A stretch of DNA of 64,000 bases from Mycetocola sp. GTDB lineage: Bacteria > Actinomycetota > Actinomycetes > Actinomycetales > Microbacteriaceae. The stretch spans positions 1 through 64,000 of the forward strand of contig NZ_JAODMP010000072.1 in assembly GCF_025464835.1 (NCBI RefSeq), in the 5' to 3' direction. Within the stretch, counting starts at the first letter, position 1. Each line of letters begins with the position of its first letter. This document shows, piece after piece, positions 1 through 64,000 of the stretch. The notes under the pieces were generated by a model that did no database searches, was not told where the DNA came from, and was given only the letters and a program-made list of their open reading frames with translations. Both the position numbers and the translations under genes were made by a program.

Positions 1-166
1 TTGCCGGCGGCCGAAGAAAGAAGACGGCAGGGATCGCCACGAGGAGGAACCGCATCGCGACGAAGACAAGGGGAGGCACGCCGGCAAGTCCTTCGTCGAT
101 GGCGACGAAGTTGACTCCCCAGATCACGGCGACGAGGAGCGCCAGGAGGCTGTGTCTGAGGCTCAC
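1..166 (-). CDS. EamA/DMT-family exporter, N-terminal part only
   Basis: This is the start of a gene that runs off the left edge. Read on the minus strand from a GTG at 166, it gives 55 residues: a hydrophobic first helix with AVIWGVNFVAIDEGL, then PLVFVAMRFLLVAIPAVFF. The small-residue/Trp-Gly-Asn-Phe pattern followed by an Arg-Phe in helix 2 is typical of EamA (drug/metabolite transporter) proteins related to O-acetylserine/cysteine exporters. Full members have ten helices and about 300 residues, so roughly four fifths is outside the window. The substrate cannot be inferred. The family call is fairly safe, though the length is short. Confidence 0.75.
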   Translation of the reverse strand, partial: MSLRHSLLALLVAVIWGVNFVAIDEGLAGVPPLVFVAMRFLLVAIPAVFFLRPPA

Positions 167-256
167 CGTTCAACTCTCGCACACGGCGACAGGTGCCCAG
201 CAAGGTTCGACCGCTTCGCTGGCATCCCGACTGCCGATTTTGGATAGACTTGCTGC

Positions 257-415
257 ATGGCTTTCGTCCTCTCCTTCGCGCTGTTCCTGGCTGGCATCTT
301 CCTCTTCTATTTCGCGTTCACGGTCGAAAGCTTCCATGCCCTCGTTTTCTTCGCCGGCATCCTCTCGATCAGCCTGTCGTTCGGCATCCCCGCGCACGTT
401 CTCGCCAAGCGCTAG
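257..415 (+). CDS. 52-residue hydrophobic membrane protein
   Basis: A short ORF starting MAFVLSFALFLAGIFLFYF and ending HVLAKR. It has two hydrophobic segments (about residues 3-22 and 26-45) and a basic C-terminus, so it is probably a two-helix inner-membrane protein. No function is recognised. The start is supported by a TAGACT -10-like hexamer at 245-250, exactly 6 nt before the ATG and with no Shine-Dalgarno sequence, the arrangement of a leaderless transcript seen for several other genes in this window. A 40-nt hairpin at 491-530 follows downstream. It is too short for most gene callers, but hydrophobicity, start signal and stop are coherent. Confidence 0.6.
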   Translation: MAFVLSFALFLAGIFLFYFAFTVESFHALVFFAGILSISLSFGIPAHVLAKR

Positions 416-490
416 AGAATTTTTCCCGCAGTCGGGCCCTCGGTGACCTGCCGATCGTCTTGTCGACGGTGCAGACCGCAGAGCCAGAAG

Positions 491-530
491 AACTCAGGGG
501 AGACCGGTCGGAACCGGCCTCCCCTGAGTT
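491..530. terminator. Long near-perfect hairpin, probable transcription terminator
   Basis: Arms AACTCAGGGGAG (491-502) and CTCCCCTGAGTT (519-530) enclose a second short stem (CCGGT/ACCGG). There is no long T-run on either side. It lies just beyond the decayed transporter fragment on the minus strand and about 75 nt after the 52-residue ORF on the plus strand, so it could end transcripts from both directions. Confidence 0.6.
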
Positions 531-546
531 CTGTACCGGCGAGTGA

Positions 547-815
547 CTACCGGGCGTCCTCGGCCGCCAGCAGCTCGGCGACGGGGCGACGCTCTGCCTT
601 GACCAGGTCTCACGGGTCGGAAGGATGCCGACGAGACCGATCGACGCCGCGAGGAGCACGACCAGTGAGGCGCCTGGCCAGCCCATCGCGCCGACCAGCA
701 GAGCCGCGATGAGCGGCGCGAATCCGCCGACCGACGCTGCGATCGGGTAGCCCGTCGACGCGCCGGAGGTGCGGGGCGTCGCGCCGAACTGTTCGGTCGG
801 CAGTGAACCCTGCAC
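547..815 (-). pseudogene. Decayed C-terminal fragment of an MFS (MHS-type) transporter
   Basis: Read from 815 leftwards, the sequence gives QGSLPTEQFGATPRTSG followed by a hydrophobic stretch (GGFAPLIAALLVGAMGW) and another helix (ASLVVLLAASIGLVGIL). This matches the last two helices of metabolite:H+ symporter family MFS transporters, whose usual wording is a Leu-Phe-Pro-Thr-x-x-Arg-x-Ser-Gly motif before helix 11. After ETWSR (about 605) the frame breaks. A natural-looking C-terminus (ERRPVAELLAAEDAR then stop at 547-549) continues in another frame. The N-terminal ten helices are missing, so the gene is dead. It sits directly against transaldolase and DUF429 fragments. Confidence 0.6.
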
Positions 816-821
816 GCCGGT

Positions 822-1008
822 GAGCGTGGCTGATTTCCCGAGCGATGGCAGCTGTGATGACGTCGAGTCCCTCGAGGGTCGCCGGAATTCTCACGATGAC
901 GTTCGGTCGGGAGATCGCGCCGGCGGGCCGCTCAGCCTCGGCGATCGTCGCCTGGGTGTCGTTCGCGGAGCGGGCCGAGACGTCGATGACACCATTCGTC
1001 GAGCCCAC
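822..1008 (-). pseudogene. Internal fragment of transaldolase
   Basis: The minus-strand frame from 1008 reads ISVSAR-like text: VIDVSARSANDTQATIAEAE, then ISRPNVIVRIPATLEGLDVI and TAAIAREIS. In transaldolase this block is the Glu-Val-Asp-Pro/His-Asp-Thr-x-x-Thr segment followed by the Arg-Pro-Asn-x-x-x-Lys-Ile-Pro-Ala-Thr motif carrying the Schiff-base lysine. Here the catalytic lysine position reads Arg (VRIPAT for VKIPAT). Only about 60 residues of a roughly 370-residue enzyme remain. The frame then runs into the MFS fragment, so this is a relic and not a functional tal gene. Confidence 0.55.
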
Positions 1009-1009
1009 C

Positions 1010-1228
1010 TCAGCCGGAACCGGTCAGGGCCAGCTGCTTGTCGCCGTCCGCGAGGAGCGAGCGGGGTGTCTCTGCCTGGTCGACGGTGCGCTGCCGGCCG
1101 TGCGGGCGATCCTGGCCGTGGGCGCCCCGATGCAATTCGAGGAGAGTGGCTCGAGAATCCTGCCAGTCGAGAACGATAAGCGCCGTTCCCCTGCTTTCTG
1201 CGGCGAGATCAACACCTGCGGTCAGCAC
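1010..1228 (-). pseudogene. N-terminal fragment of a DUF429 protein
   Basis: The minus-strand frame starts TAGVDLAAESRGTALIVLDW and continues DSRATLLELHRGA, the first beta strands of the DUF429 family (RNase H-like fold, predicted nuclease). The first acidic residue, in GVDLA, is present. After about residue 33 the match is lost: the frame reads Arg/Gly/His-rich text to a stop at 1010. Intact members are about 230-270 residues long. The fragment abuts a transaldolase relic, so several genes have been joined by deletion here. Confidence 0.5.
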
Positions 1229-1268
1229 CCGTCAAGACGAGCGCTGAGAGTTCGGGAGGAGGTATGGG

Positions 1269-1341
1269 TGGGCCCCGCCGGGCTCGAACCGGCGACCCGC
1301 GGATTAAAAGTCCGATGCTCTACCAACTGAGCTAGAGGCCC
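1269..1341 (-). tRNA. tRNA-Lys (anticodon TTT)
   Basis: On the minus strand, the acceptor arm GGGCCTC (1341-1335) pairs with GGGGCCC before discriminator A at 1269. The D-arm GCTC..GAGC, anticodon stem CGGA/TCCG with loop CTTTTAA (anticodon TTT), and T-arm GCCGG-TTCGAGC-CCGGC are all present. No CCA is encoded. The length is 73 nt. Confidence 0.95.
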
Positions 1342-1442
1342 CAACACTCTTAATCTACCGGTTCCAGCTGAACGCTGTGACCACCCACACGCGGCGAGCG
1401 CGGAGTACCGTTAACCGGTGCCCATTGCGAGAGGGGAAATTC

Positions 1443-2072
1443 ATGGCTGATGACTTCCACAAGCCCACCAAGTTCCCAGGCAAAATCTTCGAATCTTTCG
1501 TCGGCGGAATCGACCCGGCCGAGTCGAGCCGCATCGCGCACGAAACCGCGATGGCGCTTCTCGCACGCGTCCGTGTCGACCCTGACCCGGATGTGGTCGA
1601 GCGGTTGGTCGCATACACCGATGAACACGGCATCGACACCATCGCCGAACTGTGGTCACGGGCGACGCCGCGCAGCCTGCCCGGCGCGCTGTGGCGCATC
1701 TACCTGCTCCGGCTGATGATTCGCGAAGACCCACACGAATCGAGCTTCCTGTTCCAGCGGGGAAGCGAAGTCATTGAAACCATCGACCCCGTCGTGGCCG
1801 GTGCTTCCATGCCGACCGGCCCGGACGAGATCATCACGCTCGCCGACCAGATCCTGCGCGGTATCTTCGACGGCGACTTCGCCGTCGCGCTCGAGAGGGC
1901 GGCAGCGTTCTGCCGGGTGTCAGCCGCGGGCAGCGCAAGCGTCGCCGATGATTCGGATGCCGCCGAACCGGCCAGGTCTGCGACCCTGACGACCCGCGCA
2001 CTGCGGCTGTCGACCCTCGCCGACGAGCTGTCCAGCTGCGCGAAACTCTGGCGGCACGAGTCGCTCGACTGA
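1443..2072 (+). CDS. Conserved actinobacterial hypothetical protein, 209 residues
   Basis: The ATG at 1443 follows GAGAGGGG at a good distance; an upstream in-frame start at 1377 has no such site. The product begins MADDFHKPTKFPGKIFESF and is soluble, largely helical and Asp/Ala-rich, with motifs ARVRVDPDPDVVERLV and PGALWRIYLLRLMI. I recognise the type as a conserved actinobacterial protein that databases often mislabel as an RNA polymerase beta subunit, a name with no support in this sequence. It shows no signal peptide, membrane segment or catalytic motif. The next gene starts 39 nt downstream but has its own promoter-like signal. Function unknown. Confidence 0.75.
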   Translation: MADDFHKPTKFPGKIFESFVGGIDPAESSRIAHETAMALLARVRVDPDPDVVERLVAYTDEHGIDTIAELWSRATPRSLPGALWRIYLLRLMIREDPHESSFLFQRGSEVIETIDPVVAGASMPTGPDEIITLADQILRGIFDGDFAVALERAAAFCRVSAAGSASVADDSDAAEPARSATLTTRALRLSTLADELSSCAKLWRHESLD

Positions 2073-2111
2073 CCCTTCCCGCCCGGCCGCGTCGCTCACT
2101 ACTGTTGGGGC

Positions 2112-3692
2112 ATGAGCCCGAGCCGTGTGGCACACCCGTTCCTTCTGCTTCGGCGGGTTGCGGTCCTGCCCGCGTGGGTTCGGCGCCTTGACGCTGCGGC
2201 CGGCCGCCGCATCAACTCCCGGAAGGTGCATCCGCTTCTGGACAGGGGTCTCGTCCGGCTGTCGCACTCCGCCGATCGCGGAGCGCTCTGGTTCACCGCT
2301 GCCAGCGTCCTCCTCCTGCTGACCCGATATCGTGCCGCCCTGCGCGGGCTGGCGTCCCTGACCCTCACCAGCGCCCTCGCCAATCTCGTCGGCAAACAGG
2401 TCTTCGGCGGGGACCGGCCACTGCTCAAGGACATCCCCGTCGGGCGCCGGCTCGCGAAGCATCCCGAATCCGGGTCGTTCCCGTCCGGCCACTCGGCCAG
2501 CGCCGCTGCCTTCGCCACCGGCGTGGCGCTCGAGTCCCCACGGGTTGGAGCGGTGACCGCTCCCGTCGCCGGCGCGGTCGCCTACTCCCGCCTGCACACG
2601 GGAGCGCACTGGCTCTCCGATGTCCTCGGCGGCATCGCCATCGGCGCCGGCGTTGCTCTTCTCGGCAAGGTGCTCGTCCCGGCGCCGCGGCGCAAACCCG
2701 AGCGGCACGGCGGAACCCCGATCCCGCTCCCGGCGTCACCGACGGGGAACGGGTTGTTCCTGGTGCGGAATCCGTCGTCCGGTCGGGCTGTCGTCACCCG
2801 GCCGGACCCGGCGCCGATTCTCGCCCGCCTGCTGCCGGACGCCAGGATCCACCTCCTCGCCGTTGGCGAAGAGGTCACCGCGGTCGTGCGGGCGGCGCTC
2901 GAGACGGAACCACGGCCGCGCATCCTCGGTGTCTGCGGCGGTGACGGAACAGCGGCGTCCGTTGCCCACCTGGCCAGGGAGAGCGGACTGCCGCTCCTTG
3001 TCGTGCCCGGCGGGACGTTCAACCATTTCGCACGGACCGCTGGAATCGAGACGATCGAGGACGCCGTCGCCGCGCTCGCCGCCGGGCAAGGACTCCTTGT
3101 CGACGTCGGTGAGTTGCGCCTGGGCACGGGGGAGCCCGAAACGGTGCTCAATGCGGCATCCGTGGGGATCTACCCTGATTTCGTCGCCGAACGGGAGGAA
3201 CGCGAGCTCCTCCTCGGCAAGTGGGTGGCCGGGATCGTGTCAGCGGTCCTTGTGCTGCGGCGGGCGGGTCCCGTCGAGCTCGTCCTCGACGGACGGCCGA
3301 TCCGAGCCTGGTCGTTGTTCGTGGGCATCAACCGCAACCACGCCATCATCCCCGCCCCGCTGCAGCGGCGCAGGCTCGACGACGGAGTGCTCGACATCCG
3401 CATCCTGCATGCCAGGAGCCGGGCGCACGCGGTGGCCGCGCTGTCGTTCGGGCAGCGCACGAGTGCCATCCTCGCCCGCTTGCGGCTGATGCCCGTCGGC
3501 TCGACCGTGGAATCGTTCAGTGTGCAGAACCTCGTCACCGCTGTGCTCCCCCGGGAGGGCCAGGCACCCGGCTTCGCGCACGACGGCGAGGTTCGCCGTG
3601 AGGTGGGCGACGGTGGGATGCCTCAGGGCGGTTACCTCTCGACGGTGCGCATCGTGGAGGGCGGGCTTCGCGTCTACGCGCCGCACGAGTAG
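2112..3692 (+). CDS. PAP2 phosphatase - diacylglycerol kinase fusion
   Basis: A 526-residue two-domain lipid enzyme. Residues about 60-190 form a membrane PAP2 phosphatase with all three signature motifs: KQVFGGDRP (95-103), PSGH (124-127) and SR...H...D (159-170). From about residue 215 to the end lies a lipid kinase (DAGK catalytic) domain with the nucleotide-binding GGDGT at 276-280 and PGGTFNHFA shortly after. The fusion can in principle both dephosphorylate phosphatidic acid-type lipids and phosphorylate diacylglycerol-type lipids at the membrane. A TACTGT hexamer (2100-2105) lies 6 nt before the ATG with no Shine-Dalgarno sequence, implying a leaderless mRNA. Domain calls are strong; the substrate is not determined. 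Confidence 0.9.
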   Translation: MSPSRVAHPFLLLRRVAVLPAWVRRLDAAAGRRINSRKVHPLLDRGLVRLSHSADRGALWFTAASVLLLLTRYRAALRGLASLTLTSALANLVGKQVFGGDRPLLKDIPVGRRLAKHPESGSFPSGHSASAAAFATGVALESPRVGAVTAPVAGAVAYSRLHTGAHWLSDVLGGIAIGAGVALLGKVLVPAPRRKPERHGGTPIPLPASPTGNGLFLVRNPSSGRAVVTRPDPAPILARLLPDARIHLLAVGEEVTAVVRAALETEPRPRILGVCGGDGTAASVAHLARESGLPLLVVPGGTFNHFARTAGIETIEDAVAALAAGQGLLVDVGELRLGTGEPETVLNAASVGIYPDFVAEREERELLLGKWVAGIVSAVLVLRRAGPVELVLDGRPIRAWSLFVGINRNHAIIPAPLQRRRLDDGVLDIRILHARSRAHAVAALSFGQRTSAILARLRLMPVGSTVESFSVQNLVTAVLPREGQAPGFAHDGEVRREVGDGGMPQGGYLSTVRIVEGGLRVYAPHE

Positions 3693-3704
3693 GCGGCCGC
3701 CGTT

Positions 3705-3832
3705 CGGCCGGCCGTATGCGCACAACTCCGCCGATCCGCCGGTGACGGCAACCGGCTCTCGCTCGAAGACGGGGAGCGGGCTTGGTGTCGGGCACGGGGA
3801 GGCGGAGTTGTGCGCAAAAAACCGGCCGGCCG
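3705..3832. repeat. 128-bp inverted-repeat element with 16-bp core arms
   Basis: The arms TGCGCACAACTCCGCC (3717-3732) and its exact reverse complement (3801-3816) flank 68 bp without an ORF. Both are bordered outside by the same palindromic block CGGCCGGCCG (3705-3714 and 3823-3832). The element sits directly after the PAP2-DAGK stop codon. It could act as a terminator or be a REP/MITE-like dispersed repeat. I see only this copy in the window. Confidence 0.7.
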
Positions 3833-3910
3833 GAGTCGCCGGACCGTCGCGTGGGCGTCGAGTCAAGCGTGTTCGCGGCTGGTGAACACCCCACATGCGC
3901 GCTTTGCGCT

Positions 3911-4010
3911 TGCTACACTTGATCGAGCCGGGCCGCATAACCCCGGGCTCCAATTTTTGCCGCCGCGAGCGGCCTTCCGCCGAGAGGCGTTTTGCGGCCC
4001 GGCTTCTTCT
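3911..4010 (+). ncRNA. Candidate structured RNA or attenuator leader with its own promoter
   Basis: An extended -10 promoter, TGCTACACT (3911-3919), precedes a G+C-rich segment that folds well on reading. The outer stem AGCCGGGCCGCA (3926-3937) pairs exactly with TGCGGCCCGGCT (3993-4004), followed by TCTTCTCTTT. Inside lie two hairpins: GCCGC-cgcga-GCGGC (3959-3973) and CGCC-GAGA-GGCG with a GNRA loop (3978-3989). The 5' strand can instead pair with 3942-3950 (GAGCC/GGCTC plus GGG/CCC), which would exclude the outer stem. This is the logic of a terminator/antiterminator switch. The next gene, a cupredoxin, starts about 140 nt on. No known RNA family was recognised. Confidence 0.5.
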
Positions 4011-4014
4011 CTTT

Positions 4015-4078
4015 AACGGGCTTTTGACCTGCGGCGGCTCGGGCTCAACGGGCTTTTGACCTGCGGCGGCTCGGGCGT
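4015..4078 (+). repeat. Tandem duplication of a ~32-bp unit
   Basis: AACGGGCTTTTGACCTGCGG and the following CGGCTCGGGC occur twice in a row (4015-4046 and 4047-4076), diverging only in the last bases. The duplication lies between the attenuator-like RNA and the cupredoxin gene and so would be part of the leader of that transcript. Confidence 0.85.
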
Positions 4079-4151
4079 CGCGAAGTCTGGCAGTTAGCTG
4101 GGATCGGGCATCCGGAGCAAACCGGCACGCCCACCGTGCCGAACCGCCTAC

Positions 4152-4601
4152 ATGACTTCGATGCAACAGCTCAGCACCCGCCTCGCCCTCCCGGCGATGC
4201 TCGTGTTTTCCCTCGGCGCTGTCGGCCTCACCGGCTGCACACCGAGCGACGCTCCCGCACCGGAGTCGAACGCCCGGAGCGGCATGAAAACTGCCCTCGA
4301 CGGCGACGTCACCCTGGTGAGCCTCAACTTCATGCCGGAGACCCTGACGGTCTCGGCCGGAGACACGGTCACCTGGGTCAACGGAGAATCCATCACCCAC
4401 ACGATCACGAGTGGGACGTTCTCCGACGTCGACGAGACCACCGGCCTTCGCGCAAGCGAATCCGCCGACGGCCTCTTCGACGAAAAGCTCGGTGAGGAAG
4501 GCGGCACGTTCTCGTACACCTTCGAAACCGCCGGGACCTACCAGTACTTCTGCGACATCCACAACGGTATGAACGCCACCGTGGTCGTCGAAGAGGGCTG
4601 A
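4152..4601 (+). CDS. Cupredoxin (plastocyanin-like) lipoprotein
   Basis: A 149-residue secreted copper protein. An n-region and hydrophobic core lead to the lipobox LTGC (Cys29), so the mature protein is lipid-anchored outside the membrane. A short Pro/Ala/Ser linker precedes a cupredoxin fold with all four type 1 copper ligands visible: His83 (ITHTIT), Cys134, His137 and Met140 (YFCDIHNGM). It probably transfers electrons or binds copper at the cell surface. It is first in a same-strand row with a His/Met-bearing lipoprotein and SigK/RskA, and lies behind a structured leader. The ATG at 4152 gives the best signal peptide; Met4 is an alternative. Confidence 0.9.
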   Translation: MTSMQQLSTRLALPAMLVFSLGAVGLTGCTPSDAPAPESNARSGMKTALDGDVTLVSLNFMPETLTVSAGDTVTWVNGESITHTITSGTFSDVDETTGLRASESADGLFDEKLGEEGGTFSYTFETAGTYQYFCDIHNGMNATVVVEEG

Positions 4602-4674
4602 TCGCCGACGCTGGCGATCGAATTCGAACACCCTGTCACATCCGCCCACCAGGGCACATTCCAAGGAGAACGTC

Positions 4675-5361
4675 ATGAAAAAGGCAACACCACTCGTCGG
4701 CGCAGCACTTGCCGCAACCCTGCTCCTTTCCGGCTGCAGCATGGGCGCTGCAAGCGACTCCATGTCGAAAAGCGCGGACAAGGCGACATCCAGCAGCGCC
4801 GCGGTCATGGACACCGTCAACAGCGATGGCGCGGGCCTCCGTGCTGGGCTGACCGCGCTGTTCAGCGACCACGTCTACCTGGCCGGCGCCGCCATCCACT
4901 CCGCGCTCGCCGCAGGTGGCGACCTGACCGAAGCCAAGACCGCAGGCGCTGTCGCCGCTCTTGACGCCAACTCGGTGGAGATCGCCGCAGCCGTCGGATC
5001 GGTCTACCCGGACGCCGAGGAACCGTTCCTCGAGTCCTGGCGCGAGCACATCGGGTTCTTCGTCAACTACACGATCGGCAAGGCGACGGGCGACCAGGCC
5101 GGAGCCGACGCGGCCGTTGCCGACCTCACCGAATACGCGGCCAGCTTCGGCGAACTGTTGAACTCGGTCGTCCCGACGCTGCCGGCTGACGCGGTCGAGG
5201 AAGCGCTCGGGATGCACGCCACCACGCTCATCGCGGCCATCGACGCCGACATCGCGGGGAGCCCCGACTACTACACCCTTCTGAAGGACGCGGCCGGCCA
5301 CATGCCGATGACGGCCACCGCCATCGCAGGCGCCATCGCTGAAGACCAGAACATCGAGTAG
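4675..5361 (+). CDS. Helical lipoprotein, possible metal-binding protein
   Basis: A 228-residue protein with a strong AAGGAG site before the ATG. The signal peptide ends in LSGC (Cys20), so it is lipid-anchored outside the cell. The mature part is all-helical and looks like two related halves, each with a His-bearing helix pair: SDHVYLAG and REHIGFFVNYT in the first, GMHATTL and GHMPMTA in the second. Relatives in databases are often called copper amine oxidase-like, but no amine oxidase domain or topaquinone motif is seen. Position next to a cupredoxin suggests metal or copper handling. That function is inference. Confidence 0.7.
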   Translation: MKKATPLVGAALAATLLLSGCSMGAASDSMSKSADKATSSSAAVMDTVNSDGAGLRAGLTALFSDHVYLAGAAIHSALAAGGDLTEAKTAGAVAALDANSVEIAAAVGSVYPDAEEPFLESWREHIGFFVNYTIGKATGDQAGADAAVADLTEYAASFGELLNSVVPTLPADAVEEALGMHATTLIAAIDADIAGSPDYYTLLKDAAGHMPMTATAIAGAIAEDQNIE

Positions 5362-5378
5362 ACACACCGGCACGCGAA

Positions 5379-5411
5379 GGGCGGGCGACGGTATTGCATC
5401 GTCGCCCGCCC
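5379..5411 (+). terminator. Strong hairpin between the lipoprotein gene and sigK
   Basis: A perfect 12-bp stem GGGCGGGCGACG (5379-5390) / CGTCGCCCGCCC (5400-5411) with a 9-nt loop and no T-run. It may terminate or attenuate transcription from the cupredoxin/lipoprotein genes, or stabilise their mRNA 3' end, before sigK. Confidence 0.5.
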
Positions 5412-5444
5412 GAGCGGCGCCAGCGCATCGGCGGGGAACCTGAC

Positions 5445-6044
5445 ATGCTAGTTCTTGTGGAGAATGCACCTGGCACCGAGAGCGACGTCGCCGCTGTCTC
5501 GTCGAGGCTGGAGGAACTGCTCGGCCGTGTCGCCACAGGCGACCAGCAGGCCTTCGCCTCGCTGTACGACCTGATCGCACCTCGCGTCCTCGGTTTGATC
5601 CGCAAGGTTCTCATCGACCACGCGCAGTCAGAGGAAGTAGCCCAGGAGGTCTTCCTGGAGATCTGGCAGAACGCCACCCGGTTCGAACCAGGCAGGGGCG
5701 CTGCCGCTTCCTGGATCATGACGATCGCCCACCGCAGGGCGATCGACCGGGTCCGTGCCTCACAAGCAGGCAGGGACCGTGACGTCAGGATCGGCATCCG
5801 CGACTTCCCGACGGCTTTCGACGCGGTTGCGGAATCGGCGGAGATCACCATCGAACACGAGAGAGTCAGCCGGGCGATGGCGAACCTCACCGAGATCCAG
5901 CGGCAGGCTGTGTCGCTGGCCTACTACGGCGGATACAGCCAGAGCGAGGTCGCAGACATTCTGTCCGTGCCCCTCGGTACCGTGAAAACCCGTCTCCGTG
6001 ACGGAATGATGAGACTACGAGACGAGATGGGGGTGGCATCATGA
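5445..6044 (+). CDS. sigK: SigK-type ECF RNA polymerase sigma factor
   Basis: A 199-residue ECF sigma factor. Region 2 (FASLYDLIAPRVLGLIRKVL ... EEVAQEVFLEIWQ ... WIMTIAHRRAIDRVR) binds core polymerase and the -10 element. Region 4 (LTEIQRQAVSLAYYGGYSQ ... GTVKTRLRDGMMRLR) holds the -35-recognition helix-turn-helix. An upstream in-frame ATG (5394) is possible, but the ATG at 5445 is preceded by GGGGAA at the right distance and gives the normal family length. The stop overlaps the start of the anti-sigma gene (ATGA at 6041-6044), so the two are translationally coupled. It is named from the RskA partner and overall resemblance to SigK. Confidence 0.85.
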   Translation: MLVLVENAPGTESDVAAVSSRLEELLGRVATGDQQAFASLYDLIAPRVLGLIRKVLIDHAQSEEVAQEVFLEIWQNATRFEPGRGAAASWIMTIAHRRAIDRVRASQAGRDRDVRIGIRDFPTAFDAVAESAEITIEHERVSRAMANLTEIQRQAVSLAYYGGYSQSEVADILSVPLGTVKTRLRDGMMRLRDEMGVAS

Positions 6045-6937
6045 CCGAGAACCGGGATCCAGCTGAACTCGCAGGAGCGTACGCCCTCGACGCGCTGAAT
6101 GCAGAGGAAAAGGCGGAATACGAACGCCACCTCGCCACATCCGTCGACGCACGCCGGGAGGCGGAGAGTCTCGGTGAGGCTGCCGCGTTGCTCGGATTCG
6201 ACGCGGAACCGGTTGAGCCATCCGCCGCCCTCCGCGCGAGCGTGCTCGCGTCGATCGCCTCAACCCCGCAGCTTCGCCGCTTGGACAGCGCAGGAACGGA
6301 TGCCGCCACCAGCGCGGCAAACCCGGCGCCGATTGCTTCGACCGATGCAGGTGCCCCGGAAGCACAGCCCGTCCGGCCGACCTCTGCCCCGGCAGCAGCA
6401 CCGACCACGAAGGCAGCAACAGCCCGGCCGGCATCCGCCGCCCAACGCAAGGCCAACCGCCGTTGGTACAGCCAGCCGCTGTCAGCGGCGGTTGCCGCGG
6501 CAGCCCTCGTCGCCGTTCTTCTCGGCGTCAACGGTCTCACCAGCGCCCTCAACAACGGCAACGGGCTCCCGGAGGCCCTGCAGCTTGCCCACATCAACGC
6601 TCAGCCGGACGCCCAGCGCGAGACGGTCAAGCTGACGAACATCAATGACGACAAGCGAGTCGTCGCCACCCTCGTCTGGTCGGGGGAACTGGGCCAGTCC
6701 GCGCTCATCGTCGACGGACTCGCTTCGCTCAGCGAGGAAGAGACCTACGAACTCTGGTACATCCGCGAGGAGGGGCCGATTTCGGCAGGAACGTTCAACA
6801 CGACCGGCGGCGGCGACAGTTGGCGGATCCTCGGGGGCACCATGGCAGCCGGTGACGCCGTCGGCGTGACCGTCGAACCGGCGGGTGGCTCGGAGCAGCC
6901 CACCACCGACCCGCTCATCGTCATCCACACGGCCTAG
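6041..6937 (+). CDS. rskA: Anti-sigma-K factor RskA
   Basis: A 298-residue membrane anti-sigma factor. Residues 1-60 form the cytoplasmic sigma-binding domain (ELAGAYALDALNAEEKAEYE). A long Ala/Pro/Thr-rich linker follows, then one transmembrane helix at about 147-166, then the extracellular RskA domain with YELWYIREEGP and a C-terminal PLIVIHTA. Such proteins hold SigK at the membrane until cut by regulated proteolysis in response to an envelope signal. The start codon overlaps the sigK stop. In mycobacteria SigK/RskA controls secreted antigens; here the adjacent cupredoxin and lipoprotein are the obvious candidate targets, but I could not find a convincing SigK promoter. Confidence 0.88.
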   Translation: MTENRDPAELAGAYALDALNAEEKAEYERHLATSVDARREAESLGEAAALLGFDAEPVEPSAALRASVLASIASTPQLRRLDSAGTDAATSAANPAPIASTDAGAPEAQPVRPTSAPAAAPTTKAATARPASAAQRKANRRWYSQPLSAAVAAAALVAVLLGVNGLTSALNNGNGLPEALQLAHINAQPDAQRETVKLTNINDDKRVVATLVWSGELGQSALIVDGLASLSEEETYELWYIREEGPISAGTFNTTGGGDSWRILGGTMAAGDAVGVTVEPAGGSEQPTTDPLIVIHTA

Positions 6938-6944
6938 GCCACGA

Positions 6945-6978
6945 AAAAGCAGGAGATCCGATCGGATCTCCTGCTTTT
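6945..6978. terminator. Perfect bidirectional terminator
   Basis: A perfect 34-bp palindrome: AAAAGCAGGAGATCCGA and its complement, centred on ATCGGAT, with four A at one end and four T at the other. It ends rskA on the plus strand and pstB on the minus strand. Confidence 0.92.
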
Positions 6979-7003
6979 CGATGGGCCCCGCCGAACTCGG
7001 ATG

Positions 7004-7783
7004 TTACCCGAAACGGCCCGAGACGTAGTCCTCAGTCGCCTGCACGCTCGGCTGAGTGAAGATCGTGTTGGTGTCGTCGTATTCGATGAGCTTGCCCGGC
7101 TTACCGGTCCCGGCGATGTTGAAGAACGCGGTGCGGTCGGAGACCCGTGACGCCTGCTGCATGTTGTGGGTGACGATCACGATGGTGTACTCGTTCTTGA
7201 GTTCCTCGATGAGGTCCTCGATGGCGAGGGTCGAGATCGGGTCGAGAGCCGAGCACGGCTCGTCCATCAGCAACACGTCCGGTTCCACGGCAATGGCGCG
7301 GGCGATGCACAATCGCTGCTGCTGGCCACCGGAGAGGCTGGAGCCGGGCTTCTCGAGCCGGTCCTTGACCTCTTTCCACAGGTTCGCTCCCTGGAGGGAT
7401 TTCTCCACCAGGTCGTCTGCGGCCGACTTCGGCATGCGACGGTTGTTGAGTGACACGCCGGCGAGCACGTTCTCCCGGATCGACATCGTCGGGAACGGGT
7501 TCGGCCGCTGGAACACCATGCCGATGTTCCGGCGAACGAGGACAGGGTCGACCCCCGGTCCGTACAGGTTGTCCCCGTCGACGAGGACTTCTCCCTCGAC
7601 ACGGGCACCAGGGATGACCTCGTGCATGCGGTTGAGGGTGCGGATGAAGGTCGACTTGCCGCAGCCTGAAGGGCCGATGAACGCGGTGACGCTTCGCGGT
7701 TCGATCGTGAGGGTGACGTCTTCCACCGCGAGGAACTTGCTGTAGTAGACGTTGAGGTCTTTGACTTCGATGCGCTTGGACAT
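7004..7783 (-). CDS. pstB: Phosphate ABC transporter ATP-binding protein PstB
   Basis: A 259-residue ATPase that powers high-affinity phosphate import with PstS, PstC and PstA. Visible motifs are the Walker [10 protein letters not shown] (about 37-45), Q-loop VFQRPNPFP, the ABC signature LSGGQQQR, Walker [14 protein letters not shown] and the switch His in VTHNMQQA. The Asn-Pro-Phe-Pro after the Q-loop and NRMHE after Walker A are PstB-specific. It is last in the minus-strand order pstS-pstC-pstA-pstB and starts 14 nt after pstA. Confidence 0.97.
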
Positions 7784-7797
7784 GGTTTCCTTCGGTG

Positions 7798-8937
7798 CTA
7801 ACGGCCGAGCTTGGGGGAGAAGGCTCTGGCGACGAGTCTCGCGATGAGGTTGAGTGCCATCACGATGAGGATGAGGGTGAGGGCCGCAGCCCAGGCACGG
7901 TCGAGGTACGCCTGAGCGTCGGTGCCCTGGCTCACATAGGAGCTGTAGACGAAGACGGGCAGGCTCTGCATGCGGCCTTCTAATGGGCTGTAGTTCATGT
8001 TGGAGGTGAACCCGGCGGCGACGAGGAGCGGAGCCGTCTCACCGATCACGCGGGCGATGGCGAGCATGACACCCGTGGTGATTCCCGCGATGGATGTCGG
8101 CAGGACGACTTTGAGGATGGTGAGCCACTTCGGCACGCCGAGGGCGAAAGCTGCTTCACGGAGTTCGTTCGGGACGAGGCGCAGCATCTCCTCGCTCGAA
8201 CGCACCACCCCGGGAATCATCAGCACGCTGAGCGCGACGGCGCCGGCGACGCCCAGGCGGATGCCAGGACCGAAGAAGATCGCGAAGAGTGCGTAGGCGA
8301 ACAGGCCGGCGACGATCGAGGGGATGCCGGTCATGACGTCGACGAAGAACGTGATCGCCCGAGCGAGGGCACCGCGACCGTACTCGACGAGGTAGATCGA
8401 GGTGAGCAACCCGATCGGTACGGAGATGATCGTGGCGATGCCGGTCATGATGAGCGTTCCCACGATCGCATGGAGCACTCCACCGCCTTCACCGACGATG
8501 TTGCGCATCGAGTAGGTGAACAGTTGGATGTCGAATCTCGCCGTACCGCGTGACAGCACGGTGATGAAGAGGGAGACGAGCGGTGCCAGCGCGACGATGA
8601 ACGCGCTCGTGACGAGGGTGGTGACCAGGCGGTCCTTCGCCTGCCGCGCGCCCTCCACCAGGAGAGCCGTGAGGTAGATCCCGATGCCGTTGAGGAGGCC
8701 GGTGAGGACGATCGTTCCCACGACGTTGAAGTCCCCGCCGGATGCCGCCTGGGCGAGTCCGAAGATGGCGGCGCTGACGAGGAGAGAGACACCGAGCACG
8801 ATCCACGGCACCGATTTGCCGAGGCGGCCGCTCGCGTACACGTTCGGCATGGCGCCAGGGCCGGGCGCGGGGTTGGGGCGGCCAGGGCCTACGCCGGAGC
8901 CGGACCGCTGGAGCGGAGCAGTTGTTGTCTGTGCCAT
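7798..8937 (-). CDS. pstA: Phosphate ABC transporter permease PstA
   Basis: A 379-residue inner-membrane permease. The open frame extends far upstream of the gene, but the start is the ATG at 8937 ([10 protein letters not shown]), because it overlaps the pstC stop codon by one base (TAATG). After a Gly/Pro-rich N-terminal tail there are about eight hydrophobic helices; the first pair and the longer N-terminus are typical of actinobacterial PstA. The ATPase-docking loop reads [20 protein letters not shown]. It forms the membrane channel with PstC. Confidence 0.96.
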
Positions 8938-9902
8938 TAGTTCGCTCCCGAGAATTCCTTGCGGCGGTTGATGACGTAGCGCGCTATGGCATTCACCACG
9001 AGTGTGATGGCGAACAACATCAGGCCGGTGGCGATGAGGACGTTGACGTTGAGCCCGTACGCCTCGGGGAAGCTGAGCGCGATGTTCGCGGCGATGGTGC
9101 TCGGGTTCGAGGAGGTGAGAAGAGCGAAGCTGATGACACCGGATGACGACAGCACCATGGCAACGGCCATGGTCTCGCCCAGCGCACGGCCGAGGCCGAG
9201 CATGGAGGCGGACACGATGCCGGCGCGGCCGAATGGCAGAACGGTCATGCGAATCATCTCCCAACGGGTCGCGCCGAGGGCGAGCGCTGCTTCTTCGTGC
9301 AGAACGGGAGTCTGGAGGAAGACTTCCCGGCAGAGTGCGGTGATGATCGGAAGGATCATCACCGCGAGGACGACCGCCGCCGTCAGGATGGTGCGACCCG
9401 TCCCGGAAGCCGGAGGGGCGAAGAGCGGAATCCAGCCGAGGTTCTCGGTGAGCCACAGGTAGAACGGCTGGACGAGGGGGGCGAGAGTGTTGGCACCCCA
9501 GAGACCGAAGACGACGGAGGGGACCGCCGCGAGCAGGTCGATGACGTAACCGAGTCCCTGGGCGAGCTTGCGGGGCGCGTAGTGAGAGATGAACAGGGCA
9601 ATGCCGATGGCAAGGGGCACGGCCATCAGTAGAGCGAGGGCGGCCGACCAAAGGGTGCCGAAGATCAGCGGCCCGACATAGGTCCAGAACGTCTCCCCTG
9701 AGGTGAAGATGGAGATGTCCTCGGGGTTCTCGGTGAGCGCTGGGGTGCTCTGGAGAATCAGGAAGGCGGCGACGGCGGCGAGCGTTGCGAGGATCAGCGC
9801 ACCCGCGGTGAGCGTGCTCGTCGAGAAGATCCGATCGCCGAGACGCTGAACGGGTCTGGGGGGCTGGGCGCTTTCGGTGCGAGCAACCGGTGGCGACGAC
9901 AT
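8937..9902 (-). CDS. pstC: Phosphate ABC transporter permease PstC
   Basis: A 321-residue inner-membrane permease with about six helices. The ABC-coupling loop LHEEAALALGATRWEMIRMT sits before the last three helices, and the family motif GLGRALGETMAV is present. It starts at the ATG at 9902. It lies 113 nt downstream of pstS, with a strong hairpin in the gap, and overlaps the pstA start by one base. It partners PstA in phosphate import. Confidence 0.96.
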   Translation of the reverse strand: MSSPPVARTESAQPPRPVQRLGDRIFSTSTLTAGALILATLAAVAAFLILQSTPALTENPEDISIFTSGETFWTYVGPLIFGTLWSAALALLMAVPLAIGIALFISHYAPRKLAQGLGYVIDLLAAVPSVVFGLWGANTLAPLVQPFYLWLTENLGWIPLFAPPASGTGRTILTAAVVLAVMILPIITALCREVFLQTPVLHEEAALALGATRWEMIRMTVLPFGRAGIVSASMLGLGRALGETMAVAMVLSSSGVISFALLTSSNPSTIAANIALSFPEAYGLNVNVLIATGLMLFAITLVVNAIARYVINRRKEFSGAN

Positions 9903-9971
9903 CTGCTGAGTTCCCCCTGGGGTTCGGGTCGAAGTGGGCGGGACGGCGGCGGGATGCCCGCTACCGGGGCA

Positions 9972-10004
9972 ACCCCGGCTGCCGCGTGAGGCGGCAGCCG
10001 GGGT
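9972..10004 (-). terminator. Intercistronic hairpin between pstS and pstC
   Basis: A perfect 14-bp stem, ACCCCGGCTGCCGC (9972-9985) with its complement at 9991-10004, loop GTGAG, and no T-run. It starts 12 nt after the pstS stop (minus strand). It probably protects the pstS mRNA 3' end or partly stops transcription, allowing more binding protein than permease. Confidence 0.7.
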
Positions 10005-10015
10005 CTACGGAAGTG

Positions 10016-11137
10016 TTATTTGATGAGTTCGATCGCAGCTGCGGACTTCTCGGCGATTGCCGCCGAGATCGGGGCAGAGCCTGCGGCATCTGCGCTGACC
10101 TTCTGGCCTTCTTCGCTCACAATATAGCTGAAGTACTCCTTGACGAGCTTGGCCGTTTCGGCGTCCTTGTACTCGGTGCAGCCGATCAGGTAGCTGATCA
10201 GGACGATCGGGTAGACGCCCGCTTCGGTCGTCGCGCGGTCGAGTTGGATCGCGAGGTCTCCCTCGCCTCGGCCATCCACCAACGGCGACGCATCGACGAT
10301 CGCGGCCGCGGCTTCGGCGGAGTATGGGACGTACTCGTCTCCGACCTTGACGGCGACGGTGCCGAGTTCGCCGGAGCGCGATGCATCGGCGTAGCCGATG
10401 GTTCCGGTGCCGGAGGTCACAGCGTCGATGACGCCCGAGGTCTGCTGCGCGGCCTCGCCGCCCTTCACCGCATCCGGCCAGACGCCGTCCGCTTCCCAGC
10501 TCCACACATCCGGTGCGGTGACGTTGAGGTACTCGGTGAAGTTCTCGGTGGTGCCGGAGTCATCCGCGCGGTGAACGGGCGTGATCGTCTGGTTCGGCAG
10601 CGTGGCATCCGGATTCTGCGAGGCGATGGCCTTGTCGTTCCAGGTGGTGATGGTGCCGGAGAAGATGCCTGCGAGAGTGGTGGGGTCGAGGTCGAGGGTG
10701 TCGACACCCTCGAGGTTGAAGACGACCGCGATCGGGGAGATGTAGGCGGGAAGTTCGACCAGCCCGGTGTCGGGGACGCAGGCTGTGAACTCTTCGTCTG
10801 CGAGCTCAGCGTCCTTGAACGCACGGTCGGAACCGGCGAACGCGCTGCCGCCAGCGATGAAGGTGTCACGTCCAGCGCCCGAGCCGGCCGGGTCGTATTC
10901 GACGGTGACAGCGGAGTGCATGCCCTGGAACGCGGCGACCCAGGCCTCCTGGGCGGACTGCTGCGATGAGGCGCCGCCGCCGACGAGCGTGCCGGTGAGC
11001 TCGGTGGCCGCGCCGTTTCCGGTTGCAGCACCGGGCATTTCGTTGACAGCACAGGAGGTCAGTGTGAGGGCAGCGAGTGTTGCGACAGCCGCCGCGCGGC
11101 CGAACGGGGTGAACTTCACGGAATTGTGTCCATTCAT
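10016..11137 (-). CDS. pstS: Phosphate-binding lipoprotein PstS
   Basis: A 373-residue extracellular phosphate receptor. From the ATG at 11137 a signal peptide ends in the lipobox LTSC (Cys29); the ORF could extend upstream to 11185, but that would spoil the signal peptide. The mature protein has the family blocks GGGASSQQSAQEAWVAAF, YDPAGSGAGRDTFI, FAGSDRAF, HRADDSGTTENFTEYL and the later SYLIGC. The SGTTE loop and SGAGR segment bind phosphate. It is first gene of the pst operon and is preceded by a PHO-type direct repeat. Confidence 0.96.
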   Translation of the reverse strand: MNGHNSVKFTPFGRAAAVATLAALTLTSCAVNEMPGAATGNGAATELTGTLVGGGASSQQSAQEAWVAAFQGMHSAVTVEYDPAGSGAGRDTFIAGGSAFAGSDRAFKDAELADEEFTACVPDTGLVELPAYISPIAVVFNLEGVDTLDLDPTTLAGIFSGTITTWNDKAIASQNPDATLPNQTITPVHRADDSGTTENFTEYLNVTAPDVWSWEADGVWPDAVKGGEAAQQTSGVIDAVTSGTGTIGYADASRSGELGTVAVKVGDEYVPYSAEAAAAIVDASPLVDGRGEGDLAIQLDRATTEAGVYPIVLISYLIGCTEYKDAETAKLVKEYFSYIVSEEGQKVSADAAGSAPISAAIAEKSAAAIELIK

Positions 11138-11211
11138 AGGAATTTGGGGACGGGCCGGTGCAGGCCCACAACGAACGCTAAGCAACCGGCTTAACGAGAG
11201 TCCCTCATGAC

Positions 11212-11229
11212 GGTGAACGGGAGGTAAAC
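11212..11229 (-). promoter_or_regulatory. PHO-box-like direct repeat upstream of pstS
   Basis: On the minus strand GTTTACC (11229-11223) and GTTCACC (11218-11212) are repeated with an 11-bp period, 75-92 bp before the pstS start. This is the architecture of PhoP/RegX3 boxes in actinobacteria (11-bp direct repeats of GTTCACC type). The regulator genes senX3-regX3 are in this window, so phosphate-starvation induction of pst is the likely role. Confidence 0.7.
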
Positions 11230-11257
11230 GACGTTCGACGGTTGGGGCCCCAGACCC

Positions 11258-12193
11258 TCAAGCGCGGGGTTCGTGGGTTTCGATCGAGATGATGCCCGAG
11301 CTGGGGTTCGTCGCTGAGAGGTGCACGATGCTGAAGGCGCCGGTCGGCAGGTCGGCAGCGCTCGACAGGTACGAACCGGTGATGCTGCCCGTGGCCAGGG
11401 CGATTTCACGGAGAATCTCGGGGAGAACGGGTCCGTGGCTGCAGAGCACGGCGGTCTTGCGGGACTTCACCCGTTTGCCGACGACCTTCCGGACGTCGGC
11501 TTCGCCGCGTTCCCACGCATCCTGGCTGATCAGGTCCGTCCGGCGCTGTTCGAGCCCGGATGCCGCCGCGAGCGGAGCCGCGGTCGTCACGCACCGAACG
11601 GCGGTGCTCGAAACGATCCGCCGCACACCGAATGCCTGCAGGGTGGGCACGATACCCGTCGCCTGTTCAACGCCGCGTGCGGTCAGCGGGCGTAAGGCGT
11701 CCGTTCCTGCCCACGCGGATGCCGCAAGTGCTTTGCCGTGCCGAAGCGCGATGATCGCGAAAGTGGAGCTGACGCCCTCGTCGAGCAGCTTCGTGAAGGT
11801 GTCGAGGATTTCGAGGTCGGGGGCGTGGCTCAGATAGGTGCGGGCGCGGCGCGGGGTGACCCATTCCAGCGCGGCCACTTCGCCGTTGGGTACGAAGGTC
11901 GACGACTGGACCGCCCCGTCGCTGACCTCGGCGGCCCAATAGTGCACGATCTTCTCCCGGCCGGATGGGAGCGGGTACCGGGAGATCCCGAGCGGAACGC
12001 CCAGCACGACGGCCAGCCCGGTCTCCTCGAGAATCTCCCGAACGGCGGTCTGCGGCAGCGATTCTCCCGGGTCGACTTTGCCCTTGGGCAGCGAGACGTC
12101 CGCGTATTTCGTGCGGTGGATGACGAGAACGTGCACTTTACCGTCGATTCGGCGCCAGCACACCGCGCCCGCCGCGTAGATCGCTGTCGTCAC
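11258..12193 (-). CDS. Nudix hydrolase - histidine phosphatase fusion (MutT1 type)
   Basis: A 311-residue two-domain hydrolase resembling mycobacterial MutT1. Residues 1-135 are a Nudix domain with the box [20 protein letters not shown] and TGL (38-60), which binds Mg2+ and cleaves nucleoside polyphosphates. Residues 145-311 are a histidine phosphatase domain starting LRHGKAL (RHG at 151-153; phospho-acceptor His152), with the later [10 protein letters not shown]. Mycobacterial relatives sanitise 8-oxo-GTP or hydrolyse diadenosine polyphosphates. Its start overlaps the ppk stop by 4 bp, so it is co-translated with polyphosphate kinase. Confidence 0.92.
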
Positions 12194-14364
12194 CGTCGAG
12201 CCCTCGGCCTGCGCCGGAGGCTGGTCTTGAGCATCAGCCGATCCTGGATGTCGACGAGAGGCACGCCGAACTCATCGGTTGAGTGTCGTTCCCACTCGCC
12301 GTCCGCATCCAGATGCCAGGTCGACGTGCTGTCGTCCATCGCCACGTCGAAGAGGGACGCGATCTCGGTGAGATGTGCGGGGGAGACCAGCCGTACGAGA
12401 GCTTCGACCCGACGGTCGAGGTTGCGGTGCATCATATCGGCGCTGCCGATGAACACGTGGGGGTCCCCGTCATTGACGAAGGAGAAGATCCGGGAGTGTT
12501 CGAGGAAACGGCCGAGGATGGACCGGACCCTGATCGTCTCGCTCATGCCCTTCTGGCCGGGCTTGAGGCCACAGATCCCACGGACCCAGATGTCGATCGG
12601 CACACCCGCCTGGCTGGCCCGGTACAGGCCGTCGATGATCGCTTCGTCGACCATCGAGTTGACCTTGATCCGGATGCCGCTTGGTTTGCCTGCCTCCGCG
12701 TTCCTGCGTTCCTGGTCGATGTGCTTGAGCAGGCCCTTGCGCAAGTGGAGAGGAGCGACGAGAAGCCTCTTGAACTTCTTCTCGATCGCGTAGCCCGATA
12801 GCTCGTTGAACAGCCGGGTGAGGTCCTTGCCGACCTGGGCGTCCGCAGTGAATAAACCGAGGTCTTCGTAGATCCGGCTGGTCTTCGGGTTGTAGTTGCC
12901 CGTTCCGATGTGGCTGTAGTGCGTGAGGGTGCCTTTTTCCTCACGGATGACGAGGGCGAGTTTGCAGTGCGTCTTCAACCCGACGAGCCCGTACACGACG
13001 TGCACGCCCGCCTTCTCCAGCTTGCGAGCCCAGGTGATGTTCGCCTGCTCGTCGAACCTGGCCTTGATCTCGACGAGGGCGAGGACCTGTTTGCCGGCTT
13101 CGGCTGCGTCGATGAGCGCTTCGACGATGGGGGAATCACCTGAGGTGCGGTACAGGGTCTGCTTGATGGCGAGGACCTGCGGGTCAGCGGCTGCCTGTTC
13201 GAGGAACGCCTGCACGCTTGTGGCGAAGGACTCGTACGGGTGGTGGACAAGGACATCCTGCTGGCTGATCGCACGGAAGATGTCGGCCTTGGCGCTGGAT
13301 TCGACCGGCTGGAACTGCATGACCGTGGTCGGCACCCGCGGCGGGTAGCGCAGGTCAGGGCGGTCGATTCCTGACAGGCTGAACAGGCCGCCGAGGTCGA
13401 GCGGCGCCGGAAGCCGGTACACCTCCTGGTCGGTGACGTCGAGTTCCCGCACCAGCAGGTCGAGGGTCACATCGTCCATGTCCTCGGTGATCTCCAGCCG
13501 GATCGGCGGGCCGAACCGGCGTCGGAGAAGTTCCTTCTCCAGTGCCTGGATGAGGTTCTCGGTTTCGTCCTCCTCGATCTCGACGTCCTCGTTCCGCGTG
13601 ACGCGGAAGACGTGGTGTTCGATGATCTCCATGCCGGGGAACAGGTCGCCGAGGTGGTTGGCGATGAGGTCTTCCAAAGGGATGTATCGCACATCGTCAA
13701 GGGACGCCGACGGGTCGACCGGTACGAAGCGTGGCAGCATTTGCGGCACCTTGAGCCGGGCGAACTCCTGCCGGCCGGTCTTCGAGTTACGCACCCGGAC
13801 CGCGAGGTTGAGTGAGAGCCCGGAGATGTATGGGAACGGATGCGCGGGGTCGACAGCCAACGGCATCAGGACCGGGAAGATCTGCTGCCCGAAGTAGTCA
13901 CGGAGGCTTTCACGGTCGTCGTCGGTGAGCGAGGCCCAGGTGACGACACTCACGCCGGCGGCGGTGAGGTCCGGTTTGACGAGCTCGGACCATGCGCGGG
14001 CGTGACGGGACTGGAGCTCATGGGCCTTGTCCGAGATGTCACTGAGCACGTCTGCTGGCGCACGGCCGACGTTCGTCGGCACGGCGAGCCCGGTCAGGAC
14101 CCGTCGTTTGAGCCCGGCGACGCGAACCATGAAGAACTCGTCCAGGTTCGACGCGAAGATGGCGAGGAAGTTGGCCCGTTCGAGTGTCGGTACCGTTGGG
14201 TCTTCCGCCAGTTCGAGGACACGCTGGTTGAACGCCAGCCAGCTCACTTCACGGTCGAGGTACCGGCCCTCGGGAAGTGCGGGGTCGTCCCGCTCGAACA
14301 CCGGGTCGAAATCGTCGTCGTCGCCGAGGAGTCCCGAGTCATGCGCGATGCTCTGTGTTGCCAT
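12190..14364 (-). CDS. ppk: Polyphosphate kinase 1
   Basis: A 724-residue PPK1 that reversibly makes inorganic polyphosphate from ATP. The N-terminal domain starts [20 protein letters not shown] and contains [16 protein letters not shown]. The catalytic phospholipase D-like halves carry the phospho-acceptor histidine in [11 protein letters not shown] and the motif [20 protein letters not shown]. The length is normal for the family. Downstream is the overlapping MutT1-like gene, and pst genes follow on the same strand, placing phosphate storage next to phosphate import. Confidence 0.97.
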
Positions 14365-14456
14365 CCCAACATCTTGTCACGGTGCGCAGGCATGCGCGGT
14401 GATCCTGAACAATCGGGGACGTCGGTTCGGCGGCACCGGCCGGGAAACCGGCGAAA

Positions 14457-15341
14457 TCAGTCCGTGGCGCGCCTGCGGTACTGGACGTCGACCGCGTGGT
14501 CCGTGAATCCGAGCGAGCGATATAGGTGCACGGCACGCTCGTTGTCGCCCTCCACATAGAGGGATGCCGTGCGCACCCCTCGCTCCCTCATCCGGTCGAG
14601 ACCGGCAAGCATGAGGGAACGGCCAAGGCCACGCCCGGGTTCCCCGACGCCGAGAACGTAGATCTCGCCATGGTCGGCGTCGATCTTGAGCCAGTTGTAG
14701 CCGAGCATCCGTCCGGACTGGTCCCGGGCGAGCAGGAAATCTCCGGCGTCGAACCACGGTTCCGCCTGGCGTGCCCTGAGGTCGTCGACGGTGATCCGGC
14801 CCTGCTCTGGGTGGCTGGCGAACACCCGCGCGTTGAGTTCCACCCACTCGGCGTCATCGATCCCCGGGGCGAACGTGGTGATGCTGTCCGAGCGAGGCGA
14901 CGGGTCTGCGGAGGGCGAAAGCGGCATCCGCAGCTGAAGGAGCGTGCGCACCCGGTCGAAGTTGAACCGCACGGCGAGCGCACGCGACGCCGGGTGGTCG
15001 CCGTGGGCCCAGGCGAGCAGACCGGGGGAAGCGTCGGCAATGATGCCGCTGAGCATCGATGCGCCGACTCCGGCGCCGCGCCACTCAGGGTCGACGACGA
15101 ATTCGAGTTCACCGTGGCCGATCAGGGCAGCGCCGACGACAGGTTCTGCTTCGCTCGTCGACTCCGGCGCAGTCGCGAGAAGCAGTGACCGGGAACCGGC
15201 CTCGACGTCGATGAGCGCCTGGTCGTTGAACGGCGATGCCCCGTCGACGGCGACGGCGCGCTGAACGAGTCGATCGAATGCGGCGCGGGGCGCGGCATCC
15301 GTTATGTCACGAACGTGCAATATCGGTCTGGGCACTGTCAT
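14457..15341 (-). CDS. mshD: Mycothiol synthase (mycothiol acetyltransferase)
   Basis: A 294-residue tandem GNAT enzyme that performs the last step of mycothiol synthesis, acetylation of Cys-GlcN-Ins. The N-terminal GNAT half includes [16 protein letters not shown]. The C-terminal active half has [20 protein letters not shown], the acetyl-CoA loop [16 protein letters not shown], and ends [20 protein letters not shown]. The ATG at 15341 was chosen because it gives the normal N-terminus; the frame extends 30 residues further. It overlaps the end of the upstream regulator gene by 35 bp. Confidence 0.93.
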
Positions 15342-15996
15342 CCTCGTAGACGTTGAAGCGGTAACCGACGTTACGGACGGTACCGATGAGCTGCTCCAGT
15401 TCGCCGAGTTTGGCGCGCAGCCTCCGGACATGGACGTCCACCGTTCGGGTGCCGCCGAAGTAGTCGTAGCCCCACACTTCGCTGAGCAGTTGTTCGCGGG
15501 TGAAGACGCGTGACGGGTGGGCGGCGAGGAAACGGAGCAGTTCGAATTCCTTGTAGGTGAGGTCGAGCGGCTTGCCCTGAACCTTGGCCGAGTAGCTCGC
15601 TTCGTCGATCACGACGCCTGAGGTCTGAATTTTGGTGTTCGTCTGTTCGAGCGCCTGCCGTCCGATGGCAAGGCGGATCCTCGCGTCGATCTCCGCAGGC
15701 CCCGCCATGTCGACGAGGACATCGTCGACGCCCCAGTCGGCGCTGACAGCGCTCAGTCCGCCTTCGGTGAGGATGACGAGGAGCGGAACGGTGAGGCCGG
15801 TGGTCCGAAGGATCTTGCACAGCGCCTTGGCGCCGGCGAGGTCCGTCCTGGCGTCGATCATGATCAGATCGCTCGAAGGCGCGTTCACGAGCTGGGCAGG
15901 CTGAGCAGGGATCTGACGCACACGGTGACTGAGCAGGCCGAGTGACGGCAGCACGTCATTGTCGACCTGTGAGGTCAGAATCAACAGTTGTGCCAC
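15307..15996 (-). CDS. GlnR-type winged-helix response regulator with atypical receiver
   Basis: A 229-residue transcription regulator of the OmpR/GlnR type. It starts at a GTG (15996) with GGAGG 6 nt upstream. The receiver-like half begins [14 protein letters not shown] and lacks the N-terminal Asp-Asp/Glu pair; the would-be acceptor segment is [11 protein letters not shown] and the usual C-terminal Lys is not seen. The C-terminal winged helix ([20 protein letters not shown] ... [20 protein letters not shown]) is canonical. This pattern fits the orphan actinobacterial GlnR family, which controls nitrogen genes without a partner kinase. The assignment as GlnR itself is likely but not proven. 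Confidence 0.8.
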
Positions 15997-16104
15997 GTGT
16001 GACCTCCAGTGATTACGTGGACTCATACTAGCTTTCGCTCGACGACTGCTCAGACCGGGGAGGATTGGACCACGAAGTCGGCAGTCTTCAGGCAAGATAG
16101 AGCA

Positions 16105-16395
16105 ATGACAGACATTCCGATGACCCCGTCGCGCACCTGGCGCGGCATCTTCGGTGTGTGGGGCGTCGCCGTCGTCGGTGCGATCCTCGTTGCGGTGTTC
16201 GTACCCGTCGGACTGCGGTTCACCTGGTTGTCGCTCACCCTGGCGGCCTGCACCATGCTGGCCTTCATCGTGCAGCTGCTCACGCACCAGAAGATCGGCT
16301 TCATCGACCGGCTGTCGATCAGCGTCGTCGGCCTTGTGGGCATTCTCTCCGTCGCGGCGGCCCCGCTCGGCCTCGGCGCGCTCTTCCAGGGATAG
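16105..16395 (+). CDS. Small three-helix membrane protein, 96 residues
   Basis: After a short polar N-terminus ([20 protein letters not shown]) come three hydrophobic segments (about residues 16-36, 40-60 and 70-92) separated by a short His/Gln-containing loop. No charged motif suggests transport or catalysis. It is divergent from the GlnR-type gene and is followed 9 nt later by another tiny membrane protein. Function unknown; conserved-looking actinobacterial type. Confidence 0.7.
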
Positions 16396-16404
16396 ACTGC
16401 TGCC

Positions 16405-16518
16405 ATGGACCTCGTCGCTCTCGAACTCTTCTTTGTCGGTCTTCTCGGGCTTGCCAGCCTCGCGATCGCCGGCATCTCCGTCGTCGTGCTCCTTAACCTC
16501 TTCCGCGGACAGCGCTGA
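16405..16518 (+). CDS. 37-residue single-helix membrane peptide
   Basis: [20 protein letters not shown] followed by [17 protein letters not shown]: one long hydrophobic helix with an acidic N-terminus and a basic C-terminus. The start is supported by TAGACT (16393-16398) exactly 6 nt before the ATG, a leaderless arrangement that partly overlaps the end of the previous gene. It stops 14 nt before the nitrobindin-like gene. Function unknown. Confidence 0.55.
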
Positions 16519-16532
16519 CCGCTGGGGCGTCG

Positions 16533-17129
16533 ATGATCGAGATCCCGACCGGCCTGCCCGCAGAGCTCGTGCCGCTGTCCTGGCTCCTCGGTGTCTGGGA
16601 GGGCACAGGGGTCATCGACTACGCCGCAGCGCAGGGCGACGTCAGTTCCGAGTTCGGGCAGCGCGTGAGCTTCAGTCACGACGGGATGCCGTACCTCAAC
16701 TACACCTCCCACACCTGGCTTCTCGACGAGGAGCACACCGGCCTCACCGCCGAGACCGGCTATTGGCGGTTGCACCGTTCCCAGCGAGACGGCGACCCGG
16801 GTCCGGCACTGTTGCCGGCGGTCGGGAAGCGCCCGTTCCAGACCGCTGAGGACGTCGAGTCCCTCCGTAATCGTGACGGCGGCTTCGACCTCGAGGTCTC
16901 CCTTGTGCACCCGGGCGGGGTGAGCGAACTGTACCTGGGCCAGGTTCGCGGGCCGCGCATCGACTTGGCCACCGACGCCGTCATGCGCACGGCCGGGGCG
17001 AAGGAATACGCCGCAGCCACCCGACTGTACGGACTCGTCGAGAGCCACCTGCTCTGGGCGTGGGACATCGCCGCGCTCGGCCAGGACCTCCGCACCCATG
17101 CCTCCGGGCGACTCGCAAAGGTTGACTGA
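16533..17129 (+). CDS. Nitrobindin-like FABP-family heme protein
   Basis: A 198-residue beta-barrel protein of the actinobacterial FABP/nitrobindin family. The N-terminal signature [12 protein letters not shown] is present, as is [11 protein letters not shown]. The C-terminal block [20 protein letters not shown] is followed by His-Ala, where the family's proximal heme-ligand His lies. Family members bind heme and can convert peroxynitrite to nitrate. The stop codon overlaps the next start (TGATG), so it is coupled with the YgfZ-like gene, a common pairing in actinobacteria. Confidence 0.85.
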
Positions 17130-18262
17130 TGACTGTTCCTGGCTCCTCTCCGTTCGTGAACCGCCCGGGCGCCGTCGTGCTCCCGGACGCGGTCGACGCA
17201 GGGGTGCCCTCCCACTACGGCAGCCCCAATATCGAGCAGCGGATGCTCGCCGCCGGTGAGGCGATCGTTGACCTGTCCAATCGGGGCATCGTCTCGGTCG
17301 CCGGCCCTGACCGGCTCAGCTGGCTCAACTCGATGACGTCCGCCGAACTCACGAACCTTCCGGTCGGGGCCTCGAGCGAAACCCTGTTCCTGGACCCGAA
17401 CGGGCGGCTGGAACATGTTGCGGGGATCGTCGATGACGGTGAAACGACCTGGCTGCTCGTCGAGGCGGACGAGGTCGAACCGCTTGTCACCTGGCTCAAC
17501 CGGATGAAGTTCATGCTTCGGGTTGAGATCGCCGACCGGTCGGCGGAGTTCGCGCGCATCGGTCTGATGCCGTCAGATTCCGCCCTCGACCTCGCCGTCG
17601 CATCCCCGAACGGCGTCCCCCTTCTCTGGACAGACCCGTGGCGTGAGGTCGTCGCCGGCGGGCACCAGTACGCGCGCGGCGAGCATCCGTCAGCTGGTTG
17701 GCGTTGGACCGAGGTCCTCGTTGCCCGTGAGGAACTTCACCTGCTCGCCGCTGGGCTTCTGCCCGTGGCCGGGTCGCTCGCGGCCGAAGCGCTTCGCGTT
17801 GCCGCGTGGCGGCCGAGGAAAGCGACAGAGGCCGACGAGAAAACCATCCCGCACGAACTCGACTGGTTGCGCAGCGCCGTCCACCTCACCAAGGGGTGCT
17901 ACCGGGGCCAGGAAACCGTCGCGAAGGTCCACAACCTCGGGCATCCGCCGCGCCGCCTCGTCCTGCTGCATCTGGATGGTTCCGATTCGGTGCTCCCGAA
18001 GCGCACGGCAACGGTGCTCGCAGACCGAAACGGCGAGTCCGTCGCCGTCGGGGTGGTGACGACGGCCGTGATGCACCATGAACTCGGGCCGATCGCCCTG
18101 GCCGTCATCCGCAGGAACATCGATCCGGAAGCCCGGCTCACCGTCGACGAGGACGGGATCTCGATCGCAGCGGCGCAGCAGGTCATCGTGCCAGCGGATG
18201 CGGGAGCCGTCGCCGACGTGCCCCGGTTGCCGCGCCTGGGGGCTGTGCGCCGCAACCCGTAG
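17129..18262 (+). CDS. ygfZ: YgfZ/GcvT-like folate-binding protein
   Basis: A 377-residue protein of the GcvT-related YgfZ family, which uses tetrahydrofolate in maintaining certain iron-sulfur enzymes. The hallmark motif KGCYRGQE is present (about residue 255). The N-terminal aminomethyltransferase-like domain contains VDLSNRGIVSVAGPDRLSWL and the C-terminal barrel follows. It starts inside the stop codon of the nitrobindin-like gene. The last step of the family's reaction is not settled, so only the role is given. Confidence 0.9.
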   Translation: MTVPGSSPFVNRPGAVVLPDAVDAGVPSHYGSPNIEQRMLAAGEAIVDLSNRGIVSVAGPDRLSWLNSMTSAELTNLPVGASSETLFLDPNGRLEHVAGIVDDGETTWLLVEADEVEPLVTWLNRMKFMLRVEIADRSAEFARIGLMPSDSALDLAVASPNGVPLLWTDPWREVVAGGHQYARGEHPSAGWRWTEVLVAREELHLLAAGLLPVAGSLAAEALRVAAWRPRKATEADEKTIPHELDWLRSAVHLTKGCYRGQETVAKVHNLGHPPRRLVLLHLDGSDSVLPKRTATVLADRNGESVAVGVVTTAVMHHELGPIALAVIRRNIDPEARLTVDEDGISIAAAQQVIVPADAGAVADVPRLPRLGAVRRNP

Positions 18263-18380
18263 GTCTGCGTTTCGGCTTGCCGTGGAATCACCCGTCCCGG
18301 ACGAGGTCATGCGACGCGCCGCGTGTATCCGTCCGGAGCGGGGTGAATCCAGCGGCGGGGTCGGTCGATAGAGTGGAGGC

Positions 18381-19139
18381 ATGTCTTCGCCATACACACT
18401 CATCCTGCTGCGCCACGGCAACAGCGACTGGAACCAGAAAAACCTTTTCACCGGCTGGGTCGACGTCCGCCTGAGCGACCAGGGCGTCACCGAAGCGAAC
18501 CGCGCTGGTGAACTGCTCAACGAGTCGGGTCTCACCCCCGACATCCAGTACACCTCGGTGCTCACCCGCGCGATCCAGACCGCGAACATCGCCCTCGACG
18601 TCGCCGACCGGGCGTGGATTCCGGTGAAACGCACCTGGCGGCTCAACGAGCGCCACTATGGCGACCTCCAGGGCAAGGACAAAGCCCAGACGCTCGCCGA
18701 ATACGGCGCCGAGCAGTTCCAGACCTGGCGTCGCTCGTTCGACGTTCCGCCTCCGCCCATCGCCGACGACAACGAATACTCCCAGGCCCACGACCCGCGT
18801 TACGTCGGCATCGACGGGGAGGTTCCCAGGACCGAGTGCCTCAAGGACGTCATCGACCGGATGCTTCCCTACTGGCATTCCGACATCACGGTCGACCTTG
18901 CTGCGGGCAAGACGGTCCTCGTCACAGCACACGGGAACTCGCTCCGGGCCCTGGTGAAGCACCTCGACGGTATCTCGGACGACGAGATCGCGTCGCTCAA
19001 CATTCCGACGGGCATCCCGCTCGTCTACAAGCTCGACGAGAACTTCGTTCCGACCGAGCCGGCCGCGTACCTCGACCCGGCCGCGGCCGCGGCCGGTGCG
19101 GCCGCCGTTGCCGCCCAAGGCAAGAAGTCCGAAGGTTAA
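18381..19139 (+). CDS. gpmA: 2,3-bisphosphoglycerate-dependent phosphoglycerate mutase
   Basis: A 252-residue glycolytic enzyme that interconverts 3- and 2-phosphoglycerate. The catalytic motif [20 protein letters not shown] contains the phospho-His at residue 13 or so; the second catalytic His is in [15 protein letters not shown]. The family sequence [20 protein letters not shown] is present. The C-terminus carries an extra poly-Ala/Gly tail. TAGAGT (18369-18374) lies 6 nt before the ATG, suggesting a leaderless mRNA, though GGAGG also lies in between. Confidence 0.97.
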
Positions 19140-19170
19140 ACGCGACGCAGTCGAAATCTGAGCAAACCAC

Positions 19171-19202
19171 AAAGGGCGCGAACCGAACGGTTCGCGCCCT
19201 TT
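19171..19202. terminator. Bidirectional terminator between gpmA and phoU
   Basis: AAAGGGCGCGAACCG pairs with CGGTTCGCGCCCTTT around a tiny AA loop. A-run and T-run on the two sides serve gpmA (plus) and phoU (minus). Confidence 0.9.
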
Positions 19203-19217
19203 GTGTGTTACCCGCGG

Positions 19218-19874
19218 TCAGTCGTCGCTCTCCGCGATCCAGTCACCCGTTGACAGGTACTGGACCTTCTTCGAGATCGACACGGCGTGGTCGGCGAAGC
19301 GCTCGTGGTAGCGCGAGGCGAGCGTGGCGTCGACCGTCGCGACGGGCTTGCCCTTCCACGTCTCGCCGAGGACCTTGTCGAAGACACTGACGTGCAGCTC
19401 GTCAACCTTGTCGTCCTGATTCCTGATCTCCTCCGCCAGGCGCACGTCCTGGGTGCGGAGCAGCTGGGTCAGCTTGTGCGCGATTTCGACGTCAAGACGA
19501 CCCATCTCGACGAAGGTCGAACGCAGCCCCTTGGGGACGGCGCGCTCCGGGAAGCGATACCGCGCGAGCTGCGCGATGTGCTCGGCCATGTCGCCCATCC
19601 GTTCGAGGGAGGAGCTGATCCTCAGCGCGCTGACGACGATGCGCAGGTCACGGGCGACCGGCTGCTGTCGAGCGAGTATGTTGATGGCCAGCTCGTCGAG
19701 GGCGAGGGTGAGCTCGTCGATTCGGACGTCGTTCTCGATGACCTCGTCGGCGATGGTGACGTCGGACTGGGTGAACGCCTGGACGGCGTTGGTGATGGAG
19801 ATCGCCACTAGCTCCGAAATAGCGACGAGCCGCTCCTGCACCTCGGCCAGCTCTTGCTGGAATACTTCACGCAT
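19218..19874 (-). CDS. phoU: Phosphate signalling protein PhoU
   Basis: A 218-residue all-helical protein of two PhoU repeats. The start at 19874 (MREVFQQELAEVQERLVAIS) has GGAGATC just upstream. The first repeat carries the metal-binding-type segment ENDVRIDELTLALDELAINI and the second EIRNQDDKVDELHVSVFDKV. PhoU links Pst transport activity to the SenX3-type kinase and keeps the phosphate regulon off when phosphate is plentiful. It is divergent from senX3-regX3 rather than in the pst operon. Confidence 0.95.
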   Translation of the reverse strand: MREVFQQELAEVQERLVAISELVAISITNAVQAFTQSDVTIADEVIENDVRIDELTLALDELAINILARQQPVARDLRIVVSALRISSSLERMGDMAEHIAQLARYRFPERAVPKGLRSTFVEMGRLDVEIAHKLTQLLRTQDVRLAEEIRNQDDKVDELHVSVFDKVLGETWKGKPVATVDATLASRYHERFADHAVSISKKVQYLSTGDWIAESDD

Positions 19875-20044
19875 CTGATCTCCATTCGGATGTCGGGACC
19901 TGGCGCACCGCTTTTGGGCGCCCGGGAACAAGCCCGCTTCCACTCTGCTGTGCGCAGGTTAACGTTTGGTGGCGTGAGTCTGAACAACAACTCAGATCCC
20001 CTGATGAGAGCCGCCGTCCGGCTGGCATGCCACTGCTATGCCTC

Positions 20045-20056
20045 TAACCTAGTCGT
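20045..20056 (+). promoter_or_regulatory. -10 element for leaderless senX3 transcript
   Basis: TAACCT at 20045-20050 is followed by exactly 6 nt and the ATG of senX3, with no Shine-Dalgarno sequence. The same spacing is seen before at least nine other genes in the window. Confidence 0.55.
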
Positions 20057-21250
20057 ATGGACTCTCCCTGGCTGCTGGTTGCGGCCGCGCTGCTCGGACT
20101 CGTCATGGGCGGCGGATTCGCCGCCGCCGTGTTCTCTGCGGCACGTCGGGGGGAACGTGTCGCCGGGGTGGTGACCCCGTCGGTGCCCGACGGCGTGAGC
20201 CAGGTGCTCGATGCCCTTGAGACCGCCGGCATCGTCGTCGACCCGTCTAGGAACGTTGTGAAGGCCTCCCCTGGAGCCCTCGCCCTCGGCCTCGTCCGTG
20301 ACGGCAGGATCGCGCACGCGGAGATCGGCCGGCTCGCCGACCGGGTTCGGGACAGTGGTGAGGCCAGCAGCGCAGACATCGACATCACCCGCGGCCGGTT
20401 CAGCGACGCGACGGTGCACCTGGGCGTCCGCGCTGCACGCCTCGGCACGCGGTACGTGCTCGTCCTCGCCCAGGACCACACCGAGTCCCGCAGGCTCGAC
20501 GAGGTGCGTCGTGACTTCATCGCCAACATCAGCCACGAACTGAAGACACCCATCGGGGCCGTCGGCCTCCTCGCTGAAGCGCTCGAACCTGCCGCAGACG
20601 ACCCGGTGCAGGTGCGAAAGTTCGCCGCCAGGCTTCGCACCGAGGCGTCGAGGCTCGCTCGGTTGACCGGCGAGATCATCGACCTGTCCCGGCTGCAGGC
20701 CGCAGATGCGCTGCACCAGCCGGAGCTCGTCGCGATCGACCAGGTGGTGGCTGCGGCGCTCGACCAGAACCGGGTCGCAGCGGAAGCCAACGATGTCTCC
20801 CTCGTCTTCGCCGGCGACCGCGCCGCGAAGGTGTACGGCGACGAGGCCCTGCTCGTCGTGGCCGTGCACAACCTCATCGCCAATGCGATCGCCTATTCGC
20901 CGCCGCGCGGGCGGGTGGGTGTCGGGGTTTCCCGCAAGGACGGCATCGTCGAGATCGCCGTCACCGATCAGGGAGTCGGCATCCCCGAGGACGACCGTGA
21001 CCGGGTCTTCGAACGGTTTTTCCGTGTCGACCAGGCCAGGTCCAGGAACACCGGCGGCACCGGGCTCGGTCTGTCGATCGTCAAGCACACCGTGCAGAAC
21101 CACGGCGGAGAGGTCAAGGTCTGGTCGCTCGTCGGCCGGGGGTCGACGTTCACCGTCCGGATCCCTGAGGCGTCGGAGAAGCCGCAGACCGCCCAGATTC
21201 CGATCAGCGAAATATCCGCCGACATCCCGGCACACGACGACGCCCGTTAG
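20057..21250 (+). CDS. senX3: Phosphate-sensing histidine kinase SenX3
   Basis: A 397-residue membrane kinase. A single N-terminal helix (LLVAAALLGLVMGGGFAAAV) is followed by a PAS-like domain, then the dimerisation domain with phospho-His160 in FIANISHELKTPIGAVGLL. The ATP-binding boxes are VHNLIANAIAYSPP (N), VTDQGVGIPEDD (G1), ERFFRVD (F) and GGTGLGLSIVKH (G2). It controls RegX3, encoded 11 nt downstream, in response to phosphate through PhoU and Pst, both encoded in this window. Confidence 0.95.
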   Translation: MDSPWLLVAAALLGLVMGGGFAAAVFSAARRGERVAGVVTPSVPDGVSQVLDALETAGIVVDPSRNVVKASPGALALGLVRDGRIAHAEIGRLADRVRDSGEASSADIDITRGRFSDATVHLGVRAARLGTRYVLVLAQDHTESRRLDEVRRDFIANISHELKTPIGAVGLLAEALEPAADDPVQVRKFAARLRTEASRLARLTGEIIDLSRLQAADALHQPELVAIDQVVAAALDQNRVAAEANDVSLVFAGDRAAKVYGDEALLVVAVHNLIANAIAYSPPRGRVGVGVSRKDGIVEIAVTDQGVGIPEDDRDRVFERFFRVDQARSRNTGGTGLGLSIVKHTVQNHGGEVKVWSLVGRGSTFTVRIPEASEKPQTAQIPISEISADIPAHDDAR

Positions 21251-21261
21251 GACCACGACAG

Positions 21262-21942
21262 ATGACCCGCATCCTCCTCGTCGAAGACGAAGCAGCCCTC
21301 AGCGAGCCGCTCGCCTATCTGCTCGGGCGGGAAGGTTACGAGATCGACGTCGTCCAGGACGGCCCGAGCGCCATAGCGGCGTTCCACGTCGCCGAGCCGG
21401 ACCTCGTCCTTCTCGACCTCATGCTGCCAGGCATCCCGGGCACCGAAGTGTGCCGGCAGATGCGTGCCGTGTCGAGCGTTCCGATCATCATGCTCACCGC
21501 CAAGGACTCGGAGGTCGACATCGTGGTCGGACTGGAGCTCGGCGCAGACGACTACGTGACGAAGCCATATTCCAGCCGGGAGCTGCTGGCACGCATACGC
21601 GCCGTGCTGCGGCGTCGCGGCACCGACGAGACCGTCGATGACGCGGTGCTCGAGGCAGGGACCGTGCGGATGGACCTTGAACGTCACACCGTCGAGGTAA
21701 GCGGGACGGAAACACCCATGCCGCTGAAGGAATTCGAGCTTCTCGAACTGCTCCTGCGCAATGCCGGGAGGGTGCTGACGCGCGGCCAGCTGATCGACAG
21801 GGTCTGGGGGAGTGACTACTTCGGCGACACCAAAACACTCGACGTGCACATCAAACGTATCCGCTCACGGATCGAAGCGAACCCGTCAGAGCCACGGATG
21901 CTCGTCACCGTCCGGGGGCTCGGCTACCGTTTCGAGGCGTGA
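21262..21942 (+). CDS. regX3: Response regulator RegX3
   Basis: A 226-residue OmpR-family regulator paired with SenX3. The receiver has Glu9-Asp10 acidic residues, the phospho-acceptor Asp52 in LVLLDLMLPG, and Lys in YVTKPYS. The C-terminal winged helix (PLKEFELLELLLRNAGRVLT ... WGSDYFGDTKTLDVHIKRIR) binds DNA. It is expected to activate pstS through the direct repeat at 11212-11229 and possibly other phosphate genes nearby. Confidence 0.95.
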   Translation: MTRILLVEDEAALSEPLAYLLGREGYEIDVVQDGPSAIAAFHVAEPDLVLLDLMLPGIPGTEVCRQMRAVSSVPIIMLTAKDSEVDIVVGLELGADDYVTKPYSSRELLARIRAVLRRRGTDETVDDAVLEAGTVRMDLERHTVEVSGTETPMPLKEFELLELLLRNAGRVLTRGQLIDRVWGSDYFGDTKTLDVHIKRIRSRIEANPSEPRMLVTVRGLGYRFEA

Positions 21943-21952
21943 CAGAGACGAC

Positions 21953-21986
21953 GAAGCGCGACGTCCCCTCCGGGGCGTCGCGCTTC
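21953..21986. terminator. Terminator between convergent regX3 and lipoprotein gene
   Basis: GAAGCGCGACG and CGTCGCGCTTC form an 11-bp stem around a CCCCTCCGGGG inner part. It lies in the 52-bp gap between the two stop codons and can serve both strands. Confidence 0.8.
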
Positions 21987-21994
21987 ATTCTGGT

Positions 21995-22474
21995 CTATCG
22001 GCTTGCGCTCTCGGGGACGAGGTCGCTGTACTCCTCGAGTTCGCCGTTGAGGACGGGAACGAGAATCTTGACACCGGTCTCGTTGCCGTACTGGAAGAAC
22101 ACCTCGACAAGCGAGCCCGGATCAGCGTCGATTCCCTCGAGGAGGATCGGGTCCTCCTCCAGGGTGCCGAACGACACGGTGGATCGCGCGGGAATGCTGG
22201 CGGTGACGGTTCCGTCCTCGCCCTCACCGAACTGGATGGACAATGACTGGGCGTCGTCGCCGTTGGTCACGGCCGCAACGAGGTTCCCGTCTGTGCCGGT
22301 CTCGTCCACGATGATCATCGCGTTCCGGATCTTCAGGTCGCCGGTGCGCCCGCTGACGCCGTCACTCGGGTCGTAGATGTTCGTCGTGGCCTGCGGGGCG
22401 ACCAGGTTGCACGCGCTGGTGCCCAACACGACGGATGCCGCCAGCACGACGGATGCGATCAAACGCGCCTTCAC
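21995..22474 (-). CDS. Secreted lipoprotein of unknown function, 159 residues
   Basis: The GTG at 22474 with GGAGG 6 nt upstream is the start; the frame extends further but without a ribosome site. The signal peptide ends GTSACNLV (lipobox-like, Cys about residue 22), so the protein is probably lipid-anchored. The mature part is beta-rich, with LKIRNAMIIVDETGTDGNLV and SIPARSTVSFG, and resembles the small actinobacterial lipoproteins that have an Ig-like fold. No catalytic residues are recognised. It is convergent with regX3 and divergent from carD. Confidence 0.75.
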   Translation of the reverse strand: MKARLIASVVLAASVVLGTSACNLVAPQATTNIYDPSDGVSGRTGDLKIRNAMIIVDETGTDGNLVAAVTNGDDAQSLSIQFGEGEDGTVTASIPARSTVSFGTLEEDPILLEGIDADPGSLVEVFFQYGNETGVKILVPVLNGELEEYSDLVPESASR

Positions 22475-22593
22475 AGGTCCTCCAAAAACACAGGGGTGCA
22501 CGCGCGGAAACGGCGTGCGGAACGAGTCCGAGTTTAGCCTAGCCATGTCCAGCCACCGCCCGCTGCAGAGCGAACTCTAGCGCATGCCCGCTG

Positions 22594-22602
22594 TGGTATT
22601 CT
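22594..22602 (+). promoter_or_regulatory. Extended -10 promoter of carD
   Basis: TGGTATTCT (extended TG plus TATTCT) lies 27 nt before the carD ATG; no good -35 is seen at the matching distance, which fits an extended -10 promoter. An RBS (GAAGGG) follows in the leader. Confidence 0.6.
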
Positions 22603-22628
22603 GGTAGATGCTGAAGGGATACACATCC

Positions 22629-23111
22629 ATGCTTTTTGAGGTTGGCGAAACCGTCGTATACCCCCACCACGGAGCCGCAACTATTGCGGAAGTGAAAACT
22701 CGGGTCATCAAGGGAGAAGAGAAGCTCTATCTGAAGCTTCGCGTCACCCAGGGTGACCTCGTTATCGAGGTGCCCGCTGAGAACGTCGACCTGGTCGGCG
22801 TTCGTGATGTCATTGGTAAAGAAGGTCTTGAACGCGTCTTCGACGTGCTTCGTGCGCCGTTCACCGAAGAGCCCACGAACTGGTCACGCCGCTACAAGGC
22901 AAACCTTGAGAAGCTCGCCTCCGGCGACGTCATCAAGGTGAGCGAGGTCGTTCGCGACCTCTGGCGCCGCGACCAGGATCGCGGCCTCTCGGCAGGTGAG
23001 AAGCGCATGCTGGCCAAGGCGCGCCAGATCCTCATCTCGGAACTCGCCCTCGCGGAGAAGACCGACGAAGAGAAGGCCTCGAACGTCCTGGACGAGGTAC
23101 TGGCGTCCTGA
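22629..23111 (+). CDS. carD: CarD-family RNA polymerase-binding transcription factor
   Basis: A 160-residue global regulator that binds the RNA polymerase beta subunit and stabilises open complexes, notably at rRNA promoters. The N-terminal Tudor-like domain ([20 protein letters not shown]) contacts polymerase; the helical C-terminal domain contains the DNA-wedging Trp in [15 protein letters not shown]. An upstream in-frame ATG (22608) exists, but the ATG at 22629 has GAAGGG at the right distance and matches the family start. The family is essential in mycobacteria. Confidence 0.95.
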
Positions 23112-23116
23112 GATCT

Positions 23117-23159
23117 CGACAAGCTCGATCACCGCGCAGCGGTGACCGAGCTTTTGTCG
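23117..23159. repeat. Imperfect inverted repeat downstream of carD, terminator or REP-like
   Basis: CGACAAGCTCGATCACCG (23117-23134) and CGGTGACCGAGCTTTTGTCG (23140-23159) form a near-perfect hairpin with a CGCAG loop. The CTCGAC-AAGCTCG wording is of a kind that recurs between genes in Microbacteriaceae, from memory. Here it can terminate carD. Confidence 0.6.
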
Positions 23160-23185
23160 TGCGCGGTGACCGTTAGGCTCCATCC

Positions 23186-24367
23186 ATGAATAATCGCGTT
23201 CCCATCGTCGGCGTCATCGTCGTCGCAGCAGGCAGTGGGACCCGCCTGGGTGCCGACCGTCCGAAGGCGTTCGTGGATCTCGCAGGCCGTTCTGTCCTGG
23301 AACGGTCACTGTCGTCCGTGTTCGGCATGCAGCGCGAGGCGCAGGTCGTCGTCGTCGCACCCGCCGACCTCGTAACGGAAGCCGAAACCATCGCGCACCA
23401 CGCCGCCGGTGCGGCCGCCTCGTCGGTCTCCGTCGTCGCCGGGGGAGCGTCCAGGCAGCAGTCGGTCGCGCTCGGCCTCGCCGCTCTTCGCGAGGCGGTT
23501 CGCATCGTCCTGGTCCATGACGCCGCTCGCGCGCTCACCCCGGCCACCGTGTTCGACGCCGTGGTCACCGGGGTCGCCCAGACGGCGTCCGGGATCGTTC
23601 CTGGCGTCCCGGTGCAGGACACCGTGAAGCGCGTCGACGAGGAGGACACCGTCGTGGAGACCGTCGACCGCTCGGAGCTTCGATCCATCCAGACGCCGCA
23701 GGGTTTCCCCCGGGCGGCACTCGACGCCGCGTATGCGGACGCGGCCCTCGAGTACACCGACGACGCCGCTCTCTTCGCTGCGAACGGCCACACGGTGTCC
23801 GTGATCGACGGGCATCAAGCCTCGTTCAAGATCACAACACCGTGGGACCTCCGGCGCGCTGAAGGGATGCTCTCCGCTGTATCGGGGCAGGCCGGCATCC
23901 GGACCGGTATCGGGACCGACGTGCACGCGTACGACGACGATTCCGAACTCTGGCTCGCCGGGCTGCGCTGGCCGGGGGAGCGCGGACTCTCCGGTCACAG
24001 CGACGGAGACCCGGTCAGCCACGCCATCACCGATGCTTTGCTGTCTGCGGCGGGGCTCGGTGACATCGGCAGTGTGTTCGGCACGAGCGACCCACGATTC
24101 GCTGGCGCCCACGGGGAAGTGTTCCTCGCCGCCACCAGGTCCAGGCTCGAAGCGGAGGGCTTCGTCGTCGGCAACGTCGCCGTGCAGATCATCGGCAACA
24201 GCCCCCGGTTCTCGCCTCGCCGGCAAGAGGCCGAGGCCCTTCTGACCGGGCTGCTCGGCGCACCGGTCAGCATCTCGGCCACGACAACGGACGGCCTCGG
24301 CTTCACCGGGAGGGGCGAAGGCGTTTGCGCCATCGCGACGGCGACGGTTTCGCGCCAGTACTCTTGA
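23186..24367 (+). CDS. ispDF: Bifunctional IspD-IspF isoprenoid enzyme
   Basis: A 393-residue fusion for two steps of the non-mevalonate isoprenoid pathway. Residues 1-230 are IspD (CDP-ME synthase) with the nucleotide loop VVAAGSGTRLGADRPKAFVD and VLVHDAAR. From about residue 237 comes IspF (MEcPP synthase), with the metal ligands in GTDVHAY and SGHSDGDPVSHAITDALLSA. The order D-F without IspE between them is normal for fusions. TAGGCT (23174-23179) 6 nt before the ATG marks a leaderless start. It is followed 3 nt later by cysS. Confidence 0.96.
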   Translation: MNNRVPIVGVIVVAAGSGTRLGADRPKAFVDLAGRSVLERSLSSVFGMQREAQVVVVAPADLVTEAETIAHHAAGAAASSVSVVAGGASRQQSVALGLAALREAVRIVLVHDAARALTPATVFDAVVTGVAQTASGIVPGVPVQDTVKRVDEEDTVVETVDRSELRSIQTPQGFPRAALDAAYADAALEYTDDAALFAANGHTVSVIDGHQASFKITTPWDLRRAEGMLSAVSGQAGIRTGIGTDVHAYDDDSELWLAGLRWPGERGLSGHSDGDPVSHAITDALLSAAGLGDIGSVFGTSDPRFAGAHGEVFLAATRSRLEAEGFVVGNVAVQIIGNSPRFSPRRQEAEALLTGLLGAPVSISATTTDGLGFTGRGEGVCAIATATVSRQYS

Positions 24368-24370
24368 CGG

Positions 24371-25789
24371 GTGGCAATGCAACTCTATGATTCCCGGGCA
24401 CAGGCCCTCCGCGACTTCACTCCTCTCGTCCCAGGCCAGGTCGGGATGTACGTCTGCGGACCGACGGTGCAGTCATCGCCTCACATCGGGCACCTGCGTT
24501 CTGCCCTGGTCTACGACCAGATGCGCCGGTGGCTCAACTACCGGGGATTCGACGTCACCCTGGTTCGGAACGTCACAGACATCGACGACAAAGTCCTCGT
24601 CAACGCGACCGAGAACGAGGAATGGTGGGCGCTCGCGTACCGCACCGAACTGGAGTTCTCAGAGGGATACCGCGCGCTCGGCATCCTCCCTCCCACGTAT
24701 GAGCCGCGAGCGACGGCAAGCATCCAGCAAATGCACTCCATCATCGATCGGCTCATCGCCGAGTCGCACGCGTACGTCGCAGAAGACGGATCGGGCGACG
24801 TGTATTTCGACGTTCGAAGCTGGCCCCAGTACGGCGCCCTGACCCGCCAGAACATCGACAGCATGGACGCTGCGACGGATGCCGATCCGCGCGGCAAACG
24901 GGACCCACGCGACTTCGCGCTGTGGAAGGGGCACAAGAGCGACGAACCCGCTTCGGCTTCGTGGCCGAGCCCGTGGGGCGACGGCCGGCCTGGCTGGCAC
25001 ATCGAATGCTCGGCCATGGCGAGACGCTATCTCGGGGCCGCCTTCGACATCCACGGTGGAGGCCTCGATCTGCGCTTCCCCCACCACGAGAATGAGCTCG
25101 CCCAGTCCACCGCCGCCGGGGACGGGTTCGCCGGGTACTGGGTGCACAACGGCCTGGTCAACGTGAACGGCCAGAAGATGTCGAAGTCGCTCGGCAACTC
25201 CGTGTACGCCGCGGACCTGCTGGGCGCGGCGCGCCCCATCGTGGTGCGCTACTACCTCGGCCAGGCCCATTACCGCTCCACCATCGACTATCACGACGGC
25301 GCCCTCGCAGAGGCCGAAGCGGCCCTCGACCGGATCGAAAGCTTCCTCGAGCGAGTCGGCCGCAGACTCACCGGCACCCGTTTCGCCGGAACCGGAACCG
25401 AGCAGATCCCGGATGCCTTCGCTGCGGCGATGGACGACGATCTGTCGGTTCCGCAGGCGCTTGCCGTATTGCATGACACAATAAGGCAAGGCAACGCGAG
25501 CATCGACGGTGAAGACCTCGCCCTGGCCGCCGCCGCGCAAGGGCAGGTGATGGCCATGACAGAGATCCTTGGCATCAACCCGTTCTCGGTCGAATGGTCC
25601 CGCGGTCAGGACAAGGCAGTTTCCGGGGTTCTCAACACCCTCGTCGACCAGCTTCTCGACGAACGCCAGAAATCCAGGGCGGCACGCGACTTCGCAGCCG
25701 CCGACAAGATCCGTGACGTTCTCACAACGGCGGGTATCACGATTGAAGACACCTCGACAGGTGCACATTGGAGTATTGATGGCCAGTAA
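24371..25789 (+). CDS. cysS: Cysteinyl-tRNA synthetase
   Basis: A 472-residue class I synthetase that charges tRNA-Cys. The HIGH motif is in YVCGPTVQSSPHIGHLRSAL, with the zinc-ligand Cys just before it. The KMSKS motif is KMSKSLGN, and WHIECSAMARRYLG and HHENELAQS are present. The GTG at 24371 has TACTCT 6 nt upstream (24359-24364), a leaderless arrangement; an ATG two codons on is possible. The stop region overlaps the rlmB start by 11 bp. Confidence 0.97.
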   Translation: MAMQLYDSRAQALRDFTPLVPGQVGMYVCGPTVQSSPHIGHLRSALVYDQMRRWLNYRGFDVTLVRNVTDIDDKVLVNATENEEWWALAYRTELEFSEGYRALGILPPTYEPRATASIQQMHSIIDRLIAESHAYVAEDGSGDVYFDVRSWPQYGALTRQNIDSMDAATDADPRGKRDPRDFALWKGHKSDEPASASWPSPWGDGRPGWHIECSAMARRYLGAAFDIHGGGLDLRFPHHENELAQSTAAGDGFAGYWVHNGLVNVNGQKMSKSLGNSVYAADLLGAARPIVVRYYLGQAHYRSTIDYHDGALAEAEAALDRIESFLERVGRRLTGTRFAGTGTEQIPDAFAAAMDDDLSVPQALAVLHDTIRQGNASIDGEDLALAAAAQGQVMAMTEILGINPFSVEWSRGQDKAVSGVLNTLVDQLLDERQKSRAARDFAAADKIRDVLTTAGITIEDTSTGAHWSIDGQ

Positions 25790-26795
25790 GGCAGGCCGCC
25801 CCGGGGCGGTTCGAAAGACGAAGAAGGGCCCGGCGAAGGGCACAGGCGGTCTCGGCCGTCGCTCACTCGAGGGCAAGGGCCCGACCCCCAAGGCGGAGGA
25901 CCGGACCTACCACGCCGCCGGCAAGCGCAAGCTCGCCAAGGACCGCCTGAACCAGGCCCAGGCGAAGGCGGGCGGCGCGCGTCCGAGCTCCGCTCCGGTC
26001 GCCGGCCGCAAGCCCAAGCAGAAGCAGGCAGACGACAGTGAAATCGTCACCGGCCGCAACTCGGTGCTCGAGGCGCTCCGCGCCAAGATTCCTGCGTCGG
26101 CGCTGTACATGGCCACGCGTATCGAATTCGATGACCGGGTGAAGGAAGTCCTCGCCCTCGCGACCGCACGCGGGCTCCCCATTCTCGAGGTCATGCGTCC
26201 CGAACTCGACCGCCTGGCGGGGTTCGACTCGGTGCATCAGGGACTCGCGCTCAAGGTGCCTCCGTACAACTACGCCCACCCCACCGAACTGCTCGAGCAG
26301 GTTGTGTCTCGGGGCCAGACCCCGCTGTTCGTCGCCCTTGACGGCGTCACCGACCCGCGTAACCTCGGGGCGATCATCCGTTCGACCGCGGCTTTCGGCG
26401 GCCACGGCGTCATCGTTCCGCAGCGTCGCTCCGTCGGTCTGACCGCGTCGGCATGGAAGACGTCAGCGGGAGCGGCAGCACGTACGCCGGTCGCGATGGC
26501 CACCAACCTCACCCAGGCACTCAAGGCGTTCAAGGAGGCCGGTGTGTTCGTGATCGGCCTCGACGGCGGCGGTACCACCGACCTCCCGGGCCTCGAGCTT
26601 GCCGACCGGCCCGTCGTCATCGTTGTCGGCAGCGAGGGCAAGGGACTGTCCCGCCTCGTGACCGAGACCTGCGACGCCATCGTCTCGATCCCGATCTCGT
26701 CGGCGACCGAATCGCTCAACGCCGGCATCGCGGCATCCGTCACTCTCTATGAGATCTCGAAGCTGCGTTCGGCCAGGAAGATGAAGAAGAAGTAA
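25779..26795 (+). CDS. rlmB: 23S rRNA 2'-O-ribose methyltransferase RlmB type (SPOUT)
   Basis: A 338-residue TrmH/SpoU-family enzyme. It starts at the ATG at 25779 inside the end of cysS (MASKAGRPGAVRKTKKGPAK). A long Lys/Arg/Gly-rich N-terminal tail (residues 1-80) precedes the substrate-binding domain (VTGRNSVLEALRAKIPASAL) and the knotted SPOUT domain with motifs TDPRNLGAIIRSTAAFG, VVGSEGKGLSRL and SIPISSATESLNAG. It methylates a guanosine 2'-O in 23S rRNA. The basic tail is usual in actinobacterial members. Confidence 0.93.
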   Translation: MASKAGRPGAVRKTKKGPAKGTGGLGRRSLEGKGPTPKAEDRTYHAAGKRKLAKDRLNQAQAKAGGARPSSAPVAGRKPKQKQADDSEIVTGRNSVLEALRAKIPASALYMATRIEFDDRVKEVLALATARGLPILEVMRPELDRLAGFDSVHQGLALKVPPYNYAHPTELLEQVVSRGQTPLFVALDGVTDPRNLGAIIRSTAAFGGHGVIVPQRRSVGLTASAWKTSAGAAARTPVAMATNLTQALKAFKEAGVFVIGLDGGGTTDLPGLELADRPVVIVVGSEGKGLSRLVTETCDAIVSIPISSATESLNAGIAASVTLYEISKLRSARKMKKK

Positions 26796-26813
26796 CGACA
26801 ATCGTCGTTTCGC

Positions 26814-26846
26814 TGGCGCGGTCGGGTCTCAGACCCGATCGCGCCA
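26814..26846. terminator. Terminator hairpin overlapping the end of the DUF4032 gene
   Basis: TGGCGCG-G-TCGGGTCT pairs with AGACCCGA-T-CGCGCCA, with a single-base loop and a G/T interruption, followed by ATT. It sits between convergent rlmB and the DUF4032 gene and covers the last codons of the latter. Confidence 0.7.
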
Positions 26847-28115
26847 ATTCACGTCAGGCGCGTCGACGACGTCGACCGGCAGGGTGACGGAACCCGTTGG
26901 GGGAGCGATCACGGTCGCTTCGTCACGGCGGTGGCGCAAGATGTCGTTGATGTACGAGGTCAGCGCTTCGGAAAGCGGGACGTCCCTGCCCTGGTTCTGC
27001 GACAGGAACCAGCGGTGCTCGAGCAACTGGTGGAACACTTCCGCCGGTTCCAGCTTCCCCTTCAGATCACGCGGGATCGACTTCACGACAGCCTCGAAGA
27101 CGCGGATGAGCCATTCGTGGGCCATCATTTCCTCGTCCATATGAGCCTTGGCGAACGTCGCACCGTAGGAGTCCAGGTCGTTGAGCAGACGTCTGGCCTG
27201 GTTCTCGCCGGTGTCGAGCCCGGTGAGGCGCAACAGGCGGCGCTGATGGTGCCCCGCATCGACGACCTTCGGCTGGATCTTGACCCGGGAGCCCGTCTCG
27301 TCGGTCTTGATCGCGAGTTCCTCGATGTCGAAACCCAGGGCGTTCAGGCGATCGACCCGTTCGTTGATCCTCCAGCGCTCACTGGAGGAGAAGATCTCCG
27401 TCCCGGTGAGTTCCTTCCACAGCGACCGGTACGCGGCAACAATGCGGTCAGACAGCTTGATCGGATCGAGTTCGTCGTCGACCCGGCCGCCGGCCTCGAG
27501 GTCCATGAGTTCGCCGGCGATGTTGACACGGGCGATCTCGAGGTCGTTCTCACGCTGGCCGTTCGAGAGACCGCCCGCGTAAAGCTTGCCGGTCTCCGCG
27601 TCGACCAGGTACGCGGCGAAAGCGCCGGCATCCCGGCGGAAGAGCGTATTGGAGAGCGACACGTCGCCCCAGAAGAAACCGGCGATGTGAAGGCGGACGA
27701 GCAGCACGGCGAGGGCATCGACGAGACGGCCGGCGGTGTCAGGGCGCAACTGCTGCGAAAACAGCGCCCGGTACGGCAGCGAAAACTTCAGGTGCCGGGT
27801 GACGAGCACGCTCGGCAGGGGATCGTTGGATTCGTCCGACCGTCCGGTGATGACAGCGACGGGCTCGACGCAGGGGATGTCCATGCGCTGCAGCGTCCGC
27901 AGCATGTCGTACTCGCCGCGTGCCATCTCAGCGGTCGTCTCCTTGACGGCGATGACGTAGCCTGACAGATTCGCGAACCGCACCAGGTGTCGTGAGATGC
28001 CCTTCGGCAGGGACGCGATCGTCTCGCTTGGCCAGTTCTCAAGGGGTAGATCCCAGGGAAGGTCGAGAAGCGCGGGATCGACGGTGGCCGCGGTGATGTT
28101 GAGTGATGCGCTCAT
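26829..28115 (-). CDS. DUF4032 protein with kinase-like N-terminal domain
   Basis: A 428-residue soluble protein starting at the ATG at 28115 (MSASLNITAATVDPAL). The middle resembles LPS-kinase/Rio-type folds: a Lys in VIAVKETTAEMARGEYDML, the HIAGFFWGDVSLSNTLFRRD segment like a catalytic loop (Asp, then Asn), and YLVDAETGKLY like a DFG position (VDAET). The C-terminal half matches the DUF4032 type, ending WFLSQNQGRDVPLSEAL. It is a conserved actinobacterial protein of unknown substrate. It lies between rlmB (convergent) and an MsiK-type ATPase gene on the same strand, separated by a terminator. Confidence 0.8.
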   Translation of the reverse strand: MSASLNITAATVDPALLDLPWDLPLENWPSETIASLPKGISRHLVRFANLSGYVIAVKETTAEMARGEYDMLRTLQRMDIPCVEPVAVITGRSDESNDPLPSVLVTRHLKFSLPYRALFSQQLRPDTAGRLVDALAVLLVRLHIAGFFWGDVSLSNTLFRRDAGAFAAYLVDAETGKLYAGGLSNGQRENDLEIARVNIAGELMDLEAGGRVDDELDPIKLSDRIVAAYRSLWKELTGTEIFSSSERWRINERVDRLNALGFDIEELAIKTDETGSRVKIQPKVVDAGHHQRRLLRLTGLDTGENQARRLLNDLDSYGATFAKAHMDEEMMAHEWLIRVFEAVVKSIPRDLKGKLEPAEVFHQLLEHRWFLSQNQGRDVPLSEALTSYINDILRHRRDEATVIAPPTGSVTLPVDVVDAPDVNWRDRV

Positions 28116-28130
28116 GGTGGTTAAACAGTA

Positions 28131-28167
28131 GCGCCGGCTGACCGGACGGGGTCCGATCAGCCGGCGC
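28131..28167 (-). terminator. Terminator downstream of the MsiK-type ABC ATPase gene
   Basis: A perfect 10-bp stem GCGCCGGCTG/CAGCCGGCGC with a 17-nt loop lies 10 nt beyond the stop at 28177. On the minus strand it is followed by TACTGTTTAA. Confidence 0.75.
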
Positions 28168-28176
28168 GATAACTGT

Positions 28177-29280
28177 TTACTCCGGGACGACAGCCTTGTT
28201 GCCGAGACGGAGACCCGACTCGACATCGAACAAGTGCACGTGGCGCGGCGCCGGGATCAGGAATACCTTCTCGCCGGCATGTGCGTGGATGCGGCCGTCA
28301 ACGCGGGCAACGAGGTCGGTGCGCTTTCCGTCGACGTCTGCGTGACCGTAGAGGTAACCGTCAGCACCGAGCTCCTCGACGAGGTCGACCTGCACCTCGA
28401 GCCCGTTGCCCGGCTCCGTCGACACCTGGATGTCTTCGGGACGGACACCGACGGTGACCTGCCTGGCGGTGGCCTCGCCGATGACGTCGCGGTCGACCGG
28501 GACGACGCGGGCACCGAACTGGATACCTCCGTCTGCCACGTCGGCCGTGAGCAGGTTCATGGCTGGGGAGCCGATGAAACCGGCGACGAAGACGTTCTGC
28601 GGCTTCTCGTACAGGTCGCGAGGGGTCCCCACCTGCTGCAGGATCCCGTCCTTGAGCACGGCGATCCGGTCACCCATGGTGAGGGCTTCCGTCTGGTCGT
28701 GCGTGACGTAGACGGTTGTGACCCCGAGGCGACGCTGGAGCGACGCGATCTGGGTGCGCGTCTGCACACGGAGCTTCGCGTCGAGGTTCGACAACGGTTC
28801 GTCCATGAGGAAGACCTGCGGCTGGCGGACGATCGCACGACCCATGGCGACACGCTGACGCTGACCACCGGAGAGCGCCTTGGGCTTGCGGGTGAGGTAC
28901 TCCTCCAAGTCGAGGAGCTTCGCGGCCTCGAGAACGCGCGCGGCGCGCTCGTCCTTGTTGACGCCGGCGATCTTCAGGGCGAAGCCCATGTTCTCGGCGA
29001 CCGTCATGTGCGGGTACAGCGCATAGTTCTGGAACACCATCGCGATGTCGCGGTCCTTCGGCGGCACGTCGGTGACGTCACGGTCACCGATGAGGATACG
29101 GCCGTCGTTGACCTCTTCGAGGCCGGCCAGCATGCGCAGGGAGGTGGACTTTCCACAGCCGGACGGGCCAACCAATACGAGGAACTCGCCATCGGCGACC
29201 TCGAGGCTCAGCTTGTCAACGGCGGCGCGGGTACCGCCTGGGTACAGGCGTGTCGCGTTGTCGAACGTTACGGATGACAT
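28177..29280 (-). CDS. MsiK/UgpC-type sugar ABC transporter ATPase
   Basis: A 367-residue ATPase of the MalK/MsiK group. The start at 29280 has GGAGAA before it. Walker [20 protein letters not shown]-loop FQNYALYPHMTV, signature LSGGQRQRVAMGRA, Walker B VFLMDEPLSNLD and VTHDQTEALTMGDRI are present, followed by the C-terminal TOBE/regulatory domain (VGVRPEDIQVSTEP). No permease or binding protein is nearby. In actinobacteria one such stand-alone ATPase often serves several sugar importers, which would suit an isolated gene. Confidence 0.92.
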   Translation of the reverse strand: MSSVTFDNATRLYPGGTRAAVDKLSLEVADGEFLVLVGPSGCGKSTSLRMLAGLEEVNDGRILIGDRDVTDVPPKDRDIAMVFQNYALYPHMTVAENMGFALKIAGVNKDERAARVLEAAKLLDLEEYLTRKPKALSGGQRQRVAMGRAIVRQPQVFLMDEPLSNLDAKLRVQTRTQIASLQRRLGVTTVYVTHDQTEALTMGDRIAVLKDGILQQVGTPRDLYEKPQNVFVAGFIGSPAMNLLTADVADGGIQFGARVVPVDRDVIGEATARQVTVGVRPEDIQVSTEPGNGLEVQVDLVEELGADGYLYGHADVDGKRTDLVARVDGRIHAHAGEKVFLIPAPRHVHLFDVESGLRLGNKAVVPE

Positions 29281-29585
29281 ATTTTTCTCCTTCACCGGCA
29301 GGTACGTGCCGGACGATCCGAGTGAATGGAACCATGCGTTGCGTGCTGCGCTGCATGCACGCGACCGGGCTTGCGCTCGATCGCGGAATCCCAGTATGGC
29401 AGAAAGCCCCCCAAAAGGTATGCCAGCAATTCGGGTGCATGAGCGCAATCCCGGGGATCCCCCCGATGCTGCTTCCAGCATCCGTTTGGGCATTTCCCAG
29501 AGAGCGCAACTACGATCGGTGGGTGTTGAGTTCGGCAGAGAACAGCTGAAGCCGACGGCCTACTGACCTACCGAAGCGAGGATAA
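29281..29585. other. Divergent intergenic region with a small hairpin near the msiK-type RBS
   Basis: 305 bp without an ORF I can support. A hairpin CCGGCA-ggtacg-TGCCGG (29295-29312) lies directly upstream of the ribosome site of the ABC ATPase gene and could be an operator or RNA structure. CATACT on the minus strand (about 29393-29398) is a weak -10 candidate. Nothing else stands out. Confidence 0.4.
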
Positions 29586-30542
29586 ATGGACAACGACGCA
29601 CCGGAAGTTCTTCCGACGAAGAACCAGCGTCGTCAGGCGACCCGTGAGAAGGCCAAGGAACTTCGGGATGCGCACCGCAAGCAGGAGAAGCGCAAACGCA
29701 TCTTCCTGCAAGGGGGCATCGTGGTCGTCGTCCTGGCGGTCGTTGCCGGCGTCGCTTTCATCCTCACGAGTGCCATCCGCCCTCCGGCACCTGGTCCGAT
29801 GAACATGGCCAGCGACGGCATCGTCATTGGATCGGAGCTCGAAGCCGTCCAGACACCGGCCCTCGCCGCGGGTGCCGCGCCGGTGGCAACAACCGTCGAC
29901 CCGAAGGTGCCCAACATCCGGATCTACGTCGACTACCTGTGCCCGGTGTGCGGCCAGTTCGAGGACACCAACTCTGAGCAGCTCGCCACGTGGGCTGAGA
30001 ACGGCACGGCCACTGTCGAGTACCACCCGATCGCAATCCTCACCGGCCGATCCGCCGGGTCGCAATACTCTCTCCGTGCCGCCAACGCTGCTGCGTGCGT
30101 GGCCAACTTCTCGCCGAACGACTTCTTCGCATTCAACTCCCTGATGTTCGAGAACCAGCCGGAGGAGGGAACCGAAGGCCACTCAGACGAGGATCTCAAG
30201 AAGATCGTCTCGAAGGCCATCGCAACCGACGCTGGATCCGCCCCCGCCGCTCCCGTCCAGGGCAAGATCGAATCCTGCATCGACGACGCCAGCCACAAGG
30301 CGTGGGTGCAGTCGGCCACCGACCGGGCGACGACGCAGCCGGTGCCGCATTCGTCGCTCGACAAGGTCAAGGCCACGCCGACCGTGCTGGTCAACGACAA
30401 GCAGTACACCGGTTCGATCACCGACGAAAAGGAATTCCAGGCCTTCGTGCTCTCCGTGGCGAGTGAGACATACGCGAAATCGAGCTCCAACCCGAGCTCC
30501 AGCCCGAGCCCGTCGGCGCCTGCTCCTGCGCCCGCGCAGTAG
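29586..30542 (+). CDS. Membrane-anchored DsbA-like thioredoxin-fold protein
   Basis: A 318-residue type II membrane protein. A charged cytoplasmic N-terminus (residues 1-40, Lys/Arg-rich coil) leads into one transmembrane helix at about 42-64. The extracellular thioredoxin-like domain has the CPVC active site at 119-122 (VDYLCPVCGQFEDTN) and the cis-proline segment KATPTVLVND. The tail is Ser/Pro/Ala-rich. It probably oxidises or isomerises disulfides in secreted proteins. It has GCGAGGA before the ATG, is divergent from the msiK-type gene, and converges with the ThrE gene with only 5 bp between them. Confidence 0.88.
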   Translation: MDNDAPEVLPTKNQRRQATREKAKELRDAHRKQEKRKRIFLQGGIVVVVLAVVAGVAFILTSAIRPPAPGPMNMASDGIVIGSELEAVQTPALAAGAAPVATTVDPKVPNIRIYVDYLCPVCGQFEDTNSEQLATWAENGTATVEYHPIAILTGRSAGSQYSLRAANAAACVANFSPNDFFAFNSLMFENQPEEGTEGHSDEDLKKIVSKAIATDAGSAPAAPVQGKIESCIDDASHKAWVQSATDRATTQPVPHSSLDKVKATPTVLVNDKQYTGSITDEKEFQAFVLSVASETYAKSSSNPSSSPSPSAPAPAPAQ

Positions 30543-30547
30543 ACCGG

Positions 30548-31888
30548 CTAGATCTTCTCGTCCCGTTTGCGGCCCAGCCGCACCTGGACGCCCATCAGCG
30601 GTCCCACGAAACGGCGCTGGATGCGCCGGGCAGGGCCGAGGGCATTCTGGACGAGGTACTGGCCGAGCAGCGCGCCAGCGGCCAGAGCGACGGCGACCGA
30701 TGCCGCTTCCAGCATGCTGAGCAGCCCGTCGATCGACCCGACACTGAGTTCCAGGAGGCCACGGAACAGGATCAGCCCAGGCACCAGCGGAATCAGCGCC
30801 GAGACGACGAGCGGCAGCGGCGGAGTGCGCACGATGAGCGAAGCCACGGCGGACAGGACGCCGACAACGAAGGCGGCTGAGCCAGCGGCCCAGCTGACGC
30901 CGATGTTCGTCGCCACACCCGCGGTGTAGACCAGGTAGCCCAGGATGCCCAGGACGCTGACCGCCCAGATCGCTCGTGGCGGAACTTCGACGGCGAGCGC
31001 GAAACCGAGGATGATGACGACGGTCGCGACCAGAAGCAGCGGAAGGTCGGAGAACGACGGGGCCATGTACGGTGCGATATCGAGTACAAGGCCGAAACGG
31101 GCCAGCAGCATGGTCGTGCCGGCCACACCGGCGACGAGGCCACCGGTGATCAGCAGAGCTTCGAGTACCCGCGCCGTTCCGGTCACATAGAACCCGGACA
31201 GCACGTCCTGCACGGCGCCGAAGGACGTCACCCCGGCCAGCAGCATGATGATCGTCGCAACGACGACCAGGGATGAGCTCGCCGCAGGATCGAGGAAGTG
31301 AACCACCGCGGCAACCAGGGGGCCGACGGCGCCACCCGCGAGGTTCTGGTAGAAGACGGACATCCGCGTCTTTGCGAGCATCCGCGTGAGAAGGTCGACG
31401 AAGAAGGTGGCCACGAAGGCGGCCGCGACGACCAGTGGCCCGCCGCCGAGCAGGAACGCTGCGCCAGCACCGACGAGGCTCCAGCCGACCCGGCGCACCG
31501 GCCACGGGTAGATGGGTTTGGCGGTGATGATCGTGTTCACCCGGATCCTGGCCTCGGCCAGGGGCAGCGGTTCGTGCAGGAGCTCGCCGATGAGGGTCGA
31601 GGTGTTCGTCAGCCGGGTGTAGTCGATGGTTCGGTACTTCACGTTCCGGGAGCGGACGATGGTGTCACTCGAGGCGGGATCGTCCCAGGTGAGCGTGATC
31701 ACGGTGTGCGTGACGTCCGCTTCGCAGCCCTTCAGGCCGTACGCCCGCGTCACCGCGAGCATTGTGGCCGTCGCATCCTCGGCGCTCGCGCCGGAGGCGA
31801 AGATGACCTCGCCGCAGCGGATGGCGAGGTCGAGTGCACCGCGCCCAGTGCTCTCGGCGATGGACGGTGCGGTGGACTCCTCGGGCAT
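30548..31888 (-). CDS. ThrE-type threonine/serine exporter
   Basis: A 446-residue membrane protein joining the two halves of the ThrE family. The N-terminal soluble part (residues 10-125) has RCGEVIFASGASAEDATATM, CEADVTHTVITLTW and the DYTRLTNTSTL segment typical of ThrE. It is followed by about ten hydrophobic helices in two sets of five. ThrE exports threonine and serine in corynebacteria; the exact substrate here is inference. The tRNA-Thr gene lies divergently 83 bp away, which is probably coincidence. Confidence 0.85.
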   Translation of the reverse strand: MPEESTAPSIAESTGRGALDLAIRCGEVIFASGASAEDATATMLAVTRAYGLKGCEADVTHTVITLTWDDPASSDTIVRSRNVKYRTIDYTRLTNTSTLIGELLHEPLPLAEARIRVNTIITAKPIYPWPVRRVGWSLVGAGAAFLLGGGPLVVAAAFVATFFVDLLTRMLAKTRMSVFYQNLAGGAVGPLVAAVVHFLDPAASSSLVVVATIIMLLAGVTSFGAVQDVLSGFYVTGTARVLEALLITGGLVAGVAGTTMLLARFGLVLDIAPYMAPSFSDLPLLLVATVVIILGFALAVEVPPRAIWAVSVLGILGYLVYTAGVATNIGVSWAAGSAAFVVGVLSAVASLIVRTPPLPLVVSALIPLVPGLILFRGLLELSVGSIDGLLSMLEAASVAVALAAGALLGQYLVQNALGPARRIQRRFVGPLMGVQVRLGRKRDEKI

Positions 31889-31971
31889 GCGTGTTCCTTG
31901 TTGTGGTGGTGTCCTTCAAGGATGTCATGGCCAGATGAACGGCGAGGGTTCGTTATGATTGACGAGCACAC

Positions 31972-32045
31972 GCCGCCTTAGCTCAGTTGGCCAGAGCAGC
32001 GCACTTGTAATGCGCAGGTCGTCGGTTCGAATCCGACAGGCGGCT
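31972..32045 (+). tRNA. tRNA-Thr (anticodon TGT)
   Basis: Acceptor GCCGCCT pairs with AGGCGGC, followed by discriminator T. The D-arm is GCTC..GAGC, the anticodon stem GCGCA/TGCGC has loop CTTGTAA, and the T-arm is GTCGG-TTCGAAT-CCGAC. TATGAT at 31954-31959 is a plausible -10. No CCA is encoded. Confidence 0.95.
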
Positions 32046-32073
32046 CCATGTCCGGACCTCGAATCCCCCCGCT

Positions 32074-33030
32074 GTGAGCGCGGCGCCGTCACATCCGGCC
32101 GTCCCCGCGTGGCTCGCCGTGAGCCTCGCGGCTCTCTGTGGGGCGCTTGCGGCCGCGCAGACCCGTCTCAATGGCGCGCTCGGGCTGGCCCTCGGTGACG
32201 GCTTCGTCGCCGCCGCGATCTCGTTCGGTTCCGGGCTGTGCATCCTTCTCGTGTGCCTGCTCTTCGCCCGGAAGGCGCGGAGCGGCGTGGCAGTCGTCAC
32301 CGCGGCGCTCCTGGACCGGAGCGTGCCGTGGTGGACGGTTCTCGGCGGGCTCTCCGGCGCGTTCCTTGTGCTCTCCCAGGGCCTCACCGGTGCTGTGGTG
32401 GGTGTCGCCCTCTTCAGCGTCGCGCTTGTCGCGGGTCAGACGGTCTCTGGCCTGATCCTGGACAGGATCGGCTTCGGGCCGCATGGGAAGGTGAGAACGA
32501 CGTGGCCGCGTCTCGTCGGTGCGGCGCTCGCCGTGCTCGCGGTGCTGTGGTCGGTTTCCGGCCAGATCGGCGGGAACCTACCGCTCTGGATGCTCGCCAT
32601 GCCCCTTGTGGCGGGGTTCGGTACCGGCTGGCAGTCAGCGGTCAACGGCCGTGTCCGCGCGCTCGCGCAGAGTGCGATCGCGGCCACATTCACCAACTTC
32701 GTCATCGGGACGCTCGCCCTGGTCGTTATCATGCTCGGCCGGGCCGTGTTCGTCGGCTGGCCGGACCGGCTGCCTGCGGAGCCGATGCTCTACCTCGGCG
32801 GCGCGATCGGTTGCATCTTCATCGGCGTCAACGCCTTCCTGGTCTCCCACACCGGCGTGCTCATTCTCGGTCTCGGCACCGTCGCCGGCCAGCTGATCGG
32901 CTCGGTGGTCATCGACGCAATCGTGCCGGGCGGAGCGGGGCTCGCATTCACCACCCTCAGCGGTGCCGCGCTCGCGCTCGTCGCCGTGAGCATCGCGACG
33001 CTGGGAATGCGCCCTACAGTTCGGAGATGA
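32074..33030 (+). CDS. DMT-superfamily YdcZ-type permease (fused DUF606 halves)
   Basis: A 318-residue protein starting at a GTG (32074). It has ten hydrophobic helices in two similar halves: the first half has AAQTRLNGALGLALGDGFVA and the second FGTGWQSAVNGRVRALAQSA. The repeated Gln-x-x-x-Asn-Gly motif marks the DUF606/YdcZ family; single-repeat members are about 150 residues, so this is the fused form. Its substrate is unknown. Its 3' end overlaps the convergent nitroreductase gene by 17 bp. Confidence 0.85.
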   Translation: MSAAPSHPAVPAWLAVSLAALCGALAAAQTRLNGALGLALGDGFVAAAISFGSGLCILLVCLLFARKARSGVAVVTAALLDRSVPWWTVLGGLSGAFLVLSQGLTGAVVGVALFSVALVAGQTVSGLILDRIGFGPHGKVRTTWPRLVGAALAVLAVLWSVSGQIGGNLPLWMLAMPLVAGFGTGWQSAVNGRVRALAQSAIAATFTNFVIGTLALVVIMLGRAVFVGWPDRLPAEPMLYLGGAIGCIFIGVNAFLVSHTGVLILGLGTVAGQLIGSVVIDAIVPGGAGLAFTTLSGAALALVAVSIATLGMRPTVRR

Positions 33031-33547
33031 GCGACTCGGCGTCTACCGGCTTCCGTGACCCGGGCTTGGCGTCAGCAGGGATACCGCCGACGTAGAGCCA
33101 GCCGAGCAGTTGCTCGTTCTTCGCAAGCTTGTGCATTTTGCGAACAGGCTTGGAGCGGGTGTACGAGCCGGATCGCCAGAAGACGCCCCACCCCGCGTCG
33201 TGAAGCAACAGGCTCAGCATGTGCGCCGCGCCCGAGGCGACAGCCTCCTGCTCCCACGCCGGTACTTTCGAGCTCTTCTTCACCGTCACGACGATGGCGA
33301 TCAGAAGCGCAGCACGCAGCGGTTTGGTGGACGGATGCGTGTCGCCCTCCGCTTTCGCGATCGCCGCCCCCAGCTTTTCGCGCGCCCGCCCACGCAACTC
33401 GATCAGCCGCCACGGCCGCAGTGCGCTGTGGTCGGCCACACGGGCCGCTGCTGCCACGAGGGGCAGCAGCTCTTCATGGGTCGGGGCATCGTCTGTCACA
33501 CGCGACCAGGACCTCCGGCCCGCGACGATATCGATCAGTTCGGTCAC
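33014..33547 (-). CDS. Small nitroreductase-family flavoprotein
   Basis: A 177-residue nitroreductase-fold protein starting at a GTG (33547), one base after the msrB stop. Family features are the N-terminal RRSW segment that contacts FMN phosphate, HSALRPWRLIELRGRAREKL, and the C-terminal LLHDAGWGVFWRSG and WLYVGGIPA. Such NAD(P)H flavoenzymes reduce nitro- or quinone-type compounds or bind FMN. The tight link with msrB suggests a redox role, but the substrate is unknown. Confidence 0.85.
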   Translation of the reverse strand: MTELIDIVAGRRSWSRVTDDAPTHEELLPLVAAAARVADHSALRPWRLIELRGRAREKLGAAIAKAEGDTHPSTKPLRAALLIAIVVTVKKSSKVPAWEQEAVASGAAHMLSLLLHDAGWGVFWRSGSYTRSKPVRKMHKLAKNEQLLGWLYVGGIPADAKPGSRKPVDAESLISEL

Positions 33548-33548
33548 G

Positions 33549-33950
33549 CTATTCGACGGGGGCGAAATTGAGCGCAAGCGAGTTCATGCAGTAGCGGTCG
33601 CCTGTCGGGGTGCCGAAGCCGTCGTCGAAGACGTGGCCCAGGTGCGAGTCACACGTAGCGCAGCGCACCTCGGTGCGCACCATGCCGAGCGAGTTGTCTT
33701 CGATGAGCTTCACTGCCTCTGGGCGGACGGACTCGTAGAAGCTCGGCCATCCGCAACCGGAATCGAACTTCGTGCCGCTCTTGAACAGTTCGGCGCCGCA
33801 CGCTGCACACGTGTAAAGCCCCGACCGGCTCTCGTCGAGCAGCTCTCCGGTCCACGGGCGCTCGGTCGCTGCTTCCCGCAGTACCGCGTACTGTTCACTG
33901 GTCAGTTCCTGGCGCCATTCTTCGTTGCTTTTGTTCACGGGCTGCGTCAT
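33549..33950 (-). CDS. msrB: Peptide methionine-R-sulfoxide reductase MsrB
   Basis: A 133-residue repair enzyme that reduces the R-epimer of methionine sulfoxide. The start at 33950 has GAGGAGC before it. Two CxxC pairs (YTCAACGAELF and VRCATCDSHLGHVF) bind zinc, and the catalytic Cys is in RYCMNSLAL near the C-terminus. The GCGWPSFYE and HVFDDGFG signatures are intact. It is coupled to the nitroreductase gene. Confidence 0.96.
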   Translation of the reverse strand: MTQPVNKSNEEWRQELTSEQYAVLREAATERPWTGELLDESRSGLYTCAACGAELFKSGTKFDSGCGWPSFYESVRPEAVKLIEDNSLGMVRTEVRCATCDSHLGHVFDDGFGTPTGDRYCMNSLALNFAPVE

Positions 33951-34157
33951 TGTGCTCCTCACGGGATTGTCCTTGCTACTTATCTAACCGCCTCCGAGCC
34001 CGACGTGTTCCCGGTTGGCGTTCAGGCTGAGGGACAGCTGGGCATCGCGGGGCCGGATCCTGAGTCTCCCGCGGTGTGTCGGTCGTTGCAATCGCAGCAC
34101 CGTTTAGGATTGCGGCACGGGGAAGGTCCAGGAATCCGGCGATCCGAGTGGTGGTGA

Positions 34158-34448
34158 ATGTTGAACGACGACCAGGGAAAATCGACACACCCTCACGCGG
34201 AACCACTCGGGGAGCGTGACCTCGCGATCCTCGAATTCGAGAATCGGTGGTGGCAGCATGCCGGGCAGAAGGAGGAGGCCGTGCGTGCTGCGTTCGGCTT
34301 CTCGCCCACCCGGTACTATCAACTGTTGGGTGTGCTCATCGACTCGCCAGCCGCTCTCGGGCACGATCCTCTCCTGGTGAAGCGCCTGCAAAGGCTTCGC
34401 GACACCCGGCAAGCCGCACGCCGGGCGCGAGCCCGGAACGCAGAGTAG
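34158..34448 (+). CDS. DUF3263 helix-turn-helix-like protein
   Basis: A 96-residue small basic protein of the actinobacterial DUF3263 type. It has LGERDLAILEFENRWWQHAG followed by KEEAVRAAFGFSPTRYYQLL, which looks like a sigma-4/HTH pair, and an Arg-rich C-terminus. The family is unstudied; DNA binding is inferred from the helix-turn-helix pattern. In actinobacteria it usually precedes a LytR_C-domain gene, as here (74-bp gap). TAGGAT at 34106-34111 is a possible -10. Confidence 0.85.
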   Translation: MLNDDQGKSTHPHAEPLGERDLAILEFENRWWQHAGQKEEAVRAAFGFSPTRYYQLLGVLIDSPAALGHDPLLVKRLQRLRDTRQAARRARARNAE

Positions 34449-34522
34449 ATCAGCGGCTTGGGACCGGGGCCGGATGGCCGCACGTAAACCGCCGAACTGC
34501 GACACAGAGGACCTGACACCGA

Positions 34523-35092
34523 ATGGCACACACCTTCGCCAAGGACAGGTTCGACGAAGTCCCCGCCGATCTGAAGCGCGTCGGCGCGCATCGCGCCCCA
34601 ATCCCGCCCGGCCGGGGCGGGCTCCTGTTGCTCTGGGCAGCCTTGGCAACTGTCGTTCTCGTCGCGGCTGGCATCATCGGCTTGACCCTGCTCGGCGACC
34701 GGGTCAATTTCGTCGATGACTCCACACCCGTCGCCACGGCTCCGCAGCTGACCGACACGCCAACCCCTGTGGCGACGATCGACCCTGACTCCATGGTCAC
34801 CGTGCTGAACGGGACAACGACACGGGGGCTCGCCACCGAAGCGATCGAGAAGCTCAATGCGGCAGGCTGGCCGCAGAGCATCACGCCGGGAAACGCATCG
34901 GTATCGGATGTCGGTACGACGACCGTCTATTACGAGGACCCATCCCAGGAAGGCGCAGCGCGCGGCCTGGCAGAAGGTCTCGGTGTGGGCAGGATCCAGC
35001 TGTCGACCCAGTTCCAGATTCCGGTCGAGGAAGGTGAAGAGCCCGTTCTCCAGCTCACCGTCGTTCTCGGTGCTGACTACGCCGCCCAGTAG
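34523..35092 (+). CDS. LytR C-terminal-domain membrane protein
   Basis: A 189-residue protein with a cytoplasmic N-terminus (about 30 residues), one transmembrane helix (GGLLLLWAALATVVLVAAGI), a Thr/Pro linker and an extracellular LytR_C domain (VTVLNGTTTRGLATEAIEKL ... TTVYYEDPSQEGAARGLAEG). The domain is found in cell-wall-linked LytR-CpsA-Psr proteins but here stands alone without the ligase domain. A role at the wall is inference. Pairing with a DUF3263 gene upstream is typical. Confidence 0.88.
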   Translation: MAHTFAKDRFDEVPADLKRVGAHRAPIPPGRGGLLLLWAALATVVLVAAGIIGLTLLGDRVNFVDDSTPVATAPQLTDTPTPVATIDPDSMVTVLNGTTTRGLATEAIEKLNAAGWPQSITPGNASVSDVGTTTVYYEDPSQEGAARGLAEGLGVGRIQLSTQFQIPVEEGEEPVLQLTVVLGADYAAQ

Positions 35093-35100
35093 CATCCGCG

Positions 35101-35122
35101 GACCGGAACCTTTGTTCCGGTC
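35101..35122 (+). terminator. Terminator after the LytR_C gene
   Basis: GACCGGAAC-cttt-GTTCCGGTC, a perfect 9-bp stem followed by GCTTTCCC, 8 nt after the stop codon. Confidence 0.85.
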
Positions 35123-35175
35123 GCTTTCCCGTGCGCCGGGCAGCGATCAATCGGACTTCCCGAGCCGAACCACTG

Positions 35176-35337
35176 TTGGCGTGTGAGCTCTCCTCGCTAG
35201 TATCTGGAACTGGTCATCATTGTGCCCCGCCGGAATCGCCCCAGGCAGCCGAGGTCAGCATGATCGCCGGGCCTCGGTGCGGCAGACCCGGGCTGGCGCC
35301 TGCCTGCACGGAGACAACACAGCAATGGGAGTAACAC
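35176..35337 (+). promoter_or_regulatory. cspA promoter and long 5' leader
   Basis: TTGGCG (35176-35181) and TAGTAT (35198-35203) with a 16-bp spacer form a good housekeeping promoter. The ATG lies about 128 nt beyond the expected start of transcription. Long leaders are typical of cold-shock genes, where RNA structure changes with temperature. A GGGAGT ribosome site precedes the ATG. Confidence 0.65.
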
Positions 35338-35541
35338 ATGGCGAACGGAACCGTGAAGTGGTTCAACGCTGAAAAGGGCTACGGCTTCATCACCGTCGAC
35401 GGAGAAGGCCAAGATGTCTTCGTCCACTACTCGGCCATCGACAGCGCGGGGTACAAGTCGCTCGAAGAAGGCCAGCAGGTGAGCTTCGAGATCGGCACCG
35501 GGGCGAAGGGTCCGCAGGCGGAAGCCGTGCGTCTGGCCTGA
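35338..35541 (+). CDS. cspA: Cold-shock protein CspA
   Basis: A 67-residue OB-fold RNA chaperone. Both RNA-binding motifs are present: RNP1 KGYGFITV and RNP2 VFVHYSAI. It starts [20 protein letters not shown] and ends EAVRLA. The length is standard. It has its own promoter and long leader and a terminator immediately downstream. Confidence 0.97.
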
Positions 35542-35560
35542 GCGCAGCGTATCCCTCCGC

Positions 35561-35588
35561 GACGCCGCCCACACCCGTGGGCGGCGTC
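35561..35588 (+). terminator. Terminator after cspA
   Basis: GACGCCGCCCAC-accc-GTGGGCGGCGTC, a perfect 12-bp stem followed by GTTTG. Confidence 0.9.
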
Positions 35589-35640
35589 GTTTGCGTCCCA
35601 GGCGCGCCAGGCGATCCGGAGGGCAGGGACACCGACGAGC

Positions 35641-35669
35641 TTGCACTCACCGGTGGAGAGTGCCAGAAT
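35641..35669 (+). promoter_or_regulatory. groL promoter
   Basis: TTGCAC (35641-35646) and CAGAAT (35664-35669) with a 17-bp spacer, just upstream of the CIRCE operator. The predicted start falls inside the CIRCE. Confidence 0.65.
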
Positions 35670-35673
35670 CGTG

Positions 35674-35700
35674 TTAGCACTCGCATTCGTAGAGTGCTAA
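35674..35700 (+). promoter_or_regulatory. CIRCE operator (HrcA binding site)
   Basis: TTAGCACTC - 9 nt - GAGTGCTAA, an exact match to the CIRCE consensus, between the groL promoter and the start codon. HrcA represses at this site and releases on heat stress. Confidence 0.97.
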
Positions 35701-37356
<1,656 letters not shown>

Positions 37357-37378
37357 TCCGAGCAACCACGCATCACCA

Positions 37379-37409
37379 GCGGGGCGTCTCCTTCGGGAGG
37401 CGCCCCGCT
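37379..37409 (+). terminator. Hairpin after groL
   Basis: GCGGGGCG-t-CTCC-ttcg-GGAG-g-CGCCCCGC: a long stem with one mismatch and a UUCG-type tetraloop, 22 nt after the groL stop. There is no clear T-run. Confidence 0.75.
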
Positions 37410-37440
37410 GTCGTCGTGCAGGCAGTCGCGCTGTGCCGCG

Positions 37441-37731
37441 TCACATCCTGAACAGGCCGGCGTTCGACCGCTCGATTTCGGAATACTGCGCCCCTGCCCT
37501 CGCGAGCGCTGTGTTGATATGGATCGCGCTCTCCTCGACCCTGCGCTGTGTGCCGCGCCAGTCAGCGACGACGCTCTGGAAGGCGTTCGAGGCTTCTCCC
37601 GTCCACGTCGACTGAAGCTCTGTCAGCTGTTGCATCATCGCCTGAACCTCTCCCTGGATCGTTTCGATCCGCGCACGGACGGAACCCGTCGTTCCCATAA
37701 CGATGTCGCTGTCGACCTGGTACCTGGTCAT
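37441..37731 (-). CDS. WXG100-family (ESAT-6-like) protein
   Basis: A 96-residue helical-hairpin protein starting at 37731 (MTRYQVDSDIVMG), with AAGGAGG upstream. The turn motif is STWTGEA, the Trp-x-Gly of the family, between two amphipathic helices. The C-terminal helix contains YSEIERSNAGL; a classical YxxxD/E secretion signal is approximated by YSEIE. Such proteins are exported by type VII (ESX) systems, normally as dimers. No second WXG100 gene or ESX component is next to it. Confidence 0.85.
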   Translation of the reverse strand: MTRYQVDSDIVMGTTGSVRARIETIQGEVQAMMQQLTELQSTWTGEASNAFQSVVADWRGTQRRVEESAIHINTALARAGAQYSEIERSNAGLFRM

Positions 37732-37896
37732 GTCGTCCTCCTTCAGTATTTCGGAGGGCGCGTGGCGCGTCATCCGTCTCGTCGACGGTAGGCGTGGTGC
37801 GGGCGGAGATTCCTGCGATCAGCCCGGCGGTGCACTCCGTGAACAGCCCTGGCTGTTGGGGAGGAACCCCGAGGCTGTGGAGCCAGAGGCGACCGG

Positions 37897-39603
37897 TCAG
37901 CCGGCCGTCGCCGCTCCCACGGATTCGGCGAGTGGCAGTTCGATGCGGAAGGTGGCGCCACCTCCCGGCGTCTCAGAGACGGAAACCCGGCCGTGATGCG
38001 CGGCGACGATCGACGAGACGATCGCGAGTCCGAGACCCGAGCCTCCTGTCTCGCGGGTACGAGACGTGTCTGCGCGCCAGAAGCGCTGGAAGATCTTCTC
38101 CCGAATCTGTGGAGGCACGCCAGAGCCGTGGTCGATGACCGCGATCGTGGCGGTGCCGGTATGCGGATTCGCTGACACCCCGATCTCCAGGGGGCTGTCG
38201 TCCGGCGTGAACCGCAGCGCGTTGCCGACCAGGTTGGTCACCACCTGACGCAGTTTGTTCTCCTCGCCGAGCACGATTGCCGGTGTTTCAGGGATCGGCT
38301 GGGATGCCACGCTGGGATCCGGATCGAGCAGAACGCCGCCGACCGGTTTCCGGGGCCGGCGCTGCCGCAACCGGGCGAGCGTCGCGCCGGCGAACGCGAT
38401 CGGGCGAGTGGGAGTCGACTCCTCGTCGGCGCGAGGCGAGCGGGTGACCGTCGACGCCGTAGCCACCGATTCCGACGGCTGCGGCGCTGGCGCGGTCTCG
38501 GATGCCGGGGGGTTGTCGACCACGACGGACACCGTGCGGCGGGGGGACGACGCGTTCGCGTCGAGGGCAGCGTCCCTGGCGATGGGAGAGAGATCGACGG
38601 GAGTCAGCACCATCGGTTTGGTTTCATCAAGCCGGGCCAGTTCGAGCAGGTCCTCGACGAGACCGCCCATCCTGATCGCCTCTTTCTCGATCCGCTCCAT
38701 CGCCTGAGCGAGGTCCTCGGTGTTCTGCAATGCGCCCATCCGGTACAACTCGGCGTAGCCACGCACAGTGACCAGCGGGGTGCGAAGTTCATGGCTGGCG
38801 TCGCCGACGAAGCGGCGCATCTGCTCGATCGTCCTGGCCCGATCGGCGAAGGCCTGGTCGATGCGCGCAAGCATCGTGTTGAGTGAGCGGTTGAGGCGGC
38901 CGACCTCGGTGTTCGGCGTCGCGACAGCGAGGCGCTGGCTGAAGTCACCGTCGGCGATCGCGGCCGCCGTGTGCTCGACCTCGCGCAGCGGGTGGAACGT
39001 GCTTGTGACCAGAAGCCGGGTCAGCAGCGCGCCGAGAATGATCACGCCGAGGCCGAGGCCGAAGAAGATCGTCAGGTAGGTGGCGATGATCGTCTCGGTT
39101 TCGCGCATCGAGATGGCGACGAGGACGACACCGATGTTGCCCTGGTGGTCCCACTGGTACGGCACCACGACGGCGTGGTACGTCGCCTTGCGGTCGAGGC
39201 TTTCGAGCTCGAACACCCCGTCGCTTTTGACGGCGTCAGACAACTCGAACGTCGTGCTGATCTTCGGCAGCGACTCTTCGGGGCGGTCTTGCCAGGTTGC
39301 TGCGCGCAACTGTCCGTCTGCGTCGTAGATCGCGGTGAAGTAATCCGACGACATGGCGTCCTTGACCATGTCACCCGCGTTGTCGGCCTCCGTGTTCTCC
39401 AGGTTGAGGAACCCGGGCGGCACGGGGGACTGCGCGGCAGAGATGAGGTCGGTGTCGACTTTGTCCACGAGCGCCGGTCGCAGCATCACGACCGTGCCCA
39501 CCCCGGCTATGAGCAGTCCGAAGGTCAGGACGAGCACGGTCACGCCGGTGATCTTCGTGCGCAGTGAAATCGCGTTCCACCACTCGGCTACTTGATCGTG
39601 CAT
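37897..39603 (-). CDS. Sensor histidine kinase, PhoR/TcrY-like, with unusual linker
   Basis: A 568-residue membrane kinase. Two transmembrane helices (about 18-42 and 175-197) flank an extracellular sensor domain; HAMP and the dimerisation domain follow with phospho-His271 in FVGDASHELRTPLVTVRGYA. The ATPase boxes are VVTNLVGNALRFTPDD (N), VIDHGSGVPPQ (G1), FQRFWRAD (F) and GGSGLGLAIV (G2). Between the dimerisation domain and N box lies a low-complexity insertion of about 80 residues (about 355-438), rich in Pro, Ser, Thr and Arg. It is co-transcribed with the upstream PhoP-like regulator gene (15-bp gap). Confidence 0.92.
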   Translation of the reverse strand: MHDQVAEWWNAISLRTKITGVTVLVLTFGLLIAGVGTVVMLRPALVDKVDTDLISAAQSPVPPGFLNLENTEADNAGDMVKDAMSSDYFTAIYDADGQLRAATWQDRPEESLPKISTTFELSDAVKSDGVFELESLDRKATYHAVVVPYQWDHQGNIGVVLVAISMRETETIIATYLTIFFGLGLGVIILGALLTRLLVTSTFHPLREVEHTAAAIADGDFSQRLAVATPNTEVGRLNRSLNTMLARIDQAFADRARTIEQMRRFVGDASHELRTPLVTVRGYAELYRMGALQNTEDLAQAMERIEKEAIRMGGLVEDLLELARLDETKPMVLTPVDLSPIARDAALDANASSPRRTVSVVVDNPPASETAPAPQPSESVATASTVTRSPRADEESTPTRPIAFAGATLARLRQRRPRKPVGGVLLDPDPSVASQPIPETPAIVLGEENKLRQVVTNLVGNALRFTPDDSPLEIGVSANPHTGTATIAVIDHGSGVPPQIREKIFQRFWRADTSRTRETGGSGLGLAIVSSIVAAHHGRVSVSETPGGGATFRIELPLAESVGAATAG

Positions 39604-39618
39604 GTACCTGTATTCGGT

Positions 39619-40308
39619 CTACGCCTTCGCTGTCTTCAGCATGTAGCCGAATCCGCGCTTGGTCTGGATGAGCGGTTCCGTCGAGAACTGGTCCAGCTTG
39701 CGGCGCAGGTAGGAAATATAGCTCTCGACGATGCCGGCATCACCATTGAAGTCGTACTCCCAGACGTGATCGAGAATCTGCGCCTTGCTCAACACCCGGT
39801 TGGGGTTCAGCATGAGGTAGCGCAGAAGCTTGAACTCGGTCGGGCTCAACTCGATGGGCGTTTCGCCGACGACAACCTCATGGGTGTCCTGATCCATGGT
39901 GAGTTCGCCTGCGCGGATGACGGCATCCTCATCAGCATGCATCGTTCGTCTGAGGATTGCCTTGATGCGGGCGACGATTTCGTCGAGGCTGAAGGGCTTC
40001 GTGACGTAGTCGTCGCCGCCGACGGTGAGGCCCATGATCTTGTCCTCGGTGTCGTCCTTCGCCGTGAGGAAGAGGATCGGCGCTGTGTACCCGGCGGAGC
40101 GCAGGCGCTTGGTGACGCCGAATCCGTTCATGTCGGGCAGCATGACATCCAGGATGATCAGGTCAGGCTCTTCTTCCAGGACCGCCGAGATGGCCTGGGC
40201 ACCGTTTCCCACCGCGCGCACGGCGAAGCCGGCGAAGCGGAGACTCGTGGTGAGCAGGTCGCGGATGTTCGGTTCGTCATCGACGATGAGAATGCGTGGT
40301 CCAGTCAT
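39619..40308 (-). CDS. PhoP-like OmpR-family response regulator
   Basis: A 229-residue regulator. The receiver has Asp10-Asp11, phospho-acceptor Asp54 (IILDVMLPDMNGFGV) and Lys in YVTKPFS. The winged helix reads LSPTEFKLLRYLMLNPNRVL and VWEYDFNGDAGIVESYISYL. Overall wording is close to the mycobacterial PhoP/TcrX/TrcR group, distinct from RegX3. The signal is unknown; in relatives these systems answer to envelope stress, pH or magnesium. It is first gene of a two-gene unit with the kinase. Confidence 0.92.
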   Translation of the reverse strand: MTGPRILIVDDEPNIRDLLTTSLRFAGFAVRAVGNGAQAISAVLEEEPDLIILDVMLPDMNGFGVTKRLRSAGYTAPILFLTAKDDTEDKIMGLTVGGDDYVTKPFSLDEIVARIKAILRRTMHADEDAVIRAGELTMDQDTHEVVVGETPIELSPTEFKLLRYLMLNPNRVLSKAQILDHVWEYDFNGDAGIVESYISYLRRKLDQFSTEPLIQTKRGFGYMLKTAKA

Positions 40309-40385
40309 GACACCAGTCTCTGCGTGTTAGCTGAGACCTTCCTGTACACCCCCGGTGTGCGCTGCTCGTGCGGCACGATGGACGC

Positions 40386-41309
40386 ATGTCCAACCATCAA
40401 CCGGCGAACCCAGCGCGGGCGCCGGAACTCATCGCGCCGGTGCGCACGATCGGGTTCCGCACGTTCGACTTCTCCCGGCAGGTCGTGGTGATGGCGATCA
40501 TCAACAGGACGCCGGATTCGTTCTACGACCGTGGGAGCACGTTCAGTCTCGATCGCGCCGTCGCAGCGGCGCTCGCGGCCGTGGCCGACGGCGCCGAAAT
40601 GGTCGATATCGGGGGAGCGCCGTTTGCGCCAGGGCCTGAGATCTCCGTCCCGGCCGAGATCGACCGCGTCGTGCCCGTCATCGAAGCCGTGCGGGCGGCA
40701 TCCGACGTGGTGATCTCCGTCGACACTTTCCAGCCGGAGGTGGCGCTCGCGAGCATCCGTGCGGGCGCGGATCTCATCAACGACACCACCGGCCTTCGGA
40801 ACCCGGACATGGTCGGCGTCATCGCGGACAGCACAGCAGGGGTCGTCATCACCCACAGCCTCGCGGAGCCGCGCACGCCATTCGCCCGGCCGCAATACTC
40901 CGACGTGGTCGCCGAGGTTGCTGCCTTTCTGGCCGAGCGCGTCGATGCCGCCCTGGCCGCCGGAGTCCCTGCCGAGAGGATTCTCATCGATCCAGGGCAT
41001 GACCTCAACAAGAACACGCTTCACTCCCTGGAACTGACCCGGCGCTTCGCCGAGATCGCGGATCTGGGCTATCCAGCGCTCGCCGCAGTGTCGAACAAGG
41101 ACTTCATCGGTGAGACGCTCGACCGGGATCGCGGGGAGCGCGTGACCGGTTCGCTCGCTGCCGCTGTCGTCGCCATCGTCAACGGTGCGAGGATTCTTCG
41201 CATGCACAACGTCGCCCCTGCCCTCCAGACTGCCCGCATGACCGAGGCGATCCTCGGGTTCCGGCAACCGGCGCGCCTGCGCCACAACATGGGGGAGACG
41301 AATGACTGA
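40386..41309 (+). CDS. FolP2-like dihydropteroate synthase homologue
   Basis: A 307-residue TIM-barrel protein of the DHPS family. It has VVMAIINRTPDSFYDRGSTF at strand 1, MVDIGGAPFAPGPE at strand 2 and DLINDTTGLRNPDMV at strand 4. In catalytic FolP the second block is Gly-Gly-Glu-Ser-Thr-Arg-Pro-Gly; here it is GGAPFAPG, so the pABA-binding Ser-Thr-Arg loop is lost. This is the pattern of mycobacterial FolP2, which does not replace FolP1. It has CACGAT 6 nt before the ATG and overlaps the next gene by 8 bp. The actual reaction is unknown. Confidence 0.85.
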   Translation: MSNHQPANPARAPELIAPVRTIGFRTFDFSRQVVVMAIINRTPDSFYDRGSTFSLDRAVAAALAAVADGAEMVDIGGAPFAPGPEISVPAEIDRVVPVIEAVRAASDVVISVDTFQPEVALASIRAGADLINDTTGLRNPDMVGVIADSTAGVVITHSLAEPRTPFARPQYSDVVAEVAAFLAERVDAALAAGVPAERILIDPGHDLNKNTLHSLELTRRFAEIADLGYPALAAVSNKDFIGETLDRDRGERVTGSLAAAVVAIVNGARILRMHNVAPALQTARMTEAILGFRQPARLRHNMGETND

Positions 41310-42054
41310 GTCCGGCATCTCGCTGCTCGAGGGCGGCGCGGCACTCAGCGACGACGAGATCGCAGACCTGTACGCGGTCGCCGACCGTGCCGTGCCGTGG
41401 CTGCGGGTGAATTTCGTCTCCAGCATCGACGGTGCCGGGACCCACAACGGCCTGACGGCGGGCCTCGGCACTCCCGCCGACAAGCGGGTCTTCGACGTCC
41501 TGAGGCGACTGTGCGACGTCGTTCTCGTCGGCGCCGGCACCGTGCGCGCCGAGGGCTACGGACCGATGAGACTCGACGAGCCGGCGGTGCGGTGGCGGCG
41601 TGAGCACGGCCTTGCAGACCAGCCGGTTTTCGGGATCGTATCGGCCGGGCTGGAGCTCGACCCCGCCGACCGGATCTTCACCGACGCCCCCGTGCGGCCG
41701 ATCGTGGTCACCGTCGAACGAGCACCGGCGGAGCGACGGATGGCGCTCGCCGAAGTCGCGGATGTGCTCCTCGCCGGCGAAGAGCACGTCGACACGGCCA
41801 GGATCCGCTCGCTGCTCGCGAAGCGCGGGCTCGTGCAGGTGCACTCCGAGGGTGGGCCGCATTTCTTCGGCGACCTCCTCAGCGGCGACGCCGTCGACGA
41901 GATCTGCCTCACCATCAGCCCGTTCGCGGAAGGCCCAGGGGCCGGGCGGATCACCGAGGGAACCCGGACGGGCATCCAGCGCCGGATGGCACTCGCGCAC
42001 GTGCTGAGCTCACAGGGGACGCTGCTGCTGCGCTATGTGCGCCAGCCGGCCTGA
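41302..42054 (+). CDS. RibD C-terminal-domain (DHFR-like fold) reductase
   Basis: A 250-residue NADPH-dependent reductase of the RibD_C/pyrimidine reductase family. Family features are LRVNFVSSIDGAGTHNGLTA, KRVFDVLRRLCDVVLVGAGT and VRAEGYGPM, then the late cofactor motif HSEGGPHFFGDLL. The deaminase half of RibD is absent, so it is not the complete riboflavin enzyme. A mycobacterial relative (Rv2671) can act as a dihydrofolate reductase. Its start overlaps the stop of the FolP2-like gene, indicating a shared pathway, perhaps pterin or folate. Confidence 0.88.
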   Translation: MTESGISLLEGGAALSDDEIADLYAVADRAVPWLRVNFVSSIDGAGTHNGLTAGLGTPADKRVFDVLRRLCDVVLVGAGTVRAEGYGPMRLDEPAVRWRREHGLADQPVFGIVSAGLELDPADRIFTDAPVRPIVVTVERAPAERRMALAEVADVLLAGEEHVDTARIRSLLAKRGLVQVHSEGGPHFFGDLLSGDAVDEICLTISPFAEGPGAGRITEGTRTGIQRRMALAHVLSSQGTLLLRYVRQPA

Positions 42055-42056
42055 AC

Positions 42057-43940
42057 CTACTTCAGGGCGATGATGCTCGACAGCGGCAGGGTGCGTTCGA
42101 TGTCCGCCTTCTTGTCCCGCCCCCGAAGCCTGCCCCCGGACACGCCGGTAGGTTCAAGCACGAAATCCATGGGGCCCGAGCGCGGCACCTCGACGGTGAT
42201 CGTCACCGTCTGCTTCGCGCGGATCGCCGCGTCGAGCTGACGTGCGATCCAGGCCACATCCGTGCCGCCGGACGTGTCACCCTCGACCTCGCGCAGCCGG
42301 CTGATCAGGATGCCGTGATCGGGAAGTGGAGGAGGAGCGTCCATCGGCGGCGCCACATGACGACGGCGCAGGCTGATCAACTCACCCGATGCGGTCTCTG
42401 CCGCGACGGGATACCGCGCATCGCTGATCGCCCAGAACACGACCTCCAGGTCGAACCGGCTGAGCATCCGGTTGGTGCCCGTCCGCCGCAGTCCGAGCGA
42501 CGCGACCGACTGGTCGACGTCGAGCTGGCCGAGCATGGAGCTGTCATCGGAGCGCACGTAGGTCCTCGCATCGCGGGAGACGGCATCCGGGTGGTCGTCC
42601 GGGATGGCACCCACCCGGATCGCGCCGAACCGGGACGCCGCCTGTGAGATGAGCTGATCGACGGGCTGCGGGATGCCGGTCAGCGAGAGAGAGGAAAGGA
42701 ATTGGAGTATTCCGGGTGCCGACTCGCCCGCGGACAGCGCCCGGTTGACGCTTTCAGCCGACAGGCGGTAGCTGAAGGCCTGGGCCCGTCCCTCGAGGTC
42801 GGCGACCGTCCGAAGCCGACGGTCGAGTTCAGGCTGGAGCGGACCGGGCGCGATGACGGTCAAGTCGTGCTGGAGGTACACGTTGCGCACGTGGGCGGGG
42901 AAGTGGGAGGCCATGGCGGTCGCGGCGGCCGCGGCATCCGTTTCAAGAAGGATCCGCCCAGCGGTGCTCGGCACCTGCATCTCGGGAGAGGGGCCGCTGG
43001 TTATCCCGAGCATGGTGGCCTGGTCGGTGACACGGGAGACCTGGCCGCGGATCCAGTCGCCCCCCGCGGGATACAACCACTGGGCGTAGTCATGCAGTGC
43101 AGTGCCCCAAGTGGAGCGGGTGCGTCCGCTGAGCACGGCACGCACCTGTGAGGGGAGCGCGTTGAGCCAGGCAGCGGCGAGAATCCGCCAGCGTTCCCTC
43201 GCGGTGAGGGTGAGCCACTCCTCGCCGGCCGGTGCTGTGAGCCAGAGGCCGGGAACGTGGTTGACGAGGCCGGCGCGGACGGTCAGGTCGAGATAGGCGT
43301 CGATTGTGTGGCCGTGGACCTGCATGATCGCTGCCAGCCGTTTGCGCTCGGGCAGAGCCGGACCGCCCTTGCCCAGTTCACGGGCCGGATTGGAAAGGAG
43401 CTCCAGGAGCAGCTCACCGCTGGCCGAGGTGGTCTGGAAGGCGTGTTCCGCGGCGCTCAGGTCGGTCAGGGCGTGTGATGCCTCGGTCGGTGCAGGGGGA
43501 AGGGCAGGAGCAGGCGTTGTCACCAGTTGCACAGCGATCGGGACACCGGACGTCGACCATGTCGCCAGCACCGCTGCGACTGCTTCGATCGCTGCGTAGC
43601 CGCCGTCGACGCGCGAGAGGAGCGCGCGGTCCGCGGCGAACGCAGCGCGTTCCTCCACCTCGTCGCTCTTCACGTCTGTCGCCCCGAGTGCGGTGAGCCG
43701 GTCGGCGATCGCCTGGGCCGGGAGCGGCGTCGTCGTGGCGGCGGCGAGGACGCTGAGGGTCAGCCGATCGAGTCGTCGAAGAACGCCCCGGATGCTCGAC
43801 GGGTCGAGCAGGAGTTCAGCCAGGTCGAAGAAATCCTGCGCCCGAACGGCGGACGCCACACGGCGTTCGGTGAGCAGCTCCTCCAGCGCTGCATCCGGCA
43901 GAGCCCGAAGGTTGCTGGCGAGGGTCAGGATGTCGGTCAT
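42057..43940 (-). CDS. Helicase-associated XPB/Ssl2-like domain protein without ATPase
   Basis: A 627-residue soluble protein. The N-terminus has repeated helical/winged-helix-like segments (LTLASNLRALPDAALEELLT, IRGVLRRLDRLTLSVLAAAT). The C-terminal part has the Helicase_C_3 (XPB/Ssl2-type) wording HDLTVIAPGPLQPELDRRLR and FSYRLSAESVNRALSAGES, and near the end DVAWIARQLDAAIRAKQTVT. No Walker A or DEAD box is present, so it cannot be a helicase by itself. In actinobacteria it is usually near an XPB helicase gene and a cold-shock gene; only the latter is close here. It may be a DNA-binding partner of XPB. Confidence 0.82.
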   Translation of the reverse strand: MTDILTLASNLRALPDAALEELLTERRVASAVRAQDFFDLAELLLDPSSIRGVLRRLDRLTLSVLAAATTTPLPAQAIADRLTALGATDVKSDEVEERAAFAADRALLSRVDGGYAAIEAVAAVLATWSTSGVPIAVQLVTTPAPALPPAPTEASHALTDLSAAEHAFQTTSASGELLLELLSNPARELGKGGPALPERKRLAAIMQVHGHTIDAYLDLTVRAGLVNHVPGLWLTAPAGEEWLTLTARERWRILAAAWLNALPSQVRAVLSGRTRSTWGTALHDYAQWLYPAGGDWIRGQVSRVTDQATMLGITSGPSPEMQVPSTAGRILLETDAAAAATAMASHFPAHVRNVYLQHDLTVIAPGPLQPELDRRLRTVADLEGRAQAFSYRLSAESVNRALSAGESAPGILQFLSSLSLTGIPQPVDQLISQAASRFGAIRVGAIPDDHPDAVSRDARTYVRSDDSSMLGQLDVDQSVASLGLRRTGTNRMLSRFDLEVVFWAISDARYPVAAETASGELISLRRRHVAPPMDAPPPLPDHGILISRLREVEGDTSGGTDVAWIARQLDAAIRAKQTVTITVEVPRSGPMDFVLEPTGVSGGRLRGRDKKADIERTLPLSSIIALK

Positions 43941-43959
43941 CTGGTAGCCGGTTCCCCGG

Positions 43960-44238
43960 TCAGTGCTCCGGCTGGTCTCGGCGGGATTCCCGCGCGCGCC
44001 GCACAGCGCTGGAAACCATGAGGGTGATCAGGAGCACGATCGCCAGCGGAAGGCCGATGTACGGAACCATGACGACGACGGGCCACAGCCCGCTCGCGAA
44101 GTCGTCGGACCCCATTCCCTGCATCGTGCCGACCATGATCGCGACGAAAGTGCCAACGGAGAGCAGGACGAGCGCGAGCAGCATGAATGCCAGGACCCGT
44201 TCGGAGCGGCTGACGTTGTGCTTTTGAGGATCGGTCAC
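43960..44238 (-). CDS. Small two-helix membrane protein, 92 residues
   Basis: From a GTG at 44238 the protein reads MTDPQKHNVSRSERVLAFML, with two hydrophobic segments (about 15-38 and 53-75) and a basic C-terminal tail (RRARESRRDQPEH). An upstream extension to 44403 is Arg-rich and unlikely to be translated. No family function is known. It lies between the XPB-like gene (same strand, 19 bp) and a divergent cold-shock gene. Confidence 0.7.
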   Translation of the reverse strand: MTDPQKHNVSRSERVLAFMLLALVLLSVGTFVAIMVGTMQGMGSDDFASGLWPVVVMVPYIGLPLAIVLLITLMVSSAVRRARESRRDQPEH

Positions 44239-44417
44239 AGTTCTCAGGCTATCGGCATAGGGCTCCCTTCCCCAATGGACGGGAAGGTGCCGCGGATTCC
44301 ACTGACGCTCTAAGCTGGAGGGGCGGGAACGTCCCGTTCGTCTGCGGCTCCTGCCGGGACGACAGCACCGCACGCCGGCTCCAGGTCGGCGTGTCCAGTT
44401 CACAGCGAGGTTCGTCC

Positions 44418-44801
44418 ATGCCCACCGGCAAGGTTAAGTTCTACGACGACGAGAAAGGCTTCGGCTTTATCTCGAGCGACGACGGCCAGGAAGTCTTCCT
44501 GCATGCCTCCGCTCTGCCTGCAGGCGTTACCTCCGTCAAAGCAGGCACCCGCCTCGAGTTCGGTATCGCCGATGGCAAGCGCGGAGTGCAGGCGCTCTCC
44601 GTCCGGGTGCTCGATGCGCCGCCGAGCCTCGTGAAGATGAAGCGCAAGCCGGCTGACGACATGGCCATCATCGTCGAGGACCTCGTGAAGCTGCTCGACG
44701 GACTCGGAGGAGACCTCCGCAGGGGCCGTTATCCTGACAACGCCCATAGCCGCAAGGTCGCGCTGTTGCTGCGACGCGTGGCCGACGAACTGGACGCGTG
44801 A
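44418..44801 (+). CDS. Two-domain cold-shock protein with C-terminal extension
   Basis: A 127-residue protein. Residues 1-67 are a CspA OB-fold with RNP1 KGFGFISS and RNP2 VFLHASAL. Residues 70-127 are a helical actinobacterial extension (ADDMAIIVEDLVKLLDGLGG ... HSRKVALLLRRVADELDA). Family members of this length are common in actinobacteria beside DUF3027 and XPB-like genes, as here. It probably binds RNA or single-stranded DNA. It is followed by the DUF3027 gene 47 bp later. Confidence 0.92.
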   Translation: MPTGKVKFYDDEKGFGFISSDDGQEVFLHASALPAGVTSVKAGTRLEFGIADGKRGVQALSVRVLDAPPSLVKMKRKPADDMAIIVEDLVKLLDGLGGDLRRGRYPDNAHSRKVALLLRRVADELDA

Positions 44802-44848
44802 TCGCTGCGCCAGGCTGGGCCCGCCGTCTTTTCCAGAGGAGCACTCCG

Positions 44849-45781
44849 ATGACCACCACTGAGAACTCCACCATAGAGCCGACGCACGAACCAGCCCTCT
44901 CAGAAGAGACATCGCCGCAGACCGCGGTGGAACCGGCGGCGGATGTTGCAGGCGCAGTATCGGACGACGGCGACCAGCAGGCGGATGTTGCGCCGCACGA
45001 ACCTGCGGCGATCGGCGAAGAGGTGCCTGACGGCGCCCAGACCGATGAGCCTGCGGCGGACGGCTCGGTCCACGAGGCGGGCGACGCGTCGAGCGCCGCC
45101 GGGGATTCCGCGGTGGCCCGCCCGGCACCGGTTGCCGACGAGGTCCTGCTCGCCTCGGTCGACCTGGCGCGCGCAGCGTTGCTCGAGGTGACCCCCGCTG
45201 ACACCGTCGGCGACCCCGTCGGGCACGTTGCTGAAGATGATCACGTGCTCTCGCTTTTCTTCGACAGCAAACTCCGTGGTTACCCGGGTTGGCATTGGAC
45301 CGTCACACTTTCCCGTGTCGGTGATGCGGAAACCGTCACCGTGCTCGAGACGGAGCTGATGCCGGGCGAGGACGCGCTTCTTGCCCCTGAGTGGGTGCCG
45401 TGGTCTGAGCGTCTCGCCGATTACCAGGCGGGTCAGGAAGTCGCGGAGAACGAGGCACGTGCGCTTGCCGAGGCCGCCGCCGTTCTCGACGACAGCGACG
45501 ATGAAGACGACGAAGACGTCTTCAGCATTCTCCACGCCGGCGATGTCGACGGCGTGGATGTCGACGAGATCGACCAGGACCCGGGTGAGACCGACGACGA
45601 TGACGACGATGACGAGTCCGACGATGACGATGACGCCGACGAGTCCGACGATGACGAGTCCGACGATGATGACGACGACGAGGACGACGACGAGTCCGAC
45701 GATGACGATGACGAGTCCGACGATGACGACGACGAGGACGACGACGAGTCCGGCAGCGAGGGTCTTGACCGCAGCTACTGA
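44849..45781 (+). CDS. DUF3027 protein with an acidic Asp/Ser repeat tail
   Basis: A 310-residue protein from the ATG at 44849, which has AGAGGAG upstream. Residues 1-85 are a disordered Glu/Ala/Pro/Asp segment. The DUF3027 core (about 88-210) contains LASVDLARAALLEVTPADTV, SKLRGYPGWHWTVTLSRVG and LLAPEWVPWSERL. From about residue 245 the chain is almost only Asp, Glu and Ser, built from repeated Asp-rich blocks ending in Glu-Ser. The DNA there is a short-period repeat of GAC/GAT/GAG with TCC, prone to length change. Function unknown; the upstream neighbour is a cold-shock protein. Confidence 0.85.
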   Translation: MTTTENSTIEPTHEPALSEETSPQTAVEPAADVAGAVSDDGDQQADVAPHEPAAIGEEVPDGAQTDEPAADGSVHEAGDASSAAGDSAVARPAPVADEVLLASVDLARAALLEVTPADTVGDPVGHVAEDDHVLSLFFDSKLRGYPGWHWTVTLSRVGDAETVTVLETELMPGEDALLAPEWVPWSERLADYQAGQEVAENEARALAEAAAVLDDSDDEDDEDVFSILHAGDVDGVDVDEIDQDPGETDDDDDDDESDDDDDADESDDDESDDDDDDEDDDESDDDDDESDDDDDEDDDESGSEGLDRSY

Positions 45782-45807
45782 GTGCGGCGACTGAGCATCA
45801 CCCGTTC

Positions 45808-45857
45808 GTTCGACAGTGAAGGCCCCCTCCGCGGAGGGGGCCTTCACACTGTCGAAC
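45808..45857. terminator. Strong bidirectional terminator
   Basis: GTTCGACAGTGAAGGCCCCC and its complement form a 50-nt near-perfect hairpin (arms of about 23 nt, one 2-nt interruption) between the convergent DUF3027 and serC genes. Confidence 0.85.
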
Positions 45858-45863
45858 TGTCGT

Positions 45864-47045
<1,182 letters not shown>

Positions 47046-47099
47046 TCAGGGTGGACCGGTAGGCTGGTCGCAACTGCGCTGAACCCAGGGGAGACGTCA

Positions 47100-47795
47100 A
47101 TGACAGATCTGATTGACACCACCGAGATGTACCTCCGTACCATTCTTGAGCTTGAAGAAGAGAACATCGTGCCGCTTCGTGCACGGATCTCTGAGCGGCT
47201 TGGTCACTCGGGCCCGACGGTGTCACAGACGGTCGGCCGGATGGAACGCGACGGCCTCGTCGTGGTCTCCGGTGATCGCCACCTCGAGTTGACTGTCCCC
47301 GGCCGCCGGAAAGCCATCCACGTGATGCGCAAACACCGCCTTGCGGAGCGTCTGCTCAGCGACGTCATCGGCCTGGAGTGGGAATTCGTCCACGAGGAAG
47401 CCTGCCGCTGGGAACACGTGATGAGCGAGCAGGTCGAGCGCAAGCTCCTGGCAATGCTCGATCACCCCACCGAGTCGCCGTACGGTAACCCGATTCCGGG
47501 GCTCGACGAGTTGGGCGACACCCCGGCGGGTACCTTCTCCCATGGCGTCACGAACCTCGTGGAACTGGTCCGCGGATCCCCGAGCGCCATCACAGCGACA
47601 ATCCGCCGCCTCGGCGAACCGGCGCAGGTCGACCCAGAGCTGTTGCTCCAGCTCAAGCAGGCCGGTGTGATGCCCGGCAACATCGGCAGCTTCTCAGCGA
47701 TCGGATCGTACGTTCTCGTGCGGGTTGATGGTTTCGGTGACGGCCTCGAGCTGCCCAATGAAGTGGCCGGACACATCTTCGTGCAGGACGCGTAA
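47100..47795 (+). CDS. DtxR-family metal-dependent regulator
   Basis: A 231-residue iron or manganese-responsive repressor. The N-terminal winged helix reads LIDTTEMYLRTILELEEENI and RISERLGHSGPTVSQTVGRM. The metal-binding dimerisation domain has HRLAERLLSDVIGLEWEFVH, EEACRWEHVMS and HPTESPYGNPIPG. A C-terminal SH3-like domain follows (about 160-231). The Glu-Glu-Ala-Cys-x-x-Glu-His pattern resembles IdeR/DtxR more than MntR. TAGGCT about 40 nt upstream is a likely -10 and GGGGAGA an RBS. Targets are not visible nearby. Confidence 0.93.
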   Translation: MTDLIDTTEMYLRTILELEEENIVPLRARISERLGHSGPTVSQTVGRMERDGLVVVSGDRHLELTVPGRRKAIHVMRKHRLAERLLSDVIGLEWEFVHEEACRWEHVMSEQVERKLLAMLDHPTESPYGNPIPGLDELGDTPAGTFSHGVTNLVELVRGSPSAITATIRRLGEPAQVDPELLLQLKQAGVMPGNIGSFSAIGSYVLVRVDGFGDGLELPNEVAGHIFVQDA

Positions 47796-47894
47796 CCCGG
47801 GTCCTAGCGCGGTTCCGAAGTCCGTGTCCAACGAAGGCGTCCGCACCATCCGATCTCCGGTCGTTATGAATTCGTTAGAAATATTCCGACTTTG

Positions 47895-47911
47895 GTGACA
47901 AATCGGTAACG
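47895..47911 (+). promoter_or_regulatory. MtrA-like direct repeat upstream of the NlpC/P60 gene
   Basis: GTGACA (47895-47900) and GTAACG (47906-47911) repeat with an 11-bp period about 160 bp before the start codon. MtrA of actinobacteria binds such GTNAC direct repeats and controls cell-wall hydrolase genes. No mtrAB genes are in the window. Confidence 0.5.
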
Positions 47912-48067
47912 ATCCCGTACCCTCGGATAAGTCCGAAGGTCGCAAGCCGATCACAGGACCCAGCGCCGGGCGCCTTTCTTGCTCGTCTCCCTGCGCCGGA
48001 AAACCCGATCTTTTCGCGGACGAGGCAGCCTCCCTAAAGGTTGTGCAGGGCGCCGGAGGTTTCCACC

Positions 48068-48988
48068 TTGCCCATTTCTACTGATCCTCAGTCGCTCGGG
48101 GAAACGTTGCAGCCTTCGGGCTCCGGAACCGTCGCGAGGCAGGCAGCGGTCTCTTCACGCCTCGCGGCCCCCCGCGGCACCACACCACCCGCCGCGCCAA
48201 CCAGGCCAGCGCCCCGGCCGATGAGTTCGACCACGTCCGGCTGGAGGGCCTGGCGTTCCACCGCCATCATGGCGCTCGTTGTGCCCGGCCTGTTCGCCAC
48301 CATGGCGTTGCCGGCGTACGCCTTCACACCTGAGACGGATGCGGCGGGCACCGCCTCACTCCAGTCGTTGAAGGAATCCGGGGCGCAGTCCCTCTCCGTC
48401 GGTACCAGCATCACCGCGAACGCTGTCGCCCGCGACGGTTACTCGGCCACGACCGAGGAGGAACTCGCCGCCGCGAACGCCGCTGCTGCTGCGGCGGCCG
48501 CGAAGGCCGCAGCAGACGCCGCCTCAGCAGAAGCGGCTGCGAAAGCTGCGGCCGACGCCGCCTCCCAGCGCGCCGCATTCACCAACACGCAGAATAAGTT
48601 CTCCGGCCCGTCGGCCGAGGACCTCGCGAAGGCGCCGCCGTACCCGAACTTCAGCCTCGCCCAGGTCTACTCGGTCGCGCTGCAGTACCAGGGTGTGCCG
48701 TATGTGTACGGCGGAGCAACTCCTGCCGGCTTCGACTGCTCCGGTTTCGTGAAATACGTGTACGCCCAGTTCGGCGTCAGCATGCCGCACTCGTCGACCG
48801 CCCAGGGCAACATGGGAAAGCGGATTTCGATTCAGGATGCCGTCCCCGGTGACCTCATCGTCAGCGACGGGCACATCGGCTTCTACGCCGGCGACAACAA
48901 GATCCTGCACGCTTCACGGCCAGGAACGCCCCTGCGAATCGGCCCGATCTATGCCGACAACTGGTGGGTCGTCCGCATCGGGATCTGA
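48068..48988 (+). CDS. Secreted NlpC/P60 (C40) peptidoglycan endopeptidase
   Basis: A 306-residue wall hydrolase. A TTG at 48068 with GGAGG 8 nt upstream is the probable start, giving a long Pro/Arg-rich n-region before the hydrophobic core (STAIMALVVPGLFATMALPA) and an AYA cleavage site; an ATG at codon 52 is an alternative. An Ala-rich, probably coiled segment (about 130-172) leads to the catalytic domain with Cys224 (GFDCSGFVKYVY), His269 (SDGHIGFY) and a third polar residue in ILHASRPG. It cuts peptide cross-bridges during division or growth. The upstream MtrA-like repeat fits wall-cycle regulation. Confidence 0.9.
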   Translation: MPISTDPQSLGETLQPSGSGTVARQAAVSSRLAAPRGTTPPAAPTRPAPRPMSSTTSGWRAWRSTAIMALVVPGLFATMALPAYAFTPETDAAGTASLQSLKESGAQSLSVGTSITANAVARDGYSATTEEELAAANAAAAAAAAKAAADAASAEAAAKAAADAASQRAAFTNTQNKFSGPSAEDLAKAPPYPNFSLAQVYSVALQYQGVPYVYGGATPAGFDCSGFVKYVYAQFGVSMPHSSTAQGNMGKRISIQDAVPGDLIVSDGHIGFYAGDNKILHASRPGTPLRIGPIYADNWWVVRIGI

Positions 48989-49037
48989 TCGAATCCGAGG
49001 TTGTCTTCGCGACAGCCTCGGTACTCGCACAGAATTG

Positions 49038-49063
49038 GTGTGCCTTCTGGAGGGGGCACGCCA
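49038..49063 (+). terminator. Hairpin downstream of the NlpC/P60 gene
   Basis: GGTGTGCC (49038-49045) pairs with GGCACGCC (49056-49063) around a 10-nt loop, followed by ATTTG. Confidence 0.65.
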
Positions 49064-49073
49064 TTTGTGCGTT

Positions 49074-49240
49074 ACATTAAAGCCCTGACCTTTGGAAAGT
49101 GCGGGAAGCTCATGGATCGAATACCCGGTATCCACACCACGGATGCTTGCGGTTGCTTCGAAACCGGGCCCGCCGGCTACATCTGTTCCTGCCGCTCGTC
49201 GGTTGGAGAAAGGCGCTGTCTGTAAGACGGCGCCTTTTTT
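49074..49240 (+). ncRNA. Candidate structured small RNA or leader with promoter and intrinsic terminator
   Basis: TACATT (49074-49079) is a plausible -10. The following ~155 nt has no supported ORF but a nested fold: GCGGG (49101-49105) with CCCGC (49169-49173), CCCGGT (49124-49129) with ACCGGG (49163-49168), and ATCC/GGAT inside. On the 3' side the first two stems abut, so they could stack. The end is a textbook terminator: a 10-bp stem GGCGCTGTCT/AGACGGCGCC (49212-49234) and six T (49235-49240). The HNH gene starts 81 nt later, so this may be a riboswitch/attenuator for it or an independent sRNA. Confidence 0.6.
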
Positions 49241-49320
49241 GTTGCCCGGATCCCGTTCTTCCTCGGTCGGAGAGAACCGAATGACCGTGAAGCCGTCACG
49301 GCGATTTGAGAGGAACCGAC

Positions 49321-49821
49321 ATGCGCACACTGGTGTTGAACGCCGGGTACGAACCCCTTGCCATCGTTTCATTCCGGCGGGCACTCGTGCTCGTGATGAA
49401 TCACAAGGCGTCCATCGTCGAAATCGACACCGGCCACCCGGTGTGGGCGACCGACGGTGCGCATGACCGGCCATCCGTCATCGTTCTCACCCGGTACGTG
49501 AAAATCCCCAACGCACGGCGAGTACCCGTCACCCGTCGCGGTGTGCTTCGCCGGGACGCCAACCGGTGCGGCTACTGCGGCACCACTGCGTCGACGATCG
49601 ACCACATCCTGCCCCGCTCCCGCGGGGGAGCGGACTCGTGGGAGAACCTCGTCGCATGCTGCCTGCGATGCAACAACGCAAAGAGTGACAGGACCCCTGG
49701 TGAGATGGGCTGGTCCCTCCGCACCAAGCCCCGGATGCCGTACGGGCCGACCTGGGCTGTGCGCGGCGCTGAGCGTGCGACACCGTCCTGGGACCAGTAC
49801 CTGACGCCGGCGGCCGCGTGA
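49321..49821 (+). CDS. HNH endonuclease family protein
   Basis: A 166-residue protein of the widespread actinobacterial HNH type. It starts MRTLVLNAGYEPLAIVSFRR. The zinc-binding Cys pairs are CGYCG and CCLRCN. The HNH motif is DHILPRSRGGADSWENLVAC followed by NNAKSD: His of the first strand, Asn of the loop, and Asn/His-equivalent in the helix. GAGAGGA precedes the ATG at 49321. Its biological substrate is unknown; it is normally a chromosomal housekeeping-type gene and not a homing element. It converges with the VOC gene with one base between the stops. Confidence 0.92.
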   Translation: MRTLVLNAGYEPLAIVSFRRALVLVMNHKASIVEIDTGHPVWATDGAHDRPSVIVLTRYVKIPNARRVPVTRRGVLRRDANRCGYCGTTASTIDHILPRSRGGADSWENLVACCLRCNNAKSDRTPGEMGWSLRTKPRMPYGPTWAVRGAERATPSWDQYLTPAAA

Positions 49822-49822
49822 G

Positions 49823-50203
49823 CTAGCTGCGGAACTGCGACAAGCAAAGGAAGTTGCCCTCGCTGTCCCTGAACCAGGCGCTGTATTCGCCCTCATACTC
49901 CGCGATTCCGTTTACGGTCTTCAGGTCGTCCGAGTCGTATTCTTCGAATGTCACGCCGCTGGAGCGAAGCTCGTCCATCGCGGAGCGGATGTCCGTGACG
50001 CCCCAGCACATCTGAGTGTTCTGGGCGGTCCCTGCGTTGGGAGTCTGGTAGATCATGAAGTCAGGGGCGGTCGCGCTGCCGTACATGAGCATTTCGCCCT
50101 GGTCGAGGGTGGGCTCCAAGCCGAGCTTGTCGCGGTAGAACTCGCGGGCGCGGTTGATATCAGTAGCGGGCAGGACAGTGAAAGAAGCGCTTGTCATCAG
50201 CAT
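49823..50203 (-). CDS. VOC-fold (glyoxalase/bleomycin-resistance type) protein
   Basis: A 126-residue metal-binding-fold protein. Two beta-alpha-beta-beta-beta modules are visible: ASFTVLPATDINRAREFYRD-KLGL and CWGVTDIRSAMDELRSSGV, with the C-terminal YSAWFRDSEGNFLCLSQF. Start 50203 was chosen because GGAGTC lies at a reasonable distance; an ATG two codons later is possible. The enzymatic role is undetermined. Confidence 0.88.
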   Translation of the reverse strand: MLMTSASFTVLPATDINRAREFYRDKLGLEPTLDQGEMLMYGSATAPDFMIYQTPNAGTAQNTQMCWGVTDIRSAMDELRSSGVTFEEYDSDDLKTVNGIAEYEGEYSAWFRDSEGNFLCLSQFRS

Positions 50204-50418
50204 GATGCCGACTCCGTCTGTGTGTGACCGCTGCGCCCGAGATTCCGCCACGGTCGGTTGGCCTGATCTTCGTCAGGCTGAAGAGAATGGTGCCCGCTCG
50301 GTGACGGTTGATCCGTCGAGGGGCAGGCGCCGCGGAGGACGATGTTGCAACTGGCATGGTACGCCCGAGCGCAGGTGTGGCACAGGGGGTATCCGCCTCC
50401 GCTAAACTTGGCGAGTCA

Positions 50419-50490
50419 GCCTCTGTAGCTCAACGGAAGAGCACCTCCGTCCTAAGGAGTTGGTTGGGGGTTCGAATCCCTCCAGGGGCA
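50419..50490 (+). tRNA. tRNA-Arg (anticodon CCT)
   Basis: Acceptor GCCTCTG pairs with CAGGGGC (one G-U), with discriminator A at 50490. The anticodon loop is GTCCTAA in a CTCC/GGAG stem, so the anticodon is CCT. The T-arm contains GGTTCGAATCC. TAAACT (50403-50408) is a good -10 eleven bases before. No CCA is encoded. Confidence 0.93.
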
Positions 50491-50977
50491 CGTCGCTGGG
50501 GTCAGGCGGAACGAGGCCGGTACCTGACGCTGAACTTCGGTACCGAGCCCGTCTCGACCATCTGAGGGGAGCGTTCGGCGTCGCCGGGGAAGGACGCCGC
50601 GAGGCGCGGGGAGAAGACCGGCGCACGCACGCGCGTCGGGCGCGACACTTATTTCCGCGGGTCCGACTCCATCGACGTTGCGGCGTGACTCGGATGGTGA
50701 GGGCCCCTGTTGCTGTTGCGGTGGATTCGCGGATGGTGAGGGGTCCGGTGATGCTGCTGCTGCGGTGGCATCCGAACGACAACCGGGGCCCTCTCGGCGT
50801 GAGCCGTGTGCGCGGGAAGCGGTGCGGGTCCCTTCGGCGGGCGGGATCGCTGCCCAACGCGTCACAGCGGCAGAGGAATGTTCACAGAGAGGGTGGATCG
50901 TCCAAGAACGCTGGCAACTCGGCGAAAACCGGTGATGCTACCGGCATTTCGCCCGGCTAGCGCTTAGGGTGTGGGTT
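50491..50977. other. 487-bp intergenic region with low-complexity and repeat traces
   Basis: No convincing gene. It contains a GGTACC-flanked hairpin (about 50519-50545), a GAGCCCGTCTCGACC half-site reminiscent of the inverted repeat after carD, and two imperfect copies of a GGATGGTGAGGG...TTGCGGTGG block (about 50692-50773). An open plus-strand frame (50460-50960) is Arg-rich, overlaps the tRNA and looks spurious. TAGGGT (50965-50970) precedes the next gene. Confidence 0.5.
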
Positions 50978-53900
50978 GTGTGGCGGCTAGACAAGAAACC
51001 AGATGCGCGCGATTTCGATATCGACGACGCAAATACCTCGCTTGCGCTCTCGGTCACCAGTCCGACCGGCCTGAGCGTCGGCGACCCGAACTTCGTGGTG
51101 GGCAACGTGGCAGACACGGAACGGCAGCGGTGGCGCAGCCAACTGGCAGCGGCGGGCGGGCGCTCCCCCCTGCTTCACTTCATCGACGAGCCGCGCACGC
51201 GGATCGAGCTGAGTTCAACGCACCCCGGCGGCCTTCCGCAGTTCATCACCGGCCACTCCACACTGCTGTCCAACCTCATCCGTGACGAACTCGCCCTGCG
51301 TAGCGCCAAGGCGGCTGCCGATCAGATCACCGTCAAGGGCATCGAACTGCGCACCGTGCGCGGCATCGAGTCTGTCCACCTGGCGATCGGCCTGGCCCAG
51401 TGGCGTAACAACGGTGAAGAATTCTCGGCGCCTGTCCTTCTCCGGCCGGTCGCAATCCGCCGCTACGGGCGCGACTTCGAACTCAAGCTCAAGGGCGCGC
51501 CGTTTCTGAACCCTGAGCTCGCGCGAGCTTTGCACGAGCAGTACCGGATCACCCTCGACGCTGAGGCGTTCGAAGCGCTCGCCGTCACCAACGGAGTGTT
51601 CCAGCCGCAGCCGGTGATCGACCGGCTCCGCGGCCTGACCCAGCACCTCGAATGGTTCAGCGTGCAGCCGCGGCTGGTCGTGTCGTCCTTCGCGGATGTC
51701 GGACACGCCCTCGCCCGCGACGCGAGCGACCTCGAGCACCCTGTCCTGGACGCCCTCGCAGGCAACCCTGGCGCGCGGCGGCTCGTCGAAGGTCTGTTCA
51801 GCCCGGTGGATGCCATCGGGCAGGACGAACGCCCGCCGGCAACCGACACCCTCCTCCTCGACGCTGACACCGAGCAGGAAAACGTGATCGCGCAGATCTC
51901 CGCCGGGCACTCCATCGTCGTCACCACACTCCCTGGCACCGGCGGAACGCAGACCGTCGTCAACGCCATCGGCGCCCTCGTCGAGCAGCACAAGCGTGTC
52001 CTCGTCGTCAGCGCACGGCGCTCAAGTCTCGACGGCATCCGTCACCGCTTCAGCAAGGTGGGTCTTCCCGGCTTCACCGTCAGTCCGGCGACGATCAAGC
52101 GCGACCTGATCCAGGCGATCTCCCGCAACGAGAAAGCCGTCGCCCCGAAGGTGGCCGACGTCGACGACGCCCTTGTGCGTCTGCGCAAGGTGCTCCTCGA
52201 CTACCGCGGTTCGCTCCGCCGCATCGACAGCGGCCTCGGCGTCAGCGTCATCGATGCCCTCGAAGCTCTGACGAGGCTCGGCAACCTCCCGGTCCCGCCG
52301 ACCACGTCTGCCAGGCTCGATCTCGTCTCGCTCGAAAAACTCGCAGGCAACCGCGGGATCGTCGCCCGCAAGCTGGCGACGGCGGCAGCGCTCGGTGAAT
52401 TCCAGTACGGCCCGGACGACTCTCCCTGGTACGGCGCTCAGTTCGCCAGCACCCGGCAGGCCAAGGCTACTCATGACCTGGCCAAGAAGCTGCACCGCAC
52501 CGAGCTTCCCCGGCTGCTCGAGCGTGGTTTCGAACTCATCGGCCAGACCCGCATGCGCGCATTCGAATCGGTCGAGGAACTCGGCGTGTACCTGCGGCTG
52601 CTCCTCGATGTGCGAGAGACCCTCGACAAGTTCCAGCCGAGCGTCTTCGACCGGTCGCTCGGCGAATTGATCGCCGCGACGAGCAACAGGCGGGATGCCC
52701 CGGCCATGTCCGGCGCGAACCGTCGCCGCCTCAAGAAACTCGCCCGCGAATACGTGCGCCCAGGGGTGCACATCGCGGACATGAACGCCGCGCTCCACCG
52801 CATCCAGCAGCAGAGGACCCTGTGGCAGCGGTACGTCGCTGCCGGCGTCACCCCTGAGGTTCCGCTCGGCATCGCCGACGTCCAGGTCGCCTACCAGCGT
52901 GTCGTCGAGGATCTCGCCAAGCTCGACGTTCCCCTCGGGCGCAACAAATCCGAGCCCCTGGTCTCCCTGCCGGTCAAGGAATTGATCAGGCTGCTCTCCG
53001 GGCTCGCCGCTGATTCGCAGGTGATGGAGAACCTTCAGGAGCGCACCACCCTTCTCGGGGAACTCCGCGAGAAGGGTCTCGCCCCGCTGATCACCGACCT
53101 GTCCGTCCGGCACGTTCCAGAGGACCAGGTCGCCGCCGAGCTCGAACTCGCCTGGTGGCAGTCGGTCCTCGAGCACATGCTCGCGACCGACCGTGCCCTG
53201 CTCGGGGCCAACACGAGCGTCATCGACCGCCTCGAGGCAGACTTCCGGCTGGTCGACGAAGCACACGCGTCGGCATCCGGTGCGCTTCTCGGCTCGCTGC
53301 TCGCAGAAACCTGGAAGATCGGGCTGGTCGACTTCCCGGAGGAAGCCAACGCCCTCAAGAAGCTGCTCCGTGCCGAAACCGCCAGCCCGGCGAAGCTCGA
53401 GGCTTCGGCGCCGCACCTGTCACGGGTGCTCTCGCCGGTGTGGCTGGCCTCGCCGTACGAGGTGCACGTGATCCCCGAGAGCGTCCGGTTCGACGCTGTG
53501 TTCCTCGTCGACGCCGGCGCGACCACTCTCGCCGAGAACGCCGTCGCGATCCGCCGGGCACGGCAGATCGTCGCGGTCGGCGACCCGGTGACCCAGAGCC
53601 CGACGCCGTTCCAGATCGCAATCGGAGACCTCCGGGAACCGGATGCCGCCGAGAACGTCGACGCACGCCACGCCGATTCCGCCCTCGCGCACCTGTCTGG
53701 CCTGCTGCCGACCCTCACCCTCACTCGCAGTTACCGCGCTGGGGGCGAGGACCTCGCCGAACTCGTGAACCACCGTTTCTACGGCGGCGAGATCGAGTCG
53801 CTGCCGTGGGCCGGATCCTTCCTCGGGCACGGCAGCCTCACCCTCGACTACGTGCCGAACGGGCATGGTATGCCGGACCCGGAGACCGGGGGAGTGGAGA

Positions 53901-54721
53901 GTGTCGACGCCGAGGTCGCCCGCGTCGTCAACCTCGTTCTCGAGCACGCCGTTTCCCGGCCGCGCGAGTCGCTCATGGTCATCACCGCGAGCGAGAAGCA
54001 CGCCACTCGCGTGCATCAGGCGGTCATCTCCGCTTTCGCAACGCGCGCGGACCTTTCGGACTTCATCCTCAGGGAACGCGCTGAACCGTTCACCGTGCTG
54101 ACACTCGAGCAGTCGGTGGCTGAGAGCCGTGACCGGGTCATCTTCTCGCTCGGCTACGGCGTCACCCCGCACGGTCGCGTCCTGTCGAACTTCGGCGCGC
54201 TCGGTGCCCCTGGCGGCGATCGCCTGCTGGCCGTCGGCATGACTCGAGCCCGCCGCTCGATGGTCATCGTCTCGTGCATCCGCCCCGAGGACATCGATGT
54301 GGACAGGATGCAGCACGGGATCGCCGCCCTGACCGGGATTCTGCGCCAGCCCGTGCAACACGAGCCGACGCCGCCGGCAACCGACGGCGCAGAGCCGATG
54401 CTGCTCGACCTCGCCGAGCGCCTCTACCGCCACGGGCTTTCGGTCGAAGTAGGATATCGCGGCAAGCTTGCCCTCGTCGCCTCGTACGGGAACAAAGCCA
54501 TCGCGGTGGAATCCGACCCCGAGGTCGGTTCCGATTCCCTGCGCGAGTCGCTGCGGCTCCGCCCCGATGTTCTGCGACGGCTGGGCTGGCACTACCTTCG
54601 AGTGCACAGCTTCGACCTGTTCAGCGATCCGGACGGTGTCGCGTCGAAGATCGTGTCGATGCTCGGCGCCCCGGCTGCCGACTCGAAAACGTCGGAGGCG
54701 TCGGAGGGCCCAGCCGAGTAA
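50978..54721 (+). CDS. Large SF1 helicase-like protein with degenerate ATPase motifs
   Basis: A 1247-residue protein. The GTG at 50978 lies 7 nt after TAGGGT; a GTG three codons earlier overlaps that hexamer. It has the layout of DUF4011/UvrD-like helicases: an N-terminal domain, a motif I position reading LPGTGGTQT (about 318-326) where GxGKT is expected, a long helical insertion, a motif II position VFLVDAGATT (about 842) lacking the DE pair, SYRAGGEDLAELVNHRFYGG, and motifs V-VI TPHGRVLSNFG and LLAVGMTRARRSMVI. The C-terminus (about 1145-1230) resembles a PD-(D/E)XK-like nuclease fold. Loss of the Walker lysine suggests no ATP hydrolysis. Function unknown. Confidence 0.82.
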   Translation: MWRLDKKPDARDFDIDDANTSLALSVTSPTGLSVGDPNFVVGNVADTERQRWRSQLAAAGGRSPLLHFIDEPRTRIELSSTHPGGLPQFITGHSTLLSNLIRDELALRSAKAAADQITVKGIELRTVRGIESVHLAIGLAQWRNNGEEFSAPVLLRPVAIRRYGRDFELKLKGAPFLNPELARALHEQYRITLDAEAFEALAVTNGVFQPQPVIDRLRGLTQHLEWFSVQPRLVVSSFADVGHALARDASDLEHPVLDALAGNPGARRLVEGLFSPVDAIGQDERPPATDTLLLDADTEQENVIAQISAGHSIVVTTLPGTGGTQTVVNAIGALVEQHKRVLVVSARRSSLDGIRHRFSKVGLPGFTVSPATIKRDLIQAISRNEKAVAPKVADVDDALVRLRKVLLDYRGSLRRIDSGLGVSVIDALEALTRLGNLPVPPTTSARLDLVSLEKLAGNRGIVARKLATAAALGEFQYGPDDSPWYGAQFASTRQAKATHDLAKKLHRTELPRLLERGFELIGQTRMRAFESVEELGVYLRLLLDVRETLDKFQPSVFDRSLGELIAATSNRRDAPAMSGANRRRLKKLAREYVRPGVHIADMNAALHRIQQQRTLWQRYVAAGVTPEVPLGIADVQVAYQRVVEDLAKLDVPLGRNKSEPLVSLPVKELIRLLSGLAADSQVMENLQERTTLLGELREKGLAPLITDLSVRHVPEDQVAAELELAWWQSVLEHMLATDRALLGANTSVIDRLEADFRLVDEAHASASGALLGSLLAETWKIGLVDFPEEANALKKLLRAETASPAKLEASAPHLSRVLSPVWLASPYEVHVIPESVRFDAVFLVDAGATTLAENAVAIRRARQIVAVGDPVTQSPTPFQIAIGDLREPDAAENVDARHADSALAHLSGLLPTLTLTRSYRAGGEDLAELVNHRFYGGEIESLPWAGSFLGHGSLTLDYVPNGHGMPDPETGGVESVDAEVARVVNLVLEHAVSRPRESLMVITASEKHATRVHQAVISAFATRADLSDFILRERAEPFTVLTLEQSVAESRDRVIFSLGYGVTPHGRVLSNFGALGAPGGDRLLAVGMTRARRSMVIVSCIRPEDIDVDRMQHGIAALTGILRQPVQHEPTPPATDGAEPMLLDLAERLYRHGLSVEVGYRGKLALVASYGNKAIAVESDPEVGSDSLRESLRLRPDVLRRLGWHYLRVHSFDLFSDPDGVASKIVSMLGAPAADSKTSEASEGPAE

Positions 54722-54750
54722 GTCAGGCTTTCCCGTTTAGGCTTGGAGGT

Positions 54751-54978
54751 ATGCCCGCTCTTCCTCCCTCGAACGAGAACCAGGACGCACCCGTCGTGCG
54801 ACGCATCCGTGGTTCTCGCCGGGTGATTCGACCTGGCGTTCCTGGCGCCGACCCGACACCCCAGCTGACGGCCGAAGCCGTGCGCGCCGTCGAGGACACC
54901 GATGCTCCGTGGGGCGCGGCCGGCACGGACACCAATGACGCCCAGCTGAAGCAGGACGTCCCGCCGCACTGGGGTTGA
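54751..54978 (+). CDS. Small acidic hypothetical protein, 75 residues
   Basis: MPALPPSNENQDAPVVRRIR then GSRRVIRPGVPGADPTPQLT, ending QDVPPHWG. A GGAGG lies only one base before the ATG, which is unusually close. The protein is polar and probably disordered. It follows the helicase-like gene by 29 bp on the same strand and converges with mscL. I recognise it only as a conserved-looking actinobacterial small protein. Confidence 0.65.
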   Translation: MPALPPSNENQDAPVVRRIRGSRRVIRPGVPGADPTPQLTAEAVRAVEDTDAPWGAAGTDTNDAQLKQDVPPHWG

Positions 54979-54997
54979 ACGGGATCGTCAACGACGA

Positions 54998-55024
54998 ACC
55001 GCGAGCAGCCGGGCTGCTCGCGGT
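54998..55024. terminator. Bidirectional hairpin between small protein gene and mscL
   Basis: ACCGCGAGCAGC (54998-55009) pairs perfectly with GCTGCTCGCGGT (55013-55024), loop CGG, between convergent stop codons. Confidence 0.85.
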
Positions 55025-55042
55025 CGGTCTTTCGCTGGTGGG

Positions 55043-55447
55043 CTAGGGGCGCAGGGTGTTCCTGGCGAGCAGGTCTCGGATCTCGGTGAGGACGTCGATC
55101 TCGGTGACCGGTGCGTCCTCGCGAACGACTCCGGCCTTGCGGCGGGCGTCAGCGTGCCCCTTCATGGTGTTGATGGGAAGGACAAAGACAAAGTAGACAA
55201 CGGCGGCGACGATGAGGAACGTCAGAATCGTGCCGATCACCGCCCCGAACTTCAGCTGGGCAGTTCCCAGAGTGAGAATCAGGGACTCATCCAGGCTGTC
55301 CGCCTGAAACAGAGCACCGATCAGCGGGTTGAAGATGTTCTCGACGATCGAGTTGACGACCGCAGTGAATGCCGCACCGATGACCACAGCGACCGCGAGG
55401 TCGATGACGTTGCCGCGCATGATGAAGTCTTTGAAACCGGTGAACAT
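55043..55447 (-). CDS. mscL: Large-conductance mechanosensitive channel MscL
   Basis: A 134-residue pentameric channel subunit that opens under membrane tension to release solutes. From the ATG at 55447: MFTGFKDFIMRGNVIDLAVA, the first pore helix (VVIGAAFTAVVNSIVENIFN), second helix (ILTFLIVAAVVYFVFVLPIN) and a charged C-terminal helix. The length is standard. The frame continues upstream only as a shadow of the next gene. It follows the Ruc-like gene by 25 bp, the same neighbourhood as in mycobacteria. Confidence 0.96.
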   Translation of the reverse strand: MFTGFKDFIMRGNVIDLAVAVVIGAAFTAVVNSIVENIFNPLIGALFQADSLDESLILTLGTAQLKFGAVIGTILTFLIVAAVVYFVFVLPINTMKGHADARRKAGVVREDAPVTEIDVLTEIRDLLARNTLRP

Positions 55448-55472
55448 GTGGGTCTCCAGGTCGAAGAAGGGA

Positions 55473-55820
55473 TCAGGAGGCGGCGGGAGCGCTGCTGCTG
55501 CTGCTGCTGCTGCCGCTGCTGCTGCTGGAGTTACTGCTGCTGCCGCTGCTGCCGCTGCTGGAGTTGCTGCTGCTGCTGCCGCTCGTCGCTGCCGCCGAGG
55601 AGGTTGCCTTCTCCGTCTTCTTTCTGCTTGCCGGGTTCTCACTCTTCCGCGAATCGTTGCGGTAGAAACCTGATCCGTTGAAGGTCACCCCGACGGCGCT
55701 GAAGAGCTTACGAAGCTTGCCTTCGCAGGTGGGGCATTCGGTGAGGGAAGCGTCGGTGAATGACTGCTGGATGTCGAATGCGGTGTCGCAGACGGTGCAT
55801 TTGTACGAATACGTGGGCAT
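55473..55820 (-). CDS. FmdB-type zinc-ribbon protein with serine-rich tail (Ruc-like)
   Basis: A 115-residue protein. The N-terminal zinc ribbon has two CxxC pairs (YKCTVCDTAFDI and TECPTCEGKL), then LRKLFSAVGVTFNGSGFYRN. The last 45 residues are nearly pure Ser with Gly/Asn/Ala and end PAAS. This matches mycobacterial Rv0991c (Ruc), a redox-regulated chaperone that works with the DnaK system when its cysteines are oxidised. The genes mscL and 5-FTHF cyclo-ligase flank it in the same order as in mycobacteria. The Ser tail is encoded by CTG/GCT-type triplet runs on the plus strand. Confidence 0.85.
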   Translation of the reverse strand: MPTYSYKCTVCDTAFDIQQSFTDASLTECPTCEGKLRKLFSAVGVTFNGSGFYRNDSRKSENPASRKKTEKATSSAAATSGSSSSNSSSGSSGSSSNSSSSSGSSSSSSSAPAAS

Positions 55821-55879
55821 GATGATTTCCTGGCTGGTTGCGGCAATGTGCCGGGTCGGTCGTGCGAAGAGTGTGGGCG

Positions 55880-56461
55880 CTAGAAGTCGAAGATGCGCGA
55901 TGGGGTGACCACGCCGTTCACCGGCTGGTCGTGCAGTTCGCGCGGAATGTCGGACACGATCTCGGAATCGTAGACGACCGCGTACACGGGAGGGCATTTC
56001 TCCATCGAACCGAGGGTCTTGTCGTAGTACCCGCGTCCCCAGCCCAGCCGGGTTCCGTCAGGGCTGATGGCGGCGGCGGGAACGACGATGAGGTCGACGT
56101 CGTTGATGGCGATCGGTCCGAGCGGCTCGCCGACGGGTTCGGGCATTCCGTACAGCCCCTGCTGCTCCTGCTCGCCCTCGCTACCGACGGTCCAATCCAG
56201 CAAGCCGTCTTCACGGCTGACGGGGAACAGGACGCGGACGTCATGCGCGAGGGCCCAGTTGACGAACGGCCTGGTGTCTGGCTCGGTGGGCGACGACAGG
56301 TAGCAGGAAACACTCCGTGCGTCGAGACCGCTCACGAGGGAGATGAGATTGTTCGTCACCCCGATCGTGGCGTTCTCCCGCTCGACCACGGTGAGGTTCT
56401 GCCGTCGTTCACGCAGTTCGGCACGCAGTGCGCGCTTCTGATGATCCGCGGGGGTGGGCAT
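55880..56461 (-). CDS. 5-formyltetrahydrofolate cyclo-ligase
   Basis: A 193-residue ATP-dependent enzyme that converts 5-formyl- to 5,10-methenyl-tetrahydrofolate. It starts MPTPADHQKRALRAELRERR, with the substrate segment SCYLSSPTEPDTRPFVNWAL. The catalytic/nucleotide block is DLIVVPAAAISPDGTRLGWG-RGYYDKTL, with the family Gly-Arg-Gly-Tyr-Tyr-Asp. It heads the minus-strand row with the Ruc-like and mscL genes and is divergent from galU. Confidence 0.94.
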   Translation of the reverse strand: MPTPADHQKRALRAELRERRQNLTVVERENATIGVTNNLISLVSGLDARSVSCYLSSPTEPDTRPFVNWALAHDVRVLFPVSREDGLLDWTVGSEGEQEQQGLYGMPEPVGEPLGPIAINDVDLIVVPAAAISPDGTRLGWGRGYYDKTLGSMEKCPPVYAVVYDSEIVSDIPRELHDQPVNGVVTPSRIFDF

Positions 56462-56551
56462 GGGCCCATTCTAGGCGGCGGATGTTACTGCACCGGAATC
56501 CGTCCGCTCTCGGGTTGTCCCCACAAAATGGGTGCCCACTACGATTGACGC

Positions 56552-57445
56552 ATGTCTTCATCAGTCAGGAAAGTCGTCATTCCCGCCGCAGGCCTCGGAA
56601 CGCGGTTCCTTCCTGCCACTAAAGCGATGCCGAAGGAGATGCTCCCGGTCGTCGACAAGCCCGCGATCCAGTATGTGGTGGAGGAAGCGGTCAGCGCGGG
56701 ACTTCGGGACGTTCTGATGATCATCGGGCGCAACAAGAACGCGCTTGCCAACCACTTCGACAGCGTCATCGAGCTTGAGCTGGCCCTCGAGGCGAAGGGG
56801 GACAAGAACCGCCTTGAGCGGGTCGTCGAGTCGAGTGAGCTCGCCGACATCCATTTCCTGCGCCAGGGAGACCCGCGCGGTCTGGGGCACGCCGTCTCGC
56901 GTGCGCGACGCCACATCGGCAACGAGCCGTTCGCCGTGCTTCTCGGTGACGACCTCATCGACGCCCGTGACCCTCTGCTGACCACGATGATCTCGGAGCA
57001 GGAGGAGCGACAGGCAACCATCATCGCGCTCATGGAGGTGGACCCGTCCACGATCCACATGTACGGCTGTGCAGCCGTCGAGGCGACCGATAACCCGGAT
57101 GTCGTCCGGGTGACCGGGCTGGTCGAGAAGCCGGCTCCGGAAGATGCCCCATCCAACCTGGCGATCATCGGGCGGTACGTGCTGACCCCGGAGGTGTTCG
57201 ACATCCTGGACAGGACCGCGCCAGGCAAGGGCGGCGAAATCCAGCTCACCGACGCGCTCCAGGAACTGGCCGCTGACGAGTCGATCGCCGGTGGGGTGTA
57301 CGGCGTGATCTTCCGCGGCCGCCGTTACGACACAGGCGACCGTCTCGACTACATCAAAGCCATCGTCCAGCTCGCTTCCGACCGTGCAGACCTCGGTGTC
57401 GACCTGAAGCCGTGGCTCAAGGAATTCGCCGGGAAACTCGACTAG
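56552..57445 (+). CDS. galU: UTP-glucose-1-phosphate uridylyltransferase GalU
   Basis: A 297-residue nucleotidyltransferase making UDP-glucose for wall and storage sugars. The signature loop VIPAAGLGTRFLPATKAMPK is at the N-terminus, followed by VVDKPAIQYVVEEAVSAGL. LGDDLIDARDPLL holds the metal-binding Asp, and VEKPAPEDAPSNLAIIGRYV and FRGRRYDTGDRLDYIKA are present. TACGAT (56540-56545) 6 nt before the ATG indicates a leaderless mRNA. The rimJ-like gene follows after 29 bp, with no moeA/glp gene in between. Confidence 0.97.
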   Translation: MSSSVRKVVIPAAGLGTRFLPATKAMPKEMLPVVDKPAIQYVVEEAVSAGLRDVLMIIGRNKNALANHFDSVIELELALEAKGDKNRLERVVESSELADIHFLRQGDPRGLGHAVSRARRHIGNEPFAVLLGDDLIDARDPLLTTMISEQEERQATIIALMEVDPSTIHMYGCAAVEATDNPDVVRVTGLVEKPAPEDAPSNLAIIGRYVLTPEVFDILDRTAPGKGGEIQLTDALQELAADESIAGGVYGVIFRGRRYDTGDRLDYIKAIVQLASDRADLGVDLKPWLKEFAGKLD

Positions 57446-57474
57446 ATCGCCTCATTGTGTGAAGGAGAACCGCG

Positions 57475-58140
57475 GTGGCCCAATCCGTGCCTGTGCTGAG
57501 CGACGGTCCGATCACCGTTCGGCCGGTTCGCGTACGCGACGCCAAGGTGATCGAGCACGAGTTGCTCAGCAACCGTTCATGGTTGCGGCCGTGGGAGGCG
57601 ACCAGCCCATACGCGCCTCGTTCATTCGACATGCGCTCGAGCATCCGTTCACTGCTGCAGAATGCCCGTTCTGGAGGCGGACTGCCACTCGTGATGGAGT
57701 ACGAAGGGGAAGTCGCCGGACAGCTGAACGTGTCAGGCATCACCTACGGCTCGCTGTCCTCGGCGACGCTCGGCTACTGGGTGTCCGAACGATTCGCCGG
57801 CCGCTCGGTAACTCCGACCTCGGTGGCCCTTGCCACCGACTATTGCTTCACCGAGATGGGGTTGCACCGGATGGAGATCTGCATCCGTCCGGAGAACGCG
57901 CCGAGCCTTCGTGTGGTTGAGAAGCTGGGGTTCCGCTACGAGGGGTTCCGGCGGCGTTACATCCACATCAACGGCGACTGGCGTGACCACTTCTGCTTCG
58001 CCCTCGTTCGCGAGGAAGTTCCGCTGGGTGTGCTTCGGCGCTGGCACGACGGAGAAGTCCCGGAGGGTGCAGCGAGTGTCCCCGCCGTTGACCGGCTGGC
58101 CTCGCAGACCCCTCTGCTGCCGCCGCCGGCACTTTTCTGA
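57475..58140 (+). CDS. RimJ/RimL-type GNAT acetyltransferase
   Basis: A 221-residue GNAT enzyme starting at a GTG (57475) with AAGGAGAA upstream. It has ITVRPVRVRDAKVIEHELLS, the strand GQLNVSGITYGSLSSATLGY and WVSERFAGRSVTPTSVALAT in the acetyl-CoA-binding region, and MEICIRPENAPSLRVVEKLG before FRYEGFRRRYIHINGDWRDH. This is the ribosomal-protein N-acetyltransferase (RimJ) type. It lies between galU and the GlpR-like gene, as in mycobacteria. Confidence 0.9.
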   Translation: MAQSVPVLSDGPITVRPVRVRDAKVIEHELLSNRSWLRPWEATSPYAPRSFDMRSSIRSLLQNARSGGGLPLVMEYEGEVAGQLNVSGITYGSLSSATLGYWVSERFAGRSVTPTSVALATDYCFTEMGLHRMEICIRPENAPSLRVVEKLGFRYEGFRRRYIHINGDWRDHFCFALVREEVPLGVLRRWHDGEVPEGAASVPAVDRLASQTPLLPPPALF

Positions 58141-58217
58141 ACCCTCAACCTCAACTTTCAGGTGACACACCCCCGCCAATGAGGATGAAAGCCCGCAAGC
58201 GCTCGTAGTTTAGAGCC

Positions 58218-59147
58218 ATGACTGGTGGCGGGCTTCTGAGTGGCGGGATCGTCTTCGCTGTCGCCGCCGTGCTCTGGATCGTCTACCTGTTGCCAACCTG
58301 GCTGCGCCAGAGCGAATATCTCGCCACGGAACGCAACGCCATCCGGCTGCAGCAGACCCTGCGCATCCTCGCCGAAACGGCCGAGGTTCCCGCCGAGATC
58401 CGCGTGGAAGCCACCGCCCGCAACGTCGCCGAGCAGCAGAGAATCCTCAAGCGTGTCGAGGCCGACGTGCGCGAACGAGCCAGACTCGAAGCGACAGCAT
58501 CCGCAGAAGCCGCTCGAGCCGCCGCTGCTGCGGCCATAACGGCCCTGCGAGCCGAGCCGCGTGTGCGCATCGCCCGGGCACGCCGACGCGCCCGCCTCAC
58601 CGCCACCACCGTGCTCTTTCTGTCTCTCGTCGCCGCGGGTGTCGGCGGCTGGGTTCTCGCGACGGCTGGATCTGCCCTGCTCCTCAGCACAGCAAGCGGA
58701 ACCGCCCTCGTCGCGCTCGCCATGATCGTTCGCATGGCGAGGGTGGGCCAGCGCACCCTGCGGGTTCTGGCGCCGACACAGTCCGTGCAGCGGCCGGCGG
58801 TCTTCGAACCCGTCGAGATGGAAGCCAGCGCACCGGCTGCAGCCACCTGGACGCCCATGCCTCTGCCGAAACCGCTTCACCTCTCGCAGGGCTCCTCCGC
58901 TGCGGAGGCGATCGCGCAGGCAGACGCGCACGCCGCCCTCCGTCGCGCCGCGATCGCGCAGGTCATGGCTGCCCGTGCCGCCGAGCAGGCGCCTGCGGTC
59001 CCGTCCATCGTCGCGCCGGCCGTTGTAGAGCCCGCCATGCCGGTCGTCGCCACGAACCCCTTCGCGGGGATGGGAATCGTGAACGAATCCGAACTGGCCC
59101 CGACAGACATCAACGCAATCCTCCAGCGCCGCCGTATCGCCAGTTAG
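58218..59147 (+). CDS. GlpR-like membrane protein of the galU-rimJ locus
   Basis: A 309-residue membrane protein. The first helix (IVFAVAAVLWIVYLLPTWLR, about 9-28) is followed by a long charged helical segment (about 30-120, probable coiled coil), two close hydrophobic helices (about 133-172), and an Ala/Pro-rich C-terminal region ending DINAILQRRRIAS. Position after galU and rimJ and topology match Rv0996 and the corynebacterial GlpR, the membrane receptor of the gephyrin-like Glp that acts in division with Wag31. TAGTTT lies 6 nt before the ATG. The equivalence rests on synteny and topology. Confidence 0.7.
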   Translation: MTGGGLLSGGIVFAVAAVLWIVYLLPTWLRQSEYLATERNAIRLQQTLRILAETAEVPAEIRVEATARNVAEQQRILKRVEADVRERARLEATASAEAARAAAAAAITALRAEPRVRIARARRRARLTATTVLFLSLVAAGVGGWVLATAGSALLLSTASGTALVALAMIVRMARVGQRTLRVLAPTQSVQRPAVFEPVEMEASAPAAATWTPMPLPKPLHLSQGSSAAEAIAQADAHAALRRAAIAQVMAARAAEQAPAVPSIVAPAVVEPAMPVVATNPFAGMGIVNESELAPTDINAILQRRRIAS

Positions 59148-59190
59148 TGAATCGCACGCGGTCGATCGCGTGATAATCTTGACGACACCA

Positions 59191-59263
59191 GGGCCTATGG
59201 CGCAGTTGGTAGCGCGCCTCGTTCGCATCGAGGAGGTCAGGAGTTCGAATCTCCTTAGGTCCA
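59191..59263 (+). tRNA. tRNA-Ala (anticodon CGC)
   Basis: Acceptor GGGCCTA pairs with TAGGTCC, discriminator A. The anticodon stem CCTCG/CGAGG holds loop TTCGCAT, anticodon CGC. The T-arm contains GTTCGAATC. GATAAT (59172-59177) is a strong -10 fourteen bases upstream. No CCA is encoded. Confidence 0.95.
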
Positions 59264-59345
59264 CCCTGTAGCTTCTCGCCGTTTTCTGTTTGCCCGTCAC
59301 CGCCGGACGCTGGAGTCCAGCCATCCGAGTTGGGAAGGGCACACG

Positions 59346-60179
59346 ATGTCCGGATCGAAGAAGTCCACGAAGAAGAAGAACAAGCGCCTCGACAAGGCGC
59401 TGTACGAGGCTGAGCTGACCCGATTGCAGGTCGAGCTCGTCACCATGCAGCGGTGGGTCGCTTCAACAGGTGCCCGGGTCCTCGTGCTGTTCGAAGGGCG
59501 CGACGCGGCGGGGAAGGGCGGGGCGATCAAACGCATCGTCCAGTACCTCAATCCCCGTTCGGTGCGAGTTGTCGCGCTGCCAACGCCGAGCGAACGCGAA
59601 GCCGGGCAGTGGTATTACCAGCGCTACATCGAACGGTTGCCGACTGCGGGTGAGATCGTGCTGATGGACCGCTCCTGGTACAACCGGGCGGGCGTCGAGA
59701 AGGTCATGGAATATTGCACGGCCGAGCAGTACGACCGGTTCCTCGAGCAGACGCCGACCCTGGAACGGATGCTCGTCGACGACGGCATCATCCTCGTCAA
59801 GTACTGGTTCTCGGTCTCAGACACCGAGCAGGAGAAGCGCTTCAAATCGCGCCTCAAGGATCCGGTGCGCCGCTGGAAGCTGTCCGAGACCGATCTGGCC
59901 TCGATCACCAGGTGGGAGGACTACTCCCGGGCGAAGGATGCCATGTTCGCCGCAACGGACACGCCGCAGGCGCCATGGTGGACGGTGGAGAGCGACGACA
60001 AGCGGTCCTCCAGGTTGAACACCATCGCCCACCTGCTCTCACAGGTGCCGTATGAGCAGAGCGAACCAGCGGCCGTCACGATCCCCGACCGCCCGGACGC
60101 CAGCGACGCCGACAGGCCGGACTTCGACGAGCAGAATTTCGTGCCCGATCACGCCAGGACACTCGCCGCAGCATCCTGA
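59346..60179 (+). CDS. ppk2: Polyphosphate kinase 2
   Basis: A 277-residue PPK2, a P-loop kinase unrelated to PPK1 that phosphorylates nucleotides with polyphosphate or the reverse. The Walker A is FEGRDAAGKGGAIKR, Walker B region VLMDRSWYNRAGVEKVM, and the lid LKDPVRRWKLSETD. A Lys-rich N-terminus (SGSKKSTKKKNKRLDK) may hold acidic polymer. It is a single-domain form; nucleotide preference (ADP or GDP or AMP) cannot be fixed by reading. With ppk at 12190 it makes two polyphosphate enzymes in the window. Confidence 0.95.
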   Translation: MSGSKKSTKKKNKRLDKALYEAELTRLQVELVTMQRWVASTGARVLVLFEGRDAAGKGGAIKRIVQYLNPRSVRVVALPTPSEREAGQWYYQRYIERLPTAGEIVLMDRSWYNRAGVEKVMEYCTAEQYDRFLEQTPTLERMLVDDGIILVKYWFSVSDTEQEKRFKSRLKDPVRRWKLSETDLASITRWEDYSRAKDAMFAATDTPQAPWWTVESDDKRSSRLNTIAHLLSQVPYEQSEPAAVTIPDRPDASDADRPDFDEQNFVPDHARTLAAAS

Positions 60180-60188
60180 GTGGACAGG

Positions 60189-61049
60189 TCACTTGAGCAG
60201 GCGGGAGAGCACCCGGTCAGCGAGCGGCTTGCCGCCCGTCTGGCAGGTGGGGCAGTACTGGAACGTCGAATCGGTGTAGATCACCTGGCGCACCATGTCA
60301 CCGCACACCGGGCACGGTTCTCCGGTGCGCCCGTGGACCTGAAGCCCCGATTTTTTCTCCTTCTTGAGCTCTGACGCGGCGAGGCCGTCGGCGCGGGCGA
60401 TCGCGTCGGCAAGGGTGAACTGCAGCGCTTCGAATAGCCGCGATGCGTCCTCGTCGCTCATCGCGGCGGGTTTGAACGGCGACATCCGTGCGGTGTGCAG
60501 GATCTCGTCCGAGTAGGCGTTGCCGATTCCGGCGATGAGCGACTGATTACGCAACACACCCTTGATCTGGGAACGTCCTGCCGACTTCAGGATGTCGAGG
60601 AACACTGTTTCGGTGAAATCGGGCGCGAGAGGATCGGGGCCGAGCCGGGCGATGCCTGGCACCTCGGCGGGGTCACGGACGAGGTAGACGGCGAGGCTCT
60701 TCTTGGTGCCCGCTTCGGTGATGTCGAAACCGGAGCCGTCGTCGAGTACCAGCCGGGCGGCGAGGGCAGTGCGACCCGGTTTGCCTGCCGGTGTCGGCGC
60801 CTCGTTCCGCCAGCGGATCCAGCCGGCTCTCGCGAGATGGAGGATGACATGCAGGTCCTCCACGACGAGGTCGAGGAACTTGCCGTGCCGTGTCACCCCG
60901 CGGATGATCCCTCCGTTCACGGCGCTCACCGGCGGATCGAAGGTCTTGAGCGCGGCGAACGAGACCATGTCCAGCCGATCGACCCTCCGCCCGGTCAGGC
61001 GCGCGCCCAGATCGGTCACAAGCGCGTGGACCTCGGGAAGCTCTGGCAC
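60189..61049 (-). CDS. Fpg/Nei-family DNA glycosylase
   Basis: A 286-residue base-excision repair enzyme for oxidised bases. The N-terminus MPELPEV gives the catalytic Pro2 and Glu3 (after Met removal Pro is the nucleophile). The helix-two-turn-helix segment reads IKGVLRNQSLIAGIGNAYSD, and the C-terminal zinc finger has CPVCGDMVRQVIYTDSTF then YCPTCQTGG. The family call is certain; whether it prefers 8-oxoguanine (Fpg) or pyrimidines (Nei) is not. It converges with ppk2. Confidence 0.93.
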   Translation of the reverse strand: MPELPEVHALVTDLGARLTGRRVDRLDMVSFAALKTFDPPVSAVNGGIIRGVTRHGKFLDLVVEDLHVILHLARAGWIRWRNEAPTPAGKPGRTALAARLVLDDGSGFDITEAGTKKSLAVYLVRDPAEVPGIARLGPDPLAPDFTETVFLDILKSAGRSQIKGVLRNQSLIAGIGNAYSDEILHTARMSPFKPAAMSDEDASRLFEALQFTLADAIARADGLAASELKKEKKSGLQVHGRTGEPCPVCGDMVRQVIYTDSTFQYCPTCQTGGKPLADRVLSRLLK

Positions 61050-61130
61050 GATCCCAGTCTCCGTCAGTCCACCGACATTCGTCCAGTGGTGCTCTCGCTA
61101 GGCTGGGAGAACGAAATCAGAAGGAGCTCG

Positions 61131-61553
61131 ATGTTCGAATGGATCTGGGGCATCGCCATCGTCGCGATGCTCGTCGTCGTGATTGCCCTGTTCGGTCGTC
61201 GGATCAAAGGCGCCTTCTCGCCGGCGGCCTCCGCGCGGTTCGACACGACAGAGATTCCGCCTGACGACCCGGAGACCCGGGAGTTCATCGTGCGCGATGA
61301 CCAGACCGGGTCACGGCTCCAATTCTTGACCCTGCACGAGCAGGGGCGGGTGGTGAACATCGTGGTGCCGCCCAAACACCTCCGAACCGGGGTCGAGGTC
61401 GACCTGTTCGAAGCGGCATTGCCATCGGCGCCGCAGGTGGTGCGGTGGACCTGGCCGCAGACGACGCCGGACGGTTACGCCGCCCTGCAGATCATCGCCA
61501 GGCGGATGCCGCACCTCGAGTTCGTGGACGCCAGCGGCAACCGCGTGCCCTGA
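61131..61553 (+). CDS. Membrane-anchored hypothetical protein, 140 residues
   Basis: Starts at the ATG at 61131 with AAGGAG upstream and TAGGCT further up as a likely -10. One N-terminal transmembrane helix (FEWIWGIAIVAMLVVVIALF) is followed by a soluble domain of about 110 residues: EFIVRDDQTGSRLQFLTLHE, IVVPPKHLRTGVEVDLFEAA and the C-terminal PHLEFVDASGNRVP. No family is recognised. It lies between the glycosylase gene (divergent) and a small zinc-ribbon gene. Confidence 0.7.
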   Translation: MFEWIWGIAIVAMLVVVIALFGRRIKGAFSPAASARFDTTEIPPDDPETREFIVRDDQTGSRLQFLTLHEQGRVVNIVVPPKHLRTGVEVDLFEAALPSAPQVVRWTWPQTTPDGYAALQIIARRMPHLEFVDASGNRVP

Positions 61554-61608
61554 GCAGCAACGTCAGCGGCAGCGTACGGGCGCCCGCCCTTGTCGCCGCT
61601 GCCGGCGC

Positions 61609-61776
61609 TCAGCCGCACCAGTACGCCGAGATCTCATCGACGGCAAGCGGTGTGTCACAGCGCCAGCACGACTCCAGCGACGTGTCCACAAGCGCCCCGC
61701 AAACCTCGCACACCCGGTTGAGCCAGCAGACCGGCTCGCCCGGGAACTCCTGTTCCTCCCTGTCGGCGTCGGCCAT
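61609..61776 (-). CDS. 55-residue zinc-ribbon-like protein
   Basis: From the ATG at 61776: MADADREEQEFPGEPVCWLN, then RVCEVCGALVDTSLESCWRC and a final YWCG. Two CxxC pairs (CEVC, CWRC) spaced 13 residues apart should bind zinc. It starts one base after the upstream DUF1801 stop, so the two genes are co-translated. Function unknown. Confidence 0.65.
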   Translation of the reverse strand: MADADREEQEFPGEPVCWLNRVCEVCGALVDTSLESCWRCDTPLAVDEISAYWCG

Positions 61777-61777
61777 G

Positions 61778-62203
61778 TCAGGAGGGGGAGTCGAGTGAAC
61801 CCTCGGCCTCGGCACGGGGGTGCCTCACGAGGTTCCGCAGCACTTCGATGTCGACGTCGTCGAGTCGTTCGATGTAGGCACATCCTTTGCCAAGGGTGTG
61901 TTTGCCGAGAACGGAGAGGAGCTCCTCGCTGCGGGCGTCGCCCTGCAGACCGTAGAGGGTCAGCGCGGTCTTCCTCGGCGCGAACCCGACCTTCATCGAG
62001 TCTCCCTCACGCCCGCTGGCGTAGCGGTAATGGAAACTGCCGAAGCCGATCATCGTCGGCCCCCACCGTCTCGGGGGCTCGCCGGTCGCATCGCCCATCA
62101 GGCAGAGCAGGCGGGCAGCGTCCTCGCGTTCGCGTGCGTCCTCGATCGCGTCGATGAGCGCATGCGGATCCTCGTCGTTCTGCTGTGTCTTCGGAGCTGC
62201 CAT
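61778..62203 (-). CDS. DUF1801 (YdhG-like) protein
   Basis: A 141-residue protein of the DUF1801/YdhG fold. It has the segments ALIDAIEDAREREDAARLL, GPTMIGFGSFHYRYASGREG, KTALTLYGLQGD and the C-terminal GCAYIERLDDVDIEVLRNLV. The fold is found in stand-alone small proteins of unknown role, some near iron or metal genes. Gene start at 62203, upstream partner of the 55-residue zinc-ribbon ORF. Confidence 0.85.
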   Translation of the reverse strand: MAAPKTQQNDEDPHALIDAIEDAREREDAARLLCLMGDATGEPPRRWGPTMIGFGSFHYRYASGREGDSMKVGFAPRKTALTLYGLQGDARSEELLSVLGKHTLGKGCAYIERLDDVDIEVLRNLVRHPRAEAEGSLDSPS

Positions 62204-62270
62204 GCCTCATCGTGGCACCGGCGGGTGCCGGTGGTCAACGGCGCCTCCCGCGCTGTTGAGCAAAAACGGC

Positions 62271-63536
62271 TCAGCCGCCGAACAGGGCGGATGCCACCGT
62301 GAAGATGCCGAGCCCGGCCAGCGCGCCGACGACCGTGCCGTTGATGCGGATGAACTGGAGGTCCTTGCCGACCTGCAGCTCGATCTTGTCGCTCGTTTCC
62401 TCAGGGTCCCAGTTTTCGATCGTTTCGGTGATGACGCTCGCGATCTCGTGCCGGTGGTTGCCGACCAGCGACACCGCTGCATCCGTCACCCAGTCGTCGA
62501 CCTTGCCGGCAAGACGGACGTCGCGTCCGAGGCGCTCACCGACGTCGACGAGGGTCGCAGCGAGCTGCTGACGGAGACCGCTCGAAGGGTTCTCCAGCGA
62601 AACGATGAGCGCCTCTCGTGTCGTGTGCCAGGCGCGACCCGCGAGATCACGCACGCGAGGACTGTCGAAGACCTCGGACTTGGCGCGCTCGAGCGCCTCG
62701 ATGGTCTCTGGGTCTTCCTGAAGCTTGCGGGCAAGCTCCGAGAGGTAGGTGTCCATGGCGACGCGGGCCGGATGCCGGGGGTTCGACCGCGCGCGACGCA
62801 CGAAGTCGACGGTCTCGCGGTAGATCCGCTCGTCGACGAGCCTGTCGACGAAGGACGGCACCCAGGTGGGCAGGCGGGCGGAGACCAGCTTGAAGAACAT
62901 CTCCGGATTCGCCGTCATCCATTCATCCAGTCCGTCGAGCAGCAGGTTCACAGCACTGTGGTGTCCGCCGTCGGCGATGAGGCGTTCGCCCCAGGCGCCG
63001 ACGTGTTCACTCCAGCCGGGCTCGATGAGGTGGGTCCTGGTGATCTGTTCGACCACATCCTGGACGTTCTCGTCGTCGAGCAGTTCGAGCATGCCCCTCC
63101 CGGCTGCTGCGGCGTCGTCAGCGACCCTGGCGGCGTTCTCAGGCCGTGCCAGCCAGGCACCGACGGTGCGGCCGAGGCCAATCGACTCGAGCTTCTGCCG
63201 CACGACAGCGGCAGAGAGGAAGTTCTGTTCGACGAACTCTCCGAGCGTCGCGCCGATCTCGTCTTTCCGTCTGGGGATGATCGCCGTGTGCGGAATCTTG
63301 AGGCCAAGCGGATGCCGGAACAGAGCGGTAACGGCGAACCAGTCGGCGATCGCCCCGACCATGCCGCCCTCGCTCGCGGCCCTCACCCAGGCAAGCCACG
63401 GGATCTCGTCCTGGAGAGCGAACGAGACGCAAAAGATGACGGCCATCAATCCGAGCAGCGCGGTCGCGGTCCGCTTCATCCGGGTCAGGGCGACGCGTCG
63501 TTCGGCATCCGCCGGGCTGTCGATCAGAATCGTCAT
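62271..63536 (-). CDS. DUF445 membrane protein
   Basis: A 421-residue protein of the DUF445 family. Two N-terminal hydrophobic helices (ATALLGLMAVIFCVSFALQD and ASEGGMVGAIADWFAVTALF) carry the family motif GGxxGxxADWFAVxALFRHP. Then come LKIPHTAIIPRRKDEIGATL, a long helical middle with coiled-coil character, and a C-terminal helix (VVGALAGLGIFTVASALFGG). The family is widespread and unstudied. It looks complete. Confidence 0.9.
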   Translation of the reverse strand: MTILIDSPADAERRVALTRMKRTATALLGLMAVIFCVSFALQDEIPWLAWVRAASEGGMVGAIADWFAVTALFRHPLGLKIPHTAIIPRRKDEIGATLGEFVEQNFLSAAVVRQKLESIGLGRTVGAWLARPENAARVADDAAAAGRGMLELLDDENVQDVVEQITRTHLIEPGWSEHVGAWGERLIADGGHHSAVNLLLDGLDEWMTANPEMFFKLVSARLPTWVPSFVDRLVDERIYRETVDFVRRARSNPRHPARVAMDTYLSELARKLQEDPETIEALERAKSEVFDSPRVRDLAGRAWHTTREALIVSLENPSSGLRQQLAATLVDVGERLGRDVRLAGKVDDWVTDAAVSLVGNHRHEIASVITETIENWDPEETSDKIELQVGKDLQFIRINGTVVGALAGLGIFTVASALFGG

Positions 63537-63566
63537 CCGCCCATCGTATGTCGGCGCCCGGGGAGG

Positions 63567-64000
63567 TCAGACGGGGGTTGCGGTCAGTCGGGGTTCCCTC
63601 GTGCGTCGTCGTGCGATCCGCTGTCGGCATCGCGTCCTGGGGGAGTGGCGGGCGCGGCGGCACGCCCTGCTGGGGAGCCCGGTCGGCCCGAGAGGTGCGC
63701 CGGGAGAGCGCTTTCGCCGCACCAGCCAGACGACCAGGATCGCGAGCAGGCCGAGCGGAAGAAGCCACGGCAGCAGAACACCGAAGACGACCAGCAAACC
63801 GCCGAAGAAGGCGGTCATGGACTGGAATCCGACCACCACACCGCCCCAGAAGTCACCGGGAGCGGCACCCGCCACCTCGCCGGGTGTGGTGCTTGAGGTC
63901 AGGGGTCGTATCGTCGAGGACTTCGGAGGGAACCAGGAGCACGAGGTGGGCGGATCCGTTGCGCGAACCCTCGACCGAGAAATCGTGGCTGTTCTGACAA
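63567..64000 (-). pseudogene. Decayed DUF4349 gene, running off the right edge
   Basis: On the minus strand three frames carry successive pieces of a DUF4349-type protein. From the edge to about 63895: HDFSVEGSRNGSAHLVLLVP in one frame. At 63760-63880: GDFWGGVVVGFQSMTAFFGG then LLVVFGVLLPWLLPLGLLAI in a second. A Pro/Ala tail (GRAAAPATPPGRDADSG, stop at 63584) lies in a third. In intact members a coiled-coil part of about 100 residues separates the first two pieces and is missing here, so the gene has lost an internal segment and its frame. Confidence 0.5.

Follow-up and report, generated by a model that had tools for sequence, protein, structure and literature searches.

The window, by which is meant the whole 64,000-nucleotide stretch of Mycetocola sp. 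DNA that was analysed, carries at positions 3926-4004 of its plus strand a three-way-junction RNA of approximately 80 nt, located just 3' of the extended -10 promoter TGCTACACT. The parts of this element are as follows.

3887-3913, plus strand: degenerate remnant of a box for an ECF sigma factor of the SigR/SigH type, with GTGAAC, and with TGC for GTT; weak in the window itself
3911-3919, plus strand: extended -10 promoter (TG-N-TANNNT), identified by sequence, with TANNNT at the same position in relatives
3926-4014, plus strand: predicted small RNA, matched by the covariance model over 3921-4015 (103.8 bits, E 1.8e-19)
3926-3937, plus strand: 5' strand of stem P1, AGCCGGGCCGCA, pairing with 3993-4004; 12 of 12 pairs change on both sides (80 distinct relatives)
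3939-3940, plus strand: 5' strand of P1b, pairing with 3990-3991; both pairs covary (A-U to G-C, U-A or C-G)
3941-3951, plus strand: C-rich core of the junction, CCCCGGGCTCC, which the consensus fold leaves unpaired; CCCC and GG do not vary among 80 distinct sequences from across the class
3959-3973, plus strand: P2 hairpin, GCCGC-CGCGA-GCGGC (3959-3963 with 3969-3973); 100% paired, one pair covarying and three invariant
3978-3989, plus strand: P3 hairpin with a GNRA loop, CGCC-GAGA-GGCG (3978-3981 with 3986-3989); 99% paired and nearly invariant, leaving no covariation by which to test P3
3990-3991, plus strand: 3' strand of P1b, pairing with 3939-3940
3993-4004, plus strand: 3' strand of P1, TGCGGCCCGGCT, pairing with 3926-3937
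4005-4014, plus strand: pyrimidine-rich tail TCTTCTCTTT after the GC-rich stem, judged from sequence to be a possible site of intrinsic termination

The initial annotation had described, from the sequence of the window, a structured RNA with a perfect 12-bp stem, two inner hairpins (one with a GAGA loop) and a pyrimidine-rich edge, and this description is accurate at the level of individual bases; an inverted-repeat search of the window likewise returned the two P1 strands as exact reverse complements. The RNA is predicted to start 6-7 nt after the -10 box and to end at the pyrimidine-rich tail, and in 30 relatives the 10 nt 3' of P1 consist of 43% T and 34% C. Directly 3' of the RNA, at 4015-4076, the window contains a 30-nt sequence (AACGGGCTTTTGACCTGCGGCGGCTCGGGC) perfectly duplicated in tandem, with a period of 32, which is not seen in the compared sequences of close relatives. 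An imperfect inverted repeat with 33-nt arms (GCGCACAACTCCGCC and GGCGGAGTTGTGCGC; 82% complementary, 68 nt apart) is situated at 3700-3833, between a DAG kinase gene and the RNA element, and resembles a repeat-type or terminator element.

When folded alone, the segment reaches -47.4 kcal/mol (z = -2.43), a value equalled by 5 of 200 shuffled sequences and thus moderately unusual, for which reason the case for the element rests on comparison. The consensus fold of the window copy has an energy of -40.2 kcal/mol versus a minimum of -43.7 kcal/mol, and the minimum-energy fold, which counts against the interpretation preferred below, retains P1 while pairing the interior differently. It had also been proposed that the 5' strand of P1 has a second partner at 3942-3950, giving two mutually exclusive folds and hence a switch. 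On paper 3942-3950 does pair with 3925-3932, with a bulged G, yet the resulting conformer was found to be approximately 17 kcal/mol worse than the consensus (-23.3 versus -40.2 kcal/mol), with a pair probability of approximately 2e-8; the alternative pairing exhibits no double changes in the alignment and occurs in full in only 7 of 80 relatives, and the two-state switch was consequently abandoned. It is possible that this pairing plays a transient role during transcription.

Using positions 3895-4090 as a BLAST query, all 59 relatives searched at E ≤ 1 were matched, with E values down to 1e-41, and 30 of these matched at E ≤ 2e-15 over the element, among which CCCCGGGCTCCA is invariant once aligned. 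Alignment A4, comprising 80 distinct sequences, was fitted to the structure of covariance model R1, so that its counts lean towards that structure; in it standard pairs occupy 97.7% of pair cells (81.1% once shuffled), 282 cells are compensatory, i.e. changed on both sides (70.6 after shuffling), and the covariation score is 0.477, compared to 0.153 for shuffled alignments and at most 0.086 for controls in which the structure was slid along the alignment. The MAFFT alignment A1, which was built without reference to structure, agrees, with 27 double-change cells against 6.5, a count reached by none of 500 shuffles. Since all 59 relatives match and compensatory changes lie far above those of shuffles, there is no doubt that the element is conserved beyond chance, and what is conserved is a structure with covariation, as in a stand-alone structured non-coding RNA. 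The covarying pairs in A4 include all 12 of P1 and both of P1b, while one P2 pair alternates between C-G and U-A (59 and 21 of the 80 sequences, respectively). P1, P1b and, in part, P2 are therefore backed by covariation, whereas P3 and the remainder of P2 are backed by conservation only, with CCCC-GG, the P2 segments G-CGC and GAGCG and the P3 segments GCC-G-(G/A)-GGCG being 95-100% conserved in the 80 sequences.

Of 297 genomes from the class, 173 were found by model R1 to carry the element, nearly always as a single copy. With R2, a wider model based on 86 sequences, the element was recovered from 144 of the 150 genomes representing the family Microbacteriaceae, where absences are confined to two genera with genomes of 1.3-1.7 Mb, and from 83 of the 118 representing the class Actinomycetes, while a phylum-wide draw yielded a single weak match outside the class (E 0.0034). 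Among named genomes, a pattern scan returned at least 80 loci, all of them actinobacterial among the matches listed, which include Streptomyces, Kitasatospora, Mycobacterium, Nocardia, Gordonia, Williamsia, Arthrobacter, Rothia, Kocuria, Nocardioides, Geodermatophilus, Modestobacter, Cellulomonas, Brevibacterium, Tessaracoccus and Microbacterium, among others. The genome to which the window belongs has one copy, and one other genome, G134, has three. We conclude that the element belongs to a genuine family of small RNAs of Actinomycetes, apparently uncharacterised and with an unusually broad range. Two further readings of the locus were discarded: a REP-like or terminator repeat was ruled out by the single copy per genome, and an RNA on the minus strand by the score of the reverse strand in the model (26 bits versus 104) and by the location of the promoters on the plus side.

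It may be asked whether the element acts at the level of DNA, as a transcription terminator or repeat element between genes, since it consists of a GC-rich stem followed by a pyrimidine-rich tail and often lies between convergent genes. This we regard as barely credible: besides the single copy per genome, a conserved promoter directly precedes the element, its loops and junction are conserved, pairs at the junction covary around an invariant unpaired stretch, and in Streptomyces a distinct terminator hairpin with a T run lies farther 3'.

Promoter signatures were counted in 228 distinct copies, many of which are related and hence do not represent independent events. A TANNNT -10 box was present at the expected distance in 161 of these 228 copies, compared to 1-4 at non-overlapping control positions, in keeping with the extended -10 promoter of its own that had been attributed to the element. 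At the level of sequence, the RNA is thus preceded by its own promoter at a fixed distance, as for a stand-alone non-coding RNA gene. The motif GGAA(T/C)-N16-19-GTT was found upstream of 101 of the 228 copies, while the nearest control window, which overlaps the true position, contained 8 and five other control windows none; the -10 box and this ECF-type box overlap (GTTACACT, GTTAGCCT). GGAAT/C-N17-19-GTT is the SigH consensus of Corynebacterium and is close to those of SigR of Streptomyces and SigH/SigE of mycobacteria (PMC10012870), and the two boxes and their spacing match those of SigR/SigH regulon promoters. By genus, the box occurs in 17 of 21 Streptomyces, 6 of 7 Microbacterium and 2 of 2 Mycobacterium copies, and also in copies from Gordonia, Williamsia, Geodermatophilus, Nakamurella and Georgenia. 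No copy from Arthrobacter, Rothia or Kitasatospora carries it in the by-genus count of the 228 copies, those of Arthrobacter having -35 boxes of the TTGAC type. Judged by these boxes, the promoter of many lineages is of the SigR/SigH (thiol-oxidative stress) type, although here the candidate regulon member is a non-coding RNA, and the box is missing or degenerate in the three genera just named and in the window. The window copy lacks a recognisable ECF promoter, having GTGAAC and TGC where its relatives have GGAAT/C and GTT, and because of this degeneracy our claim for the window genome is limited to the housekeeping-type extended -10. An ortholog of SigH_actino is encoded elsewhere in that genome (308 bits, cut-off 251.6).

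The neighbourhoods of 39 loci were compared using a home-made ORF caller and BLASTP clusters. In 21 of these loci the next predicted gene has the orientation of the element, and in the remaining 18 it is encoded on the other strand. The initial annotation had placed the element in front of a copper protein gene as an attenuator-like leader; however, the block of cupredoxin, lipoprotein and SigK-RskA genes adjoins it only in the window and in the two closest relatives of the window, L064 and L065 (3 of 39 loci), and is, from the gene orders compared, a local insertion. Elsewhere the element is followed by pstB, by a DUF47-PiT pair, by the gene for a malic enzyme or for a carboxyltransferase, or by others, on either strand, so that no consistent gene set of the kind expected behind a riboswitch or attenuator is found across the 39 loci. 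In a Mycobacteriaceae locus (L095) the element was observed on inspection between a WhiB-like gene and the carboxyltransferase gene.

The gene at 1377-2072 of the window (plus strand) encodes a conserved uncharacterised protein with homologs in 21 loci, usually just upstream of the RNA (Micrococcales), and with neither a Pfam nor an NCBIfam match to the product or its homologs; an opposite-strand tRNA adjoins this gene and its homologs. Many other Micrococcales have the element flanked on one side by a homolog of this gene and on the other by phosphate genes, which we take, from their sequences, to be pstB with partners in convergent orientation or the same-strand DUF47-PiT pair. The repeated position of the RNA beside phosphate-uptake genes (pst or DUF47-PiT) in Micrococcales is an observation for which nothing beyond inherited gene order offers an explanation.

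A cis-acting leader, i.e. a riboswitch or attenuator of the downstream gene (the copper protein gene in the window, DUF47-PiT in some other Micrococcales), might be argued from the four loci in which the DUF47-PiT pair is the next gene on the same strand (L076, L081, L087 and L092) and from the frequency of three-way junctions among riboswitches. Such a function is nevertheless highly improbable, as downstream genes differ between genera, 18 of 39 loci are convergent, the RNA is predicted to start at P1 and the element is nearly always present once per genome, while the alternative conformer that a switch would employ is neither stable nor conserved; neighbours that vary and are often convergent, together with plasmid copies beside unrelated genes, indicate that the element is not a cis leader. 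The resemblance that had been noted to leaders preceding infC in related actinobacteria, with the suggestion of a displaced copy, could not be substantiated, as the 600 bases upstream of the genome's own infC (G000:C36) contain no such element and the genome holds a single copy.

Given that the neighbours change, that the copper gene is a local insertion and that the alternative fold is neither stable nor conserved, we favour, with a probability of about 0.6, a stand-alone small non-coding RNA gene, probably trans-acting and conserved through most of the class Actinomycetes, with binding of a partner as the preferred mode of action. Transcription would begin at the base of P1 from the RNA's own promoter and end just 3' of P1, so that both ends of the RNA would be sealed in a GC-rich stem, and the three-way junction would display an almost invariant face formed jointly by hairpins P2 and P3, the latter capped by a GNRA loop, and by the unpaired CCCCGGG of the junction. 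Acting in trans, the RNA would most likely offer this face to one conserved partner, which would be either a protein or the ribosome, and the level of the RNA may tune the activity of that partner in the manner in which 6S or Ms1 RNA acts on RNA polymerase. Output would be set by the housekeeping promoter and, in many lineages although not evidently in that of the window, would be boosted by a SigR/SigH-type (or SigE-type) ECF sigma factor, with the RNA expected to rise under thiol-oxidative or related stress wherever the ECF box is present.

The RNA could instead be a trans-acting antisense sRNA whose unpaired CCCCGGG(C/T)(C/T)C(C/A) pairs with G-rich ribosome-binding regions of mRNAs, a mode already suggested for the C-rich loops of other sRNAs from actinobacteria, P1, P2 and P3 serving only to stabilise it. 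The C-rich stretch is indeed invariant and unpaired in the consensus and might equally well serve as an antisense seed, and C-rich loops are a reported theme among Streptomyces sRNAs (PMC3765725). We consider this mode rather unlikely, however, because the P2 and P3 stems are conserved in sequence and not merely in pairing, which is more than antisense action alone would need and favours a conserved protein or ribosomal partner, and because CCCGGG is self-complementary and common in GC-rich genomes and would therefore make a poor specific seed.

The element corresponds to no named RNA family, as had been remarked from the sequence of the window: at the element nothing in Rfam 15 reached the gathering threshold, and searches by E-value gave only chance-level matches there, such as a weak full-length alignment to ASpks (RF01782; 14.9 bits, E = 3.7, against a gathering score of 52). 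Rfam did identify an msiK RNA, an actinobacterial cis-regulatory motif, elsewhere in the window (29281-29337, minus strand; RF01747, 61.2 bits). With 6S and Ms1 RNA (Ms1/scr3559, PMC9130861) the element shares the character of a stand-alone structured RNA of an abundant type, broadly distributed in actinobacteria and with no fixed target gene, but its size and fold set it apart, those RNAs being RNA polymerase-binding rods of approximately 180-300 nt with a central bubble and the element a three-way junction of approximately 80 nt with no Rfam match. Similarly, 6C RNA (RF01066) and other sRNAs with C-rich loops are actinobacterial and expose a C-rich stretch, but the element differs in that a long stem closes a junction containing two hairpins, and it is not matched by the 6C model.

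In the Streptomyces locus L098 the element was observed on inspection between a HelD-like helicase gene and a malic enzyme gene, the latter followed by HU and the former by an anti-sigma/sigma pair. These neighbours presumably correspond to SCO2950-SCO2954 on the S. coelicolor map, from which a transcript designated scr2952 was reportedly catalogued by Vockenhuber et al. in 2011. As sRNAs of Streptomyces take their names from the gene on their right flank (PMC3765725), this correspondence leads to scr2952, an independent sRNA which probably occupies the same malic enzyme/HelD-like helicase interval and whose expression has been confirmed and which is conserved in over half of the Streptomyces tested (PMC8388888). 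We consider it probable that the Streptomyces copy is scr2952, in which case the finding would be an actinobacteria-wide extension of a known, uncharacterised sRNA, and the expression of scr2952 would lend the predicted transcript indirect support. Against this, the placement derives from another Streptomyces (L098) and not from S. coelicolor coordinates, and scr2952 is stated to be in Rfam (PMC8388888), yet Rfam 15 gave no match at the L098 interval (E ≤ 10) and none at gathering score in 12 other Streptomyces loci. In that report scr2952 is a Streptomyces transcript, and neither its structure, a class-wide spread nor an ECF-type promoter is mentioned. A search of the open-access literature, the scope of which excludes the likeliest papers (2011 and 2012), returned no match for the core sequence and no description of a class-wide family, its structure, its promoter or a SigR-dependent sRNA; nor is the element described in RNA-motif surveys published in that literature.

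In Microbacteriaceae the family is near-universal. Its covariation is strong and its core invariant, Rfam does not contain it, and in many lineages it bears the promoter signature of the principal thiol-oxidative stress sigma factor. Small RNAs of such class-wide reach are rare, and not many have been described from actinobacteria, a group to which antibiotic producers and mycobacteria belong. We tentatively entertain the wider possibility that it is a core regulatory RNA of Actinomycetes with a reach like that of 6S or Ms1, ancestrally controlled by SigR/SigH and engaging a universal partner through its invariant three-way-junction face. Were this so, the disulphide-stress response of Streptomyces and mycobacteria would have an unnoticed RNA arm, and paralogs with a different second hairpin as well as copies on Rhodococcus plasmids would belong to the core RNA.

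Such a second paralog, of approximately 123 nt, occurs in Streptomyces and some other genomes at six loci (L268-L273), which represent five other members of the class, some with Streptomyces-sized genomes. It retains the C-rich core and P3 but has a longer hairpin in place of P2, from which it follows that P2 is not essential to every member. The ECF-type box is likewise present on the Streptomyces second paralog and on the Rhodococcus plasmid copies, GGAAC-N18-GTT lying upstream of the paralog in L268-L271, with a terminator-like hairpin at its 3' side. Copies were also detected on two contigs labelled as phage or virus, namely L263 (6001-6079 of MT835541.1, an unannotated record labelled 'unverified') and L267 (an IMG/VR contig), both of which could be host DNA. 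Finally, unannotated copies were found on three Rhodococcus megaplasmids, pRZP2, pRB98 and pRHL3 (L264, L265 and L266), that of pRB98 being degraded and situated beside an IS30 transposase gene.
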